Below, in pieces: positions 1 through 64,000 of a stretch of DNA of 64,000 bases. Made by a program: the position numbers and the translations under genes. Every line of letters begins with the position of its first letter. Positions within the stretch are counted from its first letter, which is position 1. The notes under the pieces are model-generated. The model had not been told where the DNA came from. It worked only from the letters and a program-made list of their open reading frames with translations, and ran no database searches. Location of the stretch: contig QOQE01000007.1 in NCBI GenBank assembly GCA_003331935.1, forward strand, positions 1-64,000, written 5' to 3'. This DNA is from Alphaproteobacteria bacterium (GTDB taxonomy: Bacteria; Pseudomonadota; Alphaproteobacteria; Rhodobacterales; Rhodobacteraceae).

Positions 1-303
1 TTAGGACTTCCATATCCCATAGCTCTTGGAACCGCTGCTAAAAAACATAAGTTAAAAATAGAGGAGCTTGTTCCTCTATTTTTGCAATCAAACATAACTA
101 ATTTGATAGCAGCGGCTCAACGCCTTTTGCCTTTGGGTCACAAAAAATCAACTAACATTATGAAAAATCTATTTGAAAGAATAAATGATGTATCAAAAAA
201 AGTGTTGGTTTCGAGGGAAGAGGATTTATTTTCTTCTTGTTATTTAGCTGATACATGCACACTATTGCATGAGGAACTTCAGGGTAGAATATTTAAGTCT
301 TAG
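1..303 (+). CDS. ureF: Urease accessory protein UreF, C-terminal part
   Basis: The frame is open from base 1, so the gene starts outside the window and only about 100 C-terminal residues are seen. The visible part contains YPIALG, then IAAAQRLLPLGHKKS, which matches the conserved C-terminal helices of UreF (family: Y-P-[VI]-A-x-G and R-L-x-P-L-G). UreF, with UreD and UreG, delivers nickel to apo-urease in the cytoplasm. It sits 12 bases upstream of ureG, the usual urease operon order, so the structural urease genes probably lie to the left. The call rests on short motifs plus context. Confidence 0.85.
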   Translation, partial: LGLPYPIALGTAAKKHKLKIEELVPLFLQSNITNLIAAAQRLLPLGHKKSTNIMKNLFERINDVSKKVLVSREEDLFSSCYLADTCTLLHEELQGRIFKS

Positions 304-315
304 GAGGTTTTTGCA

Positions 316-918
316 ATGGGGGATGCCTTTAGAGTTGGACTCGGTGGACCAGTTGGAGCTGGAAAAACTAGCCTGACGGCGAGTTTGTGTAAGGTTTTTT
401 CGGAAACCTTGTCGATGGCTGTTATTACCAATGACATATATACTAAAGAGGATGCTGAAATACTGATGAAAAAGCAGGTCATCAACTCTGAAAGAATTTT
501 GGCAGTAGAAACAGGGGGGTGTCCCCACACGGCGATAAGGGAAGATGCTTCTATCAACTTACAAGCCGTCGATAAACTATCAAATAAATTTCCAGATCTG
601 GATCTTATATTACTAGAGAGCGGAGGAGATAATCTTTCGGCCACTTTCAGTCCAGAACTTGTAGACTATACAATTTTTATGATCGATGTTTGTATGGGAG
701 AAGAAATACCAAGAAAAGGTGGCCCTGCAATTACGAGATCAGATCTATTAATAATCAATAAAATCGATTTAGCAGGTTATGTTGATGTTTCTGTAAATAA
801 TATGTTGCAAGATGCAATAGAAAAAAGAAATGGTAAACCTGTCTTGCTCACAAATTTGAAGAAGGAAGAAGGCGTAGAGGCAGTGAAAAATGAGATTATG
901 AAAATGGGAAATCTTTAA
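316..918 (+). CDS. ureG: Urease accessory GTPase UreG
   Basis: UreG is a SIMIBI-class GTPase that powers nickel insertion into urease. The 200-residue length is normal. The P-loop GPVGAGKT is at residues 11-18, followed by the nickel-binding CPH motif in [13 protein letters not shown] (about 66-78), ESGGDNL near 100 and the guanine-specificity motif NKID near 148. The ATG is preceded by a strong ribosome site, TAGGAGG, at 302-308. It lies directly after ureF and just before an enoyl-CoA hydratase gene, so the transcript may continue into that gene. Confidence 0.97.
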
Positions 919-920
919 GC

Positions 921-1733
921 GTGAAAAATAAATTTGAAGAAATTGAAGTCAATATTGGTTCCTTGGGCGTGTGTGAAATTATTTTAAATAGGCCTGATAA
1001 ACATAACGCGATGAATAGGAGAATGATTGATGAGTTAGAGGAAGCTGGGCAGTATTTAGCACAACTAGACAGCGCTCGGGTAGTATTTCTTCAAGCAAAT
1101 GGAACTACTTTTTGCGCCGGAGGAGACTTGAATTGGATGAAAGACCAAGAAAAAAAATCCAAAGAAGGCAAATTAGTTGAAGCTAGAGCTCTAGCAAAAA
1201 TGTTGGCAACAATGAATACTCTTCCAATGCCACTGATTTCTATAGTCTCTGGAAGTGCATTTGGAGGAGGCTTAGGTCTAATTTCAGTATCTGACACAGT
1301 TATTGCTTCACAAAAATCAAAATTTGGTCTTACAGAAACCAGGCTAGGGTTGATCCCTGCAACTATTGGACCCTTTGTGATTAAGAAGTTGGGTGAAAGT
1401 TTTGGCCGTAACGTATTTTTCAGTGGAAAAATTTTTGATGCTAATTCGGCCTACAAGATGGGTCTTGTGCATTATATTTGTGAGGATAAAAAAGAAATTG
1501 ATTTACTGAAATCGCAGGAAATCGACAACATATTGAAATGTTCTCCTGAGGCGATAAAAAAATCAAAAGAGCTATTGAAAAATCTTACGGGGGAAAAGGC
1601 AGAAAGCTTTTTTGAACTTACAACGAATATTCTTGCGAACAGTTGGGATTCTACAGAGGGGAAACAAGGTATTCAGGCTTTTTTTGAAAAAAGACCTGCA
1701 CCGTGGGTAAAAAAGGGAGAGAACAATGGATAA
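921..1733 (+). CDS. Enoyl-CoA hydratase/isomerase family protein, methylglutaconyl-CoA hydratase-like
   Basis: A crotonase-fold protein of 270 residues. The oxyanion-hole segments FCAGGDLNWM (64-73) and GSAFGGGLGL (111-120) are clear. The D-L-N-W-M form of the first is typical of methylglutaconyl-CoA hydratases in leucine breakdown, but no other leucine-degradation gene lies nearby, so the substrate is uncertain. The start is GTG two bases after the ureG stop. The 3' end overlaps the next gene by 8 bases, which suggests translational coupling. Other crotonase activities remain possible. Confidence 0.8.
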   Translation: MKNKFEEIEVNIGSLGVCEIILNRPDKHNAMNRRMIDELEEAGQYLAQLDSARVVFLQANGTTFCAGGDLNWMKDQEKKSKEGKLVEARALAKMLATMNTLPMPLISIVSGSAFGGGLGLISVSDTVIASQKSKFGLTETRLGLIPATIGPFVIKKLGESFGRNVFFSGKIFDANSAYKMGLVHYICEDKKEIDLLKSQEIDNILKCSPEAIKKSKELLKNLTGEKAESFFELTTNILANSWDSTEGKQGIQAFFEKRPAPWVKKGENNG

Positions 1734-2295
1734 TAGACCTATTAGTAGATCAGCAATACCGAATTTAGAAGATTTACCAAATGACGTGCGAACGAAAATT
1801 CAAGCCGTACAGGAAAAGACAGGCTTTGTACCAAATGTATTTATGATAATGGCAAGAAAACCCGACGAGTTTAGAGGTTTTTGTACCTATTATGACGCTA
1901 TTATGGAAACTGAGTGTAACCTAACTAAGGCGGAGCTGGAGATGATAGTTGTAGCTACCTCCGCTCAAAACGATTGTCTTTATTGTATTGTGTCTCATGG
2001 AGCGGTCTTGAGAATAAGATCCAAAGATAAAAATATTTCAGATCAAATAGCTATTAACTATAAAAAGAGTAAAATAACGGAGAGACAGCGCGCTATGCTT
2101 GATTTCGCTGTTAAGGTAGCAAAGGAGTCTCAGAACATAGAGGACTCTGATTTTAAAGTTTTAGAAGGCTTTGGTTTTGATATTGAAGATGCGTGGAGGA
2201 TAGCTTCAGTTGCGTCATTCTTTGCTATGAGTAACCGTCTAGCTAACACATTTTCAATGTTACCTAATGAAGAATTCTACGCTATGGGTCGATAA
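1726..2295 (+). CDS. Peroxidase-related AhpD/carboxymuconolactone decarboxylase family protein
   Basis: A 189-residue AhpD-fold protein. The redox motif is visible as CLYCIVSHG: Cys84-x2-Cys87-x3-His91, the proton-relay arrangement of AhpD-like peroxidases. Residues 14-37 resemble the leading helix of the uncharacterized peroxidase-related subfamily. It probably reduces peroxides through its Cys pair. It overlaps the preceding hydratase gene and ends the plus-strand block. The next gene is convergent, and I see no clear hairpin terminator in the 27-base gap. Substrate and partner are unknown. Confidence 0.75.
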   Translation: MDNRPISRSAIPNLEDLPNDVRTKIQAVQEKTGFVPNVFMIMARKPDEFRGFCTYYDAIMETECNLTKAELEMIVVATSAQNDCLYCIVSHGAVLRIRSKDKNISDQIAINYKKSKITERQRAMLDFAVKVAKESQNIEDSDFKVLEGFGFDIEDAWRIASVASFFAMSNRLANTFSMLPNEEFYAMGR

Positions 2296-2322
2296 AATAT
2301 TGGTAGCTACTTTAAAAGATTA

Positions 2323-3795
2323 CTAAACAATTATTTTTGGCTCTGATGGAATGCTCACTCCTCGATGTTTTTTCTCAAGTTCCTCTAGTTTGGTAATAAG
2401 AGGTTCACCTGCAGAACACGTTTTTCTTGTTTTTAAAGATACATGAAGAAGAAGGTGTTCACCGGTAGCAAAAAGTTCTCCTTCTTTATTCTTCAGCATA
2501 TGAAAAACATGTAATTTTTTTCCATTCCCTTTTATAACTTTAGTTTCAATGTGTACTTCTTGCCCTACCTTAAGCTCATTAAGATGCTTAATATTTGTTT
2601 CAACGGTAAAGTATGAATTCCCCGCCTCAATATATGCTTTATCACATCCAATATGAAGCATCACGGCATCTGATGCATCACCAAAACAGTTAAGGTAGCG
2701 ATATTCAGTCATATGACCATTATAATCTGCCCATTCAGGAGGTATGGTTTTAGTATAGGTAATTAACAAATCACTGATTATTCGTACGCCAGCCTTTTCT
2801 GCTTGTTTTGATTGTTCATCGAAGAGATCTTTTTCATAGCTTGCCAATGTTCGTCCAGATCCCCAGCGGTTATTTCTAAGAGCTTTCTGTAATTCAACCA
2901 AGTTTTTGTCCCGAATGTCTTCCAATTCGGAGATACTGTACATGTTTGATTGGGCATCTGACTGAGAGCAAATTTTTTCTATCAATTCAGAATTAAACTC
3001 TGGCACATCTGTTAATCTGGACCAGGGCCATTTCAGTGCGGGACCAAATTGATCCAGGAAATGACGCATGCCCTTATCTCCTCCAGCAATGCGGTAACTT
3101 TCAAACATTCCCATTTGCGCAAATCGTATTCCGAAGCTAGACGTAATAATATTGTCCAATTCCTCAGTAGTACAAATATTATCTTTTATAAGCCACAACG
3201 CCTCACGCCACATTGCCTCTAGCATCCTATCGGCAACAAAAGCGTCTATTTCTTTTTTGATTTTTATTGGTACCATGCCGATGTATTTCAATAAATGGCA
3301 CACATTATCAATAATATCTTGATCTTTTTCTTGACCAGGAACTACCTCAACTAAAGGCATCAGATACACGGGATTAAAAGGATGTGTAACAATCAAATTC
3401 TTTGGGTTCTTCATGTGCTTTTGAAGATCAGTTGGCTTAAAACCTGAAGTAGACGACAAAATAATAGAGTTTTTGGAAACCTCCTCAATTTCCTTATAAA
3501 GGTGTTGCTTTATTTGTAAATTCTCTGGAAGACTTTCAATTATATAATCAGGCAGCTCCAGAGCGTCGTCTAAAGATTTCGCAAAATTAAGGTTACCTAT
3601 TTCTCTCAAAGGAGCCTTTGTTAATTGAGAGAAATATTTTTTTGCTCTTTCAACAGATGATTTTGTTCTACTGTAGCTTTCTGTTTGTTTATCGAAAACG
3701 GTTACATTTATCCCATTAACTAATAAGCGAGCGGCCCAACCAGACCCTATAACTCCAGCTCCTACGCACGAAACGTTAAGAGTTTTTTTGCTCAT
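2323..3795 (-). CDS. L-carnitine 3-dehydrogenase fused to betainyl-CoA thioesterase
   Basis: Two enzymes in one 490-residue chain. The N-terminal part is a 3-hydroxyacyl-CoA dehydrogenase-type NAD domain (GAGVIGSGW, 12-20, and THPFNPVYLMPLVEVVPG near 137-154) that would oxidise L-carnitine to 3-dehydrocarnitine. The C-terminal part, from about residue 345, is a hotdog thioesterase starting with IPPEWADYNGHMTEYRYL, as in rhizobial carnitine dehydrogenase fusions. The thioesterase would release glycine betaine from betainyl-CoA. The start overlaps the BKACE stop by 4 bases. It is the last gene of a minus-strand operon. Substrate assignment rests on the fusion plus its BKACE neighbour. Confidence 0.88.
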   Translation of the reverse strand: MSKKTLNVSCVGAGVIGSGWAARLLVNGINVTVFDKQTESYSRTKSSVERAKKYFSQLTKAPLREIGNLNFAKSLDDALELPDYIIESLPENLQIKQHLYKEIEEVSKNSIILSSTSGFKPTDLQKHMKNPKNLIVTHPFNPVYLMPLVEVVPGQEKDQDIIDNVCHLLKYIGMVPIKIKKEIDAFVADRMLEAMWREALWLIKDNICTTEELDNIITSSFGIRFAQMGMFESYRIAGGDKGMRHFLDQFGPALKWPWSRLTDVPEFNSELIEKICSQSDAQSNMYSISELEDIRDKNLVELQKALRNNRWGSGRTLASYEKDLFDEQSKQAEKAGVRIISDLLITYTKTIPPEWADYNGHMTEYRYLNCFGDASDAVMLHIGCDKAYIEAGNSYFTVETNIKHLNELKVGQEVHIETKVIKGNGKKLHVFHMLKNKEGELFATGEHLLLHVSLKTRKTCSAGEPLITKLEELEKKHRGVSIPSEPKIIV

Positions 3796-4697
3796 TGTTT
3801 TTTCAAACGCAAGGTCTCGCGAACTTCTTTTGCTGACATGACCTTGCTTCCCGAGGTTTCAATAACATTCACAGCCTTTTCGACTAGCTGGTAGTTCTTT
3901 GCTAATTGTCCTTTTTCCAACCAAATATTATCTTCCAACCCCACTCTCACATTTCCTCCTGCTAGAGTAGCCAGTGCAACATAAGGGATCTGAAATTGTC
4001 CTATAGAAAATGCAGACCACGTCCAATCTTTGGGGATATTATTCACTAAAGACATAAACGTATTTATATCGTTTGGTGCGCCCCATGGTATGCCCATACA
4101 AAGTTGTAAAAGAACTGGGTTTTTTATCAAACCCTCATTTACTAGTTTTTTTGCAAGCCAAAGATGTCCTGTATCGAACACTTCAATCTCAGGAAGTATG
4201 CCTAGACTGGTAATCTTAGAAGCCATAGCTGTTAGCATTCCTGGCGTGTTAGTCATTACATAATTATCCTCAGCAAAATTCATTGTGCCACAATCTAAAG
4301 TGCAGATTTCCGGTTTGCACGAAACAAGATGCCTAATTCTTTCTGATGCCCCAATCATATCTGTTTCTGGCTGTTTTAGTGGTAGTGGGTTTTCAGAATC
4401 AAGACCAAGATAAATATCACCCCCCATTCCTGTGGTTAGATTCAAAATAACATCAGTTTCGGAGTCTCTAATTCTTTTAGTTAACTCTTCATAAAGATCA
4501 ACACGACGGCTTGGTATACCGGTCTCAGGATCTCTAACATGGCAATGTACAATAGCAGCACCAGCTTTAGCGGCGTCGATCGCACTATCTGCTATTTCTT
4601 TTGGCGATCTTGGCACCTCGTTACTTTTATCCTGCGAGCTTCCTGAACCAGTAACGGCGCAGGTAATAAAAACATTTTTATTAATAGTGAGGGTCAT
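3792..4697 (-). CDS. 3-dehydrocarnitine cleavage enzyme (BKACE/DUF849 family)
   Basis: A beta-keto acid cleavage enzyme of 301 residues. Zinc-binding HCHVRD is at 51-56, with NLTTGMGGD and VGLEDNI further on, as in the family. BKACE enzymes condense a beta-keto acid with acetyl-CoA. With 3-dehydrocarnitine the products are betainyl-CoA and acetoacetate, and the downstream fused thioesterase then frees betaine. Pairing with carnitine dehydrogenase strongly supports this substrate over 3-keto-5-aminohexanoate. It starts 7 bases after the DmdA-like gene, so the genes are very probably cotranscribed. Confidence 0.88.
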   Translation of the reverse strand: MTLTINKNVFITCAVTGSGSSQDKSNEVPRSPKEIADSAIDAAKAGAAIVHCHVRDPETGIPSRRVDLYEELTKRIRDSETDVILNLTTGMGGDIYLGLDSENPLPLKQPETDMIGASERIRHLVSCKPEICTLDCGTMNFAEDNYVMTNTPGMLTAMASKITSLGILPEIEVFDTGHLWLAKKLVNEGLIKNPVLLQLCMGIPWGAPNDINTFMSLVNNIPKDWTWSAFSIGQFQIPYVALATLAGGNVRVGLEDNIWLEKGQLAKNYQLVEKAVNVIETSGSKVMSAKEVRETLRLKKQ

Positions 4698-4704
4698 TCT
4701 AACC

Positions 4705-5832
4705 TCATTGAATTAAAGGGAGATCTTTGATTAAGCCTTCTCGAAATTCCTGATCATTGATATTAACTAATATTTTTTTGTTATTGTCCCAGTATCCCTC
4801 ATTGATCATGCCAAGCCCAATATTATTCTTGAAGAAAGGGGAAAACGCGCCCGATGTTAAATTGCCAACTATCGTTTTTTTATCTGTATCAAAAACTTGT
4901 AACGGTCTAGTTATTGTTGGAAGTCGGGGACCTTTATAAATTACGCCTTTTATACGTCTTTTAATGCCATACTTAATCTGTCTGAGGAGAACTTTTTTTC
5001 CGATATAATCTTCTTCTTTATATATATCCAAAAATTTGTCCATGTTACATTCCAGCGGTGTGTTCTCCACTGTCATTTCATTCCCATAGGATAATAAGCC
5101 TGCCTCAACTCTATCTATTATGTTTGGAGACCCTGGTCTTATATTTTCAGGTTTACCTGCCTCTAGAATTGTTTCCCATAGAAATGTACCTAGCTCTGGT
5201 CGAGACAAATAGATTTCAAATCCACCAATTCTAGAGTAACCAGTTTTAGCAATTAGTTGAGACGAACCATCAAGCGGAAAATAATCAAAATTAAACTTTT
5301 TAAGTGAATGTATACGTTCACCAAAAACCTTAGCCAAAACATCAGCAGCTTTTGGTCCTTGTATTGCCAGAGGCCAGACGTCAGGTTCTCTAATTCTAAC
5401 GTTCAATCCAAGACCAATAGCTAATCCTCTTGCCCATAATAATACATCTGAGTCCGCAACAGATAGATAGAAATGTTCGTCGCTTATTTTGATTAGAATA
5501 GGGTCGTTGATTATACCACCATTCTCATCAGTTAAAGGAATGTAGAGACATTTTTTTGAATTTAGCTCTGAGATCGATCTTGGTGTCATTAGCTCAATAA
5601 GTTTGAGAGCGTCTCTGCCCTTAATTTCAACTTGTCTTTGACAGCCAACATCCCAAATCTGAGCATATTTTTGTAGATGCAGATAATCATCTTCAATAGA
5701 GTGTTGAAAGGACTTTGGAAGGAGAGTATGGTTCACAACTGAAAAACCAGTCACTCCATATTTTTCAACAGACGCAGTAAAAGGCGTTCTTCTGATCCTT
5801 CTAGAAAAATTAAGCTTATTTTGAATATTCAT
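4705..5832 (-). CDS. DmdA/GcvT-family tetrahydrofolate-dependent demethylase (paralogue 1)
   Basis: About 375 residues with the aminomethyltransferase fold (GCV_T plus C-terminal barrel). It resembles DMSP demethylase DmdA along its length: SRRIRRTPF at the N-terminus, VNHTLLPKSF, VEIKGRDALKLIELMTPR, ADSDVLLWARG, IQGPKAADVL and SYGNEM. The motif that reads RSGWSKQGG in SAR11 DmdA, as I recall it, is KTGYSRIGG here, so the Trp is Tyr. Context (carnitine-to-betaine genes) suggests that betaine or dimethylglycine may be the methyl donor rather than DMSP; this is inference. I prefer the ATG at 5832: AGGAGA sits 6 bases before it, across the end of the upstream gene. Confidence 0.72.
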   Translation of the reverse strand: MNIQNKLNFSRRIRRTPFTASVEKYGVTGFSVVNHTLLPKSFQHSIEDDYLHLQKYAQIWDVGCQRQVEIKGRDALKLIELMTPRSISELNSKKCLYIPLTDENGGIINDPILIKISDEHFYLSVADSDVLLWARGLAIGLGLNVRIREPDVWPLAIQGPKAADVLAKVFGERIHSLKKFNFDYFPLDGSSQLIAKTGYSRIGGFEIYLSRPELGTFLWETILEAGKPENIRPGSPNIIDRVEAGLLSYGNEMTVENTPLECNMDKFLDIYKEEDYIGKKVLLRQIKYGIKRRIKGVIYKGPRLPTITRPLQVFDTDKKTIVGNLTSGAFSPFFKNNIGLGMINEGYWDNNKKILVNINDQEFREGLIKDLPLIQ

Positions 5833-5834
5833 TA

Positions 5835-6176
5835 CTATTCTCCTGACCACCAAGTAGAGGCGCCGTGTTGAGATACGATGATGGGAATATGAAATTTGTC
5901 ATTCTCTGAACTTAAAGATACCCTGAAAATTATGTCGTTGCAGTATATACCTTTTTTTTTATTATGAATATCCGATAGTTTAAATTCAATCTCAAAAATT
6001 TCATTGCTTGTAAGAATAAAATCGAAGTTTTGGACAAGCCGTCCCCCTGTATCAGTTTTATTAGAAAATATTTTCTTTCTACCTCCATCAGGTTCGATAT
6101 ATGTAAGCGTAACCGTTAAACCAGCAACGTGAGTACCGTTTTCAGAATTTAATACATGTGTGCTTATTGAGGGCAT
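5835..6176 (-). CDS. Transthyretin-like/5-hydroxyisourate hydrolase-like protein lacking the YRGS tail
   Basis: A 113-residue transthyretin-fold protein. The N-terminal ISTHVLNSENG matches the HIUase start with its catalytic His (residue 6). TDTGGRL holds the conserved Arg, and FHIPIIVS holds the second His. The HIUase signature tetrapeptide Tyr-Arg-Gly-Ser at the C-terminus is absent: the chain ends ASTWWSGE. No uricase or OHCU decarboxylase gene is in the window. It lies 2 bases after the TPP enzyme and abuts the DmdA-like gene, so it belongs to the carnitine operon. It may hydrolyse a different cyclic substrate. Function unknown. Confidence 0.65.
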   Translation of the reverse strand: MPSISTHVLNSENGTHVAGLTVTLTYIEPDGGRKKIFSNKTDTGGRLVQNFDFILTSNEIFEIEFKLSDIHNKKKGIYCNDIIFRVSLSSENDKFHIPIIVSQHGASTWWSGE

Positions 6177-6178
6177 TA

Positions 6179-7924
6179 TTATTCTATAGAAGCTTTGTCT
6201 CTTTTATCGCTTGTAGCGGCTACAATTGGGCTTATAACGCCTTTAGTTTTTACATTAACGCAAGCAGGTTTTCCGCTTTCTATTGCTCTTCTTACAGCCC
6301 CTTCAATTTCATCCTTATGAGTTACAAGTTCGCCATACCCTCCCATGCCTTGAAACATCCCATGAAATGGGATATCTCTAAAATCTGTCGCAAAGTGCGA
6401 ACCGTCTTTGAACAGTCGTTCTTGTTGCTGAGATATACAATCTAAACCACCATTGTTATCTATAATTATAACAATTGGCAGGTTTTCTTGAAAGGCTGTC
6501 TCAATTGATAACCCTCCACTCAAAAAAGCTCCGTCACCAGAGATTAATACAACTGTTTTTGATTTGTTTAGCCGTTTTGCTGATAGAGCAAATGATACGC
6601 CGACCCCTAGCATTGAATAGGAACCAGGGTGCATGATTTGAGAAAGGGCTAATCCGTTTGAGGCAGCGATATTAACAGCAATTTCTGACCAAAAGTGTGT
6701 GTTGCCTCCATCAAAAACTAAGATATCTTGGTCAGTCATACATTTTTGTACCGATAAAGAAAGCTCTAAAGGATGAATTTTTCCACCACTCCATGCAGGA
6801 GAATTTGTTGTTTCAACAAGATTGTTTACAGATGAACTCACCCATTTCTTTCTTTCTGCGATATTTGCATCTAACCAGTCTTTTTCGATGGAGAAATTAT
6901 CCTTATTGTATGACTCCAACAGACCCTCAAAAAAAGCTCCTGGATCACTTAAAAGCAAATGATCAGCTGCCCTATTAAACTCAATTTCTTCATGCGATCC
7001 GTTAACACATATTAACTTTGAACTTGCGGGAAATAATGGTGGATTACCAAAATTCATTTGATTATCTAAACGCGCTCCAACCATTACTATGCAGTCAGAC
7101 TCATTCAAAGCAAATTTCGAGGGGTGATACTGATGCACATCGGCAAGTCCAAGGAAAGCCTTACATTTTTCGTTTAACAATTTTTGGTGATAGGGCACAT
7201 TAAAAATTGGTATTTGAATTTCGTTACCCACGCGCTTTAATAAATTTTCAGTTTTTGACCACCATATCCCGTGCCCACCAATAATTATCGGCTTTTTGGA
7301 AGACTTGATAACTTCTATTATTTCATTTAGTGCAGAAGGCTCAGGCCACGCTTTAAGAGGTTTTGGTTTATTTGTATTAAATGGTCGCTCCATATCTGAG
7401 GAATTTTCGCTGAAGGAAGAAAACATTATGTCAACGGGCATACTTAAATGAACAGGGCCTGGATAGCCGCTTGTTGCTATCCTCCAAGCTCTATCCACGA
7501 ATTCAGGAATTCTATTTCCATCTGTTATTGATGCGCTGTATTTCGTAAGTGGTTTTGCGATAGCGACGTCATCAATTTCCTTGAAGCCTCCAGCACCTTG
7601 CTTTTTAAGTGTAGATGAGCCCGTTACAAAAATTACAGGGGAACGTTCTCCCCAAGCCTCCATCATTGCAGGTATAGCATTTGCAAAGCCCTCTGGACCA
7701 ACCAAACATACACTTGGCTGTCTCGAAAGTCTGGTGTGACCGTCTGCTAAATGACCCGCAATTTGTTCGTGAGGGCAATTTATCACAGGTATTTGATGAT
7801 TCATAAAACCCTCAAGTGCTGGGTTGCAAAACCCACCTGCGAGTGTAAACACATGCTCTGTCCCTTTCTCTTTAAAAGACTTCGCTAAAAGTTGCCCTCC
7901 TCGAACCATAGTATTATCTTTCAT
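6179..7924 (-). CDS. Thiamine-diphosphate-dependent enzyme, acetolactate synthase/2-hydroxyacyl-CoA lyase-like
   Basis: A 581-residue protein with the three-domain TPP fold. The cofactor-activating Glu53 is in CPHEQIAGHLADG, and the TPP/Mg motif runs from GDG (463-465) to NN (490-491). The Glu rules out glyoxylate carboligase, which has Val at that site. Acetolactate synthase is unlikely because of the operon and the absence of a small subunit beside it. The C-C bond made or broken is not evident. Spacing of 4 bases from the SDR and 2 bases from the transthyretin-like gene argues for one transcript. Confidence 0.75.
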   Translation of the reverse strand: MKDNTMVRGGQLLAKSFKEKGTEHVFTLAGGFCNPALEGFMNHQIPVINCPHEQIAGHLADGHTRLSRQPSVCLVGPEGFANAIPAMMEAWGERSPVIFVTGSSTLKKQGAGGFKEIDDVAIAKPLTKYSASITDGNRIPEFVDRAWRIATSGYPGPVHLSMPVDIMFSSFSENSSDMERPFNTNKPKPLKAWPEPSALNEIIEVIKSSKKPIIIGGHGIWWSKTENLLKRVGNEIQIPIFNVPYHQKLLNEKCKAFLGLADVHQYHPSKFALNESDCIVMVGARLDNQMNFGNPPLFPASSKLICVNGSHEEIEFNRAADHLLLSDPGAFFEGLLESYNKDNFSIEKDWLDANIAERKKWVSSSVNNLVETTNSPAWSGGKIHPLELSLSVQKCMTDQDILVFDGGNTHFWSEIAVNIAASNGLALSQIMHPGSYSMLGVGVSFALSAKRLNKSKTVVLISGDGAFLSGGLSIETAFQENLPIVIIIDNNGGLDCISQQQERLFKDGSHFATDFRDIPFHGMFQGMGGYGELVTHKDEIEGAVRRAIESGKPACVNVKTKGVISPIVAATSDKRDKASIE

Positions 7925-7928
7925 CTGG

Positions 7929-8771
7929 CTAATCTCCCTTGTGAGAATAAATTATTTTCATTTTATCCATCGCGCTAACTCCTAGATCAGTTGATGCGAA
8001 AGGCCCACCGTGCAATTTGTTTCCTTCATCGGCCAATTCCTCAGCTAAGTCTCCTGCAAAAATTGTATCAGCGTAAATTTCAGCATTATCCTTGGGTTTG
8101 AATCCAAGATGCCCGACGTCTATGTTGCTCATATTAGAACGATCATTGTCTGATACTCCATAAACAACTGAGTAGCCCGTATGTGCGGTATCAATCGCTC
8201 TCATAACCAATTGAACTAAGTCGTTATATGAAAGCCAACTTGTTAAACTTCGCAATGTTGTTACTGGTGAACACGTCGCAATTCGTAGGCATACCGCTTC
8301 GATACCACATTTATCATAATACATACGTGCTAAATTTTCGGTAAAACACTTTGATAGCCCATAAAAACCATCAGCTCGATGAGCGGTCTTTGGTCTCAAT
8401 GTCTTTGTTCTTCTATACATTCCAACTGCGTGTACAGAACTTGAGTAAACTACTCTTCTGCAGCTATTTAAACGCGCTGACTCCCAGACGTTATAGGAAC
8501 CAATGAAATTAGCACCTAGCATATCATTAAAGGGTACTTCATCTACTAAAGCTCCAAAATGGCAGATGAGTGAAACATCTTTTGTTATTTTACATATTTG
8601 ATCAAAGTTTGATAAATCAGCTGAGATATAGGTTTCATTTTCATTAAGTTTTCCAATATTTTTTTTTATATCGGTTGAAACCAATTCATTGCAAATTTTT
8701 GAAAGGGGCTCTCTAAGATAAGAACCCAACCTACCTCCAGCACCTGTGAGTAAAATTTTTTTTTCCATCAA
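7929..8771 (-). CDS. NAD(P)-dependent SDR, uronate dehydrogenase-like
   Basis: An extended short-chain dehydrogenase of 280 residues with GAGGRLG at 10-16, an SSS motif at 110-112 and the catalytic pair Tyr137/Lys141 in YGLSK. The stretch after it (ARMYYDKCGIEAVCLRI, TSWLSYNDLVQLV) closely resembles uronate dehydrogenase. No hexuronate pathway gene is nearby, so the true substrate may be another hydroxy compound handled by this operon. It is the first gene of the six-gene minus-strand set. A TATAAT-like element lies upstream at 8788-8793. Confidence 0.7.
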   Translation of the reverse strand: MMEKKILLTGAGGRLGSYLREPLSKICNELVSTDIKKNIGKLNENETYISADLSNFDQICKITKDVSLICHFGALVDEVPFNDMLGANFIGSYNVWESARLNSCRRVVYSSSVHAVGMYRRTKTLRPKTAHRADGFYGLSKCFTENLARMYYDKCGIEAVCLRIATCSPVTTLRSLTSWLSYNDLVQLVMRAIDTAHTGYSVVYGVSDNDRSNMSNIDVGHLGFKPKDNAEIYADTIFAGDLAEELADEGNKLHGGPFASTDLGVSAMDKMKIIYSHKGD

Positions 8772-8787
8772 TACCTCAATAAAAATA

Positions 8788-8793
8788 ATTATA
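8788..8793 (-). promoter_or_regulatory. Possible -10 element for the carnitine/TPP operon
   Basis: On the minus strand this reads TATAAT, 17 bases before the ATG of the uronate-dehydrogenase-like gene, in a 38-base gap that follows nrtS. No good -35 hexamer is visible, because a run of A residues occupies the spacer region. The six-gene set could therefore have its own start, but read-through from the sox/fhs/folD block is equally possible. Confidence 0.3.
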
Positions 8794-8809
8794 GAGAAAA
8801 CTTTTTTTT

Positions 8810-9064
8810 TTAGGACTCATTTATCTTAACTTCCTGTTTGATTGCTAAAACTGATGAAACAGTAGAGACACAATAAGGCACACAGAAAGTTAAAAGAATT
8901 TTAAACCAATCAAGGGGTTTCATATTTTGAAAAATTATTCTGTCACCGTGATTTATCAGAGCAAGAATGCAACCAACCACAAGAGCAATTTTTATTGCTC
9001 GTTTTACAACACTTTTTCGGAGCGCAATATTAAAAAAGCTATTGTATTTTATTTTATTCTTCAA
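8810..9064 (-). CDS. nrtS: Small nitrate/nitrite transporter NrtS family protein
   Basis: An 84-residue membrane protein with two hydrophobic segments (about 20-40 and 52-74). It has the NrtS-family pattern: a basic KRAIKIALVVG helix, then ALINHGDRI, then WFKILLTFCVPYCVSTVSS. NrtS proteins were described as small nitrate/nitrite transporters in marine bacteria and cyanobacteria. This assignment is from recognised sequence pattern and was not searched. The gene lies between folD and the carnitine operon, 79 bases after folD. Here it would add oxidised nitrogen uptake to a region for nitrogen release from methylated amines. Confidence 0.7.
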   Translation of the reverse strand: MKNKIKYNSFFNIALRKSVVKRAIKIALVVGCILALINHGDRIIFQNMKPLDWFKILLTFCVPYCVSTVSSVLAIKQEVKINES

Positions 9065-9143
9065 AAGCCAGACTCATGTTAATGATCGATGTATGATACT
9101 ACGATGGCTAATTATTACCAAAACGAGTGCCCAAAAATAAGTG

Positions 9144-10037
9144 TCAAATAAATTCTGGATCAGATAAGCCTTGTGATCTATAGGAAGCGGTAACGGTATT
9201 AGCTAGAAGACAGGCTATGGTCATTGGTCCCACTCCACCAGGTACTGGTGTAACCCCAGCTGCTACCCCAGCCATATCACTGAAACAAACGTCACCAACC
9301 AAAACAGTTTTTTCAACTCCATCAATTTTTTTTATTACCCGATTTATTCCAACATCAATTACGGTTGCACCTGGCTTTACCCATTCTTTTTTTATCATCT
9401 CAGGTCGTCCTACTGCGGCAACAATGATATCAGATTGCGAACAGACACTTTCTATGTTCTCTGTCCGAGAGTGAGCTATGGTTACGGTACAATTTTCTTG
9501 CAGGAGGAGATTAGCCATTGGCTTGCCAACTATGTTTGATCTTCCCACTATAACTGCACTCTTGCCTGAAAGATTCCCGATTCTGTCTTTCAGCAATAGT
9601 AAGCAACCTAACGGTGTGCAGGGAATCATTGATTTTTGACCAGTGTTAAGAAGACCAACATTGGATATATGAAAGCCATCTACATCTTTTTCTGGATCAA
9701 TAGAATTAATTACCTCTTTTTCATTAAGGTGCTTGGGCAATGGAAGTTGACATAAAATACCATGAACGTTTGCATCTTTATTTAACTTTTTTATAAGGTT
9801 GAGAAGTACTTCAGAGGAGGTTGAAGCATCCAACTTATGCTCATAGGAATTCATTCCTGCCTCTATGGTTTGCTTTCCTTTATTTCTAACATATACCTGA
9901 CTTGCGGGGTCCTCACCAACAAGTATTACTGCCAATCCTGGAGTTATACCTTTTTTTTCTTTTATGAGGTCTACACAATTTTTAACTTTATCACGCAGAG
10001 TTTGGGAAAACTTCTTCCCGTCAATAATTTGATTCAT
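9144..10037 (-). CDS. folD: Methylene-THF dehydrogenase/methenyl-THF cyclohydrolase FolD
   Basis: A bifunctional cytosolic enzyme interconverting methylene-, methenyl- and formyl-tetrahydrofolate. The 297-residue length is typical. Diagnostic segments are [13 protein letters not shown] (catalytic Lys region), [11 protein letters not shown], the nucleotide-binding [12 protein letters not shown] and the C-terminal [10 protein letters not shown]. It lies 17 bases downstream of fhs, and both follow soxBDAG. FolD therefore oxidises the methylene-THF made by sarcosine oxidase, and Fhs can then release formate with ATP gain. Confidence 0.97.
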
Positions 10038-10054
10038 CGATCACCTCAGTCTTT

Positions 10055-11731
10055 CTAAAATAAGCCTTCAACGTCACCTTTTTTATTGAGCATTATTGAC
10101 TCAGCGCTTGGAACTTTTGGAAGTCCAGGCATGGTCATAACTTCACCACAAATAACAACAATGAAACCAGCGCCCGCTGACAGTCTAACTTCTCTTATAG
10201 GAATTGAATGACCATTTGGAGCACCTCTTCTATTAGGATCCGTTGTGAAACTATATTGAGTTTTTGCCATACAAATAGGTAAGTTGCCATATCCATCATT
10301 TTCCCAAAGCTGTAATTGATCTCTAATTGGCTTACTGGCAAGAACCTCATCGGCTCTGTAAATTTTAGTAGCAATTTTTTCAATTTTTTCAATCAGAGGC
10401 AAATCATCTTTATAAGTGTAAGAAAACTTGCTTTTGCTTTCAGTTATTTCAACAACTTTATTTGCCAAAGGTAAAATCCCAGTTGATCCCTCAGCCCAAT
10501 GTTTGCAAACAAATGCTTCTGTACCCTTATCAGCTACGTAACGTCTCAAAGCCTCAATCTCTGCATCGGTGTCGCTAACAAAGTGGTTTATAGCCACAAC
10601 AACCGGTATCCCAAATGACTTCACATTTTCAATGTGGCGACCAAGGTTTGCACAGCCTTGTTGTACCGCGTGAATATTTTCTTTGCTAAGGTCATTTTTT
10701 GAAATAACGCCTCCATTCATTTTCATAGATCTCACCGTTGCAACGATTACTGCAGCATCGGGCTTTATTCCCGCTTTACGGCATTTTATATTTAAAAACT
10801 TTTCAGCACCAAGGTCGGCTCCAAAACCAGCCTCAGTTACAACATAATTAGCAATCTTTAGTGCGGTCTGAGTTGCAACAACCGAGTTGCATCCATGGGC
10901 GATATTTGCGAAAGGCCCTCCATGAACAAAGGCGGGGTTGTTTTCCAATGTCTGCACAATATTAGGTTGCATGGCTTGTTGTAAAAGCACAGTCATAGCT
11001 CCATCCGCTTTTATATCTCTGCAGAAAACAGGACTCCTATCTTTTCTATAAGCAACGATAATGTCACCCAATCTCTTCCTAAGATCGGTCAGATCTCTTG
11101 CTAAACAGAGGATTGCCATCACTTCCGAGGCAACAGTAATATCAAAACCTGCTTGTTTTGGGTAGCCGTTAGCAACGCCTCCAAGGCTGGTTACTATATC
11201 TCTCAAAGCCCTATCATTCATGTCGATAACACGTCGCCAAACAACTCTTCGTAAGTCGATGTTTTGCTCATTCCCCCAATATATGTGATTATCAATCATA
11301 GCTGCTAAAAGATTGTGTGCGCTTGTTATGGCATGAAAATCCCCCGTGAAATGTAAATTCATGTCTTCCATTGGAACGACCTGCGCTAGGCCTCCGCCTG
11401 CAGCTCCACCCTTCATACCAAAACAGGGACCCAAAGAAGCTTCCCGAATGCATATAGCCGCTCTTTTCCCTAATGCGCAGAGACCGTCACCTAGACCTAC
11501 TGTGGTGGTGGTTTTCCCTTCACCTGCAGGTGTAGGGTTTACTGCAGTTACCAAAATAAGCTTGCCATTCTCATTGTTTTTTACAGATTTGATAAATTGA
11601 TCTGAGATTTTTGCTTTATCATGCCCAAAGGGTATCAACTCCTCTTCTTCTATTCCTAGTTTTTTTGCCACTTCTTTTATTGGAAGTTTTTTTGCTTCTC
11701 TTGCAATTTCAATATCCGATTTGACTTTCAT
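10055..11731 (-). CDS. fhs: Formate-tetrahydrofolate ligase
   Basis: A 558-residue enzyme that interconverts formate plus THF plus ATP with 10-formyl-THF. The ATP site [11 protein letters not shown] is at 65-75. The segments [19 protein letters not shown] and the C-terminal [12 protein letters not shown] are standard for the family. It starts 16 bases after soxG and is followed by folD. Within a sarcosine catabolic block the likely direction is formyl-THF to formate and ATP; this is inferred from context. Confidence 0.97.
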
Positions 11732-11747
11732 TTCTCTTCCCCACTAT

Positions 11748-12308
11748 TTAAATATTTCTCGATGACGTCTCTATTGATTTAATGAAGGAACCAGTAGAAG
11801 AGCTTGGCGAGAATAATATGAATTTTTTCTCTTTCTCTCTAAATATAATCACATTTAAATGATCCATAATAGTTCTTTTGACATCTCCGATAGCAAAAAC
11901 TTTTATGGATAAATTGAGAGGACAAATTCGTTCTAACATTTCAATAACTTTTTCCCCTTCTACTCTAATTCCGCACCATCCACCAGTTTGATCAGTTATA
12001 TAAAAAGCCTGTTTTAGCAATGGAACTGTTTTCCTTGAAAAAGAGAAATTAGTCGAATTACACACGAAAAGTGAATCAAGCCCAATTCTAAATCCTAAAA
12101 CACCATTTTTATTTATGATTGATTTTTCAATGTTCGGCATTGACGCTCCAAGGGATTTCTTGAAATTAAGTCTACATTTTCTTTCACTATTTAATGGGAT
12201 TGCAAGCGATATCAGATTATCAAATTGGTATTCTTCAATTTTTAATTTACTTATGATTTTAGAATAGCCATCTAGAGGCCTTTCTATTTTAAGCGCTTGT
12301 CTAGCCAC
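11748..12308 (-). CDS. soxG: Sarcosine oxidase gamma subunit
   Basis: A 186-residue protein in the fourth position of a soxB-D-A-G operon, overlapping the end of soxA by 8 bases. The sequence is the weakly conserved SoxG/GcvT-like fold; recognisable parts are WCGIRVEGEKVIEMLERICPL in the middle and the C-terminal IETSSR. The gamma subunit helps assemble the heterotetrameric enzyme in the cytoplasm. Assignment depends mainly on gene order and size, with modest sequence support. Confidence 0.85.
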   Translation of the reverse strand: MARQALKIERPLDGYSKIISKLKIEEYQFDNLISLAIPLNSERKCRLNFKKSLGASMPNIEKSIINKNGVLGFRIGLDSLFVCNSTNFSFSRKTVPLLKQAFYITDQTGGWCGIRVEGEKVIEMLERICPLNLSIKVFAIGDVKRTIMDHLNVIIFREKEKKFILFSPSSSTGSFIKSIETSSRNI

Positions 12309-15237
12309 GTTGCCTAATTCCCTCTGGATCTAAAAAATGAGGTGAAACGATCTCAACTTCTGTTTCTTTGTTTTGTAAGGGATTTACAGCTAAGACCTTT
12401 TCCCCAATACGATTGCTACCATTTTTCACAAAACCTAAGCCTATATAATGACCAAGTGTTGGAGAAAAAGCCACCGAGGATAGCCAGCCTTCATCATCTC
12501 TCATTATTGGTTTTTTTCCCAGTGAAATAAAGTGTGATCCAGCTTCTAGCTTTTGTCGATGGTCAACTGGCTTAAACCCCGACAATATTCCGATATCAGG
12601 GTTATTAAACCCTTCTCTTTCAGATAATATATTTCCTATGCTATCTGCTTTTTTCGATATCATCCTTGATAGACCAAGGTTCTGAGCAGTTGTTTGCCCA
12701 TTAATTTCATTGCCAGCTGGGTGGCCTTTCTCTATTCGCATAACTCCCAGTGCTTCAGTTCCATAGGGAATAGCGTTGAACTCTTTACCTTCTGAAAGAA
12801 GGGTGTTGAATAAAGAATTTCCATATTGCGAGGGTACTGCAACTTCGTAAGCTAACTCTCCAGAGAAAGAAATTCGAAAAAGTCTTGCCAAAACTCCGCC
12901 GCAGATAGTTAATTCACGACATGCCATGAAGGGAAACTTTGTATTAGTTATCTCTTTTGGTTTATCAACGATTTTTTGCAATAATTTCCGAGAATTTGGT
13001 CCAGCAACAGAATATTGAGCCCAGGAGTCTGTTGTAGAAATTAAATGAACATCTAGGTCTGGAAGAAGGCATTGTCGAATGAATTCTAAATTTCTAAAAA
13101 CTAATGCAGCATTAGCTGTTGTGGTTGTCATTATAAAATGGTTTTCACTTAGCCTTGCGGTTGTACCGTCATCATATGCAACACCGTCTTCTCTTAACAT
13201 GAGCCCGTAACGCACTCTGTTGATTGGGAGTTTTGCAAAAGCATTTGTGTACACAAAGTTTAAAAAATCGGAACAATCTTTCCCTTGTATATCAATTTTT
13301 CCGAGTGTAGTTACGTCACAAATTCCAACAGAACTTCTTGTCTGTAAAACTTCTCTATCGACACTTTGCCGCCAAAATGTTTCCCCTCGCTCCGGGAACC
13401 ATTGTGCGCGCAACCAGTTGCCGGCTTCGACAAATGCTGCTTTTCTTTTAGAGGCGCTATTGTGCGATGGGGTTAACCTAGTCGGTCTAAAGTCCTTTCC
13501 TCTAGAACGGCCCGCAAAGGCCGATATAGCTATGGGTACATAAGGAGGCCTAAAAATAGTAGTACCTATTTCAGAAATGTGGGTCTTCTTCAATTGAGCC
13601 ATAGATGCTAAGCCGAGTATATTAGATGTCTTCCCTTGATCTGTAGCCATCCCCAATGTCGAGTAACGCTTCAAATGTTCAACGCTCTTAAATCCCTCTT
13701 TAAGACTTAACTCAATATCTTTCTGCGTGACGTCATTTTGTAGATCAATGAAGGAGTTAGAGGGGTCTGTAGAGCTTACTAGATCAAGAGAGCAACTATA
13801 TTGTTCTCTTGAAGAATTTAGTTCTTTGGGTTTAGGGATGTTTAACCCCAGTTCCTTAATTAAAGATAGAATAACTCTATTTGTATCAGGAATTATATTT
13901 TGAATGCTAAATGTCCCTTTAGCGGCTCCAACAGGAATGATATCATCTTTTTTTCTACTATTTGCCGATAGAAAGTTTTTGTATTTATTATCCCAAACAG
14001 GTTTACCTCGCTTGTGGCACGTCAAGTGAATGTTCGAACTCCATCCTCCTGAAACTGCAAGACAGTCAACATTCAATTTTTTTCCAGAGCTTAATTCAAT
14101 TGCTTTAATGCCTTGTCTTCCGTATGTCTTTTTCACAGTTTGCCCTAAGTACGATGTAATATTTGAAGACAGAGTGGTTATCTCTTTGCGGGTATCAATT
14201 ATTGCCTTTACCTCTAGACCCATATCTTTAAGGTCATTTGCTGTTTTCCAACCATCATCATTATTTGTATAGACTGCAACTTTTTGACCATAGTGTGCAC
14301 CATACCTATTAGCATAGGTTCTGACAGACCCTGACAACATTATTCCTGGTCTATCGTTGTTGGGGAACGCAATGGAACGCTCTAGAGCACCAGAAGCTAA
14401 GATGCAATATTTAGTATATATTTTCCAATTGATCTGTCTTGGCTTTGAATTTTTTACCGAGATATGATCAGTTTTTTTCTCGAGAGCCGCAAATATACCA
14501 TGATCAAAAGCAGCATAAACGGTTGTCCTAGTTAATATGCGGACATTCTTAAAACTTTTTAATTTTTTTACTGTTTTATCAACCCAGGCCGAAGACTTTT
14601 CTCCATTTATTTGTAACTTTTCTGAATTAAGCCTTCCACCCAAAATAAAATCTTCTTCAATCAATAAGATCTCGCTTCCTGTTTCGGCCAAAAGAAGTGC
14701 AGACACTAAGCCTGAGATACCAGATCCTACTATCAGAAACTCACTATGGAGATATCCCTTATCATAATGTGAAGGGTCAGCCTCCATTGATAATTTTCCT
14801 AGTCCAGCAGCTCTTCTAATAACGGGTTCATATAGTTTTTCCCAAAATTTTTGTGGCCACATAAATGTCTTGTAATAAAACCCTGCGCCAATGAAATTTT
14901 TAAACAAATCATTTATTGCCATAAGGTCAAAATTTACTGAGCCTAAAAAATTTTGGCTCGACGCTTGCAGTCCATCAAATAGTTCTATATCGGTGGCTTT
15001 GGTGTTCGGATCCCTGAACGGACCCTTGCCAATTTCAACCAATGCATTGGGCTCCTCAGATCCTGCGCTAAAAATACCTCTTGGTCGATGATATTTGAAA
15101 GATCTTCCAACAGTTTTAACATTATTGGCAACAAGAGCAGAGGCCAGCGTATCCCCTTTAAATCCAAAATATTTTTTCCCGTTGAAGGTAAAAGATAGTT
15201 TTTTCTTTTTTGTTATCGGATGTGAGCTATTTCGCAT
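12301..15237 (-). CDS. soxA: Sarcosine oxidase alpha subunit
   Basis: A 978-residue large subunit. Residues about 15-100 form the ferredoxin-like domain without cluster cysteines, and the dinucleotide site GSGISG is at 171-176. The C-terminal third (from about 600) is a GcvT-like folate domain beginning near GNWLRAQWFPERGETFWRQS. The tetramer oxidises sarcosine to glycine, H2O2 and 5,10-methylene-THF. The start overlaps the end of soxD and the stop overlaps soxG, so translation is coupled. Dimethylglycine as an alternative substrate cannot be excluded. Confidence 0.95.
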   Translation of the reverse strand: MRNSSHPITKKKKLSFTFNGKKYFGFKGDTLASALVANNVKTVGRSFKYHRPRGIFSAGSEEPNALVEIGKGPFRDPNTKATDIELFDGLQASSQNFLGSVNFDLMAINDLFKNFIGAGFYYKTFMWPQKFWEKLYEPVIRRAAGLGKLSMEADPSHYDKGYLHSEFLIVGSGISGLVSALLLAETGSEILLIEEDFILGGRLNSEKLQINGEKSSAWVDKTVKKLKSFKNVRILTRTTVYAAFDHGIFAALEKKTDHISVKNSKPRQINWKIYTKYCILASGALERSIAFPNNDRPGIMLSGSVRTYANRYGAHYGQKVAVYTNNDDGWKTANDLKDMGLEVKAIIDTRKEITTLSSNITSYLGQTVKKTYGRQGIKAIELSSGKKLNVDCLAVSGGWSSNIHLTCHKRGKPVWDNKYKNFLSANSRKKDDIIPVGAAKGTFSIQNIIPDTNRVILSLIKELGLNIPKPKELNSSREQYSCSLDLVSSTDPSNSFIDLQNDVTQKDIELSLKEGFKSVEHLKRYSTLGMATDQGKTSNILGLASMAQLKKTHISEIGTTIFRPPYVPIAISAFAGRSRGKDFRPTRLTPSHNSASKRKAAFVEAGNWLRAQWFPERGETFWRQSVDREVLQTRSSVGICDVTTLGKIDIQGKDCSDFLNFVYTNAFAKLPINRVRYGLMLREDGVAYDDGTTARLSENHFIMTTTTANAALVFRNLEFIRQCLLPDLDVHLISTTDSWAQYSVAGPNSRKLLQKIVDKPKEITNTKFPFMACRELTICGGVLARLFRISFSGELAYEVAVPSQYGNSLFNTLLSEGKEFNAIPYGTEALGVMRIEKGHPAGNEINGQTTAQNLGLSRMISKKADSIGNILSEREGFNNPDIGILSGFKPVDHRQKLEAGSHFISLGKKPIMRDDEGWLSSVAFSPTLGHYIGLGFVKNGSNRIGEKVLAVNPLQNKETEVEIVSPHFLDPEGIRQRG

Positions 15238-15511
15238 TTACTTTTCTTTTAAGATTTCGAGCAAGCTCAACTTTTAAAATTTCATGTGTCACGGTATTCC
15301 TCGTCACTACAAGCCAAGATCTATCACCCTGTTCGTGATACCAAAGCTCTTTATGTATCCCAGCAGGATTTTTTCGAAAATAGCCATATTCTATAAATTT
15401 GGACTTTATATTCTTGCTTCGCCAACTTGGCCTGTTCATTAATTTTGCGTCACCCATATAAATAAATTCAGAAGAGTCCCTTAGTCCTAGTAATGGATGG
15501 TTAATAAGCAT
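15227..15511 (-). CDS. soxD: Sarcosine oxidase delta subunit, without cysteine ligands
   Basis: A 94-residue subunit between soxB and soxA. The SoxD pattern is clear in NPAGIHKELWYHEQGDRSW and TRNTVTHEI. Known SoxD subunits bind zinc through a Cys-x2-Cys pair at the N-terminus and a His/Cys pair in the H-x3-C segment. Here the first motif reads NHPLLGLRD, the second is HEQGD, and the protein has no cysteine at all. Zinc binding is therefore probably lost or replaced. It is 14 bases after soxB. Function otherwise inferred from the intact operon. Confidence 0.85.
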   Translation of the reverse strand: MLINHPLLGLRDSSEFIYMGDAKLMNRPSWRSKNIKSKFIEYGYFRKNPAGIHKELWYHEQGDRSWLVVTRNTVTHEILKVELARNLKRKVNAK

Positions 15512-15525
15512 TTTATATCCCCAAA

Positions 15526-16776
15526 TTAATGCAAATTAGGTTGGTTGCCTTGGCCTTTTTCGTCTATCAACCTACCCTTTTCGAATCTATTGAACAAAAA
15601 ATCCTTGGCATCTTTATGTGGTTTGCCCGTAGCCAAAAGATGTGCATAGCAAAAGCCGCTTGCCGGAGTTGCTTTAAAGCCTCCATAGCACCACCCTCCG
15701 TTGAAATATAAATTCTTTATCTCAGTCTTATCAATGATAGGAGAGCCATCCATGGACATATCCATTATTCCTCCCCAAGCTCTCAAAAGCCTGGCACGTC
15801 CAATCATTGGCATAAGAGCGACTCCTCCTTCGCATACATCTTCTATCACGGGTAAATTCCCTCTTTGTGCATAGGAATTGTATCCGTCAATATCACCTCC
15901 AAAAACCAACCCACCCTTATTAGATTGGCTCACATAAAAGTGACCAGCTCCAAAAGTTATTACCCCAGGAATTAGGGGCTTCAAGCCTTCGGATACAAAG
16001 GCTTGTAAAACATGGCTTTCTATAGGGAGATTAATCCCAATCTTGCCCATTACTTCGCTTGATGATCCAGCAACACAAACGCCGATCTTTTTACTCTTAA
16101 TAATACCTTTGGTAGTTTCAACTCCAAAGCAGCGCCCATTCTTAACCAAAAAATTAGTTACTTCGCAATTTTCTATTATATCGACGCCTCGTGAATCCGC
16201 TTTTTTAGCATAACCCCAAGCTACGGCATCGTGTCTTACTGTTCCTCCTCTTTGTTGCCACAGACCACCTTTAATAGGAAATCTGGAATTTTGAAAGTCT
16301 AAAAAAGGAACAAGCTTTTTGAGTTCGTCTACTCCTAAGAGTGAAGCGTCAGCTCCTGACATAAGCATGGCATTACCGCGTCTTACGAAAGCATCTCTTT
16401 GGCTATCTGAGTGGAAAATATTTAAAACGCCCCTTTGGCTTACCATTGAATTATAATTTAATTCTTGTTCTAAATTTTCCCAAAGCTTTAAAGAGAACTC
16501 ATAAAAAGGTTGGTTTTGTGGCAACAAGTAATTAGATCTTATTATGGTCGTATTCTTACCGATATTTCCTGATCCCAGCCAACCTTTTTCCACAACGGCA
16601 ATATTAGTGATATTAAATTTATTTGAGAGATAGTATGCCGTTGCCAAACCGTGCCCACCGCCACCAACGATTATTATATCATAACTTTTTTTGGGCGATG
16701 GGTTCCTCCACAAGGGCTTCCAACCCTTGTTTCCACTTAATCCTTCCCATAAGACTTTAAATCCAGAATACTTCAT
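15526..16776 (-). CDS. soxB: Sarcosine oxidase beta subunit
   Basis: A 416-residue flavoprotein and the first gene of the sox operon. The FAD site IIIVGGGGHGLATAYYL spans 35-50. The segment GGTVRHDAVAWGY contains His182, which matches the histidine that carries covalent FMN in heterotetrameric sarcosine oxidases. SoxB holds the sarcosine dehydrogenation site. The upstream intergenic region is divergent with a glutamine amidotransferase gene and contains a perfect small palindrome at 16833-16843. Confidence 0.96.
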   Translation of the reverse strand: MKYSGFKVLWEGLSGNKGWKPLWRNPSPKKSYDIIIVGGGGHGLATAYYLSNKFNITNIAVVEKGWLGSGNIGKNTTIIRSNYLLPQNQPFYEFSLKLWENLEQELNYNSMVSQRGVLNIFHSDSQRDAFVRRGNAMLMSGADASLLGVDELKKLVPFLDFQNSRFPIKGGLWQQRGGTVRHDAVAWGYAKKADSRGVDIIENCEVTNFLVKNGRCFGVETTKGIIKSKKIGVCVAGSSSEVMGKIGINLPIESHVLQAFVSEGLKPLIPGVITFGAGHFYVSQSNKGGLVFGGDIDGYNSYAQRGNLPVIEDVCEGGVALMPMIGRARLLRAWGGIMDMSMDGSPIIDKTEIKNLYFNGGWCYGGFKATPASGFCYAHLLATGKPHKDAKDFLFNRFEKGRLIDEKGQGNQPNLH

Positions 16777-16832
16777 TTTTCCGCAATTTTTTTTGTTGAA
16801 ATTACTTTATCCCCTGTATGATTTTAGTCTAG

Positions 16833-16843
16833 GTCTATTAGAC
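16833..16843. promoter_or_regulatory. Palindromic candidate operator between soxB and the amidotransferase gene
   Basis: The sequence GTCTATTAGAC is a perfect inverted repeat around a central T, in the 175-base divergent region. A dimeric regulator could bind it and control the sox operon on the left, the amidotransferase on the right, or both. No regulator gene lies next to it, and a single 11-base palindrome can occur by chance in such DNA. Confidence 0.3.
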
Positions 16844-16951
16844 ACACTTTCAAAAAAAAAGTTGTTAAAGAAAAATAAATATCTTCAACTTTGATTATAG
16901 AAAATATATCTATTATTAGGTAAAAATAACGAAACAAAGCAAGGAACGAAA

Positions 16952-17674
16952 ATCAAAATTCTTGTAATAAATCATGTCCCTGAGGTTAATCTTGGATCGT
17001 ATGAGGCATTCTTTCAATCTGATGGGCACGATTTTGAAATATTTAATTTTTCTTCCGAGGAAAATCCACCATCCCTCGACAAATTTGATGCTTTATGGGT
17101 TATGGGAGGTCCCATGAATGTTTGGGAAGAAGACAGATATCCTTGGTTAATCAAAGAAAAGTTATTTATAAAAAATTGGGTTTTGAATTTGGAAAAACCA
17201 TTTTTTGGAATTTGTTTAGGACATCAGCTGCTTGGTGATGCTTTAGGCGCTTCAGTAGTAAAGTCAAAAAACCCGGAAATCGGCTTTAAAAAGATTTCTT
17301 TAAGTCGAGAAGTATGCCCAAATGACTTATTAAAAAACTTTTCAAAAGACTTGCTTGTTTTGCAAGGTCACTCTGCAGAAATATCCGATCTCTCTAACAA
17401 AGCTGTAACCGTGCTAGCATCTTCTAGTGACTGTTCAATTCAAGCGCTTTCGTATTTAAACCATGCTTTTTCTGTTCAGTTTCATCCAGAAGTTGTTAAT
17501 GAAACTATACAAGATTGGATATCTATTCCAAAAATAAAACGAGACTTTGACGAAGCTATCGGCCAAAAGGGCATTTCTGAAATAATTAAATACCAACAAC
17601 AAAACAAAAGATCACTTATTGATGGAGCAAAGCTAATTTATGAAAATTGGCTGAAACTTATCAAGAAAAAGTGA
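16952..17674 (+). CDS. Class I glutamine amidotransferase with probable ATC start codon
   Basis: A GATase1-fold protein. The catalytic Cys88 is in GICLGHQLLG, and His177/Glu179 are in QFHPEV. The reading frame is open back to 16901 and the family-like opening KILVINHVP begins just after an ATC codon at 16952. The ribosome site AAGGA (16941-16945) sits 6 bases before that ATC, and no in-frame ATG, GTG or TTG occurs until 17102, where starting would delete the first 50 residues including strand 1 of the fold. I therefore call a non-AUG ATC start (240 residues). The substrate that receives ammonia is unknown; the sox operon is divergent. Confidence 0.78.
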   Translation: MKILVINHVPEVNLGSYEAFFQSDGHDFEIFNFSSEENPPSLDKFDALWVMGGPMNVWEEDRYPWLIKEKLFIKNWVLNLEKPFFGICLGHQLLGDALGASVVKSKNPEIGFKKISLSREVCPNDLLKNFSKDLLVLQGHSAEISDLSNKAVTVLASSSDCSIQALSYLNHAFSVQFHPEVVNETIQDWISIPKIKRDFDEAIGQKGISEIIKYQQQNKRSLIDGAKLIYENWLKLIKKK

Positions 17675-17680
17675 TTTTTT

Positions 17681-18070
17681 TTATTCAAGTGATTTGTAAA
17701 CACTTAATTCAAGCCACAATTTTTCTGCAAGCTCATTAGCGTCACCAATTCTTAAAGAGAGGCCTCTGGTGATAGCAACTAATACAGGATCAGCTTCATC
17801 CAATTTTTTTTGGAGATTCCCCCAATCAATTTCATATACAACACAATCCGTTTTTGCCTTAGCAGTCACCGTTCGGGGAGAATTAATAACTCTGCCCACC
17901 TCACCGAAAATTTCTCCAGGCCCCAGGTTCCCGAGTTCCATTCCATGTTTAGATCTTATGCTAATATGACCACTGTGAATTAAATATACATTCTTTGCTT
18001 CATCCCCAATTGAGTAAATCAAGTCTCCCTCATTAAATTTTAGCTGTTTATGTTTAAATTTAGGTAGCAA
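17681..18070 (-). CDS. Stand-alone cyclic-nucleotide-binding domain protein
   Basis: A single 129-residue CNB domain without a DNA-binding or channel domain. The phosphate-binding cassette is visible as GEIFGEVGRVINSPRTVTA, with the FGE at 55-57 and the Arg of PRT at 66, the residues that bind the cyclic phosphate and ribose. It lies 9 bases downstream of the hydrolase-cyclase fusion on the same strand. It could act as a local sensor of the nucleotide that neighbour makes, possibly through protein contacts. Target unknown. Confidence 0.8.
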   Translation of the reverse strand: MLPKFKHKQLKFNEGDLIYSIGDEAKNVYLIHSGHISIRSKHGMELGNLGPGEIFGEVGRVINSPRTVTAKAKTDCVVYEIDWGNLQKKLDEADPVLVAITRGLSLRIGDANELAEKLWLELSVYKSLE

Positions 18071-18079
18071 ATTCCTTCC

Positions 18080-19405
18080 TCATTTAGACTTTTCAACTTT
18101 GAATAATTCCCAATTACCTTCAAGACCTTTCAAAGTATAGTCCCCCATTGATTTCACAGAGAATTTTGTTCGGCCTAAAAGATCCTTCAAATTTTTTGTA
18201 ATAATAACTCTGCTTCCAGGACACTTCTCTAGCGCTCTAGCTGCGATATTGACCGCTATTCCTGTTATATCGTCTTTTCTCCATATCACTTCACCTACGT
18301 GCAAGCTACATCTAATTTTCAAACCGATTTCATTTAACTTCTCTATACTAGAAATTGCACTTTCAATAGATCTTGCAGGGCCATCAAAAACTGCCAGAAT
18401 ACCGTCTCCTGTATTTTTTACCAATTTGCCATTAAAACTTTCAACTGTATTTTTCATTATTTGATCATGCTTATTCATTTTTTCTGACCATTGTACATCG
18501 CCCATTTCGGTCATCTGCTTTGTTGAGTCCTCTATATCAGTAAATAAGATCGTAGCAAGGTTTCGATCGGCTGATTTGATATCTCTTCCTGTCTCAGAGA
18601 AAAACGTGATCAAGTCCTTCACAATATTTTCTCTTTCCTCATGCCATGGAAGATGCCCTCCGCTCGGATACTCAATATATTTCGATCCGCCTATCTTATC
18701 TGCTAAATATCTTCCATTTAGTTTGGAGACCGCTATGTCATCTCTTGAGTGTAATACCAAAACAGGTAAATTTATATCAGGCAAGCTTGCGCGTATATCT
18801 ACCCTCGTGAGTAATTCTAGAACGCTTTCGAGAGTTTTTGGATTACAGACCATTCGTTCCAATTTTGCAAAGTCCTCTTGTTTTGCAGGCATTTTTTGAG
18901 GACAAAAAATATAACCTGAACTTCCGGTGCCCCAATTACTTAATAGGTTCTCCTTGATTTTGTCAGGTTCTGGGTTCCATGGATAATCATCATCTCTAGT
19001 AAATCGAGCTGTTCCCCCAAAAACTGCAACGGATTTTACGTTTTGAGGGTAAGTTGCAGCATAAATCAATGATATAGAGGCACCTTCGGAAAGTCCTAAA
19101 AGAAAAAAATTTTCCAGTTTCTCTGCCTTAACAATAGAAGAAATATCGTCCATTCTTTCTTCTAAATTAGGTGCGGACGCATCTCTGTCAGAAAGGCCTT
19201 GACCTCTTTTGTCGAAAATAATGAGTTTGAAGAACCTACTTAACCCTCTTATCCAGCTCAGGTACTCAGGATCTCCCAGGGAAGCCTCCAAGTGTGATAT
19301 CATTCCTGGAACATAAATCAATGTTTCGTCGGATGAACCCCAAATTTGATAGGCAATAGTGAGCCCACCTGACTCTGTATACTTTAGGACATATTCTTCA
19401 CTCAT
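18080..19405 (-). CDS. Alpha/beta hydrolase fused to class III adenylate/guanylate cyclase domain
   Basis: A two-domain protein of 441 residues. Residues about 10-270 are an alpha/beta hydrolase with nucleophile Ser106 in GLSEGAS, acid Asp222/223 in HSRDD and His251 in GGHLPW. Residues about 280-440 are a class III cyclase domain with metal-binding ILFTDIEDST (287-295), NTGDG (331-335) and GIAVNIAARAL (transition-state Asn and Arg). This hydrolase-cyclase architecture occurs in several bacteria. It is probably soluble, because no membrane segment is seen. It is divergent from the Calvin operon 115 bases away and coupled to a CNB protein. Confidence 0.85.
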   Translation of the reverse strand: MSEEYVLKYTESGGLTIAYQIWGSSDETLIYVPGMISHLEASLGDPEYLSWIRGLSRFFKLIIFDKRGQGLSDRDASAPNLEERMDDISSIVKAEKLENFFLLGLSEGASISLIYAATYPQNVKSVAVFGGTARFTRDDDYPWNPEPDKIKENLLSNWGTGSSGYIFCPQKMPAKQEDFAKLERMVCNPKTLESVLELLTRVDIRASLPDINLPVLVLHSRDDIAVSKLNGRYLADKIGGSKYIEYPSGGHLPWHEERENIVKDLITFFSETGRDIKSADRNLATILFTDIEDSTKQMTEMGDVQWSEKMNKHDQIMKNTVESFNGKLVKNTGDGILAVFDGPARSIESAISSIEKLNEIGLKIRCSLHVGEVIWRKDDITGIAVNIAARALEKCPGSRVIITKNLKDLLGRTKFSVKSMGDYTLKGLEGNWELFKVEKSK

Positions 19406-19519
19406 AATTCATATAATAGAGAAAAATTAATAATAGCGTTACAATTAATAACCTTTTCTTTGAAATTATTTGTTGAAAACTTAATAGTATTTTCTTAAAA
19501 GAGGTTAAGGGGACGGACG

Positions 19520-19858
19520 TTGAAATTAAACGCGTTATTATGGAGGTTCAGCCTGACTCTTTATGCTTTACTGGGGTATGCTCTAGTTGCCTTAGTAGTC
19601 ACCTTATTTGTCCGACCTTTTCTTAATATAGAACGGTCAATTTTTGCTTATTTTGCCCCCTTTGGGCTGATTTACATAGTGCTGATGTTTTTCGCTCCAA
19701 CAAACAACTTCTCTTCTGGTTGGCATCGGTATATTGGGATCACTATTGGCGTGTTATTGCTTCTGCTTTTCTACCTAAAGGTAAGAAGCTATGTAAATAA
19801 AAAGAAGTATGAAGAAGAGATGGCAAGAGCAGCAATGGAAGAGGCTGAAAATTCTTGA
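19520..19858 (+). CDS. Unknown small membrane protein at the head of the Calvin cycle operon
   Basis: A 112-residue protein with three hydrophobic segments (about 10-31, 42-61 and 68-87) and a charged C-terminal tail rich in Lys and Glu. I do not recognise a family. The start is TTG with AGGGG 7 bases upstream. It ends 34 bases before cbbF and shares its strand, so it is probably the first gene of the cbb transcript. A membrane role linked to carbon supply is conceivable but unsupported. Confidence 0.65.
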   Translation: MKLNALLWRFSLTLYALLGYALVALVVTLFVRPFLNIERSIFAYFAPFGLIYIVLMFFAPTNNFSSGWHRYIGITIGVLLLLLFYLKVRSYVNKKKYEEEMARAAMEEAENS

Positions 19859-19892
19859 AAACTTCATTTAAACACCAAAACCAATAACTGTA

Positions 19893-20891
19893 ATGATCGA
19901 TTTAAAAAAAATTGTTAAAGATCCACGATTAGAAAAAACTCTAATTTCTTTATGCTCTAGTGCAATACAACTTAGTAAAGAAATTTCGTTGAGTGACTCT
20001 GAAGGAAATCATAGGCTTTTAGTGGGAACGAATTCTGATGGAGATCGACAGAAACAACTTGACGTTATCGCCGATGATATCTTTTGTGCATCATTGAAAG
20101 ATGCAGGTGTTGGTTTTTATGCATCAGAGGAACGTGAAACTATTGAGACGCTTAACAAAGATGGCGATTTAGGGGTTGCCATCGACCCTTTAGATGGATC
20201 GTCTAATATCGACTGTAACGTGTCTATAGGAACGATTTTTTCAATTAAAGAAGTTAGGAATAAAAATCATCCCCAAGAAGACTTTTTTATTTTAGGAGAT
20301 TATCTGGCTAGTGGTTACTTTATTTATGGCCCCCAAACAATACTAGTTTTTACTGTTGGCAGTGGTATATTAAAATTTTTATTAAATGTTGAAGATTACA
20401 AATTTAATGTAGTTTCTTCGAATATAAAAATTCCTGAACAAACTCAAGAATATGCTATTAACAGCTCAAATTCCAGATATTGGCCTGCTCCGGTAAGAAG
20501 TTATATAGAGGAGTTATTGGATGGCTATGCTGGGCCTAGAAAAAAAAACTACAATACGCGCTGGGTTGCTTCTTTAGTAGCTGATACCCATCGAATATTA
20601 GAAAGGGGCGGCATATTTCTTTATCCAGGAGATGATAGAGACGGCTATTCAGAAGGCCGACTTAGAAAAATTTATGAATGTGGACCAATAGCGTTTTTGG
20701 TCGAACAGGCCATTGGGCTTGCTACGGATGGGGTCGAACCCATCGTTGGCTCCCGTGCTAACGGTTTACATCAGAGAACACCCTTTGTATTTGGCAGCAA
20801 AGAAGAAGTTGAAACGGTTAAAAAATTTTATGAAGACCCAAAGAGTGCCCATTCGCCATTATTTAGAACAAGAGGGTTATTTAATAGGTAG
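19893..20891 (+). CDS. cbbF: Fructose-1,6-bisphosphatase class I
   Basis: A 332-residue sugar phosphatase. The metal and phosphate site DPLDGSSN is at 98-105, and the C-terminal Arg/Lys substrate region includes GGIFLYPGD and KIYECGPIAFLVEQAIG. It releases phosphate from fructose-1,6-bisphosphate (in such operons often also sedoheptulose-1,7-bisphosphate) for ribulose regeneration. It is followed 5 bases later by cbbP. The order F-P-A-L-S-X marks a dedicated Calvin operon rather than gluconeogenesis alone. Confidence 0.96.
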   Translation: MIDLKKIVKDPRLEKTLISLCSSAIQLSKEISLSDSEGNHRLLVGTNSDGDRQKQLDVIADDIFCASLKDAGVGFYASEERETIETLNKDGDLGVAIDPLDGSSNIDCNVSIGTIFSIKEVRNKNHPQEDFFILGDYLASGYFIYGPQTILVFTVGSGILKFLLNVEDYKFNVVSSNIKIPEQTQEYAINSSNSRYWPAPVRSYIEELLDGYAGPRKKNYNTRWVASLVADTHRILERGGIFLYPGDDRDGYSEGRLRKIYECGPIAFLVEQAIGLATDGVEPIVGSRANGLHQRTPFVFGSKEEVETVKKFYEDPKSAHSPLFRTRGLFNR

Positions 20892-20896
20892 TCACA

Positions 20897-21772
20897 TTGA
20901 GTATAAAGCATCCAATAATCTCAGTAACAGGCTCCTCAGGGGCAGGAACATCTACTGTCAAGCACACCTTTCAACAGATTTTTAGAAGGGAAAGTGTAAA
21001 GGCTGCAACTATCGAGGGAGATGCATTTCATAGGTATAATAGGAGAGAAATGAAAAAAGAGGTAGAAAAAAGGAACGCCGCTGGTGATGCAACTTTTTCT
21101 CATTTTTCATTCGATGCAAACTTACTTCCTGAGCTAGAAGAGTGTTTTAAAAGTTACAGTAAAAAAGGGACATGCCGTTACAGACACTATGTTCACAATG
21201 CTAAAGATGAACAGCTTCATGGCGTAAAAGCTGGAAGTTTTACAAAGTGGGAAGATTTCGATAGTGGTTCAGATTTACTTTTTTACGAAGGATTGCATGG
21301 AGCGGTAGTAAATGATGATGTGAACTTAGCACGGTATGCAGACTTAAAAATCGGTGTAGTCCCTGTTATAAACCTTGAATGGATCCAAAAAATTCATAGA
21401 GATAGAGATTCAAGAGGTTATAGTACGGAAGCGGTCACTGATACTATCTTGAGAAGAATGCACGCATATGTGCATTGTGTATGCCCACAATTTACAGAAA
21501 CTGATATTAATTTTCAAAGAGTACCAGTTGTCGATACATCCAATCCGTTAGTAGCTAGGTGGATACCGACAGCTGATGAAAGCCTAGTTGTTATCAGATT
21601 TAAAGATCCCCATGGAATAGATTTCCCTTATCTTGTTTCAATGATTCATGATAGTTGGATGAGTAGAGCGAACTCAATTGTAATACCAGGGGGGAAGCTT
21701 GATTTGGCCATGCAACTCATTTTAACCCCTCTAGTGGGACGGTTGGTTAATCAATCAAAAAGAGTGTTGTAG
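20897..21772 (+). CDS. cbbP: Phosphoribulokinase
   Basis: A bacterial-type (octameric class) phosphoribulokinase of 291 residues. The P-loop [10 protein letters not shown] is at 11-20, followed by EGDAFHR and the FYEGLHG segment. It makes ribulose-1,5-bisphosphate from ribulose-5-phosphate and ATP and is diagnostic of a working Calvin cycle. The start is GTG at 20897 (reading V-S-I-K), 5 bases after cbbF. The bacterial enzyme class is usually allosterically regulated by NADH. Confidence 0.97.
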
Positions 21773-21801
21773 ATAGAAAATATTTTTTAATAGGAGAAAA
21801 A

Positions 21802-22860
21802 ATGGGCTTAGTTACATTGCGACAATTATTAGATCATGCAGCCGAAAATAAGTACGGTGTTCCAGCTTTTAACATCAATAATATGGAGCAGGGTTTAGCA
21901 ATATTAAATGCAGCTCAAAAGACCGACTCTCCAGTTATTCTTCAAGCAAGTAAAGGTGCAAGGGCTTACGCGGGGGATATTATGTTGTCTCATATAGTGG
22001 TAGCGCTATCAAAAATGTATCCTTCAATACCTATTTGTATGCATCAAGACCACGGAAATAATGAAGCTACTTGTATAACAGCTATCAAGCATGGTTTTAC
22101 GTCTGTAATGATGGACGGTTCTCTTGAAGTTGACCAAAAGACCCCAGCTTCTTATGAGTACAATGTGAATATAACAAAGAAGGTTGTAGAGATGGCTCAT
22201 TGGGTTGGAGCGTCGGTTGAAGGTGAGTTGGGCGTGTTGGGAAGTTTAGAAACAGGTGAAGCCGCCAAAGAGGATGGCTCAGGTGCTGAAGGAAAACTTG
22301 ACGCTAAGCAACTTTTAACCGACCCAGACCAGGCCTTGGACTTTGTTAAAAAAACTGACGTCGACGCTTTAGCCATTGCTTGTGGAACTAGCCATGGTGC
22401 TTATAAATTTAGCCGAAAACCTGATGGGGATATTTTAGCAATGGAAGTAATTGAGAAAATTCACAAAAAAATCCCAAAAACGCATCTAGTTATGCACGGA
22501 TCGTCATCAGTTCCACAATATCTTCAGGATCTAATAAATGAAAATGGTGGTGAAATGAGCCAGACCTATGGAGTTCCTGTAGAAGAAATTGAAAGAGGCA
22601 TAAAGTCAGGAGTAAGAAAAATCAATATAGATACTGACTGCAGGATGGCTATAACAGGTTACTTCAGAAAAATTGCAAAGGATAAACCTACAGAATTCGA
22701 CCCAAGGAAATTTGCGATTCCGGGGATGAAGGCTATGGAAAATCTATGTGCGGATAGGTTCGAACGATTTGGGACCGCTGGGCATGCAGGAAAAATCAAG
22801 GCAGTGCCTTTAGATGAAATGGCAGCTGGCTATGCGAATGGTGAATTAAAGCAAATTTAA
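21802..22860 (+). CDS. cbbA: Class II fructose-bisphosphate aldolase, Calvin-cycle type
   Basis: A 352-residue zinc aldolase. HQDHGNN at 81-87 carries the catalytic Asp83 and zinc-binding His84. Further zinc-site and substrate motifs are VEGELG, HGAYKF and MHGSSSVP. It joins triose phosphates to fructose-1,6-bisphosphate and probably also makes sedoheptulose-1,7-bisphosphate. A good ribosome site AGGAGAA lies before the ATG. It is 20 bases upstream of cbbL. No transketolase gene sits in this operon. Confidence 0.96.
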
Positions 22861-22879
22861 TAAATTTAAGGAGAACTAA

Positions 22880-24337
<1,458 letters not shown>

Positions 24338-24349
24338 GGAGAACAATTA

Positions 24350-24769
24350 ATGAGAGTTACACAAGGCACCTTTTCATTCTTACCCGATTTTACTGATCAA
24401 CAAATTCACGAACAAGTGCAGTACTGTATAGACAACGGATGGGCACTAAGCATTGAGCACACTGACGATCCACATCCTAGAAACACCTATTGGGAAATGT
24501 GGGGACATCCGATGTTTGATAATCCAGATGCAGCAGCTATAGTTTTTGAATTAAATGAATGTCGAAAAGTTTATGGTTCTCGTTACATAAAGATAATTGC
24601 ATTCGACCCATCACCCGGATGGGAGTCAATCAGGTTATCTTTTATAGTAAACAGACCTAGTGAGGAACCAGGGTTTAAGTTGAGTCGAACCGAGATCAAG
24701 GGCAGAAATATCCAGTACTCAATAACACCTTACTCGAGTGATAAGCCTCAAGGCTCAAGATATAAATAG
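24350..24769 (+). CDS. cbbS: RuBisCO small subunit, red-type
   Basis: A 139-residue small subunit. It begins MRVTQGTFSFLPDFTD and contains QVQYCIDNGWALSIEHTDDPHPRNTYWEMWG, the standard red-type pattern. The C-terminal extension of about 30 residues is also characteristic of red-type enzymes, where it forms the beta-hairpin tower of the central channel. It starts 12 bases after cbbL behind AAGGAGAAC and is followed 9 bases later by cbbX. Confidence 0.97.
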   Translation: MRVTQGTFSFLPDFTDQQIHEQVQYCIDNGWALSIEHTDDPHPRNTYWEMWGHPMFDNPDAAAIVFELNECRKVYGSRYIKIIAFDPSPGWESIRLSFIVNRPSEEPGFKLSRTEIKGRNIQYSITPYSSDKPQGSRYK

Positions 24770-24778
24770 AGTTCCCTG

Positions 24779-25693
24779 ATGGCTAATGAAGTTGAAGAAA
24801 AAGTGGTAAAGGCCGTTTCTGAGGTAAATTTAAAGGAAGATTTTCAGTCAAGTGGCGTTGCCGATATTCTTTCAGAGCTTGATAATAGCTTAATTGGTCT
24901 AGAGCCTGTAAAAACTAGAATTAAGGAAACGGCGTCCTTACTTTTGGTCGATAAAGCTAGAGAAAAGCTAGGCCTAGTCAGTGAGTCTCCCACATTACAC
25001 ATGAGTTTTTCTGGTAACCCAGGAACTGGGAAAACTACCGTTGCTCTCAAGATTGCCGACCTCCTGCATCGCTTGGGGTATGTAAGAAAGGGACACTTGG
25101 TAAGCGTCACAAGGGACGATCTTGTTGGTCAATATATCGGTCATACGGCTCCAAAAACTAAAGAAGTTCTCAAGAAAGCGATGGGTGGTGTTCTATTTAT
25201 CGATGAAGCTTATTATTTATATAGGCCTGAAAATGAGAGAGACTATGGCCAAGAAGCTATAGAGATATTATTGCAAGTAATGGAGAATAATAGAGATGAC
25301 TTGGTTGTAGTTTTAGCAGGCTATAAGGATAAAATGGATAAGTTTTTTGAAAGCAACCCTGGGTTTAGGTCGCGAGTAGCTCACCATATAGATTTTCCTG
25401 ACTATTCAAATGATGAGCTTTTAGAGATTGCTGAGGTTATGGTTGCCGGTATGAACTACAAGTTTAATAAAGGGAGCATAAAAGCTATGGCTGAGTATAT
25501 AGAATTGAGAAGAAAACAGCCTCACTTCGCTAATGCTCGTTCTATCCGAAATGCCATTGATCGCGCTAGGCTTCGACAAGCAAATAGAGTTTTCAATAAT
25601 TCAGATGGACCAATTGGCGCAAATTTTTTAAGCCAGATCGAAGATGTCGATATAAGGCAAAGCAGAGTATTTTCAGGTGGAATAGATAAGTAG
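24779..25693 (+). CDS. cbbX: Red-type RuBisCO activase CbbX
   Basis: A hexameric AAA+ ATPase of 304 residues that frees inhibited red-type RuBisCO by pulling on the CbbL C-terminus. Walker [10 protein letters not shown] is at 79-87 and Walker [10 protein letters not shown] near 140-148. The arginine-finger region [15 protein letters not shown] is present. It ends the Calvin operon. The stop is 1 base from the stop of the convergent mlaA gene, and no hairpin terminator fits between them, so termination must occur inside one of the genes. Confidence 0.97.
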
Positions 25694-25694
25694 G

Positions 25695-26426
25695 CTAATC
25701 TTCGCTATATGGATCAAAGAAATCTGCTTCTTGGTCATCAATGTTAAAATCTTGTTTAGTTTGTAAAAACACGTTTCTTGTGGCGGCATAACTATCTGCC
25801 GAGTTGTATAAAGTAGCGTCGATCATAGGAGAAAATTCATATCTTTTTTGGAATACGTTGGCAACCTCTACCCCCAACATGACAATACCATCGATGCCTG
25901 CGGTAATTGGCTTTGAAGGGTTAAGAGCATAATCGGTTATCAATCCTACAGTTCCTCTTGCTGAGCTAGGGCCAAAGAGTGGCAATTCTACATATGCCCC
26001 TTGCGGTATATTTATTGAATTAAATGTTTCATCAAAACCTGTAGATCTTGGATAAATGCTCCACATGGAAGCGACATCGATCAGCCCTCCAATCCCAAGT
26101 GTGGAATTTATAACAAATCTACTGAGGTCAACCCCTGCACCACTTAAATCTCTCTGAAGGAGATGATTAATAAATCTTTTCGGCTCATTTAAATTTCCCC
26201 GAAAATTTGAAATTGGTATTCGTATCAATTCGGGGACATAAGAACCATAAAAGTTAGAGGTTGGTCTGATGGCATATCTGTCTAGGCCCTTATTGAACTC
26301 GTGTGTTTTTCTATTAATATTCTCAATTGGGTCATACGGTTCTTTTTCCATGAAGCTTTGTGCGCAAACTACTGAACTCAACAGAATTGCTACTAGAAAT
26401 ACCTTTATACATACCAGTAATCTCAT
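25695..26426 (-). CDS. mlaA: MlaA/VacJ family outer-membrane lipid-asymmetry protein
   Basis: A 243-residue protein of the MlaA family, which removes misplaced phospholipids from the outer membrane. Family segments are DPIENINRKTHEFNKGLDRY, NEPKRFINHLLQRD, NSTLGIGGLIDVAS and LPLFGPSSARGTVG. A hydrophobic signal peptide (1-22) ends VVCAQS. The Cys could be a degenerate lipobox, but Val at -1 is unusual, so signal peptidase I cleavage after VCA is also possible. It is convergent with cbbX, and no mlaBCDEF genes are nearby. Confidence 0.92.
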   Translation of the reverse strand: MRLLVCIKVFLVAILLSSVVCAQSFMEKEPYDPIENINRKTHEFNKGLDRYAIRPTSNFYGSYVPELIRIPISNFRGNLNEPKRFINHLLQRDLSGAGVDLSRFVINSTLGIGGLIDVASMWSIYPRSTGFDETFNSINIPQGAYVELPLFGPSSARGTVGLITDYALNPSKPITAGIDGIVMLGVEVANVFQKRYEFSPMIDATLYNSADSYAATRNVFLQTKQDFNIDDQEADFFDPYSED

Positions 26427-26530
26427 GATCTTTTACCCAACATACTGTTCAACTCTCATTAAAAAAGAAAATAACTTTACTAGGCAGAATCATTAGTTAT
26501 GAATACCTTGTATGTTATTCTTATAATATT

Positions 26531-27907
26531 GTGCCAAATATGGAAATACCTCTTTTTTTATACAACTCTTTTTCAAGAACAAAAGAAGCTTTCAGGCCCC
26601 TAGATATGAATAATGTCCGTATGTATGTGTGTGGCCCTACCGTTTATGACCGGGCTCATATAGGGAATGCTCGACCGGTTTTAGTTTTCGATATTTTGTT
26701 CAGACTTCTTCGTTACCTCTATGGAAAAGATAAAGTTACATACGTCAGGAATATTACGGATATTGATGATAAAATTAATGCTAAGGCTTTAGAAAGAGGT
26801 GTAAATATTGAGAGAGTTACTGAAGAAACCATAGAGTGGTTTCATAAGGACATGGATTTTTTGGGAGCGCTCCAACCCAATTATGAACCTAGAGCGACGG
26901 CTTATGTTTCTCAGATGATAGACATGGTCTCTAAACTCATTTCTCTTTCTTTTGCCTATCCAAGCGAAGATGGACATGTGTTTTTTGAGGTAGAAAAGTT
27001 TGCGGATTATGGACAGCTTTCTAACAAAAAAGTAGGTGAGCTTAAAGAAGGTGTCAGAATAGAAAATGAGACTAGTAAAAGAAATCCGCTAGATTTTGTT
27101 TTATGGAAACCATCATCTAATGAAGAACCCGGGTGGGATAGCCCCTGGGGAAGAGGACGACCAGGCTGGCATATTGAATGTTCGGCTATGGCCAAGGATA
27201 TATTAGGAGATCAATTTGACATTCATGGGGGAGGCATAGATTTGATTTTTCCTCATCATGAGAACGAAATTGCACAAAGTACATGTTCGAATGATATGAA
27301 AAAATTTGCTAATTTTTGGCTTCACAATGGGTTCCTAAAGATCGAAGGGGAAAAGATGTCGAAGTCACTAAATAATTTTTTGACAGTCTTTGATCTAATT
27401 AAGAGAGATTTTTCAGGATCAGCAATAAGATACAATATGCTTGCAACGCATTACCGACAGCCTTTGGATTGGAAATTTGAAAGACTTGCAGAAGCTGAAA
27501 AGACATTAGTAAAGTGGAATAATAAAATTAGGTCCAAGAACGAGGCTGACCTACCAAAAAAAGTTCTCAATGCTTTGCTTGATGATTTAAATACACCCCT
27601 ATCTATCCATGAAATGCATCAGTTATTTAATAAAGGAAAGTTTGATGATTTAACTGACGCTTGTGAATTTTTTGGGTTTGTTGCGAAAGACAAAAAAGGT
27701 AGTTTAGAAATACCATCGGAGTTATCTGAAAACGTTGATAAGTTAATTAAAGAACGAAATATCGCACGGTTGTCAAAAAACTTTTCGCTGGCGGATAAAA
27801 TAAGAGAAGACTTGTTGGATGCTGGTATTATAATTAAAGATAGCGGTCAAGAAACTACTTGGGAAACAAGTCAAAATCTCGAAATAAAAAAACTTAAAAA
27901 ACTATGA
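26531..27907 (+). CDS. cysS: Cysteinyl-tRNA synthetase
   Basis: A class I aminoacyl-tRNA synthetase of 458 residues. YVCGPTVYDRAHIGNARP holds the zinc Cys and the HIGH-type HIGN motif, and GEKMSKSLNNF holds the KMSKS loop. The zinc site continues with WHIECSAMA and HHENEIAQ. It charges tRNA-Cys. The start is GTG at 26531; an in-frame ATG follows at 26540. The stop overlaps the ATG of cimA by 4 bases. Confidence 0.97.
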   Translation: MPNMEIPLFLYNSFSRTKEAFRPLDMNNVRMYVCGPTVYDRAHIGNARPVLVFDILFRLLRYLYGKDKVTYVRNITDIDDKINAKALERGVNIERVTEETIEWFHKDMDFLGALQPNYEPRATAYVSQMIDMVSKLISLSFAYPSEDGHVFFEVEKFADYGQLSNKKVGELKEGVRIENETSKRNPLDFVLWKPSSNEEPGWDSPWGRGRPGWHIECSAMAKDILGDQFDIHGGGIDLIFPHHENEIAQSTCSNDMKKFANFWLHNGFLKIEGEKMSKSLNNFLTVFDLIKRDFSGSAIRYNMLATHYRQPLDWKFERLAEAEKTLVKWNNKIRSKNEADLPKKVLNALLDDLNTPLSIHEMHQLFNKGKFDDLTDACEFFGFVAKDKKGSLEIPSELSENVDKLIKERNIARLSKNFSLADKIREDLLDAGIIIKDSGQETTWETSQNLEIKKLKKL

Positions 27908-29532
27908 CCACAAAAGAGCGGCTTTATATTTACGATACCACACTAAGAGATGGGCAACAGACCCAAGGTGTGACCTTCTCACTTGATGATAAGTTGAGGA
28001 TAAGTCAACTATTATCGGACATCGGTATTGATTACATAGAGGGTGGTTGGCCAGGGGCTAATCCAGTAGATAGTGAGTTTTTTGATAAGAGAGTAGAGTT
28101 TGGTAAAACAAGGCTCGTTGCTTTTGGCATGACCAAAAGATTTGGAAGATCTGTCGAAAATGACGAAACATTGGCACAAGTAATATCTGCTGGCACCAGT
28201 GTTGTATGTCTTGTTGGGAAGAGCCATGATTTTCATGTACAGAAAGCTTTGGGAATCTCGTTAGATGAAAACGTCGAGTTAATTACCTCTTCAATAAAAT
28301 ATTTAAAATCTCTAGGTAAAGAAGTCCATTTTGATGCTGAACATTTTTTTGATGGTTTTTCAGCCAACAAATCATATGCGGTTTCCATTGTAAAAGAAGC
28401 AATGTCAGCTGGAGCTGATTGGGTTGTATTATGCGACACTAACGGTGGCTGCATGCCTGATCAAGTAACAGCAACTGTAAAGAGTTTGATTCAAGAGGGT
28501 ATTGAAGGTAGTAGGCTGGGTATTCATGCCCATAATGATACTGAAAATGCTGTGGCTAATTCGCTAGCAGCAGTTCAAGCTGGTGTTAGACAAATACAGG
28601 GCACACTTAATGGACTCGGAGAAAGATGTGGTAATGCAAATTTAATCTCAATATTGCCTACTCTTTTATTAAAACCAATATTTGCTGAAAGATTTATTAC
28701 TGGAGTAACGTTTGATAACCTTAAAGAAATAACGAGGGCATCAAGGATTATGGATGACGTGCTCAACAGGGTTCCTAACAGATTTGCACCTTACGTCGGC
28801 AGCTCTGCATTCGCTCATAAGGCAGGATTACATGCTAACGCGATATTGAAGAACACAGAAACTTATGAGCATATAAATCCAGAGTTGGTGGGAAACGAGA
28901 GGATAATTCCAGTATCTAATCAAGCAGGCTTATCAAATTTAAGGGAGAAACTTCACCAAGCAGGCATTAATGTTAATGACGATAATGGAAAGCTTTCTAT
29001 GTTGCTAAAAGAAATTAAAGACAAGGAAAGTGAAGGGTATTCATTCGACTCAGCTAGTGCGTCTTTTGAAATTTTTGCAAGAAAGATATTAGGTCAAATG
29101 CCTAACTTTTTTGAGGTAAAAAGGTATCGGGTTACAACAGAGCGCAGAAAAGACACCATAGGTAATACTAAAACACTATCTGAAGCAGTGGTTGTTTTGA
29201 AGATTGGTGATAAAGAAACGCTTTCAGTATCGGAAAGTATGGATGAAGACATGAATGATTTGGGCCCGGTAAATGCATTGTCCAAAGCTATTTCGAAGGA
29301 TCTAGGTCATTACCAGGATATCATTGATGGCGTGCGCCTAGTAGATTTTAAAGTGAGGATTACATCTGGAGGAACGTCGGCAGTAACCAGAGTTTTAATT
29401 GATAGCGAAGATGAAAAAGGCCTAAGATGGTCCACCTTAGGCGTTTCTGCAAATATTCTTGATGCCAGTTTTCAAGCTCTTCTAGACTCAATTAATTGGA
29501 AATTGATTAGGGAAGGAGCAGCCCCAAATTGA
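27904..29532 (+). CDS. cimA: (R)-citramalate synthase
   Basis: A 542-residue member of the LeuA-like family, CimA type. YDTTLRDGQQTQGVTFS near the N-terminus is the metal-binding motif, HAHNDTENAVANS holds the second metal His pair, and the C-terminal part (from about 390) is the LeuA allosteric domain. It condenses pyruvate and acetyl-CoA to citramalate for isoleucine synthesis, bypassing threonine. It overlaps both cysS and the following NDUFAF6-like gene by 4 bases. Confidence 0.93.
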   Translation: MTTKERLYIYDTTLRDGQQTQGVTFSLDDKLRISQLLSDIGIDYIEGGWPGANPVDSEFFDKRVEFGKTRLVAFGMTKRFGRSVENDETLAQVISAGTSVVCLVGKSHDFHVQKALGISLDENVELITSSIKYLKSLGKEVHFDAEHFFDGFSANKSYAVSIVKEAMSAGADWVVLCDTNGGCMPDQVTATVKSLIQEGIEGSRLGIHAHNDTENAVANSLAAVQAGVRQIQGTLNGLGERCGNANLISILPTLLLKPIFAERFITGVTFDNLKEITRASRIMDDVLNRVPNRFAPYVGSSAFAHKAGLHANAILKNTETYEHINPELVGNERIIPVSNQAGLSNLREKLHQAGINVNDDNGKLSMLLKEIKDKESEGYSFDSASASFEIFARKILGQMPNFFEVKRYRVTTERRKDTIGNTKTLSEAVVVLKIGDKETLSVSESMDEDMNDLGPVNALSKAISKDLGHYQDIIDGVRLVDFKVRITSGGTSAVTRVLIDSEDEKGLRWSTLGVSANILDASFQALLDSINWKLIREGAAPN

Positions 29533-30359
29533 TTGACTCCGACTGGTTAAGCAATTTAAAAAAATTTGACCGCGAAAGGTTTGACTCTCTCAAACATCTG
29601 AACTCTGAAAATCGTAAAGAATTGGCGGCAATATATTACTTTAATCTTGAGCTTGCAAATATTGCGTGGAACACAAGCGAGGCCGAACTTGGGTATTTAA
29701 AATTGCGTTGGTGGGAAAATTGCATAAATGATATGATTGGAGAAAATTTATTTGGAGATAATGAATACTTACTTATCCTCTCTAAGCTTGTTGCGGAAGA
29801 AAAGCTGTTAAAAAGTGATTTGCTTAGACTAATAAAAGCGCGTGAATTCGATTGCTCCAAAAAGCCCTTTGCTAATCATGAACAACAAATCAAGTACATT
29901 GGAGATACATCTCAAAATTTATTGTTTATGGGCTTAAGCTGTTTAACAGAGTTCAATGACTACTCTCTTAGAAAAAATCTTTCAGAGTATTTTGGTTTGT
30001 CGCTCGGGTTAGCACGATTTATTTTGGCAGCAGGTTCGCTTTGTCAAAACAAATGTTACTCACTTTTTTTGCCGAGGTATTCAGATTATAGCACTTATTT
30101 TGAATGCAAACTTAGTGATCATATTATAGAGAGAATATCTTGTGATATCGATTTTATATTTAATTTGATTGAGATGGGAGATAAGGAACTCCAAAACATG
30201 GGACTTAAAAAAAAATCTCTTTTTGTACTTAATACGGTCAGAAACTCTCTTCCTATTTTAAAAGAAATAAAAAACAGTCCGCAATTAATTTTTAGAACCA
30301 AACATAAGCTAAGTTTTAAACATAAATTTATTGATAAGATAAATAAACTTGTCACATAA
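29529..30359 (+). CDS. Squalene/phytoene synthase family protein, NDUFAF6-like
   Basis: A 276-residue all-helical protein of the squalene/phytoene synthase superfamily. The segment LGYLKLRWWENCIND fits the NDUFAF6 branch, whose members act in respiratory complex I assembly. The Asp-rich DxxxD motifs for prenyl diphosphate binding are not seen, so true squalene or phytoene synthesis is unlikely. The start is TTG at 29529, overlapping the cimA stop. It is part of a tightly packed plus-strand run. Confidence 0.65.
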   Translation: MIDSDWLSNLKKFDRERFDSLKHLNSENRKELAAIYYFNLELANIAWNTSEAELGYLKLRWWENCINDMIGENLFGDNEYLLILSKLVAEEKLLKSDLLRLIKAREFDCSKKPFANHEQQIKYIGDTSQNLLFMGLSCLTEFNDYSLRKNLSEYFGLSLGLARFILAAGSLCQNKCYSLFLPRYSDYSTYFECKLSDHIIERISCDIDFIFNLIEMGDKELQNMGLKKKSLFVLNTVRNSLPILKEIKNSPQLIFRTKHKLSFKHKFIDKINKLVT

Positions 30360-30366
30360 TTGAGAA

Positions 30367-30984
30367 ATGTTAAGCACGAAATTTATAATTGATGCAGCGC
30401 CTAGGATCTACAAATTAGAAAAGAGGTTTGAGCTCATCGAGAAGGACTTTGGCTTCCCCTCTTTTGATCCTAGGGAGAAAGGATATATCGCGCTAAAAAA
30501 AACTATTATTGGACAACAACTTTCTATAGCCTCAGCCGCAGCAATATGGAGGCGTTTCATAGATGCAGACATTAGAGATGAAAAAATTTTAAATGGCCAA
30601 GCTGATATGCAATTAAGGAATCTTGGTCTTTCAAGACAAAAAATTTCATATCTAAAAAGTCTTGCCGGAAGTAGACTTGATTTTGATAAGATGGAGGTGA
30701 TGGAAAACGAGGAAGTCATTGATGTTTTGACGGCTATAAAAGGAATTGGGTTATGGACCGCGGAAATTTACTGCATTTTTAGTTTAAGACGATTAGATAT
30801 TTTTCCGGCAGGTGATCTTGCTTTGCAAGAGGCTACAAAGTATCTATTAGACTTAAAGAGTAGGCCGTTGGAAAAAGAAATGAGAAAATTGGCCAAAAGC
30901 TGGGTGCCTTATAGATCAGTATGTGCGATAATTTTGTGGCATTTTTATAGGAATTTGAAGTCTAGGGAGTCAACATTATGGTAG
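30367..30984 (+). CDS. DNA-3-methyladenine glycosylase II (AlkA-type, HhH-GPD)
   Basis: A 205-residue DNA repair glycosylase that removes alkylated purines. The helix-hairpin-helix is at AIKGIGLWTAEIYCIFSL, and the catalytic Asp is in FPAGDLALQ. QQLSIASAAAIWRRF is the conserved N-terminal helix. It is shorter than E. coli AlkA because the N-terminal TBP-like domain is missing, as in many bacterial homologues. The 3' end overlaps the next esterase gene by 7 bases. Confidence 0.88.
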   Translation: MLSTKFIIDAAPRIYKLEKRFELIEKDFGFPSFDPREKGYIALKKTIIGQQLSIASAAAIWRRFIDADIRDEKILNGQADMQLRNLGLSRQKISYLKSLAGSRLDFDKMEVMENEEVIDVLTAIKGIGLWTAEIYCIFSLRRLDIFPAGDLALQEATKYLLDLKSRPLEKEMRKLAKSWVPYRSVCAIILWHFYRNLKSRESTLW

Positions 30985-31640
30985 ATGAATTAAATGTAAA
31001 AGAAAAGATGCCAACCTCGGGATCGGTGAAAAAGGTTGTTATCTTTCTGCACGGATATGGGGCTGATGGAGCCGATTTATTTTCTTTAAGTGAGCCTCTG
31101 TCGGAGCAGTTACCCCATTGCTTTTTTGCCTCTCCTGATGCCCCTAGAAAATGTGGAGCATCACCTTTTGGTTTTGAGTGGTTTCCGATACCTGATATAG
31201 ATGGATCGACTTTTGCTGATATGATGAAAGCATTAGCTTCTTCAGAGAAATTAATCATTAAATTAATAGATGGGTATAAAAAGCGATTTAGTCTAGAGTA
31301 TCAAGACATTGTTTTACTTGGATTTAGTCAAGGCTGCATGATTTCGTTAAATATTGGCCTGAGACAGTTGAACGAGTTAGGGGGTATTGTTGGTATCTCG
31401 GGACGGCTTCTTATGCCAGAATCTTTGGAAGAACGTAGGGAAGGTAGCTATCCGCCTGTAATATTAATCCATGGAGATGCTGATGAAGTCGTGCCAATTT
31501 CGTCAATGCATGATGCGGAAAAATTTTTAAATAAAATAAATGTTAATTTCTCAACTCACACTAGTAAAAATATCGGACATGGAATTGCACCTGATGGATT
31601 AGCAAAAGCCCTAGAGTTTATTAAAAATATTTTTAGCTAG
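30978..31640 (+). CDS. Carboxylesterase/lysophospholipase-like alpha/beta hydrolase
   Basis: A 220-residue serine hydrolase of the phospholipase/carboxylesterase family. FLHGYGADGADL is the oxyanion loop, GFSQG holds the nucleophile, GDADEVVP the acid Asp and GHGIAP the His. All three triad residues are present. Natural esters are unknown; family members act on short acyl esters or lysophospholipids. It is coupled to the alkA-like gene by overlap. A short inverted repeat (ACACTA and TAGTGT, about 31653-31676) lies after the stop. Confidence 0.85.
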   Translation: MVDELNVKEKMPTSGSVKKVVIFLHGYGADGADLFSLSEPLSEQLPHCFFASPDAPRKCGASPFGFEWFPIPDIDGSTFADMMKALASSEKLIIKLIDGYKKRFSLEYQDIVLLGFSQGCMISLNIGLRQLNELGGIVGISGRLLMPESLEERREGSYPPVILIHGDADEVVPISSMHDAEKFLNKINVNFSTHTSKNIGHGIAPDGLAKALEFIKNIFS

Positions 31641-31703
31641 TTTTTTTACTGCAAACACTATGTAATAACTTAGTGTGTAACATTTTGTATATGGAAATTA
31701 GGA

Positions 31704-32300
31704 GTGGATAAGTATATGCTTGATCGCCAAGACAATGTACAACATGATATTTTTGAAAAATCAAAGCAACGGCCAGCGTTAATTTTAAATGCAGATTACA
31801 GACCTTTATCTTACTTTCCACTTTCCTTATGGCCTTGGCAAGAGGCTATAAAGGCTGTCTATTTAGGGAGAGTAAATGTAGCGGCAGAATATGAGGAAGT
31901 GGTTCGTTCAGAGAAATTAACACTTCCACTTCCATCAGTGATCGTACTCAAGAATTATGTAGTGCCTACTAAAACAGTTCCCTTCACCAGAGCCAATTTA
32001 TTTTTGCGGGATGAATTTACCTGTCAATATTGTGGTTGTAAGGAAAAAGATCTTACCTTTGATCACGTTGTGCCGAAGTCAAGAGGAGGTAAAACTCGCT
32101 GGGACAATGTCGTTGCTGCTTGTCAAACATGTAACCTGAGAAAAGCTGCAAAAACTACATCTCAAGCTGGTTTTAAATTGAAGAAGGTGCCAACTAAACC
32201 ATCACCGGATGTGTTACTAAATAAAGGAAAGAAATTTCCTCCTAGTGATATGCACAAATCATGGGGTGACTTTCTTTATTTTGAAAAAGATTTTAATTGA
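31704..32300 (+). CDS. HNH endonuclease family protein
   Basis: A 198-residue protein with a clear HNH domain: CQYCGCKEKDLTFDHVVP, RGGKTRWDN and ACQTCN give the paired Cys zinc ligands and the H-N-H order. The N-terminal ALILNADYRPLSYFPLSLW is highly typical of a conserved alphaproteobacterial HNH family. Its cellular role is not established; a DNA repair or processing role is plausible. The start may be GTG at 31704 or ATG at 31716; the site GGAG is at 31701-31704, which favours the ATG. Confidence 0.85.
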   Translation: MDKYMLDRQDNVQHDIFEKSKQRPALILNADYRPLSYFPLSLWPWQEAIKAVYLGRVNVAAEYEEVVRSEKLTLPLPSVIVLKNYVVPTKTVPFTRANLFLRDEFTCQYCGCKEKDLTFDHVVPKSRGGKTRWDNVVAACQTCNLRKAAKTTSQAGFKLKKVPTKPSPDVLLNKGKKFPPSDMHKSWGDFLYFEKDFN

Positions 32301-32785
32301 AAAAACTTAAAAAAATGAAGGGAAGCTAAAGCCCATCCTATAAAAAGACCAGTTGATAAAATAAGGTTCCAGGTTGCCATTGATAGACCCATGAAAGACC
32401 ATGTAACTTCGTTGCAGCGGACAACAGACGTGTTTAATATATCCTGCAATAAAGCTTCAGCACTTTTATCATGCACCGAAAATAGACTAGAAGAAGAACA
32501 AGATTGGGGACCTTGAAAGATACCCTGTTCTACCCCAGCGTGATAAGATGCCAAGAAAATGCTTAATGCCATGACAAGTGTATTTATTGGGTACATAAAA
32601 AACTTGTGCGTTCTGAAAAAAATTAGCCATACCGACGCAAAGGAAACAAAAATGTGTGGAAATCGCTGAGTCAAACATAGGGAACAAGGAACTAATCCAA
32701 ATACATGCTCTGATATCAACGCAAATAATATCATTGTAAATGAGATGGCCCCCAATGATATATGATTTAAGTAGATTTTTGTCAT
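32276..32785 (-). CDS. dsbB: Disulfide bond formation protein DsbB
   Basis: A 169-residue inner-membrane protein with four hydrophobic segments. The first periplasmic Cys pair is in PCSLCLTQR and the second pair in PQSCSSSS and VRCNEV. DsbB reoxidises DsbA and passes electrons to quinone. The C-terminus overlaps the end of the convergent HNH gene by 25 bases. The start overlaps the DedA-like gene by 4 bases, so the two membrane proteins are cotranscribed. Confidence 0.88.
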   Translation of the reverse strand: MTKIYLNHISLGAISFTMILFALISEHVFGLVPCSLCLTQRFPHIFVSFASVWLIFFRTHKFFMYPINTLVMALSIFLASYHAGVEQGIFQGPQSCSSSSLFSVHDKSAEALLQDILNTSVVRCNEVTWSFMGLSMATWNLILSTGLFIGWALASLHFFKFFQLKSFSK

Positions 32786-33324
32786 ACAAGGCTCAATAGA
32801 AGGAGTGTAATCCCTAAACCGATTATAATTATTAAAGTAAGAAGACCAAGTTTATTTTCAATAAAACTCTGAACTTTAGAGCCAAACCAAAAAATTAAAA
32901 ATCCAATAAGGAAAAATCGCAAACCCCTAGAAAGCAAAGAAAAAAAGCAGAAGTAGAAAAAATTCATCGAGCTTATTCCGGATATTATTGTAACCAGTTT
33001 GTACGGAATGGGTGATACGCCAGCTATAAATACGGCTAGAGAACCATTGGCATTATAAAGCTCCTTGAAACTGTTAATCTGGTCTGTTAATGCCAAGGAC
33101 TCTGTTATATGAACGCCTATTTCATCCCAGAAAAGAAAACCTATGTAATAGCCTGTGATGCCACCTAAAACGGAGAAACCTGAGCACAGCATACAGTACC
33201 ATATAAACTTTTTTTTGTTTGCTACTATTAGAGCTATCAAAAATGGGTCAGGAGGTATTGGAAAAATGAAAGCCTCAGTAAATGCCCAAAGACATAAGAT
33301 CAATGTAGACATTCGATTATTCAA
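32782..33324 (-). CDS. DedA/YqaA-like SNARE-associated-family membrane protein
   Basis: A 180-residue protein with several membrane segments. It contains FPIPPDPFLIALI, GGITGYYIGFLFWDEIG and FIAGVSPIPYKLVTIISGISSM, the re-entrant-loop pattern of the YqaA branch of the DedA family. Family members take part in membrane lipid transport, but the role of this branch is unclear. It is upstream of dsbB, overlapping by 4 bases, and divergent from tRNA-Leu. Confidence 0.8.
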   Translation of the reverse strand: MNNRMSTLILCLWAFTEAFIFPIPPDPFLIALIVANKKKFIWYCMLCSGFSVLGGITGYYIGFLFWDEIGVHITESLALTDQINSFKELYNANGSLAVFIAGVSPIPYKLVTIISGISSMNFFYFCFFSLLSRGLRFFLIGFLIFWFGSKVQSFIENKLGLLTLIIIIGLGITLLLLSLV

Positions 33325-33406
33325 AAGCCTTTTTATATCTATGCTATTTTTGATTCTGGTGAAAATAATAAGATCCCTAATTAAACTGAACTCTTGACTT
33401 TTTAGG

Positions 33407-33433
33407 TTGAAAGCAACTTAATGCAAGTATATT
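33407..33433 (+). promoter_or_regulatory. Possible promoter of tRNA-Leu
   Basis: TTGAAA at 33407-33412 and TATATT at 33428-33433 are separated by 15 bases and end 10 bases before the tRNA, a suitable place for its transcription start. The spacer is slightly short. A TTGACT at 33394 is an alternative -35 but is too far from any -10. Confidence 0.35.
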
Positions 33434-33443
33434 TTTTCATCAT

Positions 33444-33529
33444 GCCCAAGTGGCGGAATGGTAGACGCAGCGGATTCAAAATCCGCCGGTAGTAATATCG
33501 TGAGAGTTCGAGTCTCTCCTTGGGCACCA
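33444..33529 (+). tRNA. tRNA-Leu (CAA)
   Basis: The acceptor stem pairs GCCCAAG with CTTGGGC and is followed by an encoded ACCA end. The anticodon stem GCGGA/TCCGC closes the loop TTCAAAA, giving anticodon CAA (Leu). The variable arm is long, as in class II tRNAs, and the T-arm holds GTTCGAGTC. It decodes UUG. The DNA to the right, up to about 37 kb, has the features of an inserted islet, and tRNA genes are common integration targets. Confidence 0.97.
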
Positions 33530-33921
33530 TAATAATTTAATATTAGCTTTATTTGCTTTGATTTAATCAAACTTAGTCAAGGAGGGTAGACCAAATGGTA
33601 GACAAAAATGGTGCTTCTTTTTTTTATAGCTAATTTCTCCCAAATGTAAGATACATTTTACACGATTTCTCCTCATATTTACCATTACGTTTTTTTTAGA
33701 CGCACCTGTTGCCCTTCGTATCTCTTTATGACTTGCGAATACACTATTAATTCTTAAAGACACGTCCACGAGCTGTTTCAAAGAACACTAACGTTTCGAG
33801 TGGCGGTAGAGATTTGCGACGATTTTCACTCCTGTTAGTGATGGCTAAGACTGAGTATTTTCAACATTTACTTGCAAAGCATGCTAACTTAATTTTGCGA
33901 CTCGACAAAAGAGGTATTCAA
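33530..33921. other. Gene-free stretch between tRNA-Leu and the dddP-like gene
   Basis: Nearly 400 bases of AT-rich DNA with short open frames on both strands that resemble nothing I know. It contains repeat copy R1 at 33581-33628, from GGAGGGTAGACC through GGTGCTTC and a T tract. Base composition changes sharply to GC-rich at about 33930, inside the next gene. It may hold the scar of a lost integrase, but no recombinase motif is visible. Confidence 0.5.
33581..33628 (+). repeat. Imperfect repeat R1 (left boundary of the dddP segment)
   Basis: It runs from GGAGGGTAGACCAAAT through GGTGCTTC to a T tract and TATA. It aligns over its whole length with bases 35473-35520 (R2: GGGTAGACAAAA, GACCAAAA, GGTGCCTCTTTT, TATA), with roughly three quarters of positions equal by eye. 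R1 and R2 bracket the GC-rich dddP-like gene in direct orientation, as attachment-site scars would. Confidence 0.5.
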
Positions 33922-35178
33922 ATGGCTAATTTTGACTGGCACGCTGAGCGCAGTGATCTGGCAGGTGTTGTACTTCTTGATCGAGCCCCAGAAAGCGAAG
34001 GCATTGATCTTAGCGCTGTGCGCCTCTATCGGCTCGGCCGCGTCCGCGAACAGATGAAACTTTTCGGCGTTGATGCAGTTGTCCTCTCGGATCCGATAAA
34101 CATCCGCTATGCGACCGGTGCGCGAAATATGCAGGTCTTTTGCCAGCGGAATGCTCCGTCACGCTATCTGCTACTGACTGCACATAAATCTATCTTGTTT
34201 GAATTTACCGGCTGTCTGCACCTGGGTCATGGTTTTGAAACAATTGACGAGGTTCGGCCCTCGAAAACCGCCAGCTTCGTAGCCGCCGGGCCCGAAATCG
34301 TGGTACGGGAAAAAGCCTGGGCAACTGAGATGGCAGGCCTGATCGACGAGCTGGTCGGCAAAGGGGCGACGGTGGGCCTAGAACGGTTGAATGCGGGAAC
34401 GGCAATTGCGCTCAAAGACTGCGACTTGCAGATTGTCGATGCTCAGCAACCAGTTGAGATGGCGCGGTCTGTTAAGTCCAGCGAAGAAATGAAATGCGTG
34501 AATGCCTCTTTGCGCGCAACAGAGCGTGGTGTCGCCAAACTACGCGACGCAATTCGTCCAGGCATGACTGAGAACGAGCTATGGTCTGTCCTACATCAAT
34601 CCGTGATTGCGCAGAATGCAGATTACTGCGAGACGCGTTTGCTCAATGCGGGCGCGCGGTCAAACCCTTGGTTTCAGGAAACATCCAGCAACGTCATCGG
34701 TGAAAATGAATTGATAGCGCTAGATACCGATGTAGTGGGGTGTCACGGCTACTACTCTGATTTTTCCCGCACATTCCACGCAGGCCCCGGCAAACCGTCA
34801 GCGACACAGCGTGAGCTTTATAAGGTCGCCTACGAACAAGTTATTAGCAACATGGGCATCCTTCATGCTGGAATGAGCTTTCGTGATTACGCGGATAGGG
34901 CTTGGGACATTCCGGCAAAGTACTACGAAAACCGCTACTATCTGTCGGCCCATGGCTGTGGCATGACAGGAGAATACCCCTATCTTTACCACAAAGGTGA
35001 TTTCCCGGACGCAGGCTATGACGGCGAAATTTTTGCTGGTATGACCATTTGCGTCGAAAGCTATATTGGTGAAGCGGGTGGGCATGAAGGCGTCAAGTTA
35101 GAGCAACAAGTTCTCGTTACGGAAACAGGTATCGAGGTACTGTCCCGCTTTCCGTTCGAACAAGACTTGTTGTGCTGA
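33922..35178 (+). CDS. dddP: M24-family DMSP lyase DddP-like protein, horizontally acquired
   Basis: A 418-residue protein of the M24 metallopeptidase fold. It matches DddP motifs: DPINIRYATGARNMQ, CETRLLNAGARSNPWFQE and ALDTDVVG. All six metal-site residues can be placed: Asp268, Asp270, Asp280, His344, Glu379 and Glu394. DddP cleaves DMSP to dimethyl sulfide and acrylate. The frame extends upstream to 33814, but ATG 33922 with GAGG 8 bases before it fits better. The gene is markedly richer in G+C, with different codon choice, than all its neighbours, a sign of transfer. A prolidase-like or other M24 function is the alternative. Confidence 0.68.
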   Translation: MANFDWHAERSDLAGVVLLDRAPESEGIDLSAVRLYRLGRVREQMKLFGVDAVVLSDPINIRYATGARNMQVFCQRNAPSRYLLLTAHKSILFEFTGCLHLGHGFETIDEVRPSKTASFVAAGPEIVVREKAWATEMAGLIDELVGKGATVGLERLNAGTAIALKDCDLQIVDAQQPVEMARSVKSSEEMKCVNASLRATERGVAKLRDAIRPGMTENELWSVLHQSVIAQNADYCETRLLNAGARSNPWFQETSSNVIGENELIALDTDVVGCHGYYSDFSRTFHAGPGKPSATQRELYKVAYEQVISNMGILHAGMSFRDYADRAWDIPAKYYENRYYLSAHGCGMTGEYPYLYHKGDFPDAGYDGEIFAGMTICVESYIGEAGGHEGVKLEQQVLVTETGIEVLSRFPFEQDLLC

Positions 35179-35405
35179 CATTATTTATTTTTAATGCTAT
35201 ATTTTCTGTTGTAGGTTTTTTTGCTTCAGCACAATCCGATAAAAAATGGTCAACTAAGCAATGTTCCGATTTATGGAAAGCGATTGGGTTTTTCACGGCT
35301 CTTGCCGATAAACAGTGGAAAAAAAAGAATTAGGAAAAGGGAGCGCCATATGCCTCAATTGCAGCAGACTATTCTACTGTACATCAAACTGTCTGTGACA
35401 AGTAA
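35172..35405 (+). pseudogene. Small secreted protein gene interrupted by an in-frame amber codon
   Basis: A GTG at 35172 overlaps the dddP stop (GTGCTGA) and opens a frame with a textbook signal peptide: about 20 residues ending FFASAQ, cleavage after ASA. The mature part begins SDKKWSTKQCSDLWKAIGFF and hits TAG at 35331-35333 after 53 codons. The same frame continues with EKGAPYASIAADYSTVHQ and a Cys near the end to TAA at 35403. The in-frame, protein-like tail with a second Cys suggests one original gene of about 76 codons, with a Gln codon mutated to TAG. I do not know the family. Confidence 0.5.
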
Positions 35406-35413
35406 GTGAAAGG

Positions 35414-35526
35414 CCCCATCTGCTATACACTATAAGAATATACTACGTGAGTACCCCCTATTTTCCATCCGTGGGCGGGTAGACAAAACGAGGGACCAAA
35501 ACGGTGCCTCTTTTCAGTATAAAAAA
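35414..35526 (+). repeat. Imperfect repeat R2 (between the dddP and dmdA-like segments)
   Basis: It has two parts. The left half (35414-35488, beginning CCCCATCTGCTATACACT) aligns with R3 at 36824. The right half (35473-35520, GGGTAGACAAAA then GGTGCCTC) aligns with R1 at 33581. R2 therefore behaves like a hybrid junction that shares one side with each other copy. It lies in the 160 bases between the broken secreted-protein gene and the dmdA-like gene. Confidence 0.55.
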
Positions 35527-35565
35527 GTGGTGTTCATTTCTTTAACAAGCAAATTGATTGCGCCA

Positions 35566-36705
35566 TCAAGACTTTGTTAACTTTTTGTCAGGATCATAAA
35601 AAGGTTTTTTAGTTGTTTGGGCGTCTCGCAATTGTCCTTGTATTTCTACTTTAAATGTTCTTCCAATATCGTCATATTTAGTTTCAACCATAGCTAGTGC
35701 TAAATTTTTTTCTAATCTTGGGGAATATACCGCAGATGTAACCTTACCTATTTTTTTTTCATCTATTGAAACAGGCCAAAATTTAGTATTAGGCCTCAGA
35801 AGAGGCTCACCATCAATTATCAGCCCGACTTGCTTTCGGGTAACTCCACTTTGCTTTATATGTTCTAAAGCAGTTTTTCCGATAAAGTTATATGGACCAT
35901 TTAAATCAACTAGCCTATCCAAGCCTAATTCAAATGGATTTGTATTTATGTCCATATCAGCATGATAAGAAAGCATGCCACCTTCTATTCTTCTTATAGT
36001 AGACGTATGACCTGGTTTTAATCCAAAACAATTGCCTGCAGACATAATCATTTCCCAGAGCTCATTGCCACGAGAATTATCTTGTAAATAAATCTCATAG
36101 CCTAACTCACTCGACCAGCCTGTCCGAGAAATAATTAATTCAATTCCTTGTAAATTAACTTTTCTCAACCAGTAATATTTTAGGTCTCGGATGTCCTCTC
36201 CTATTAGTTTTGCAAGAATGTCCTGTGAACGTGGTCCTTGAAGTTGGAGGGGTGAAACATCAGGCTCACAGATTTTAACATTAAAATTTGTATTAACAGC
36301 TACGCCCTGTGCCCATAAAAGAACATCGCTATCCGCAAGTGAAATCCAATACTTATTCTCTTCTAGGCGTAATAAAATAGGGTCATTTATTATGCCACCA
36401 TCTGAGTTTGTAATAAGAATATACTTGCATTGTCCAACTGCCATATTGCTCAAGTTACGAGGCGTCAAGAGTTGTATAAACTTAGAAGCATCTTTACCTG
36501 TTATTTGAACCTGACGCTCTACTGCCACATCACATAAAACCGCTGTTTCAATTAAGTTCCAAAAATTCTTCTCTGGCGATCCAAAGTCACGAGGTATATA
36601 CATATGGTTATAAACAGAGAAATCTTTTGCTCCCCATTTGATGGTAGATTCAAAAAATGGTGACTTTCTAATTTGTGTTCCAAAGCCAAAATCATCGGGG
36701 CTCAT
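35566..36705 (-). CDS. DmdA/GcvT-family demethylase (paralogue 2)
   Basis: About 379 residues, aminomethyltransferase fold. It aligns along its length with the copy at 4.7-5.8 kb and with DMSP demethylase: VYNHMYIPRDF, RQVQITGKDASKFIQLLTPR, ADSDVLLWAQG, LQGPRSQDIL and ISRTGWSSELGYEIY (the Trp missing in paralogue 1 is present here). It would move a methyl group from a methylated substrate to tetrahydrofolate. Next to a DddP-like gene, DMSP is a natural guess, unproven. ATG 36705 is preferred over TTG 36717 because GGAGA lies 5 bases before it. Repeats R2 and R3 flank the gene. Confidence 0.7.
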   Translation of the reverse strand: MSPDDFGFGTQIRKSPFFESTIKWGAKDFSVYNHMYIPRDFGSPEKNFWNLIETAVLCDVAVERQVQITGKDASKFIQLLTPRNLSNMAVGQCKYILITNSDGGIINDPILLRLEENKYWISLADSDVLLWAQGVAVNTNFNVKICEPDVSPLQLQGPRSQDILAKLIGEDIRDLKYYWLRKVNLQGIELIISRTGWSSELGYEIYLQDNSRGNELWEMIMSAGNCFGLKPGHTSTIRRIEGGMLSYHADMDINTNPFELGLDRLVDLNGPYNFIGKTALEHIKQSGVTRKQVGLIIDGEPLLRPNTKFWPVSIDEKKIGKVTSAVYSPRLEKNLALAMVETKYDDIGRTFKVEIQGQLRDAQTTKKPFYDPDKKLTKS

Positions 36706-36823
36706 TAAATTCTCCAAAGGTTGGTAAAGAGCAAACTAAAGATACTTAGAACATATAAGCGATTAGAATAAAAATGATAAGCAATATGTATATTCAAGAA
36801 ATTAATTTATTACCCTCCAAGCA

Positions 36824-36905
36824 CCCCATCTGCTGTACACTCCATAAATATTATACGTATAGACCTACTGTGCCCCATATGTGGATAGAGTAGATTTAAA
36901 ACCAA
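36824..36905 (+). repeat. Imperfect repeat R3 (right boundary of the dmdA-like segment)
   Basis: It begins CCCCATCTGCTGTACACT and continues through TATACGTA, CCCCATATGTGG and GAGTAGA. It aligns with R2 from 35414 in the same orientation (CCCCATCTGCTATACACT, TACTACGT, TTCCATCCGTGG, GGGTAGA). The pair brackets the dmdA-like gene. The last 15-20 bases (AAAACCAAGAAAAAAG) only weakly resemble the R1/R2 core. Confidence 0.55.
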
Positions 36906-36992
36906 GAAAAAAGTTTATGCCAGGTATGATCAAAATTTAAGTAATGCAGTTGAAAGCTTGAATTTATTGTCGTTTATGCTATTTATAACGAA

Positions 36993-37042
36993 GGGGACAA
37001 ACTAGAGTAGGCGAGATCAAGTCATCCTACTGGTTTGTTTCC
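36993..37042. repeat. Strong imperfect inverted repeat (17-bp stem, 14-base loop)
   Basis: Arm 36993-37011 (GGGGACAAACTAGAGTAGG) pairs with 37026-37042 (CCTACTGGTTTGTTTCC). It forms 17 base pairs, three of them G-U, with a two-base bulge. No T tract follows, so it is not a classical rho-independent terminator. It could be a structured RNA, the end of a decayed mobile element, or a processing site. It sits between the islet repeats and the hupE-like gene. Confidence 0.6.
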
Positions 37043-37196
37043 TTCCTAAAAAATTAATCTAATTAAAAAAATATCATAGCACTTTTTATTTAAACAGTGT
37101 CTTTTTTTCTACCTTTTTAAATTATAGTATGAAACTTAAAAATTGGGACCTTTGTGAGGCACTCACCTATCCGTAAAATGGCTGTATTCCTTTTTG

Positions 37197-37837
37197 ATGA
37201 AAATCACTCACTATATTTTTTTTCTTATACTTACACCAGGAGCAGCGTTCGCTCATTAAGAAGCATATATGGAAGTTTCAAAGCAGGAATTTCTCACCCC
37301 ATTTTGGGTCTTGATCATCTTCTTGCAATAGTAAGTGTTGGGGTGATTAGCAACCAAATGGGAGGCATAGCAATATTGGCTGTCCCAACAACTTTCGTTG
37401 GATTTATCGCTTTAGGGGGTATTTTGGGAATGATCAATATAGGGTTATTTCCTGTGGAGTTGGGAATAGCTTTATCAGTTCTCATGTTAGGACTTGCGAT
37501 AGCTTCAAACGCGAGAATTTACAATAGTCTTATCTATGCTGCTGTTGGTATGTTTGGCATTTTTCAGGAATATGCCCATGGACTAGAGATCCCTCAATTA
37601 GCTACCTCATGGTCTTATGTTGCTGGATGTATAGTTGGAACAGCTCTTCTACATTTAGTAGGGGTATATTTGGGCAGATCGTCAGAAAAAATAAAGTTTG
37701 AACAAACTTATCTACGTTACGCGGGAGCGGTTTCCGCAGGTATCGGATTACATATTATATTGGGCATGGCTGGATTTTACCGCCGTAGGAAGCGCATTCG
37801 TTTCAGGGGCATAAAAAAACTCCACCTGATCCGTTAG
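37197..37837 (+). pseudogene. hupE: HupE/UreJ-family nickel/cobalt permease, frameshifted after the signal peptide
   Basis: From ATG 37197 the frame encodes a signal peptide, about MKITHYIFFLILTPGAAFAH, then stops at 37257. The HupE body continues in another frame from about 37262: YGSFKAGISHPILGLDHLL (the H-P-x3-G-x-D-H metal motif), YAHGLEIP and several membrane helices. A one-base loss near 37254-37270 reconciles the two. HupE/UreJ proteins import nickel or cobalt, relevant to the urease at the left edge and the B12-dependent reductase on the right. The body frame alone, from GTG 37154, lacks a sensible N-terminus. It is either a real decay event or a read error. Confidence 0.65.
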
Positions 37838-37853
37838 AGCTTTCAGCAAAAGT

Positions 37854-39017
37854 TCATTTTGATTTCGTAAGTAGAGAAGACAAAAATGAAAGTACCCCAA
37901 CCAAAATCAAGAAGTAACATACAAAGTCTATTGGATTTAAGTTTTCAATATAAAATCCAGTTAAAAATGCAGCGAATGCAGACATTAATGTCATTATAGC
38001 AGAACCTAAACCGGATGCGCTACCTGCTAGATGTGGCACTGCCTTAACTATTTCAGCATTTGACGCAGGCCAAATAATTCCTGAACCAAAAGTCATTATA
38101 AGTATCGGCAAAAAGAAGCTTAAAGGGTGAAAGAAAAGGTATGAGAGAATTAAAGAGGATAAAGGTCCCAAAAGAAGTATGAAACTGCCTATTATCATTA
38201 ACCTTTTTGTCGACACCCTATTTGCGATTTTGCTAATCAATATATTACCCAGTACATACCCAAGCGAGGGGAAGGCGAGATAGATACCCATCATTGTTGG
38301 TGAGAGATTGAAAACTTTTACCGCGATATATGGACCCCCTATAAAAAAAATCCCGAAAATAGAAAAACTCAATGCAAAAGTAATTGTCGGCAACCAGAAA
38401 TCTAAGGACGCAAGTAACGTGGGATAGCTTTTTATCTGGGCAAATATATCCTTACTTCTTTGAAAGTGTGTTTCTTTTAAATCAGTCACTATTAAGATGA
38501 GCAGTAATATACCCAAAATAGAAAGAAACAGGAAAATTCCTTTTGCTCCAAAAAAATCGCTGATTACTCCACCTGCTAAGGGTGCTAGTGAAGGAGCGAT
38601 ACCCATTGAAATTGACAATAATCCTAACATTTTGACTGTTTCATCTTTTGATGAAAAGTCACCAATAATTGCTCTGGACAGAACTAAACCAGCCGCAGAG
38701 GAAGATTGACATAGTCTGAAAAACAAGAAGCTATAAAGATCCTCTGAAATATAACAACCCAGAGAAGAGATCAAAAAAATGGAAAAAAATAACAACATTA
38801 TTGGACGTCTCCCAAAACGATCCGATAGCGGCCCTGCAATAAAGTTCACAAACGCAACCCCTAAAAGATACCCTGAGATGGTATATTGTATGGTCTTGTA
38901 ATCTGTTTCAAATTGTACTTGAAGCTCAGAAAGGGAAGGAACGACTATCGCCTGTGCGAGAATATATGTTCCCGCCAACAGCGAGAGCGTTAACAGATGA
39001 GGTCTAGCTTTGGGCAT
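37854..39017 (-). CDS. MFS drug-efflux-type transporter, Bcr/CflA family
   Basis: A 387-residue major facilitator with about 12 membrane helices. GPLSDRFGRRPIML is the conserved cytoplasmic loop after helix 2, and LCQSSSAAGLVLSRAIIGD matches the helix 4 pattern of drug/H+ antiporters of the Bcr/CflA type. It would export small toxic compounds or metabolites across the inner membrane; the substrate cannot be told. It ends 16 bases after the convergent hupE-like gene. Confidence 0.82.
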   Translation of the reverse strand: MPKARPHLLTLSLLAGTYILAQAIVVPSLSELQVQFETDYKTIQYTISGYLLGVAFVNFIAGPLSDRFGRRPIMLLFFSIFLISSLGCYISEDLYSFLFFRLCQSSSAAGLVLSRAIIGDFSSKDETVKMLGLLSISMGIAPSLAPLAGGVISDFFGAKGIFLFLSILGILLLILIVTDLKETHFQRSKDIFAQIKSYPTLLASLDFWLPTITFALSFSIFGIFFIGGPYIAVKVFNLSPTMMGIYLAFPSLGYVLGNILISKIANRVSTKRLMIIGSFILLLGPLSSLILSYLFFHPLSFFLPILIMTFGSGIIWPASNAEIVKAVPHLAGSASGLGSAIMTLMSAFAAFLTGFYIENLNPIDFVCYFLILVGVLSFLSSLLTKSK

Positions 39018-39253
39018 AAATAAAAGGTAGCAATTATAACTAACGAGAGGGCTAACATTCTAATCGACGGATGTAAAGTCTTGTTATTGGTTTAGAAAAA
39101 ATAAAACAAGATCATCAAAAAAATGATCAGAGTCTCGAAATATGCACCAATAGAAAAGTTAAAATGCTAGCTAATTCTTAAAACCAACTTTAAATTTTCT
39201 TAATTAACGAAAAACAAATTTTTAATCAAATTTATAAAAAGGAATTATAAAAA

Positions 39254-39697
39254 ATAAAAAAAATACCGCCTCCTATCTTAGCCTTTTTGATGATAGGCTT
39301 AGTCTATCTCTCCTCACTGTTGATTGGCTCTGTAAGTTTTGATTATCAAGCCTCATTGAGCGTTGTACTAGTTATAGCGGGAATGGGTTGTGCATTGCCG
39401 TCTTTCAGACTTGTTGCACGTAAAAAAACAACTATCAGCCCGTTTACTCCTTCTGAGACTTCTGTGCTTTTAACAGAGGGCATGTATCGTTACTCCAGAA
39501 ATCCGATGTATCTAGGTCTACTTTTATTAATCATTGCTGCAACAATTTGGTTTGGAACATGGTTCGGAATAATCATAAGCCTCCTTTTTATTTTACTTAT
39601 GAATATATTACAGATCATTCCTGAAGAAGAAGCCCTTCTCCAGATATTTGGAGAAGAGTATCTAGAATACAAAAAGAAAGTAAGAAGGTGGATTTAG
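39254..39697 (+). CDS. Isoprenylcysteine methyltransferase-like (PEMT/ICMT) membrane protein with probable ATA start
   Basis: An integral membrane methyltransferase-family protein. LTEGMYRYSRNPMYLGLLLL and the C-terminal EEEALLQIFGEEYLEYKKKVRRWI are signatures of this family. The frame opens after a stop at 39248, and the family-like start KKIPPPILAF follows an ATA codon at 39254. GGA at 39241-39243 is 10 bases before it. The usual starts TTG 39287 and ATG 39290 would remove the proline-rich opening and part of helix 1. Substrate unknown; bacterial members methylate diverse small molecules or lipids. Confidence 0.75.
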   Translation: MKKIPPPILAFLMIGLVYLSSLLIGSVSFDYQASLSVVLVIAGMGCALPSFRLVARKKTTISPFTPSETSVLLTEGMYRYSRNPMYLGLLLLIIAATIWFGTWFGIIISLLFILLMNILQIIPEEEALLQIFGEEYLEYKKKVRRWI

Positions 39698-39773
39698 AGC
39701 CAGCAAAGCACTATATAGAAAAGTTGGAAAGAGTAGCCTCGAAAAACTATTAATTTTAGAAAGGTTTTAAAAA

Positions 39774-40148
39774 ATGAAGACGTCCAGCGATTATCTGAAA
39801 GAAGCGAGCGCAGTAGTTGAAAAAATTGATGTTCAGCAGGGTATTGAAAGACATAAATCGGGAGATGCTATTTTTGTAGATGTTCGTGACAGTGCCGATA
39901 TTGCTTCTACTGGTACGATAGCAGGTGCTCTAAAAATCCCGCGTGGTTTTATTGAGTTTGCGGCGGACGACACAACTCCATTTCACAACAAAGCTCTTTC
40001 AAAAGATCAAGAGATTATTCTTGTTTGTGGTGCTGGTGGTATGGCGGCGCTTACTGGAAAAACCATGATGGAAATGGGTTATACAAACATAAAAAATGTT
40101 GGTGGGATTGGAGATTGGATCAAAGCAGAAGGTCCTCTTGAAGAATAG
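39774..40148 (+). CDS. Rhodanese-domain protein
   Basis: A 124-residue single rhodanese domain. FVDVRDSADIASTGTIAGALKIPRG is the N-terminal signature, and the active-site Cys lies in LVCGAGGMAALTG, followed by GYTNIKNVGGIGDWIKAEGP. It transfers sulfane sulfur; a natural acceptor is not evident. It is preceded by a 70-base gap and followed by a 108-base gap, so it may be a single-gene unit. Confidence 0.88.
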   Translation: MKTSSDYLKEASAVVEKIDVQQGIERHKSGDAIFVDVRDSADIASTGTIAGALKIPRGFIEFAADDTTPFHNKALSKDQEIILVCGAGGMAALTGKTMMEMGYTNIKNVGGIGDWIKAEGPLEE

Positions 40149-40256
40149 TTCTCTAACTTTTTTCTGGGATGATCCTATAACTAGAGATTTATCAAGAGTG
40201 ATGAGCTGTTATAGATATCTCTCAAAAAAACTTATTGAAAGCTTTTGGCTAAATCT

Positions 40257-41165
40257 ATGGATATAGATATTTGTTCCATAGCATTTATAGGTTTAGGAGA
40301 AGCAGCATCTGCAATTATCTCCGGGTGGGGAGATCTTAGAAACAAACAAGTACAAGCATTCGATATTAAATTACAAGAAAGCGATACGAAAGAAGAAATA
40401 ATTTCGAGAGCAAGCAAACTAAATATAGGTTTGAAATCTTCACTAAAGGATCTTGTTAGAGATGCTGACTTGATCTTTTCCACCGTTACGGCCGATCAAG
40501 CTTTAACCGTTGCAAGAGAGGCCTCTTCATTTATGAGAGATAAGGCTTACTTTTTTGATCTAAATTCAAGTGCACCCTCTTCGAAACAAAGGGCATGCAA
40601 AAGTATTGAGACTAATGGAGGGTGTTACGTGGACGTTGCAGTGATGGCACCTGTCGCTGCCAAAAAAAACCTTGTTCCCCTTTTTATCTCTGGGGGCAAG
40701 GCAGCTAGCGCCTTGGCCGCATTAGAAAAACTCCCAATGAATGCAAGAGTTATTGATGGACCTGTCGGCCGGGCATCTTCTGTAAAGATGGTTCGTTCAA
40801 TAATGGTAAAGGGGTTAGAAGCTCTTACTGCAGAGTGTGCCATTGCGGCTATTGAGGCTGATGTTTTAGATGAGGTATTTGCGTCTTTATCAGAAGGCCA
40901 TCCCTACTTCAATATATCAACTCATGCTATGTACAACTTAGAAAGAAGCCTTTCTCATGGAAAACGTCGTGCAGAAGAACTCAGGGAGGTATCAAAAATG
41001 CTTGATGACCTTGGGCTTATAAATCATATGTCAAAGGCCGCTGCTAATTGGCAGAAAAAACTAGGGTCATTAGAAAAGTCAACTTCTATATCAGATATAA
41101 AAAGTGAATTTCACTCTTTTGCTAAACAGGTATCAGCTGATCTGAGAGAAATGAAAGAGAAATAA
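40257..41165 (+). CDS. NAD(P)-dependent 6-phosphogluconate/3-hydroxyisobutyrate dehydrogenase-like protein (DUF1932)
   Basis: About 302 residues. A Rossmann domain opens with FIGLGEAASAI. FDLNSSAPSSKQRA and CYVDVAVMAPVAAKKNLVPLFISGG follow, then a helical DUF1932-type C-terminal domain. It probably oxidises a hydroxy acid. It lies just upstream of the protocatechuate operon on the same strand, so an aromatic side-chain or hydroxy-acid step is possible but unproven. The start could be ATG 40257 or TTG 40245; ribosome sites are weak for both. Confidence 0.7.
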   Translation: MDIDICSIAFIGLGEAASAIISGWGDLRNKQVQAFDIKLQESDTKEEIISRASKLNIGLKSSLKDLVRDADLIFSTVTADQALTVAREASSFMRDKAYFFDLNSSAPSSKQRACKSIETNGGCYVDVAVMAPVAAKKNLVPLFISGGKAASALAALEKLPMNARVIDGPVGRASSVKMVRSIMVKGLEALTAECAIAAIEADVLDEVFASLSEGHPYFNISTHAMYNLERSLSHGKRRAEELREVSKMLDDLGLINHMSKAAANWQKKLGSLEKSTSISDIKSEFHSFAKQVSADLREMKEK

Positions 41166-41231
41166 TATTTTTAGACGTTTTCAAATTTATTATTTATTAT
41201 TAGTAAAAGATTGGGGAGGCTAATTTTGTAA

Positions 41232-41624
41232 ATGACTGAGAAAGAATATAATAATATTCCTGGTACCATCGTATTCGATGCAGATAGATCAAGAGAGGGG
41301 TACCATTTGAATCAATTTTGTATATCGCTGAGGTTGCAGAAAAATAGAGATACCTTTAACAAAAATGAAGAGGCATACCTTGATAATTTTCCAATGTCTA
41401 AGGAGCAGCGCGAAGCTGTTTTAAAAAGGAACTGGAACCTTCTTTTGGAGTTGGGAGGTAACATTTATTACACCTCAAAGTTAGCAGCTAATGATGGGAT
41501 TAATTTCCAGAATCTCGCTGGTCGGATGACAGGCATGGGTGTAGATTCGTATCGTGAGATGATGATAAACGGTGGCCGCTCAATAGAAGGTAATAGAGAT
41601 AAGTCTGAGTGGGGAGAAAATTAA
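41232..41624 (+). CDS. ligA: Protocatechuate 4,5-dioxygenase alpha subunit
   Basis: A 130-residue small subunit. It contains IPGTIVFDADRSREGYHLNQFC, then FNKNEEAYLDNFPMSKEQREAV and NIYYTSKLAANDG, characteristic of LigA. LigA covers the active site of LigB in the extradiol enzyme that opens protocatechuate between C4 and C5. Its stop overlaps the ligB start as TAATG. It is the first catabolic gene of a seven-gene operon, 66 bases after the dehydrogenase gene. Confidence 0.93.
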   Translation: MTEKEYNNIPGTIVFDADRSREGYHLNQFCISLRLQKNRDTFNKNEEAYLDNFPMSKEQREAVLKRNWNLLLELGGNIYYTSKLAANDGINFQNLAGRMTGMGVDSYREMMINGGRSIEGNRDKSEWGEN

Positions 41625-42475
41625 TGGCTAAAATTTTGGCAGGAGTAGGGTGCTCGCACGTACCGGCAATTGGTGTTGCAATGGATACAGGTATAACTCA
41701 TGACGATTATTGGAAACCAGTTTTCGAAGGGTTTCAAAAATCTAGGGAGTGGATGAAAAAAAAGAATCCTGATGTAATATTCTTGGTTTACAACGACCAC
41801 TGTACAGCTTTTGATGCGAGATGTATTCCCACTTTTGCACTAGGATGTGGCGCTGAATTCCAGCCAGCTGATGAAGGATGGGGTCCCAGACCTGTCCCAG
41901 TTGTCAAAAACCATCAAAAGATGGCAAGTCACATCGCGCAATCTTTAGTATTGAATGAATTTGACATCACAATAATGAATGAGATGGAGGTTGATCATGG
42001 TCTGACCGTCCCTCTGTCGGTGATGTTTGGAGATATAAAAAAAAATGATGAATGGCCTGTCCTCGTGATCCCACTTTGTGTAAATGTAGTGCAATATCCA
42101 GCTCCAACAGGCAATAGGTGTTTTAATTTAGGTAAGGCTATACGAAGGGCAATCGAAAGTTATGAAGAAGATTTAGATGTTATTATATTTGGGACTGGAG
42201 GCATGAGCCATCAGCTACAGTACAAGAGAGCCGGACTTATAAATTCTGATTGGGATAAGCGTTTTCTTGATCTGATGACTGAGGATCCTTTTGGAGCCAG
42301 CCAAATAACTCATCTTGAGTATCTCAGAGAAACGGGTAGTGAGGGGATTGAAATGGTTATGTGGTTAATCATGAGAGGCGCTTTGAATGATAATGTAACG
42401 GAAATTCATCGTCACTATCACGTTCCAGCCTCTAACACTGCAGTTGGACATATTATTTTGGAAAATAATGAATAA
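41624..42475 (+). CDS. ligB: Protocatechuate 4,5-dioxygenase beta subunit
   Basis: A catalytic extradiol dioxygenase of class III, 283 residues from the ATG that overlaps the ligA stop. GVGCSHVPAIG holds the first iron-ligand His, YNDHCTAFD the second, and EMEVDHGLTVPLSVMF the Glu and catalytic His region. It is Fe(II)-dependent and converts protocatechuate and O2 to 4-carboxy-2-hydroxymuconate semialdehyde. An upstream in-frame start at 41609 is less likely. ligC follows after 10 bases with its own AAGGAG site. Confidence 0.95.
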   Translation: MAKILAGVGCSHVPAIGVAMDTGITHDDYWKPVFEGFQKSREWMKKKNPDVIFLVYNDHCTAFDARCIPTFALGCGAEFQPADEGWGPRPVPVVKNHQKMASHIAQSLVLNEFDITIMNEMEVDHGLTVPLSVMFGDIKKNDEWPVLVIPLCVNVVQYPAPTGNRCFNLGKAIRRAIESYEEDLDVIIFGTGGMSHQLQYKRAGLINSDWDKRFLDLMTEDPFGASQITHLEYLRETGSEGIEMVMWLIMRGALNDNVTEIHRHYHVPASNTAVGHIILENNE

Positions 42476-42485
42476 GGAGCACTAG

Positions 42486-43436
42486 ATGAAACTTTGTGTC
42501 GCGGGGGCCTATGGTGCGTTTGGCTTAAAGCATTTGGATGCTTTAAAAAATATTGAAGACATAGAAGTGGTTTCAGTTATGGGGCCAAACAAGGATAAAA
42601 TAGCTGCTCTGGCTGACGAACGAAACATTAAGCATTTTAGTGATAATCTAGAGGAGTGTATTTCTTCGCAAAACGTTGATGCCGTTATTCTTTCCACCCC
42701 AACGCAAATGCACGCCGATCAAGCGATAAAGTGTATGGATGCCGGCAAACATGTTCTCGTGGAAATTCCAATGGCTGATACCTTAGCCGATAGCCTTCGT
42801 ATTGTTGACAAGAAAAGGCAGACCGGTCTCGTTTGTATGGCAGGTCACGTAAGAAGGTTTAATCCATCGCATCAGTGGATAAACAAAAAAATTAAAGCAG
42901 GCGAGCTTAAAATTCAACAAATGGATGCTCAAACGTATTTCTTTCGCAGAACAAATACGAATGCAAAAGGTGAGCCGAGATCTTGGACCGACCATCTTCT
43001 CTGGCACCACGCCTGCCATACGGTGGATTTATTTCAATACCAAACACAAAGTAAGGTGGTGAAATCTTTTGGATTACAAGGTCCTTTACACCCAGATCTT
43101 GGAATAGCTATGGATATGTCTATTGGCATGAAAGCTGAGGATGAAGCCATATGTACCCTTTCTCTCAGCTTCAACAATAATGGACCTTTTGGCTCTTTTT
43201 TTCGTTATATTTGTGATAATGGAACATATCTAGCAAGATACGACGATCTTTATGATGGGAATAACAAACAGATCGATTTAAGCGAGGTAGATGTTTCAAA
43301 TAACGGTATAGAGCTAATAGATCGAGAATTTATTTCCGCTATAAGAGAAAATCGGACACCAAATGCGTGCGTAACTGATGCTATTTTTGCAATGGAGACA
43401 CTGGATAAGATAGAGAGAGATTTGCACCGTGACTGA
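42486..43436 (+). CDS. ligC: 4-carboxy-2-hydroxymuconate-6-semialdehyde dehydrogenase
   Basis: A Gfo/Idh/MocA-fold enzyme of 316 residues. The NAD(P) site GAYGAFGLKHLDAL is at 7-20, followed by LVEIPMADTLADS and the LigC-type HLLWHHACHTVDLFQYQ. It oxidises the ring-cleavage product to 2-pyrone-4,6-dicarboxylate, the substrate of LigI encoded later in the same operon. Its stop overlaps the galB start region. Confidence 0.93.
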   Translation: MKLCVAGAYGAFGLKHLDALKNIEDIEVVSVMGPNKDKIAALADERNIKHFSDNLEECISSQNVDAVILSTPTQMHADQAIKCMDAGKHVLVEIPMADTLADSLRIVDKKRQTGLVCMAGHVRRFNPSHQWINKKIKAGELKIQQMDAQTYFFRRTNTNAKGEPRSWTDHLLWHHACHTVDLFQYQTQSKVVKSFGLQGPLHPDLGIAMDMSIGMKAEDEAICTLSLSFNNNGPFGSFFRYICDNGTYLARYDDLYDGNNKQIDLSEVDVSNNGIELIDREFISAIRENRTPNACVTDAIFAMETLDKIERDLHRD

Positions 43437-44163
43437 AAACAAAACAGCATTGATACTGTCAGCGCATGCCGCAGATTTCGTTTGGCGCTGTGGTGGTGCC
43501 ATTGCTTTGCATCAAAAGCTTGGTTATCAAATTACAATAGCTTGCATGTCATTTGGGGAGAGAGGAGAGAGTGCTAAGCTTTGGAAACAAAGCGGAATGA
43601 CTTTAAAAAAGGTAAAGGATAATAGAAAAAGTGAAGCAGAAAAAGCAGCCAAAGCACTAAATGCCCATGATATTATTTTTTTTGATCTTGGTGATTATCC
43701 CTTAGAAATTAGCAAAGAGTCGAAGTTAAAAATAGTAGAGCTTATTCGACAGATTCAACCAAATTTCATGATGAGTCATTCTAAATATGACCAGTATAAT
43801 ACTGACCACATGTTGATGACCAAGGTTGCAATTGAGACACGAATGATTGCACAGGCTTGGGGACATAACCCAGGTAAGAAAGTGCTCGGAGCTCCCCAAC
43901 TGTACTTATTTGAACCACATCAAACTGAACAAATGGGCTGGAAACCCAATGTGTTTTTAGACATCACTGAAGTTTGGGAGAATAAGAGAAAAGCCATTGA
44001 GTGTATGGAAGGTCAACACCACTTATGGAATTATTACACAAATTTAGCGGAAAATAGAGCAAATCATTTTCGGCGTAATTCTGGTGGAATGGCTGGAGGT
44101 CGTGTTGCTAAATATGCTGAAGCTTTTGAGTCAGTATACCCAGTTTGCAAGGATGAACTTTGA
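43429..44163 (+). CDS. galB: 4-oxalomesaconate hydratase, PIG-L (GalB) type
   Basis: A PIG-L/LmbE-family zinc protein of 244 residues. [16 protein letters not shown] holds the A-H-x-x-D metal motif, and [13 protein letters not shown] holds a further metal His. In gallate and protocatechuate pathways the GalB type hydrates 4-oxalomesaconate to 4-carboxy-4-hydroxy-2-oxoadipate, replacing the unrelated amidohydrolase-type LigJ. It lies between ligC and ligK with overlaps on both sides, which fixes the role. The start is GTG. Confidence 0.88.
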
Positions 44164-44837
44164 TGGGAGGATTGGTAGTACAAAACATCGATAGAGTTGC
44201 AGAAGAAATTATAGATGGTTTGCGGTCATGTGGCGTATCCACTGTTCATGAAGCACAAGGAAGAAAAGGATTGCTAGCGAGCTATATTTCACCCGTAATT
44301 CCAGGCCAAAGAATTGCAGGGTCTGCTATAACAATATTGGCTCCCCCAGCAGATAACTGGATGGTGCACGTAGCAATTGAGCAAATAAAGCCCGGGGACA
44401 TCATGATATTAGGCACCACGTCTCCCTCCGATGCAGGGTATTTTGGGGAATTACTTGCAACATCTGCGATTGCTCGCGGCTGTAGAGGCTTTGTGATTGA
44501 TGGAGGATGCCGAGATATTTTGGAGCTGAGAAAAATTGGCTTTCCAGTCTGGTGCAAGGCTCATAATGCTCAGGGGACAGCAAAAGAGGTTGTCGGTTCG
44601 GTAAATATTCCCATTGTTTGCGCGGGAGCGTCTGTTGATGCAGGCGACGTATTAATAGCTGATGATGATGGAGTGTGTGTTGTTAAGAGAGAAGAAGCAA
44701 AAACAGTTCTTGCTCTAGCACTGGAGAGGGAAAGGCTCGAGATTACAAAGCGAGAAAAACTGGCTTCTGGAGAGCTGGGATTAGACATTTACGATATGCG
44801 AGAGAAGCTAGAGAAATATGGTTTGAAATATGTCTAA
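44163..44837 (+). CDS. ligK: 4-carboxy-4-hydroxy-2-oxoadipate aldolase
   Basis: An RraA-fold class II aldolase, 224 residues. [13 protein letters not shown] opens the domain, and [20 protein letters not shown] carries the R-D metal/substrate motif. Cleavage gives pyruvate and oxaloacetate, the last step of the 4,5-cleavage pathway. The ATG at 44163 overlaps the galB stop (TGATG); TTG 44160 is an alternative. The end overlaps galD by 8 bases. Confidence 0.92.
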
Positions 44838-45906
44838 AGGCACCCCAGCAATGTGGATGCGAGGTGGGACGTCAAAGGGGTTATATTTTTTAAAAAGTGA
44901 TATTCCAGCTGATATAGACAAAAGAGGAGCATTTTTACTATCCGTCTTTGGCTCTCCAGATAAACTACAAATAAACGGAGTTGGGGGAGGCAATCCTTTA
45001 GCGTCTAAAGTTGCAATAGTGTCAAAATCTAAAAGGCCAAATATTGATGTTGACTACTTGTTCCTACAGGTTGCTGTCGATAATTATGTCGTGTCATCCA
45101 CCCAAAACTGTGGAAACATACTTGCCGGCATTGGTCCTTTTGCGCTGGAACGGGGATTGATAAAACCAGAAAAAGACAGAACTAAAATACGAATTTTTAT
45201 GGAAAACTCCGAGCAAGTGGCTATTTCTACTGTTGAAACACCTAATAGAAATTTAACTTATGAAGGGCACACATATATAGATGGTGTGACTTTGCCTAGT
45301 GCACCTATTTCGTTGGAGTTTCTTGACATTGAAGGTTCTTTATGTGGTGAGCTATTACCGAGTGGTAGCACAAAAGATGAGGTTGATGGTTATTCCTTGA
45401 CAATGATTGATAATGGTATGCCTTGCGTGATTATTGAGGCAGATCAGTTAGGCCTTATAGGTAACGAAACAAGAGATGAGCTCGAAAAAAACAGTGTTTT
45501 GAGAGATAAGCTTGAGAGCTTGAGGCTGAAGTGCGGAAAGATTATGAATCTTGGAGTTGTTAAAGAAAAAACAATTCCAAAAATGACAATAATTAGTAAG
45601 CCTTTATCAAAAGGCATGATAAATACGCGAACTTTTATCCCTCATAAGTGTCATCAATCTATAGGTGTTTTTGGCGCCATATCGGTTGCAACTGCATGTT
45701 TATTGGAAGGTACACCTGCGAACAACTTAGCTGTAATCCCTGGTGGCGAAAAAAAAATATGCTCTATCGAGCATCCATCAGGACAAATGCAGGTTTCGGT
45801 GGAATTAAGAAATAAAAAAATTAAATCAACAGCTATTTTAAGAACTGCCCGAAAACTGTTTGATGGACTAGTGTTTCCAGATCAGAATAATCTAAAGGCA
45901 AGCTGA
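44830..45906 (+). CDS. galD: 4-oxalomesaconate tautomerase (PrpF family)
   Basis: A 358-residue PrpF-fold isomerase. The opening [19 protein letters not shown] is the family signature; [21 protein letters not shown] holds the catalytic Cys. GalD (also called LigU in sphingomonads) converts between keto, enol or allylic isomers of oxalomesaconate before hydration. It lies between ligK and ligI. The methylaconitate isomerase activity of PrpF itself is the alternative, unlikely in this operon. Confidence 0.9.
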
Positions 45907-45907
45907 A

Positions 45908-46786
45908 ATGATGGATCCAGACTGGCTTCCCTTCCATCCCAACCCTAGTAAACCCAAGTTTAAGGTGCCAAGCGGGTCAGTAGATGCGCATTGCCATGTT
46001 TTTGGTCCAGCTGCGAAATTTCCTTTTGCATCAACGCGAAAATATACACCCTGTGACGCATCAAAAGAGCAATTATTTGAACTGAGGGATTTTTTAGGTT
46101 TTGAGCGCAGTGTAATAGTACAGGCAACATGTCACGGAAATAATAATGACGCATTAGAGGATGCCTTGATTTATTCTGGTGGCATGGCAAGGGGTATTGC
46201 CTCTGTTGACCAAGATATTGATCACAAGACTTTAAAGCGTTTAGATAGAGCAGGTGTTAGAGGGGTAAGGTTTAATTTTGTAAAGAGACTTGTAGATAGT
46301 ACGCCTAAAGATGTTTTTGAAAAGATATCTGGTATGATTGCAGATTATGGATGGCACATTGTCGTGTATGTTGAAGCACAAGATTTGGCGGAGTTAGTTC
46401 CTTTTTTATCATCCCTTCCCACAATAGTAGTTTTTGATCATATGGCACGACCAGATGTGACGAAGGGTATTGGTAGTAAGGAATTTAGTTTATTTTTGAA
46501 GTTGATGGAAAACGAAAAGTTTTGGTGTAAGACAACATGTCCTGAGAGGCTTAGCAAAAATGGTCCGGATACAAATTACTCCGATGTCGTGCCTTTTATG
46601 GATATGCTCGTGAAAAATTTTTCGAATAGAGTTTTGTGGGGTACTGATTGGCCTCACCCTAACATGAAATCTCACATGCCTGATGATGGGAAATTGGTAG
46701 ATATTATTGAGCTTTTTGCACCAGATATGGTAACTCAGCAAAAACTTTTGGTCGATAATCCAATGAGGTTATATTGGGACAGGTAA
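45908..46786 (+). CDS. ligI: 2-pyrone-4,6-dicarboxylate lactonase
   Basis: An amidohydrolase-fold enzyme of 292 residues. SVDAHCHVFGPAAKFPF carries the H-x-H motif, VFDHMARPD and WGTDWPHPN complete the active site. LigI opens the pyrone ring to oxalomesaconate and does not need a metal in characterised members. It is the last gene of the operon, 1 base after galD. The downstream 350 bases hold only a transporter remnant. Confidence 0.94.
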   Translation: MMDPDWLPFHPNPSKPKFKVPSGSVDAHCHVFGPAAKFPFASTRKYTPCDASKEQLFELRDFLGFERSVIVQATCHGNNNDALEDALIYSGGMARGIASVDQDIDHKTLKRLDRAGVRGVRFNFVKRLVDSTPKDVFEKISGMIADYGWHIVVYVEAQDLAELVPFLSSLPTIVVFDHMARPDVTKGIGSKEFSLFLKLMENEKFWCKTTCPERLSKNGPDTNYSDVVPFMDMLVKNFSNRVLWGTDWPHPNMKSHMPDDGKLVDIIELFAPDMVTQQKLLVDNPMRLYWDR

Positions 46787-46823
46787 AAATTTACCGTTAA
46801 GCCAAATCTGGCAAATTATTTGC

Positions 46824-46973
46824 TCAGACAAGCGATGGTAGCCAGAGAACAATTCCATGAAATGAAATTAAAATAGCAATAGTCAGCGCGTCGGCTATAA
46901 AAAATGGGGTAACACCTTTGAAGACATCTTGAACACTCAAATCGTCACGTACACCAGTTGCAACAAACCATTT
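46824..46973 (-). pseudogene. C-terminal remnant of a TRAP transporter large permease (DctM-like)
   Basis: Read on the minus strand, a frame ending at 46824 encodes about 49 residues without a start codon: GVRDDLSVQDVFKGVTPFF, then a hydrophobic helix and the ending GIVLWLPSLV. That pattern (V-F-[KR]-G-V-x-P-F, then a helix, then L-W-L-P-S at the terminus) is the end of DctM-type permeases. The frame is closed by TGA just upstream (46974). The rest of the gene is gone. It may have belonged to an uptake system for the neighbouring aromatic or pyrone pathway. Confidence 0.6.
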
Positions 46974-47137
46974 TCAAGTTTGCTACTTCAGGGTAACATT
47001 TTATTGATTTTGATTTTGTATACAGGGTTCTAAAGTAAAACTGAACATTTTGAATGATCAACATGCTGATAGTCAACATTGACGTTCTAAAGTATAATTT
47101 ATAAACTAAAGAAAATTGCAAAGGTAGGGAGCTAATT
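46974..47137. promoter_or_regulatory. Repeat-rich upstream region of the thiolase gene
   Basis: The 11-mer GTTCTAAAGTA occurs exactly twice, at 47027-47037 and 47084-47094. Between them lies the palindrome GTCAACATTGAC (47072-47083), next to an earlier TCAACAT at 47059. This looks like a regulator-binding region for the gene starting at 47138. No regulator gene is nearby and promoter hexamers are not clear. Together with the transporter remnant it fills the gap after ligI. Confidence 0.4.
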
Positions 47138-48337
47138 ATGACAAAGAAAGTAAATGAAAATAAAGCGGTTGTTGCAGGTGTTGGAATGATTCCCTTCGCA
47201 AAGCCGGGTGCTTCCAAGTCCTATGACATTATGGGGTCCGAGGCTACTAGATTAGCACTTGAAGACTGTGGACTAAATTATAAAAGCATTCAACAAGCAT
47301 TTGTGGGTTACGTCTTTGGGGACTCAACTTCTGGTCAGCGGGCATTATACCATGTGGGTATGACTGGTATTCCAATTATAAATGTCAACAACAACTGTTC
47401 CACAGGCTCCACAGCTTTGTATTTAGCGCGCCAAGCTATTGAGAGTGGTACAGCTGATTGTGTGCTAGCATTAGGATTTGAGCAGATGCGACCAGGTGCT
47501 CTTGGAGACATTTATACCGATAGACCAAGTCCATTCGGAGAGTTTAACGATACCTGTGAGCAATTGGTAGGTAACGCACATATTCCACTTGCATTACGAT
47601 ACTTTGGTGGCGCTGGCAAATCGCATATGGATAAATATGGCACTACCATGAAAGATTTTGCAAAGATTAGGGCTAAGGCGAGTAGGCATGCCTCAAAAAA
47701 TCCTCTAGCTCTTTTTAAAAAGGAAGTTAGTGAAGAAGAAGTGTTGGAATCACCAATAATGTGGCCAGGGGTTATGACTAGATTAATGGCTTGTCCACCA
47801 ACATGTGGTGGAGCCGCGGCTATCTTGGTGTCTGAAAAGTTTGCTAATAAACACAACATAAATTCCTCTGTCAGAATATTAGCGCAGTCCATGACAACAG
47901 ATTACGAGTCAACATTCGCAGACAAAGACATGATGCAGTTGGTGGGGTATGACATGTCTAAGGAAGCAGCTAAAAATGTGTATGAGCAAACTGGTGTCGA
48001 TGTCCAGGATGTGGATGTTGTGGAGCTCCATGATTGTTTTGCTCACAATGAACTCATAACGTATGAAGCACTTGGCTTATGTAATGAAGGTGAAGCGCAA
48101 AAGTTTGTTGATGACGGAGACAATACCTTTGGGGGTAAATTTGTCACTAATCCCTCAGGTGGACTGCTATCAAAGGGCCACCCGTTAGGAGCAACTGGTT
48201 TGGCACAGTGTTTTGAACTTACGCAGCAATTGCGTGGCAACGCGGGGGAGAAGCAAGTTGACGGCGCTAAGACTGCTTTGCAACACAATCTTGGTTTAGG
48301 TGGGGCATGTGTTGCTACACTTTATCAAACCGCGTAA
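47138..48337 (+). CDS. SCP-x-type thiolase / lipid-transfer protein
   Basis: A 399-residue thiolase-superfamily protein of the SCP2-thiolase branch. NVNNNCSTGSTALYLARQ carries the nucleophilic Cys, VVELHDCFAHNELITYEALG and NPSGGLLSKGHPLGATG are branch signatures. It probably acts on acyl-CoA or sterol/branched side-chain CoA esters, but the substrate is unknown. It stands alone behind a repeat-rich upstream region and ends 5 bases before the convergent htpG stop. Confidence 0.88.
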   Translation: MTKKVNENKAVVAGVGMIPFAKPGASKSYDIMGSEATRLALEDCGLNYKSIQQAFVGYVFGDSTSGQRALYHVGMTGIPIINVNNNCSTGSTALYLARQAIESGTADCVLALGFEQMRPGALGDIYTDRPSPFGEFNDTCEQLVGNAHIPLALRYFGGAGKSHMDKYGTTMKDFAKIRAKASRHASKNPLALFKKEVSEEEVLESPIMWPGVMTRLMACPPTCGGAAAILVSEKFANKHNINSSVRILAQSMTTDYESTFADKDMMQLVGYDMSKEAAKNVYEQTGVDVQDVDVVELHDCFAHNELITYEALGLCNEGEAQKFVDDGDNTFGGKFVTNPSGGLLSKGHPLGATGLAQCFELTQQLRGNAGEKQVDGAKTALQHNLGLGGACVATLYQTA

Positions 48338-48342
48338 ATGGA

Positions 48343-50199
48343 TCAACCTAGCGCAAGACCTAAGAACTTTGACATTCTTTGGTTAAATTTTGCTATGTCC
48401 ATAGGAAGCTCGCCTTCAACCATTTTTGCTTGATCAAATAGCAGAAAAGAGGCGTCATTCAATGCATCTTTGTCTGAGTCTTTTATCTTGTTCAGTTTTT
48501 TAATTATATTATGGTCAGGATTTACCTCTAATATTCTAGGCATGCCCTTAAAATCTTTGTTTTGGATTTTCATTATTCTTTCCATTTGAACATCCATCCC
48601 GGTATCTGGCGCAACCAGACAGCAAGCACTATCAACTAACTTTGTGGAAACTTTAACATCTTGTACGTTATCCCCCAGTATTTCTTTAATTTTTTCAACC
48701 AGACCCTTCATGCCTGCGGGTGTTTTCTTGTCTTTTTCTTTTTTATCATCTGAGAAGCCTGTTAGGTCTATGTCACCTTTGGTAATCGAAACGAACTTTC
48801 TGTCTTGAAACTCACTAGCCATAGATAGCCAAAATGTATCAATTGGGTCTGTTAAAAACAAAACATCAAGCTTCTTTTTTTTGAACACCTCAAGATGCGG
48901 ACTCCCTTGTGCCATATCCTTGCTCTCAGATGCCAAGTAGTAAATATCTTTTTGCTCAGGGTTCATTTTTTCTATGTACTCCGATAAAAATACTGGTTTG
49001 TCTTCATTCATCGACTGAAATTTTGATAGTTCGAGCAGTTCCGTCTTTAAATCAAAATCCTCATAAACTCCTTCCTTCAGTACGATGCCAAATTCATTCC
49101 AAAAAGAAGAATATTTTTCTGAATCTTTATCTTTGAGTTTCTTCAGTTCGTTGATGACCCTTTTCTTTAGAGCCTTTGAAATTTTGTTCAACGTTACATT
49201 ATGTTGTAGCATCTCTCTGCTAACGTTAAGGTCAACATCTGATGTGTCCACTATACCTTTAACAAACCTAAGCCATCTTGGCAGAATGGTCTCTGAATCT
49301 TCAGTTATCAAAACCCTGTTTGAATAAAGTTTGATTTTAGATTTTACGTCCATTTGAAATAGATCAAAAGGCCTAGATTCTGGAATAAAGAGAAGGTTTG
49401 TATAGCTTAAAGTTCCTTCGACTTTGTTGTGTATGGTGAGCAAAGGTTTGTCATACCCAGCGCCTATTTGTTTGTAAAACTCTTCATATTGCTCAGCAGA
49501 TATATCTTTCTTTTCTCTTGTCCAAATGGCTGAGGCTTTATTCAGCAATTCAGGCTCATTTTTACCATCAATAAAATTAACAGAATACATCAGGTGATCT
49601 GAATACTTTCGAGTGATGAAACCTATTCTCTCTTTATCGAGATATTCTTTCTCGCTTCGTTTCATGTGAAGGGTTATTTCTGTTCCTACCTCTTCTTTGG
49701 TAGCATCGGAGATCTCGTAGCCAGAAATACCGTCTGAGTCCCATTTGTTGGCTTTAGTTTGCCCCACTCCTTTACTTATAACTTCAACTTTATCAGCAAC
49801 CATGAAAGCAGAATAAAAGCCCACACCAAACTGACCTATCAGGTTGACATCTTTCTTTTTTTTATCTTTACCGGCGTTTTTTTCAAGCGCTGCTAAGAAT
49901 TCTGTAGTTCCAGATTTTGCAATAGTACCCAAAGAGTTTTCTAACTCCTCTCTGGTCATTCCGACGCCATTATCTGTGATCTTAAGTGTGTTATCCTTTT
50001 TATTTGCATGGATTTGAATTTTGAGGTCTTCAGTCCCAATGCTTTCGTTTTTATTGGTTAAAGAAAGAAAACGCCGCTTATCAAGTGCATCGCTACTGTT
50101 TGAAATTAATTCCCTAAGAAAAATTTCTTTTTCTGAATAAAGAGAGTTAATCACTATATTAAGAACGCGACCGGTATCTGCTTCAAAAGCCTTTTTCAT
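48343..50199 (-). CDS. htpG: Hsp90-family chaperone HtpG
   Basis: A 618-residue chaperone. The GHKL ATP site is seen in ELISNSSDALDKRRF, TDNGVGMTREEL and IGQFGVGFYSAFMV; the middle domain has DLNVSREMLQ. It assists folding of client proteins under stress in the cytoplasm. The gene has its own upstream region of about 175 bases shared divergently with the DAHP synthase gene. No heat-shock sigma promoter stands out. Confidence 0.97.
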   Translation of the reverse strand: MKKAFEADTGRVLNIVINSLYSEKEIFLRELISNSSDALDKRRFLSLTNKNESIGTEDLKIQIHANKKDNTLKITDNGVGMTREELENSLGTIAKSGTTEFLAALEKNAGKDKKKKDVNLIGQFGVGFYSAFMVADKVEVISKGVGQTKANKWDSDGISGYEISDATKEEVGTEITLHMKRSEKEYLDKERIGFITRKYSDHLMYSVNFIDGKNEPELLNKASAIWTREKKDISAEQYEEFYKQIGAGYDKPLLTIHNKVEGTLSYTNLLFIPESRPFDLFQMDVKSKIKLYSNRVLITEDSETILPRWLRFVKGIVDTSDVDLNVSREMLQHNVTLNKISKALKKRVINELKKLKDKDSEKYSSFWNEFGIVLKEGVYEDFDLKTELLELSKFQSMNEDKPVFLSEYIEKMNPEQKDIYYLASESKDMAQGSPHLEVFKKKKLDVLFLTDPIDTFWLSMASEFQDRKFVSITKGDIDLTGFSDDKKEKDKKTPAGMKGLVEKIKEILGDNVQDVKVSTKLVDSACCLVAPDTGMDVQMERIMKIQNKDFKGMPRILEVNPDHNIIKKLNKIKDSDKDALNDASFLLFDQAKMVEGELPMDIAKFNQRMSKFLGLALG

Positions 50200-50375
50200 T
50201 GGACAAATTTTTCCTCATAATTGATTTGGTGAGTAGTATGTATGTATTGAATATTGAGTAGTCAATAAGAAGATGCATTTTTTTTCATTTTTTTTTGTTA
50301 TTCTTCAGGTTGTTTTTTAAGCCCAATAAGTGTAAGACCTAGCGAGCAATGATTTTAGATTACTGAGGAATATAA

Positions 50376-51713
50376 ATGGGCTGGGATAAAAGAAGTTGGC
50401 GTGAAAAACCTCGGGTTCAAATGCCCGATTATGGTGATATCAAAGAGCTAGCATCAGTTGAGAATAGTTTGGAAGCGTTACCACCGTTGGTCTTTGCAGG
50501 GGAAGTGAGAAGTTTACGAGAGCACCTTTCATCTGTAGGTAACGGCAAAGCTCTATTGCTTCAAGGAGGAGATTGTGCTGAAAGCTTTTCAGAGTTTTCT
50601 GCGAATTTAATCAGAGATACATTTAAAGTAATGCTGCAAATGGCAGTCGTCTTGACTTTCGGTTCAAAAAAACCGGTAATAAAAGTGGGCCGCATGGCAG
50701 GGCAGTTTGCAAAGCCTAGATCCGCCGACTTTGAAGTAATTAACGACCAGAAATTACCTTCCTACAGAGGAGATATCATAAATGATATTGCCGCTGACTT
50801 AAAGAGTCGAGAGCCTGATCCTAAGAGAATGCTACAGGCCTACACTCAATCAGCAGCTTCCGTAAACCTTTTGAGAGCATTCTCCCAAGGTGGTTTTGCC
50901 GACATTCGTCAGGTACATGCGTGGACCTTGGAAAGCACTAGGACAGGGAGCACATATAAGCAGTTTTCAGAACTTGCCGAAAAAATCTCTGAAGCACTCG
51001 ATTTTATGGAGGCTGCCGGTGTTTCCCCAAATAATACACAGTCACTCAGGCGAGTTGATTTTTTCACGAGTCATGAGGCATTACTTTTGGAATACGAAGA
51101 AGCACTTTGTAGAATAGACAGCCTCACAGGCAACCCTGTTGCAGGTTCTGGCCATATGCTTTGGATTGGAGATCGAACAAGAGATCCTGATGGGGCACAC
51201 GTTGATTTTTGTAGTGGGGTAGAGAACCCTATAGGACTTAAGTGTGGGCCGAGCTTAACAGAAGATGATCTGTTGAAATTAGTTCAAAAACTCAATCCTG
51301 ATAATGAAATGGGGAGGCTTACTCTCATTACTAGATATGGTCATGATAAGGTTTCAGACTATCTACCAAAGCTAATAAAGAGTGTAAAGTCTGAAGGTTT
51401 TAATGTTGTATGGTGTTGTGATCCAATGCATGGGAATACAATCAAATCGAGTACGGGGTTCAAAACGAGGCCATTTGATCACGTATTATCGGAGGTGCAA
51501 AATTCTTTTGCAGTTCATCGATCAGAAGGAACATACCCAGGGGGTGTTCACTTTGAGATGACTGGAAAAGATGTCACTGAGTGCACCGGAGGGGCTCAAT
51601 CAATTGGTGATGAAGATCTCTCTTCAAGATATCATACTGCCTGCGATCCCAGACTGAATGCATCTCAATCTCTTGAACTTGCATTTCTAGTCGCTGAACA
51701 ATTGAAGAAATAA
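50376..51713 (+). CDS. aroG: 3-deoxy-7-phosphoheptulonate synthase, class II
   Basis: A plant-type class II DAHP synthase of 445 residues. [15 protein letters not shown], the metal and phosphate region [22 protein letters not shown] and [10 protein letters not shown] are diagnostic. It starts the shikimate pathway from phosphoenolpyruvate and erythrose-4-phosphate. A good ribosome site GAGGAATATAA precedes the ATG. serB follows 24 bases later, so the two may be cotranscribed. Confidence 0.96.
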
Positions 51714-51737
51714 AGGTATAAAAAACTATAATATCGT

Positions 51738-52601
51738 GTGATGGTAAATTTTTGTGTGGCAACCTCCTCTGAAGAAATGGCACCTCCGGACTTAGCCTTT
51801 CTTAAGGGTTTTTTAAAAGCGGAAAAAGAGGTTGTGCTAGGGTCCTTTGGAGTACAGTTTGAGGTTGAAAAAAAATTAATTGCGACTGATATAGAGCTAC
51901 CTAACGGAAAACAAATCGATTTAAATTTCTTATCTGATAATGACAGGAGTGTTAATTTGTTGGTATCTGATATGGATGGCACACTATTAGAAGAGGAGTG
52001 TATAGATGAGATTGCCGAACTTGTTGGTAAAGGACCTGAGGTAAAAAAAATAACGGCGTTAGCTATGAAAGAGGGTTTAAATTTCGAAGAAGCGCTAGTA
52101 AGAAGGTTGGCCTTGATTAAAGGGACTGAGATAGAAGTTTTGGAGAAATGCATGGCAAAAAGAATAAACATAAGGTACGGAGCAAAGGTACTTTTTAAAA
52201 CGTTTAAAAAACATTTTGGAGACACTGCAATTCTTTCGGGAGGGTTCACCTTTTTTTCAGATCGTATACAAAGGCAGTTAAAGGCTGATTTCTCATTTGC
52301 TAATGTTTTAGAATTCAAGAATAATCGCTTAACCGGCAAAATATTGGGTTCCATAGTAAATTCAGAGAGGAAAACTGAGTTGATGAAGCAATTATGTGCT
52401 AGGCAGGGAAAAAATATCTCTAATGCGGTTGCTGTAGGTGATGGGAATAATGATATAGCAATGATTACTGAGTCTCATATGGGCATCTCGTTCAGGGGAG
52501 GTGATCAAGTTAATCTCTCAGCAAAACATGTATTAAAGAATTCAAATATATCGGCTATTCTTCACTTATTGGGACTGAGAGAAGATCAGTTTGTGTATTA
52601 A
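51738..52601 (+). CDS. serB: Phosphoserine phosphatase
   Basis: A HAD-family phosphatase of 287 residues. The catalytic motif is VSDMDGTLLEEECIDE, motif II is ILSGGFTFFSDRIQ, and AVGDGNNDIAMI closes the Mg site. The N-terminal 70 residues form the usual small extra domain. It releases serine from phosphoserine, the last step of serine synthesis, and serine feeds the same folate one-carbon pool as the sox block. gmk starts 9 bases later. Confidence 0.95.
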   Translation: MMVNFCVATSSEEMAPPDLAFLKGFLKAEKEVVLGSFGVQFEVEKKLIATDIELPNGKQIDLNFLSDNDRSVNLLVSDMDGTLLEEECIDEIAELVGKGPEVKKITALAMKEGLNFEEALVRRLALIKGTEIEVLEKCMAKRINIRYGAKVLFKTFKKHFGDTAILSGGFTFFSDRIQRQLKADFSFANVLEFKNNRLTGKILGSIVNSERKTELMKQLCARQGKNISNAVAVGDGNNDIAMITESHMGISFRGGDQVNLSAKHVLKNSNISAILHLLGLREDQFVY

Positions 52602-52610
52602 AATTAATGT

Positions 52611-53267
52611 TTGGACAAAATGGGCGTTTCAAAAAAAGGTATATTAGTTATTTTATCTTCTCCATCTGGAGCAGGTAAAACAAGTATTGCTCGTGCCTTG
52701 GTCAAAGGAAATGAAAACTTCTTGTTTTCTGTTTCGGCGACAACAAGAAAATCAAGACCTGGTGAAGTAAATGGAAGAGAATACGACTTTTTAACAGTAG
52801 ATCAATTCAGACAAAAAATTAAAGAAGGCCAATTTTTGGAGCATGCAAAAGTTTTTGGAAATTTATACGGAACTCCCCTCCAAGCCGTTAGAGACTCAAT
52901 AAGTCAAGGTAAAAGCGTGGTTTTTGATGTTGACTGGCAAGGTGGCAAACAGATCCGAAGCTCATCTTTAAGCAAATTTGTTATTTCTATTTTTATTCTA
53001 CCTCCATCGATTAAAGAGCTACATGATAGGCTAATGAACCGAGCTCAAGATTCATCAGAAACGGTCAAGGATAGAATGAAAAAATCCATTGATGAAATTA
53101 TGCACTGGAAAGAATATGATTATGTTATTGTCAATAGAGATTTTGATAAAACTCTCAGGGAGGTAGAGTCCATAATAACATCTGAAAAATTGAGGCGTGT
53201 ACGAAATAACGAATTGGAGCAATTTGTTACAACCCTAACAAATGAATTTAAGGATCTAAACTCATGA
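52611..53267 (+). CDS. gmk: Guanylate kinase
   Basis: A 218-residue nucleotide kinase that makes GDP from GMP. The P-loop SSPSGAGKTSIARAL, the GMP-binding SRPGEVNGREYDF and VVFDVDWQGGKQI are typical. The annotated start TTG 52611 lies just ahead of an in-frame ATG at 52620, which is equally plausible. It overlaps the following gamma carbonic anhydrase gene by 4 bases. Confidence 0.96.
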   Translation: MDKMGVSKKGILVILSSPSGAGKTSIARALVKGNENFLFSVSATTRKSRPGEVNGREYDFLTVDQFRQKIKEGQFLEHAKVFGNLYGTPLQAVRDSISQGKSVVFDVDWQGGKQIRSSSLSKFVISIFILPPSIKELHDRLMNRAQDSSETVKDRMKKSIDEIMHWKEYDYVIVNRDFDKTLREVESIITSEKLRRVRNNELEQFVTTLTNEFKDLNS

Positions 53268-53800
53268 CAACCATATATGAACTCGGCGATATGAAGCCGA
53301 CTCTACCAGCCAACAGTGATTTTTGGATTGCTCCAAACTCATTTGTGATTGGCAATGTCATTATGAAAGAAGGAACATCTGTTTGGTTCGGAACAACCAT
53401 AAGAGGTGATAATGAAACAGTAACTATAAACAGCGGCACAAACATTCAAGAAAACACCGTACTTCATACCGATTTAGGTTTTCCGATTGAAATAGGAAAA
53501 AACTGTACTATTGGGCATAAAGCTATGCTTCATGGATGTGTAATCGAAGATAACTCTCTAATTGGTATGGGGTCTACAATATTAAATGGTGCTCGAATAG
53601 CTAAAAACTCCTTAGTGGGGGCTTGTTCGCTAGTAACTGAGGGTAAAGCATTTCCTGAAAACTCCTTAATTATGGGATCTCCGGCAAAAGTTGTAAGACA
53701 ACTGACTGAAAAAGAGATTAAGGGTATTACCAGGTCAGCACAATGGTACCAAGAAAACATGAGGCGATTCAAATCGGACATGACAGCTGTTAAAATATAA
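53264..53800 (+). CDS. Gamma-carbonic anhydrase family protein
   Basis: A 178-residue left-handed beta-helix (hexapeptide repeat) protein. The three zinc-ligand histidines are visible in ENTVLHTDLG and CTIGHKAMLHGC. It may interconvert CO2 and bicarbonate, which would be relevant in a RuBisCO-containing cell, but many family members are inactive or act on other substrates. It is translationally coupled to gmk (ATGA) and followed 16 bases later by plsC. Confidence 0.85.
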   Translation: MTTIYELGDMKPTLPANSDFWIAPNSFVIGNVIMKEGTSVWFGTTIRGDNETVTINSGTNIQENTVLHTDLGFPIEIGKNCTIGHKAMLHGCVIEDNSLIGMGSTILNGARIAKNSLVGACSLVTEGKAFPENSLIMGSPAKVVRQLTEKEIKGITRSAQWYQENMRRFKSDMTAVKI

Positions 53801-53816
53801 ACGATCGGAAGTTTGA

Positions 53817-54593
53817 ATGATTCTAGTCGCTATCTTAAGAGCTTCAGTTGTTGTGTTTTTGACGCTGATACTTATACCCATTTATCTTATAGGATTGTTT
53901 GTAGATTATTTTTTTGGGAAAAGGCTTGTTGTTTTTCTTATAAAAAGGCTTTGGTCAAGAGCCGTGATGAAAATAATTGGAGTAGCGCGGGAATTAATAG
54001 GATTAGGCAGTGAAGCTAATATTTTTGTTTCAAACCATATCTCATGGATTGATATATTAGCCATCAATAGTACTTTAGATGTTGTTTTTATAGCAAAAAA
54101 TGAGGTCAGATCATGGCCCGGTTTGGGGTTTTTAGCAGTTCTGGGCCAAACTATATTCATAGAAAGAAAGTCTTTAAAAGCGCTTTCGCAAAAGCGCACA
54201 TTGGACGAGTATCTTAAAAAAGGGCAAAGCATATTTTTCTTTCCAGAAGGAACAAGTACTGATGGGTCAAATGTAAAAAAATTTAAATCTTCGCTATTTG
54301 AAGTTTGCTATAGTGACTTTTTTAAAAAAAATAATTGGGGTTCAGTGCAACCCATTACAATTACCTACAAGTCACCAGTAGAAGATGATCCCAGTTTTTA
54401 TAGTTTCTGGAGAGAGGAAGATACGATCTTCGCAAATATAAAAAAAATAATAAAGAGAGCGGACCAAGGCCGGGTTTGCTTGGTGTTCCATAGACCGCTT
54501 AAATTTGGTAAATATAGGGATCGGAAGGATTTAAGTAATGCGTGTTTCAAGACCATTAAGAACGGTTTAGCTAACTCAGCACATTCTTTTTAA
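53817..54593 (+). CDS. plsC: 1-acyl-sn-glycerol-3-phosphate acyltransferase-like (PlsC family)
   Basis: A 258-residue membrane-associated acyltransferase. An N-terminal hydrophobic helix (about 6-28) is followed by the catalytic [11 protein letters not shown] (H-x4-D) and the substrate motif [11 protein letters not shown]. It acylates lysophosphatidate in phospholipid synthesis. The stop lies inside the 3' end of the convergent enolase gene, an 18-base overlap. Confidence 0.9.
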
Positions 54594-55874
54594 GATGTCA
54601 TCACCAATATATTTGGCATTTTCCCCAATTTCTTCTTCTATCCGTAACAGCTGGTTATACTTAGCCAATCTATCGCTTCTAGATAAGGAACCAGTTTTTA
54701 TTTGAGTACATCCCGTGGCCACAGCCAGATCAGCTATGAATGTATCTTCTGTTTCACCTGATCTGTGAGACATAACACAGGAGTAATCGTATTCCTTAGC
54801 TAATGCAATGGTTTCTAGAGTTTCACTGAGTGTACCTATTTGATTTGGCTTAATAAGGATTGCATTGCCAGCACTCTTTTCTATGCCTTCTTTCAATCTT
54901 ACTTTATTGGTAACAAATAAGTCATCGCCCACCAATTGCACTTTTGAGCTAAGAGATTTTGTAAGTAACTTCCAGCCGTCCCAATCATCTTCTGCCATCC
55001 CGTCTTCAATAGAAAAAATAGGATATTTCTCACAAAGAATTTCTAAATACTCCGCATTTTCTTTCGCTGTTAATGATTTATTTTCACCGGCAAGATTATA
55101 TTTTTCACTGTTGAAGTATTCAGTTGATGCACAGTCGAGTGCTAGGTAAAAGTCTCTCGCTAACGTATATCCGCAAGAAGTAATAGCCTTTACTACTACA
55201 TCCAGTGCCTCCTGCGTACTTTCAAAAGCTGGTGCAAATCCGCCTTCGTCTCCAATATTTGTACTAAATCCCCCATTCTTTAAATTATTTTTGAGAGTCT
55301 GAAAAACTTCACATGACATTTGTATTGCCTCTCTGAAGGTTTTTGCTCCGATTGGCATGATCATAAACTCTTGAAAATCAATAGCATTATCTGCGTGACT
55401 ACCCCCATTGAGTATATTCATTAAAGGTACGGGCATAATAAGATCATTGCCATTGCCTAAGTAACCGAATAGTGACTGGTTTTTTAACTGTGAAGCCGCT
55501 CTAGCCACTGCAAGAGAAACGCCAAGCATAGCGTTTCCTCCCAAGTTTGACTTGTTTGTTGTGCCGTCCAATTGAAGAAGCATTGTGTCAATTTTTTTTT
55601 GATCAGTAGGATCTTGTCCTTTTAAATGGCCATTTATTTTCTTGTTTACATTATTAACCGCTTTGGTAACGCCATTTCCCAAATATCTGGATAAATCATT
55701 ATCTCTCAACTCTATGGCTTCGTGCCTACCAGTAGAAGCGCCAGAGGGGACGGACGCTCTTCCAAAAGAGCCATTCAGAAGAGTGACGTCAACTTCAATA
55801 GTTGGATTCCCTCTACTGTCTATTATTTCACGTGCACTTATTCGATCAATTTTTCCTATCATTTTTTTTTCCAT
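54576..55874 (-). CDS. eno: Enolase
   Basis: A 432-residue glycolytic enzyme that interconverts 2-phosphoglycerate and phosphoenolpyruvate. [49 protein letters not shown] and the signature [15 protein letters not shown] are all present. The upstream fur gene overlaps the start by 29 bases. ATG 55861 (beginning MIGKIDRI) is a plausible alternative start that shortens the overlap. Confidence 0.97.
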
Positions 55875-56265
55875 ATAGTTCTAATTTATGCCCAACTAAG
55901 TCGTACCCTAGCTTATTAGCTATTTTGTTTTGGATATGCTCTATTTCTTCATCAATAAATTCAATGACCTTACCGGTATCTAAATCGATTAGATGGTCAT
56001 GATGTTTTCTCACTGCATCTTCAAATCTTGAACGACCGTCGTTAAATTCCAATTTTTCAAGAATACCAGCATTTTGTAAAAGTTTTACCGTTCTATAGAC
56101 TGTTGCTATTGAGACTTTATTATCAATTTTGTTTGATCGTTCAAACAGAGTTTCAACGTCTGGGTGATCTTTAGAGTTTTCGAGTACTTTTATGATTAGG
56201 CGTCTCTGCCCGGTCATTCTAATTCCAGCGTTCCTACATCTCTCTGAGATTGTTTTAAGACTCAT
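55846..56265 (-). CDS. fur: Fur-family metal-responsive repressor
   Basis: A 139-residue winged-helix regulator. Helices with [16 protein letters not shown] and [23 protein letters not shown] bind [20 protein letters not shown] carries the metal-sensing histidines. Alphaproteobacterial relatives may sense iron or manganese (Fur/Mur), and the metal cannot be told here. The C-terminal Cys-x2-Cys zinc pairs are missing, as is common in alphaproteobacteria. It overlaps mazG upstream and eno downstream. Confidence 0.88.
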
Positions 56266-57097
56266 TTTTTTTAAGCAGTTTCTTCACCTGCTCCCATATT
56301 TCAAGTAATTTGCCGTCCGTCAATTTGTCATCGGGTATTTTCTCAGTTTCTATTATTTTTATTGACTCACCTACTCTTTTTTTGAATTTTTTTATTGAGC
56401 CCTGCAAACTATTTTCGGGGTCTATGCTTAGTTTTCTAGCCAAATTTACTAAGGAAAAAAGAAGATCTCCAAACTCTTCTTCAATAGCAATTTTTTCTTT
56501 AGATTTAGAGGCAAGCCATAATTCTCTAACCTCTTCGTTTATCTTTCCGAGTATTTCCTCAGGATCAGTCCAATCGAACTTACTCTGTGAAGCTGTTTTT
56601 TGAATTTTCAAGGCATGAGATAAAGCTGGAAGTGACAAGGGAACATCTTCAAAGAAATTTGTCGAATCTTGACTACCTTTTTTTTCTAGTGATTTTATTT
56701 TTTCCCAATTATCTTTAACCTCCTCAATCGAAATAGGTTTCCCCTGTTCTTCTTTTTTGTTGAATACATGAGGATGCCTGAAAATCATCTTATCACATAC
56801 ATCTTGGATAATATCGTCGAAAGAAAAGCCATAGCTATTCTCAGCGATATTACAATGGAAAACTATCTGAAACAAAAGATCTCCTAACTCGCTCTTTATT
56901 GAATCTGTTTTATTAAGTAAAATAGCATGCTGAAGCTCGTGAGCTTCTTCTATGCAATAATGTGCGATGCTTTTATTATCTTGTTCTATGTCCCAAGGAC
57001 AACCATTTTCAGGATCTCTTAATCTCTCAACTAATGACTTTAGTCTTGCTATGCCGATATCACGGTTATTGACTTCATCATCTTTTGATTTGTCCAT
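56255..57097 (-). CDS. mazG: Nucleoside triphosphate pyrophosphohydrolase MazG
   Basis: A 280-residue house-cleaning enzyme with two MazG repeats. The first contains CPWDIEQDNKSIAHYCIEEAHEL and ELGDLLFQIVFHC (Mg-binding E-x2-E and E-x2-D); the second contains KINEEVRELWLA and EEEFGDLLFSLVNLAR. It hydrolyses NTPs to NMP and pyrophosphate. It sits between gpt and fur, overlapping fur by 11 bases. Confidence 0.95.
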   Translation of the reverse strand: MDKSKDDEVNNRDIGIARLKSLVERLRDPENGCPWDIEQDNKSIAHYCIEEAHELQHAILLNKTDSIKSELGDLLFQIVFHCNIAENSYGFSFDDIIQDVCDKMIFRHPHVFNKKEEQGKPISIEEVKDNWEKIKSLEKKGSQDSTNFFEDVPLSLPALSHALKIQKTASQSKFDWTDPEEILGKINEEVRELWLASKSKEKIAIEEEFGDLLFSLVNLARKLSIDPENSLQGSIKKFKKRVGESIKIIETEKIPDDKLTDGKLLEIWEQVKKLLKKNES

Positions 57098-57117
57098 ATA
57101 GCTATTAACTCTCTATT

Positions 57118-57618
57118 TTAGCCCTCACCCTTGTAAGGGGCTACATACTGAAGTGCCATGTCCCAAGGGAAGAATATCCATGTATCTTGACTGACTTCGG
57201 TTATAAAAGTATCTAAAGAGGGTTTCCCCAATGGTTTGGCATAAACCGCTGCATAGTGTGCTTTAGGGTATTGACTTTTTATAGCTTGGAATGTCTTTCC
57301 TGTATCAACTAGGTCATCTACAATTAGTATTCCAGCACCGTCCCCCACATAAGCTTCTGCAGGAGACTTTAGAATTTTTGCGTCAGATTGCACTTGATGA
57401 TCATACGATTTAACACTTATAGTCTCCACTATTCTCAAATCTAACTCTCTGGCGACAACCATAGCGGGAACCATTCCACCTCTAGTTACGGCTACAACAG
57501 CTTTCCAATTGGTGCTTTCAGGAGCTATTTTTTCCAAGCGCCATGCAAGAGCTCTAGAGTCCCTATGTATTTGCTCCCATGATATATGAAACCCTTTTTC
57601 GTGTGGTAATGTCTCCAT
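57118..57618 (-). CDS. gpt: Xanthine phosphoribosyltransferase
   Basis: A type I phosphoribosyltransferase, 166 residues. [18 protein letters not shown] is typical of the Gpt N-terminus. [17 protein letters not shown] and the PRPP site [14 protein letters not shown] are clear. It salvages xanthine and guanine. I prefer ATG 57618, just after the fabI stop, over the longer frame from 57663, because family members begin near the EKGFHIS segment. Confidence 0.93.
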
Positions 57619-57622
57619 TTCT

Positions 57623-58438
57623 TCACTCTTTTCTTCCAGTAACAACGTCAATATCTGGAGCATCCTCAGCTTTCATTCCAACGATATTGTATCCAGCATC
57701 AACATGGAGGTTTTCTCCGGTAATCCCAGAAGATAAATCAGATAAAAGAAAAAGTGATGCATTCCCAATTTCATCCTGGGTAACATTTCTCCTTAGAGGA
57801 GAATTCAATTCATTCCATTTCATAATGTATCTAAAGTCCCCAATTCCCGACGCGGCTAAAGTCTTTACCGTTCCGGCGCTAATCGCGTTCACTCTGATAT
57901 TCTTTTTTCCTAAATCCATTGCCATATAGCGAACGGAAGCTTCTAACGCGGCTTTTGCAACACCCATCACGTTGTAATGAGGCAGCACTTTCTCCGACCC
58001 ATAGTATGTTAACGTTAATACAGAGCCCCCGTTAGACATTATTTTTTCAGCTTCTTGGGTAACAGCGGTCAGAGAGTATACTGAAATATCCATGGTGGAT
58101 AAAAAATTTTGCTTCGACGTGTCTACGTACCTCCCTCTCAATTCATTCTTGTCTGAAAAACCGATGGCATGAACTAAAAAGTCAATATCTTTCCACTCAC
58201 TTTTTATTTTGGAGAAAGTTTCCTTTATAGCAAGTTGATCCGCTACATCGCATTCCAAAGTAAAGTTAGACCCAACACTATCAGCTAGTGGCACAATTCT
58301 TTTTTTTAGAGCTTCACCTTGGTAAGTGAAAGCTAATTTTGCGCCCTCAGAGCTACATGCCTTTGCTATGCCCCATGCTATTGATCTTTCGTTAGCCACG
58401 CCCATTATCAAGCCTTTTTTACCAGATAGCAGACCCAT
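57623..58438 (-). CDS. fabI: Enoyl-[acyl-carrier-protein] reductase (NADH) FabI
   Basis: A 271-residue SDR-type enoyl-ACP reductase. It begins [23 protein letters not shown]; the catalytic Tyr and Lys are in [23 protein letters not shown]. It performs the last reduction in each fatty-acid elongation round. The frame extends upstream to 58738 without family similarity and across the divergent pdxH start, so ATG 58438 is chosen. It heads a minus-strand group with gpt, mazG, fur and eno. Confidence 0.96.
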
Positions 58439-58538
58439 TTTACTAATACTCCCTGTGAATTTTTTGAAATAAATTATATAAGAGAATAATGATTTTTTTT
58501 TTAAAAGCCATAACTGAGATAAAAAAATTGGAAATAAG

Positions 58539-59150
58539 ATGGAAAGTAAATTTGACGAAAAGCTATTCGCAGGAAAAGAGCCTTTAACGATTTTTCGTAG
58601 GTGGTTTGAAGAAGCTAAGAAAACAGAAATAAATGATCCGGATGCGATAGCACTGGCTACGGTTGACGAGGAGGGGTTGCCAAACGTGAGAATGGTGCTT
58701 CTTCGTATTATTGAGGATGATGGATTTGTGTTCTTCACTAATTATGGTTCAAAAAAAGCAAAAGAAGCATTCCTATCGAATAAGGTAGCTTTCAACCTAC
58801 ATTGGAAGTCATTGAGGAGGCAGATTAGAGTAAGAGGCTACGTAGAGAAGGAAGATGGAAAAATAGCAGACAAATATTTCTCCGAAAGACAAATTGGCTC
58901 AAAAACTGCGGCTTGGGCTTCTAAACAGAGCGAGACTTTGGCAAACAGAGAAGAGTTGATTGAGAGATGGCAAGCCTACAAAAATGATTTTAAGGAAAAT
59001 GTTGCAAGGCCAGATTTTTGGGGAGGTATAAGGATTAAGCCAATCCAAATTGAATTTTGGGCCGATGGACAATACAGACTCCATGACAGGTTTGTTTGGG
59101 AAAGAAGATTTGGTGAAAAGGTTTGGGGCGTTCGTAGACTATATCCTTAA
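58539..59150 (+). CDS. pdxH: Pyridoxamine 5'-phosphate oxidase
   Basis: A 203-residue FMN enzyme that makes pyridoxal phosphate. PNVRMVLLRIIEDDGFVFFTNYGSKKA is the FMN site, EFWADGQYRLHDRF and the ending VRRLYP are diagnostic. It is divergent from fabI across about 100 AT-rich bases, which include a run of T residues and must hold both promoters. Confidence 0.96.
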   Translation: MESKFDEKLFAGKEPLTIFRRWFEEAKKTEINDPDAIALATVDEEGLPNVRMVLLRIIEDDGFVFFTNYGSKKAKEAFLSNKVAFNLHWKSLRRQIRVRGYVEKEDGKIADKYFSERQIGSKTAAWASKQSETLANREELIERWQAYKNDFKENVARPDFWGGIRIKPIQIEFWADGQYRLHDRFVWERRFGEKVWGVRRLYP

Positions 59151-59219
59151 TTCTTTTAATGTTTTTTTTTCAAATTCTGGTATGATAACCAATATTGCTT
59201 GTGGAGTGGGAGTGGCTGC

Positions 59220-59720
59220 TTGAGTGTTAAATTGAAAGGAACCGTTAAGTGGTTTGATACTACTAAAGGGTTTGGTTTTCTACTTGTTGATGATAGCAAG
59301 GGTGATGTGTTGCTTCATGCCAACGTATTAAGAAACTTTGGTAGGGGGTCGGTGGTTGAAGGATCGACAGTTGAATTCGAAGTTCAAGACACTGATAAGG
59401 GAAGACAGGTCTCAATAATCCACAGCTTGGATCTCCCTAATGAACTTAACGAGACATTTGAAGATAGCGAAGAGCTGGGTATTCCAGACGTTTCCGGTGT
59501 GGAACTTGTTCCGGCGCGTGTAAAATGGTTTGATAAATCGAAGGGGTTTGGCTTTGCTAATGTTTATCAATCGCATGAAGATATTTTTCTACATATGGAA
59601 ATTCTAAGACATTTTGGGTTTTCCGATTTACAAGCAGGAGAAGCTATTGTTCTTCAAGTAGTAGATGGGCCAAGAGGTAAGATGGCTGGAGCGGTGCACT
59701 CTTGGGATAATATTTCTTGA
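59220..59720 (+). CDS. Protein with two cold-shock domains
   Basis: About 166 residues containing two cold-shock domains in tandem. Domain 1 has [19 protein letters not shown] and VLLHANVL; domain 2, from about residue 100, has [19 protein letters not shown] and DIFLHMEIL. Both keep the RNP1-like K-G-F-G-F and RNP2-like [LF]-L-H motifs. It probably binds single-stranded nucleic acid. I place the start at TTG 59220, with GGGAG 7 bases before it; an earlier TTG at 59199 adds seven residues with no similarity. Confidence 0.88.
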
Positions 59721-59781
59721 AAGATCGTTAAATTTAGTCCAAAAGTTATCGAAGCTGCTAAGAATAATCTCTGTTGATTCG

Positions 59782-59858
59782 CGGGGCGTGGCGCAGCCTG
59801 GTAGCGCGACGGTTTTGGGTACCGTAGGTCGTGAGTTCGAATCTCGCCGCCCCGACCA
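59782..59858 (+). tRNA. tRNA-Pro (TGG)
   Basis: The acceptor stem CGGGGCG pairs with CGCCCCG and is followed by ACCA. The anticodon stem ACGGT/ACCGT closes the loop TTTGGGT, giving anticodon TGG (Pro). The D-arm has GCGCAGCCTGGTAGCGC and the T-arm GAGTTCGAATCTC. It decodes CCA and related proline codons. Confidence 0.97.
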
Positions 59859-60126
59859 CATAAAGATCTGAGGTAACTTACATTTATTAATAAGATGTAC
59901 CCCGCTGGTGTTGCAGCAAAAATATTAGAAAGAAGTGGTGTCAACAAAAAAATTTTTTTTTTTTTTAAAATTTTTATTGACCTTAGGGTGTTTTATCGCG
60001 CAATTTGTATTTCAGGCCGAGCAAACATCAATATGTAGTATGCGGTGAGCTTCTGGCTCAACACCGTGGATTCGTAAGAATGTTTAGTTAAAATAACAAT
60101 TATAGAGAACACTGGGGACGAGCATT
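59859..60126. other. Leader region between tRNA-Pro and nrdJ with long A/T tract and hairpin
   Basis: A stretch of A7 followed by 14 T sits at about 59946-59967 and may end the tRNA transcript. Further right, CGGTGAGC and GCTCAACACCG (60043-60066) form a GC-rich stem with a small bulge. This is the only notable structure in the nrdJ leader. I see no cobalamin riboswitch box and no clear NrdR box. Confidence 0.4.
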
Positions 60127-63100
60127 ATGAAATTTGAACGAAGAAACACAGTTGAAGACGTAGAAGTCTATGAGAGTATGGTTTTTAAAAAAACTGACTC
60201 TGAAATTAGAAATCCGGATGGATCAATCGTGTTTAGTGCAAAGAACATTGAGATACCTGAAGGTTGGAGCCAAGTCGCTGCCGATGTTCTAGCACAGAAA
60301 TATTTCAGAAAAGCCGGAGTTCCGAAAGTTTTGAAGAAGGTTTATGAGGAAGGCGTCCCCGTTTTTTTGCAACGAAGCACCGAAGACAAAGAGGCCTTAG
60401 AAAAAATTGTTCCAGAAAAAAGATATACTAGCGAAACTACAGCGACACAGGTTTTTGATAGGTTGGTTGGCGCGTGGGCATATTGGGGCTGGAAGGGAAA
60501 CTACTTTGACAGCGAAAAAGACGCAAAAATTTATTATGATGAAATGAGGTTCATCCTGGCTAACCAAATGGGAGCGCCCAATTCACCCCAGTGGTTTAAC
60601 ACAGGGCTTCATTGGGCATATGGAATAGACGGCCCAAGCCAGGGGCATTTTTACGTTGATCACAAAACGCACAAGTTAATAACCTCTAAGACCGCATATG
60701 AGCATCCACAACCTCATGCCTGTTTTATCCAGTCAATTCAAGATGATTTAGTAAATGATGGCGGGATAATGGACCTATGGAAAAGGGAAGCTCGGCTTTT
60801 TAAATACGGCTCAGGAACAGGAACAAACTTCTCATCGTTAAGGGGGAGCGCTGAAGGTTTGACCGGTGGAGGAAAGTCCTCAGGTTTAATGTCATTTTTA
60901 AAAATAGGTGACCGGTCGGCTGGCGCGATAAAGTCAGGAGGAACAACAAGGCGAGCGGCCAAAATGGTTATATGTGATGTAGATCACCCGGATATTGAGG
61001 AATTTATAAACTGGAAAGTTATAGAAGAACAGAAAGTAGCCGCTTTGGTAGCAGGTTCGAAGTTACACGAAAAAATGCTCAACAAGATATTTGAAGCAGT
61101 AGATTCTGAGGACGTTGAAAAAAACAGTAAAACCAACCCAAAGATAAACAAGAAACTGAACAAAGCTATAAGAGAAGCACGTCAGAGCATGATCCCTGAC
61201 ACTTACATAAACAGAATATTGGAGTACGCAAAGCAAGGGTACAAAGAGATAACGTTTCCAACTTATGATACCGATTGGGACTCCGAGGCATACCTTACAG
61301 TATCCGGTCAAAACTCTAATAACTCAGTAAGAGTGACAGACAGATTTCTTTCAGCTGTCAAACACAATAGAGACTGGGAACTGCTGAAAAGAACAGACGG
61401 TAAGGCACTGAAGAAGGTTAAGGCACGTGAGCTATGGGATCAGATAGCACATGCAGCATGGTCGTGTGCTGATCCGGGAATCCAATATCATGATACCATC
61501 AACGCATGGCATACCTGTCCAGAAGATGGAGATATACGAGCCTCTAATCCTTGTTCTGAATATATGTTTCTCGATGATACAGCTTGCAATTTGGCATCTA
61601 TAAACCTCCTTAAGTATTTGAAGGAAGGAAAATTTGACTATAAAAGCTTTACCCACTCAATAGAGCTCTGGACACTAAGTTTAGAAATCTCAGTTATGAT
61701 GGCTCAATTCCCTAGTAAGGAAATTGCGGAAGGTTCCTTCGATTACAGAACCCTTGGATTAGGGTATGCAAATCTTGGTGGTTTGCTGATGAACATGGGA
61801 TTATCCTATGATAGTAAAGAGGGTAGGGCGATATGTGGCGCGATAACCGCCATAATGACTGGAACTTCATACAAGACTTCTGCAGAGATAGCAGGAGAAG
61901 TTGGGTCCTTTAAAAGATATACAAAAAATAAGAAACACATGTTAAGGGTCATAAAAAATCATAAAAGGGCAGCCTTTGGTGAGAAAAGCGGCTATGACAA
62001 AGTAAATGTAATGCCAGTACCTCTCGATATTGAGAACTGTCCCGACACAAATTTAGTTACCATTGCGCAAGAGGCCTGGACACAAGCGTTATCTCTGGGT
62101 GAAAAGAATGGCTACAGAAATGCTCAAGTTTCGGTTATAGCACCTACTGGGACAATTGGATTGATCATGGATTGTGATACTACGGGCATTGAACCTGATT
62201 TTGCTCTTGTAAAGTTCAAAAAGCTAGCTGGCGGTGGATATTTCAAAATAATCAACCAATCAGTGCCTAAAGCGCTTAAGGTACTTGGTTATGACCAGCA
62301 AAAGATAGACTCTATTATCAACTATGCTGTTGGTAATGGCTCTTTACAAAACTGTCCTAAAATAAACTCTACGTCTCTTTTAGGACATGGATTCTCATCT
62401 AAAGAGATTGAAAAAATTGAAAAAGCTCTACCAACCGCTTTTGATATTAAGTTTGTTTTTAATCAATGGACGCTTGGACAAGAATTTTGCAGAGATACTC
62501 TTGGAGTTCCTATGGAGAAGCTAAATGATCCAAGCTTCAGTTTGCTAGCTCACTTAGGTTTTAGTAATGAAGATGTATCAAAGGCTAATGACTATGTTTG
62601 TGGAACAATGACTCTAGAAGGTGCACCATTTCTGGAGAAAGCGCACTTACCTGTTTTTGACTGCGCGAATCCATGTGGAAAAAAGGGAAAACGATACCTT
62701 TCAGTTGAAAGCCATATTTACATGATGGCTGCTGCACAATCGTTTGTTTCTGGGGCCATTTCAAAAACAATTAATATGCCAGGAAATTCATCTATTAAGG
62801 ATTGTAAAGATGCCTATGAACTGAGCTGGTCGTTAGGCGTAAAAGCCAATGCCCTATACAGAGATGGTTCAAAGCTTTCTCAGCCTCTGTCTGCTGCATT
62901 AATAGAGGACGAAGGTGATGAACAGGATGGAAACATTGGTGAGGAGGCAAACGTCCAAAGGGCCTTGGAGCAGATAGTATATAAAGAGATCGTAAAAGGA
63001 CGGTCGAAGCTCCCTGAAAGGCGTAAAGGATACACACAAAAGGCAGTTGTTGGAGGCCATAAAGTGTATCTCCGTACTGGAGAATATGGGGATGGAAAAC

Positions 63101-63717
63101 TTGGAGAGATTTTCATAGATATGCATAAAGAGGGCGCCGCTTTTAGAGCTATGATGAACAATTTTGCTATTGCGGTATCGGTGGGGTTACAGTACGGCGT
63201 TCCTCTCGACGAATTTGTAGAGGCTTTTACGTTTACAAGATTTGAACCCGCAGGGCTAGTGCAAGGTAATGACACAATCAGAAATGCCACATCAATATTG
63301 GATTACATATTCAGAGAATTAGCCATATCTTATTTAGATAGAACAGATCTCGCTCATTCTCTTCCAGAAGATAATCTAGATACTTTAGGTGAAAAGCTAG
63401 AGTCTAATAAGATCTCTAAAGAGGCTGGCATTGGAAGGGCAGAAGAATCTCTTGAAATGATTAAGGAGCTCTCTAGCTCAGGATATCTAAGAAAAAGATT
63501 TCCGGTAGTAAATGAAAAAAATGAAGAAAATCCAGTTGCTAGCAGCTCAACCGGTGTAAACGACGAGGGATTTTTACAAATTTCTGCCCAAATAACGAAA
63601 GCGAAAATGCAGGGCTACGAAGGAGATCCTTGTAATGAATGTGGTAATTTCACATTAGTGAGAAATGGGACTTGTTTGAAGTGTAACACATGTGGTGGCA
63701 CGTCAGGGTGTAGCTAA
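60127..63717 (+). CDS. nrdJ: Class II (adenosylcobalamin-dependent) ribonucleotide reductase
   Basis: A 1196-residue reductase of the long NrdJ type. [27 protein letters not shown] and [11 protein letters not shown] belong to the catalytic barrel; [23 protein letters not shown] holds the active-site Cys loop, and [23 protein letters not shown] the P-x-G-T region. The C-terminal tail has four paired cysteines ([23 protein letters not shown]). It makes deoxynucleotides using vitamin B12, with or without oxygen. No nrdAB is in the window. Preceded by GGGGACGAGC near the ATG. Confidence 0.97.
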
Positions 63718-63721
63718 AAAA

Positions 63722-64000
63722 CTAGTTGGAATTGTCGCCTCTAAGTAAGGCGACAATTCCAGTCCTAGCTATTTCTTTCAGGCCTAAAGGTACCATTAGC
63801 TCAGCAAATGCATCTATCTTCTCCGAAGTGCCCGTAAGCTCGAATGTGAAGCTTTTTAAAGTGCTATCAACTACTTTTGCCCTGAATACATCAGCAAGTC
63901 GCAAAGACTCCACTCTATGATTGCCATTTCCAACAACCTTAAATATTGCAAGCTCTCTCTGAACAGCTTTACCCTTTAGGGTTAGATCTATTACCTCATG
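63722..64000 (-). CDS. ilvH: Acetolactate synthase small subunit, C-terminal part
   Basis: The frame runs off the right edge; 92 C-terminal residues are visible. LRLADVFRAKVVDSTLKSFTFELTGTSEKIDAF and the ending GLKEIARTGIVALLRG are the second ACT-like domain of IlvH/IlvN regulatory subunits. It controls acetohydroxyacid synthase in branched-chain amino acid synthesis. It is convergent with nrdJ, stops 4 bases apart, with an inverted repeat (GGAATTGTCGCC / GGCGACAATTCC) just inside its 3' end that may act as a bidirectional terminator. Confidence 0.92.
   Translation of the reverse strand, partial: HEVIDLTLKGKAVQRELAIFKVVGNGNHRVESLRLADVFRAKVVDSTLKSFTFELTGTSEKIDAFAELMVPLGLKEIARTGIVALLRGDNSN
63728..63760. 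terminator. Inverted repeat at the nrdJ/ilvH convergence, possible bidirectional terminator
   Basis: GGAATTGTCGCC at 63728-63739 and GGCGACAATTCC at 63749-63760 are perfect 12-base complements with a 9-base loop (TCTAAGTAA). The hairpin lies inside the last codons of ilvH and just beyond the nrdJ stop. It lacks a long T tract on either side, but a 12-base perfect stem between convergent stops fits a terminator. Confidence 0.6.

Follow-up and report, generated by a model that had tools for sequence, protein, structure and literature searches.

A putative roseobacter fragment encoding a DddP-fold protein without Asp377 in a degraded tRNA-Leu island

In the window (the whole stretch of DNA analysed here, 64,000 nucleotides), a DddP-like gene lies within the remains of an island behind a tRNA-Leu gene. 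The explanation that we consider probable as a whole is that a roseobacter fragment was patched into this old island, and that the enzyme it encodes, which has the DddP fold but Gly at the position of Asp377, acts on another osmolyte. The window sits within a 77-kb contig (C26) of the small, low-GC genome of its host, a marine member of the Rhodobacteraceae (1.56 Mb; completeness about 90%), the assembly of which is fragmented into 28 contigs. The features of the locus are as follows:

33444–33529, plus strand: tRNA-Leu(CAA), conserved across the genus as the anchor of an island hotspot
33584–33621, plus strand: island repeat R1, GGGTAGACCAAATGGTAGACAAAAATGGTGC...
33618–33778, minus strand: decapitated native gene, remaining as the 3′ portion of a Recombinase/HTH-like ORF (89 aa) known from the genus
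33772–33778, unstranded: left junction, microhomology AAACAGC, common to the donor lysR and the native gene
33772–33828, minus strand: remnant of the divergent donor lysR, spanning roughly its 20 initial codons but with no start codon (tblastn, 79–84% identity)
33829–33921, plus strand: imported intergenic/promoter region, within the stretch of roseobacter DNA homology
33922–35178, plus strand: imported gene for a DddP-like M24-fold metalloenzyme of 418 aa (ORF call, homology, fold)
35175–35178, unstranded: right junction, microhomology CTGA, which doubles as the stop codon of the imported gene
35175–35457, plus strand: native small ORF for a secreted 79-aa product, deprived of its start and first codons and carrying a later in-frame stop
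35477–35514, plus strand: native island repeat R2
35566–36717, minus strand: DmdA-like (GcvT-fold) island gene, outside the imported fragment
40245–41165, plus strand: first conserved gene beyond the island

Composition and origin of the imported gene

The original prediction held that the gene differs sharply from its neighbours in base and codon use, and this was confirmed. The GC content of the window climbs from 0.36–0.40 to 0.53 at the gene, whose GC1, GC2, and GC3 values are 0.617, 0.421, and 0.543. For the remaining 44 ORFs of the window, GC3 averages 0.320 (sd 0.029, maximum 0.369), so that the gene, at about 0.53–0.54, stands about 7 sd higher.

The best protein matches came from roseobacters and allied Alphaproteobacteria, at 89–92% amino acid identity. 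Among 21 same-genus genomes, no relative exceeded about 34% identity, which is the level of the resident gene, and at a strict threshold the gene was found in 6 of 395 family genomes, its own genome counted. In the phylogenetic tree (SH-aLRT support, no bootstrap), the window protein took its place amid sequences from roseobacters and Stappiaceae, within a set of eight rows (SH-aLRT 96). Its partners there include Roseovarius litoreus, Tropicibacter, and Roseibium/Labrenzia, so that the phylogeny places the donor in this circle but singles out no one member of it. As judged from phylogenetic conflict, absence in sister genomes, and foreign composition taken together, the gene is one gained by transfer, as had been predicted.

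The dN of the imported gene against the donors was about 0.05, with dS saturated; hence, the protein has been kept under amino acid constraint. In a count made for amelioration, 19 of the 24 window-specific synonymous changes ran from GC to AT, an excess that was not significant against controls (p 0.18). A search for a carrier gave no match among viral contigs, and plasmid relatives at less than 60% identity only. A resident gene transfer agent was also considered as the carrier and found to be without support, the GTA_TIM domain being absent from the host genome.

Limits of the insert and its junctions

DNA homology to the roseobacter loci (L006, L009–L013) started at 33772 or 33777, ran to about 35172–35178, and did not continue on either side. 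From this alignment, the predicted foreign DNA is exactly 33772–35178, about 1.4 kb, and comprises the complete gene, its promoter, and the start of lysR. A LysR gene adjoins the relatives of the imported gene in 29 loci, and is divergent in the loci listed; no other relative of the lysR stub, and thus no cognate LysR, was found anywhere in the host genome.

Both flanks are native. On the left, 33618–33778 shares 76–82% nucleotide identity with three same-genus loci (G005:C6, G008:C54, and G021:C8), its final 7 nt or so being common to the donor, and the 89-aa ORF is retained elsewhere in sister genomes. On the right, the small ORF at 35175–35457 shares 84–88% nucleotide identity with its relatives, and the same ORF lies within the same tRNA-Leu island in G006, G007, and G020. 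Since the flanks are native and AAACAGC and CTGA are shared with the donor, the junctions argue for a linear fragment patched in at microhomologies.

The sequence thus shows a linear roseobacter fragment of about 1.4 kb (truncated lysR, promoter, and whole gene) joined into an already degraded tRNA-Leu island by illegitimate recombination at the 7-nt and 4-nt microhomologies. Two native small genes lost their 5′ ends to the insert and were thereby destroyed. Uptake of the fragment may have occurred by natural transformation or transduction.

A DddP fold without Asp377

The closest solved structures to the imported protein were those of DddP, both by sequence and by fold (TM 0.89; pLDDT of the predicted model, 89.6). 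All six metal ligands (three Asp, two Glu, and one His: D295, D297, D307, H371, E406, and E421) are present, as are the invariant Tyr366 of DddP and the Trp-Phe motif NPWF. The Asp377 of DddP, however, is replaced by Gly (G350 in the protein's own numbering), and against the NCBIfam model of DddP (NF043017) the protein scored 269 bits, short of the cut-off of 600.

This Gly is not peculiar to the window protein. In a tree of 96 proteins (without bootstraps), 69 fell on one side of a single branch with an SH-aLRT of 99, and all 69 carry Gly at position 377. The members of this G377 clade come from Proteobacteria (Alpha-, Beta-, and Gamma-), Bacillota, and one Latescibacteria MAG. We found no description of the clade in the open-access literature searched, which does not prove its absence elsewhere.

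Tyr366 and Asp377 have been stated to be invariant in DddP lyases, with Asp377 favoured as the catalytic base (PMC4108388). The imported enzyme would therefore not be a DMSP lyase working through the DddP mechanism, and it probably does a different job from DddP.

Neighbouring genes and possible function

At nine loci, all of the G377 clade, a gene for a choline-type ABC binding protein lies directly downstream on the same strand. These loci belong to Caballeronia, Paraburkholderia, Halomonadaceae, and Salibacterium. In the two Burkholderiales, Caballeronia and Paraburkholderia, a choline-dehydrogenase-type gene comes next after the binding protein (648 bits against a cut-off of 605 for the Caballeronia copy, which was the one scanned). 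In Halomonas organivorans, transporter genes of the BCCT type lie near the G377 member, together with a gene that distantly resembles those for glycine betaine monooxygenase. No ectoine genes were seen beside G377-clade genes. In the nearest roseobacters, the LysR gene is the only conserved neighbour, so that the hint of choline or betaine comes from distant members only.

The imported protein is thus predicted to be a dinuclear-metal enzyme of the DddP fold that would act on another small osmolyte. Going by the neighbours of distant members and the metal site, its substrate would most likely be a betaine/choline-type (onium) compound; the same two lines suggest a hydrolase or lyase of such a compound. 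For the clade at large, we put forward, as a tentative proposal that is possible and somewhat short of likely, that it is an undescribed enzyme performing a different catalysis on a betaine/choline-like osmolyte with the DddP scaffold, and that it spreads among marine bacteria in short fragments.

The best-surviving alternative, in our view an unlikely one, is that the protein is a lyase of DMSP (or DMSOP) which uses Tyr366 in place of Asp377. Retention of the six metal ligands, Tyr366, and NPWF would fit such an enzyme, and Tyr366 has itself been considered as a possible base in DddP (PMC4108388). Against it stand the reported invariance of Asp377 in DddP lyases in the same study, the choline-type genes beside distant members, and the crystal structure of a complex of the RlDddP mutant D377N. 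The PDB also contains the RlDddP mutant Y366A.

Resident DMSP genes

The host genome already holds a canonical DddP (G000:C13) that retains Asp377 and scores 619.4 bits against the cut-off of 600. Two DmdA genes also exceed their cut-off, one in the window at 4735–5823 and the other at G000:C14. Besides these two, a third, DmdA-like copy was noticed at 35566–36717 on the minus strand. Its product scored 380.5 bits against NF009133 (cut-off 410), its best PDB match was the DmdA structure 3TFH, and none of the 21 same-genus genomes gave a match to it at E ≤ 1e-100.

The gain of DMSP cleavage that the transfer had been taken to indicate could not be upheld: with a canonical DddP in residence, the model cut-off failed, and Asp377 missing, the transfer does not show acquisition of this activity.

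The tRNA-Leu island and its repeats

The gene at 33922–35178 does lie behind a tRNA gene, as noted originally, the tRNA-Leu(CAA) at 33444–33529. A certain HNH-type gene was found in 15 genomes of the genus, that of the window included; the tRNA-Leu stands beside it in 14 of them, and the sole miss is at a contig end. The sequence 3′ of the tRNA varies in nearly every same-genus genome. The search for an empty site in sister genomes, advised with the original prediction, was fruitful: the imported gene was absent, and in G008 and G021 the equivalent of the gene at 40245 directly follows the tRNA, giving an island-free site.

R1 and R2 are real, imperfect repeats, about 30 of 38 positions being identical when read off the sequence. 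Exact matches to their core, GTAGACMAAA, number only three in 64 kb, all inside R1 and R2; the two are missing as one pair from the repeat-finder list because their exact seeds are short. They do bracket the gene, but they enclose more than the foreign DNA (33772–35178 only), and they are not its ends, since they are native in relatives without the gene. An R2-type repeat follows the 79-aa small ORF in G007 and G020 also, both of which lack the imported gene, and the R1-type repeat of G018 forms the 5′ end of a gene for a tyrosine recombinase (DUF6538 domain), a gene that has become frameshifted.

In G007, the tRNA 3′ end is repeated, along with the flank downstream of it, 3.9 kb further on (83 bp). 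Such a direct repeat (attR), present in G007 and others, was not found in the window down to 46000, and no integrase gene was found between 33530 and 40240. By comparison across the genus, R1, R2, and the tRNA are best assigned to an integration hotspot that is older than the insert, is shared across the genus, and has degraded; they are not the ends of the insert. The tRNA may accordingly be kept as an integration target for the island as a whole; for the DddP-like gene this part of the claim falls, the junctions lying inside R1–R2.

Several further observations were made on these islands. DUF6538 tyrosine-recombinase genes behind the tRNA-Leu in L114 (G018) and L120 (G007) bear frameshifts at different positions, which suggests that the hotspot integrases decayed repeatedly. 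Degenerate, partial tRNA-Leu copies of 70 bp lie about 4.9–7.4 kb past the tRNA-Leu in L117 and L118, and are probably old attachment ends. The 79-aa secreted ORF (MTFLRLFILTALFSVVGSFASAQSDKKW...; window 35187–35330; L133–L143) was present in 11 of the 22 genomes of the genus, in three or more cases within tRNA-Leu islands, and had no Pfam match. An intergenic motif of 36–45 nt (window 35414–35458; L121, L123, L137, L138, and L140) recurs in the islands of several relatives. No stable RNA fold was predicted at the repeat region 35396–35475 (z 0.95).

Other explanations of the locus

The reading in which a functional DMSP lyase was gained by tRNA-targeted integration of an island, with R1 and R2 as the element ends, appears to us quite improbable. 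The tRNA, the repeats, and the compositional contrast on which it builds are all real, and DddP is indeed the nearest solved structure. Yet the repeats are native, as is the small ORF that separates the insert from R2, the true junctions fall between R1 and R2, and no copy of the tRNA 3′ end follows as far as 46000; nor does a protein without Asp377, in a genome with its own canonical DddP, speak for a gained cleavage activity.

An ordinary M24 peptidase of the Xaa-Pro type is less credible still. The Pfam matches of the protein are Peptidase_M24 and Creatinase_N, as such an enzyme would have. By sequence (E 1e-60 to DddP vs 1e-14 to prolidases) as well as by fold (E 1e-42 vs 1e-23), however, it is far nearer to DddP, and its nearest relatives are not peptidases; the grouping with the DddP superfamily thus held. 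In addition, of the two positions that we take to be those of the M24 substrate-binding His residues (assigned in part after PMC5395565), the second is Gly and the first carries the Phe found in DddP.

Least probable of all is a chimera in which a piece of a roseobacter contig was misjoined to the host genome during assembly: the assembly is metagenome-like and fragmented, but both junctions are internal to the 77-kb contig, the 7 and 4 nt shared there are too short for k-mer joins, the GC3 of the gene (0.54) lies between those of the donors (0.62–0.65) and the host (0.32), and the decapitated small ORF bears a further nonsense mutation.

Significance and comparison with known systems

We therefore return to the patched-in fragment with its G377 enzyme. 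At this locus, both junctions of a chromosomal fragment carrying a single gene can be read, which makes it a clean case of capture with no mobile element involved. The gene dddP is reported to make up about 65% of marine ddd genes (PMC10686828). A look-alike clade without the catalytic Asp would inflate DddP counts made by loose similarity. The G377 clade points to an osmolyte-degrading enzyme, and a clade so prone to misannotation is of more interest than an ordinary transfer.

Like DddP (RdDddP, 4B28; RlDddP, 4RZY; NF043017), the imported protein has whole-length homology, the fold, the six metal ligands, Tyr366, and, at the first M24 His position, Phe. Unlike 4B28 and 4RZY, to which it is only about 30% identical, it has Gly for Asp377, belongs to a separate clade, and has a shorter N-terminus. 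It shares the pita-bread M24 fold with creatinase and the ectoine hydrolase DoeA, which act on small nitrogen compounds; sequence similarity to these two is weak (E about 1e-3, PDB).

The island recalls the tRNA-linked additive flexible genomic islands (fGIs) of streamlined pelagic bacteria (fGI-2 of Methylophilaceae, and tycheposons; PMC10872708), which likewise hold hypervariable cargo behind a tRNA, and the sister genomes resemble these in their tRNA 3′-end repeats and tyrosine recombinases. Unlike them, the island of the window keeps neither an integrase nor a tRNA-end repeat, and unlike their cargo (PMC10872708), the imported gene arrived by another route.
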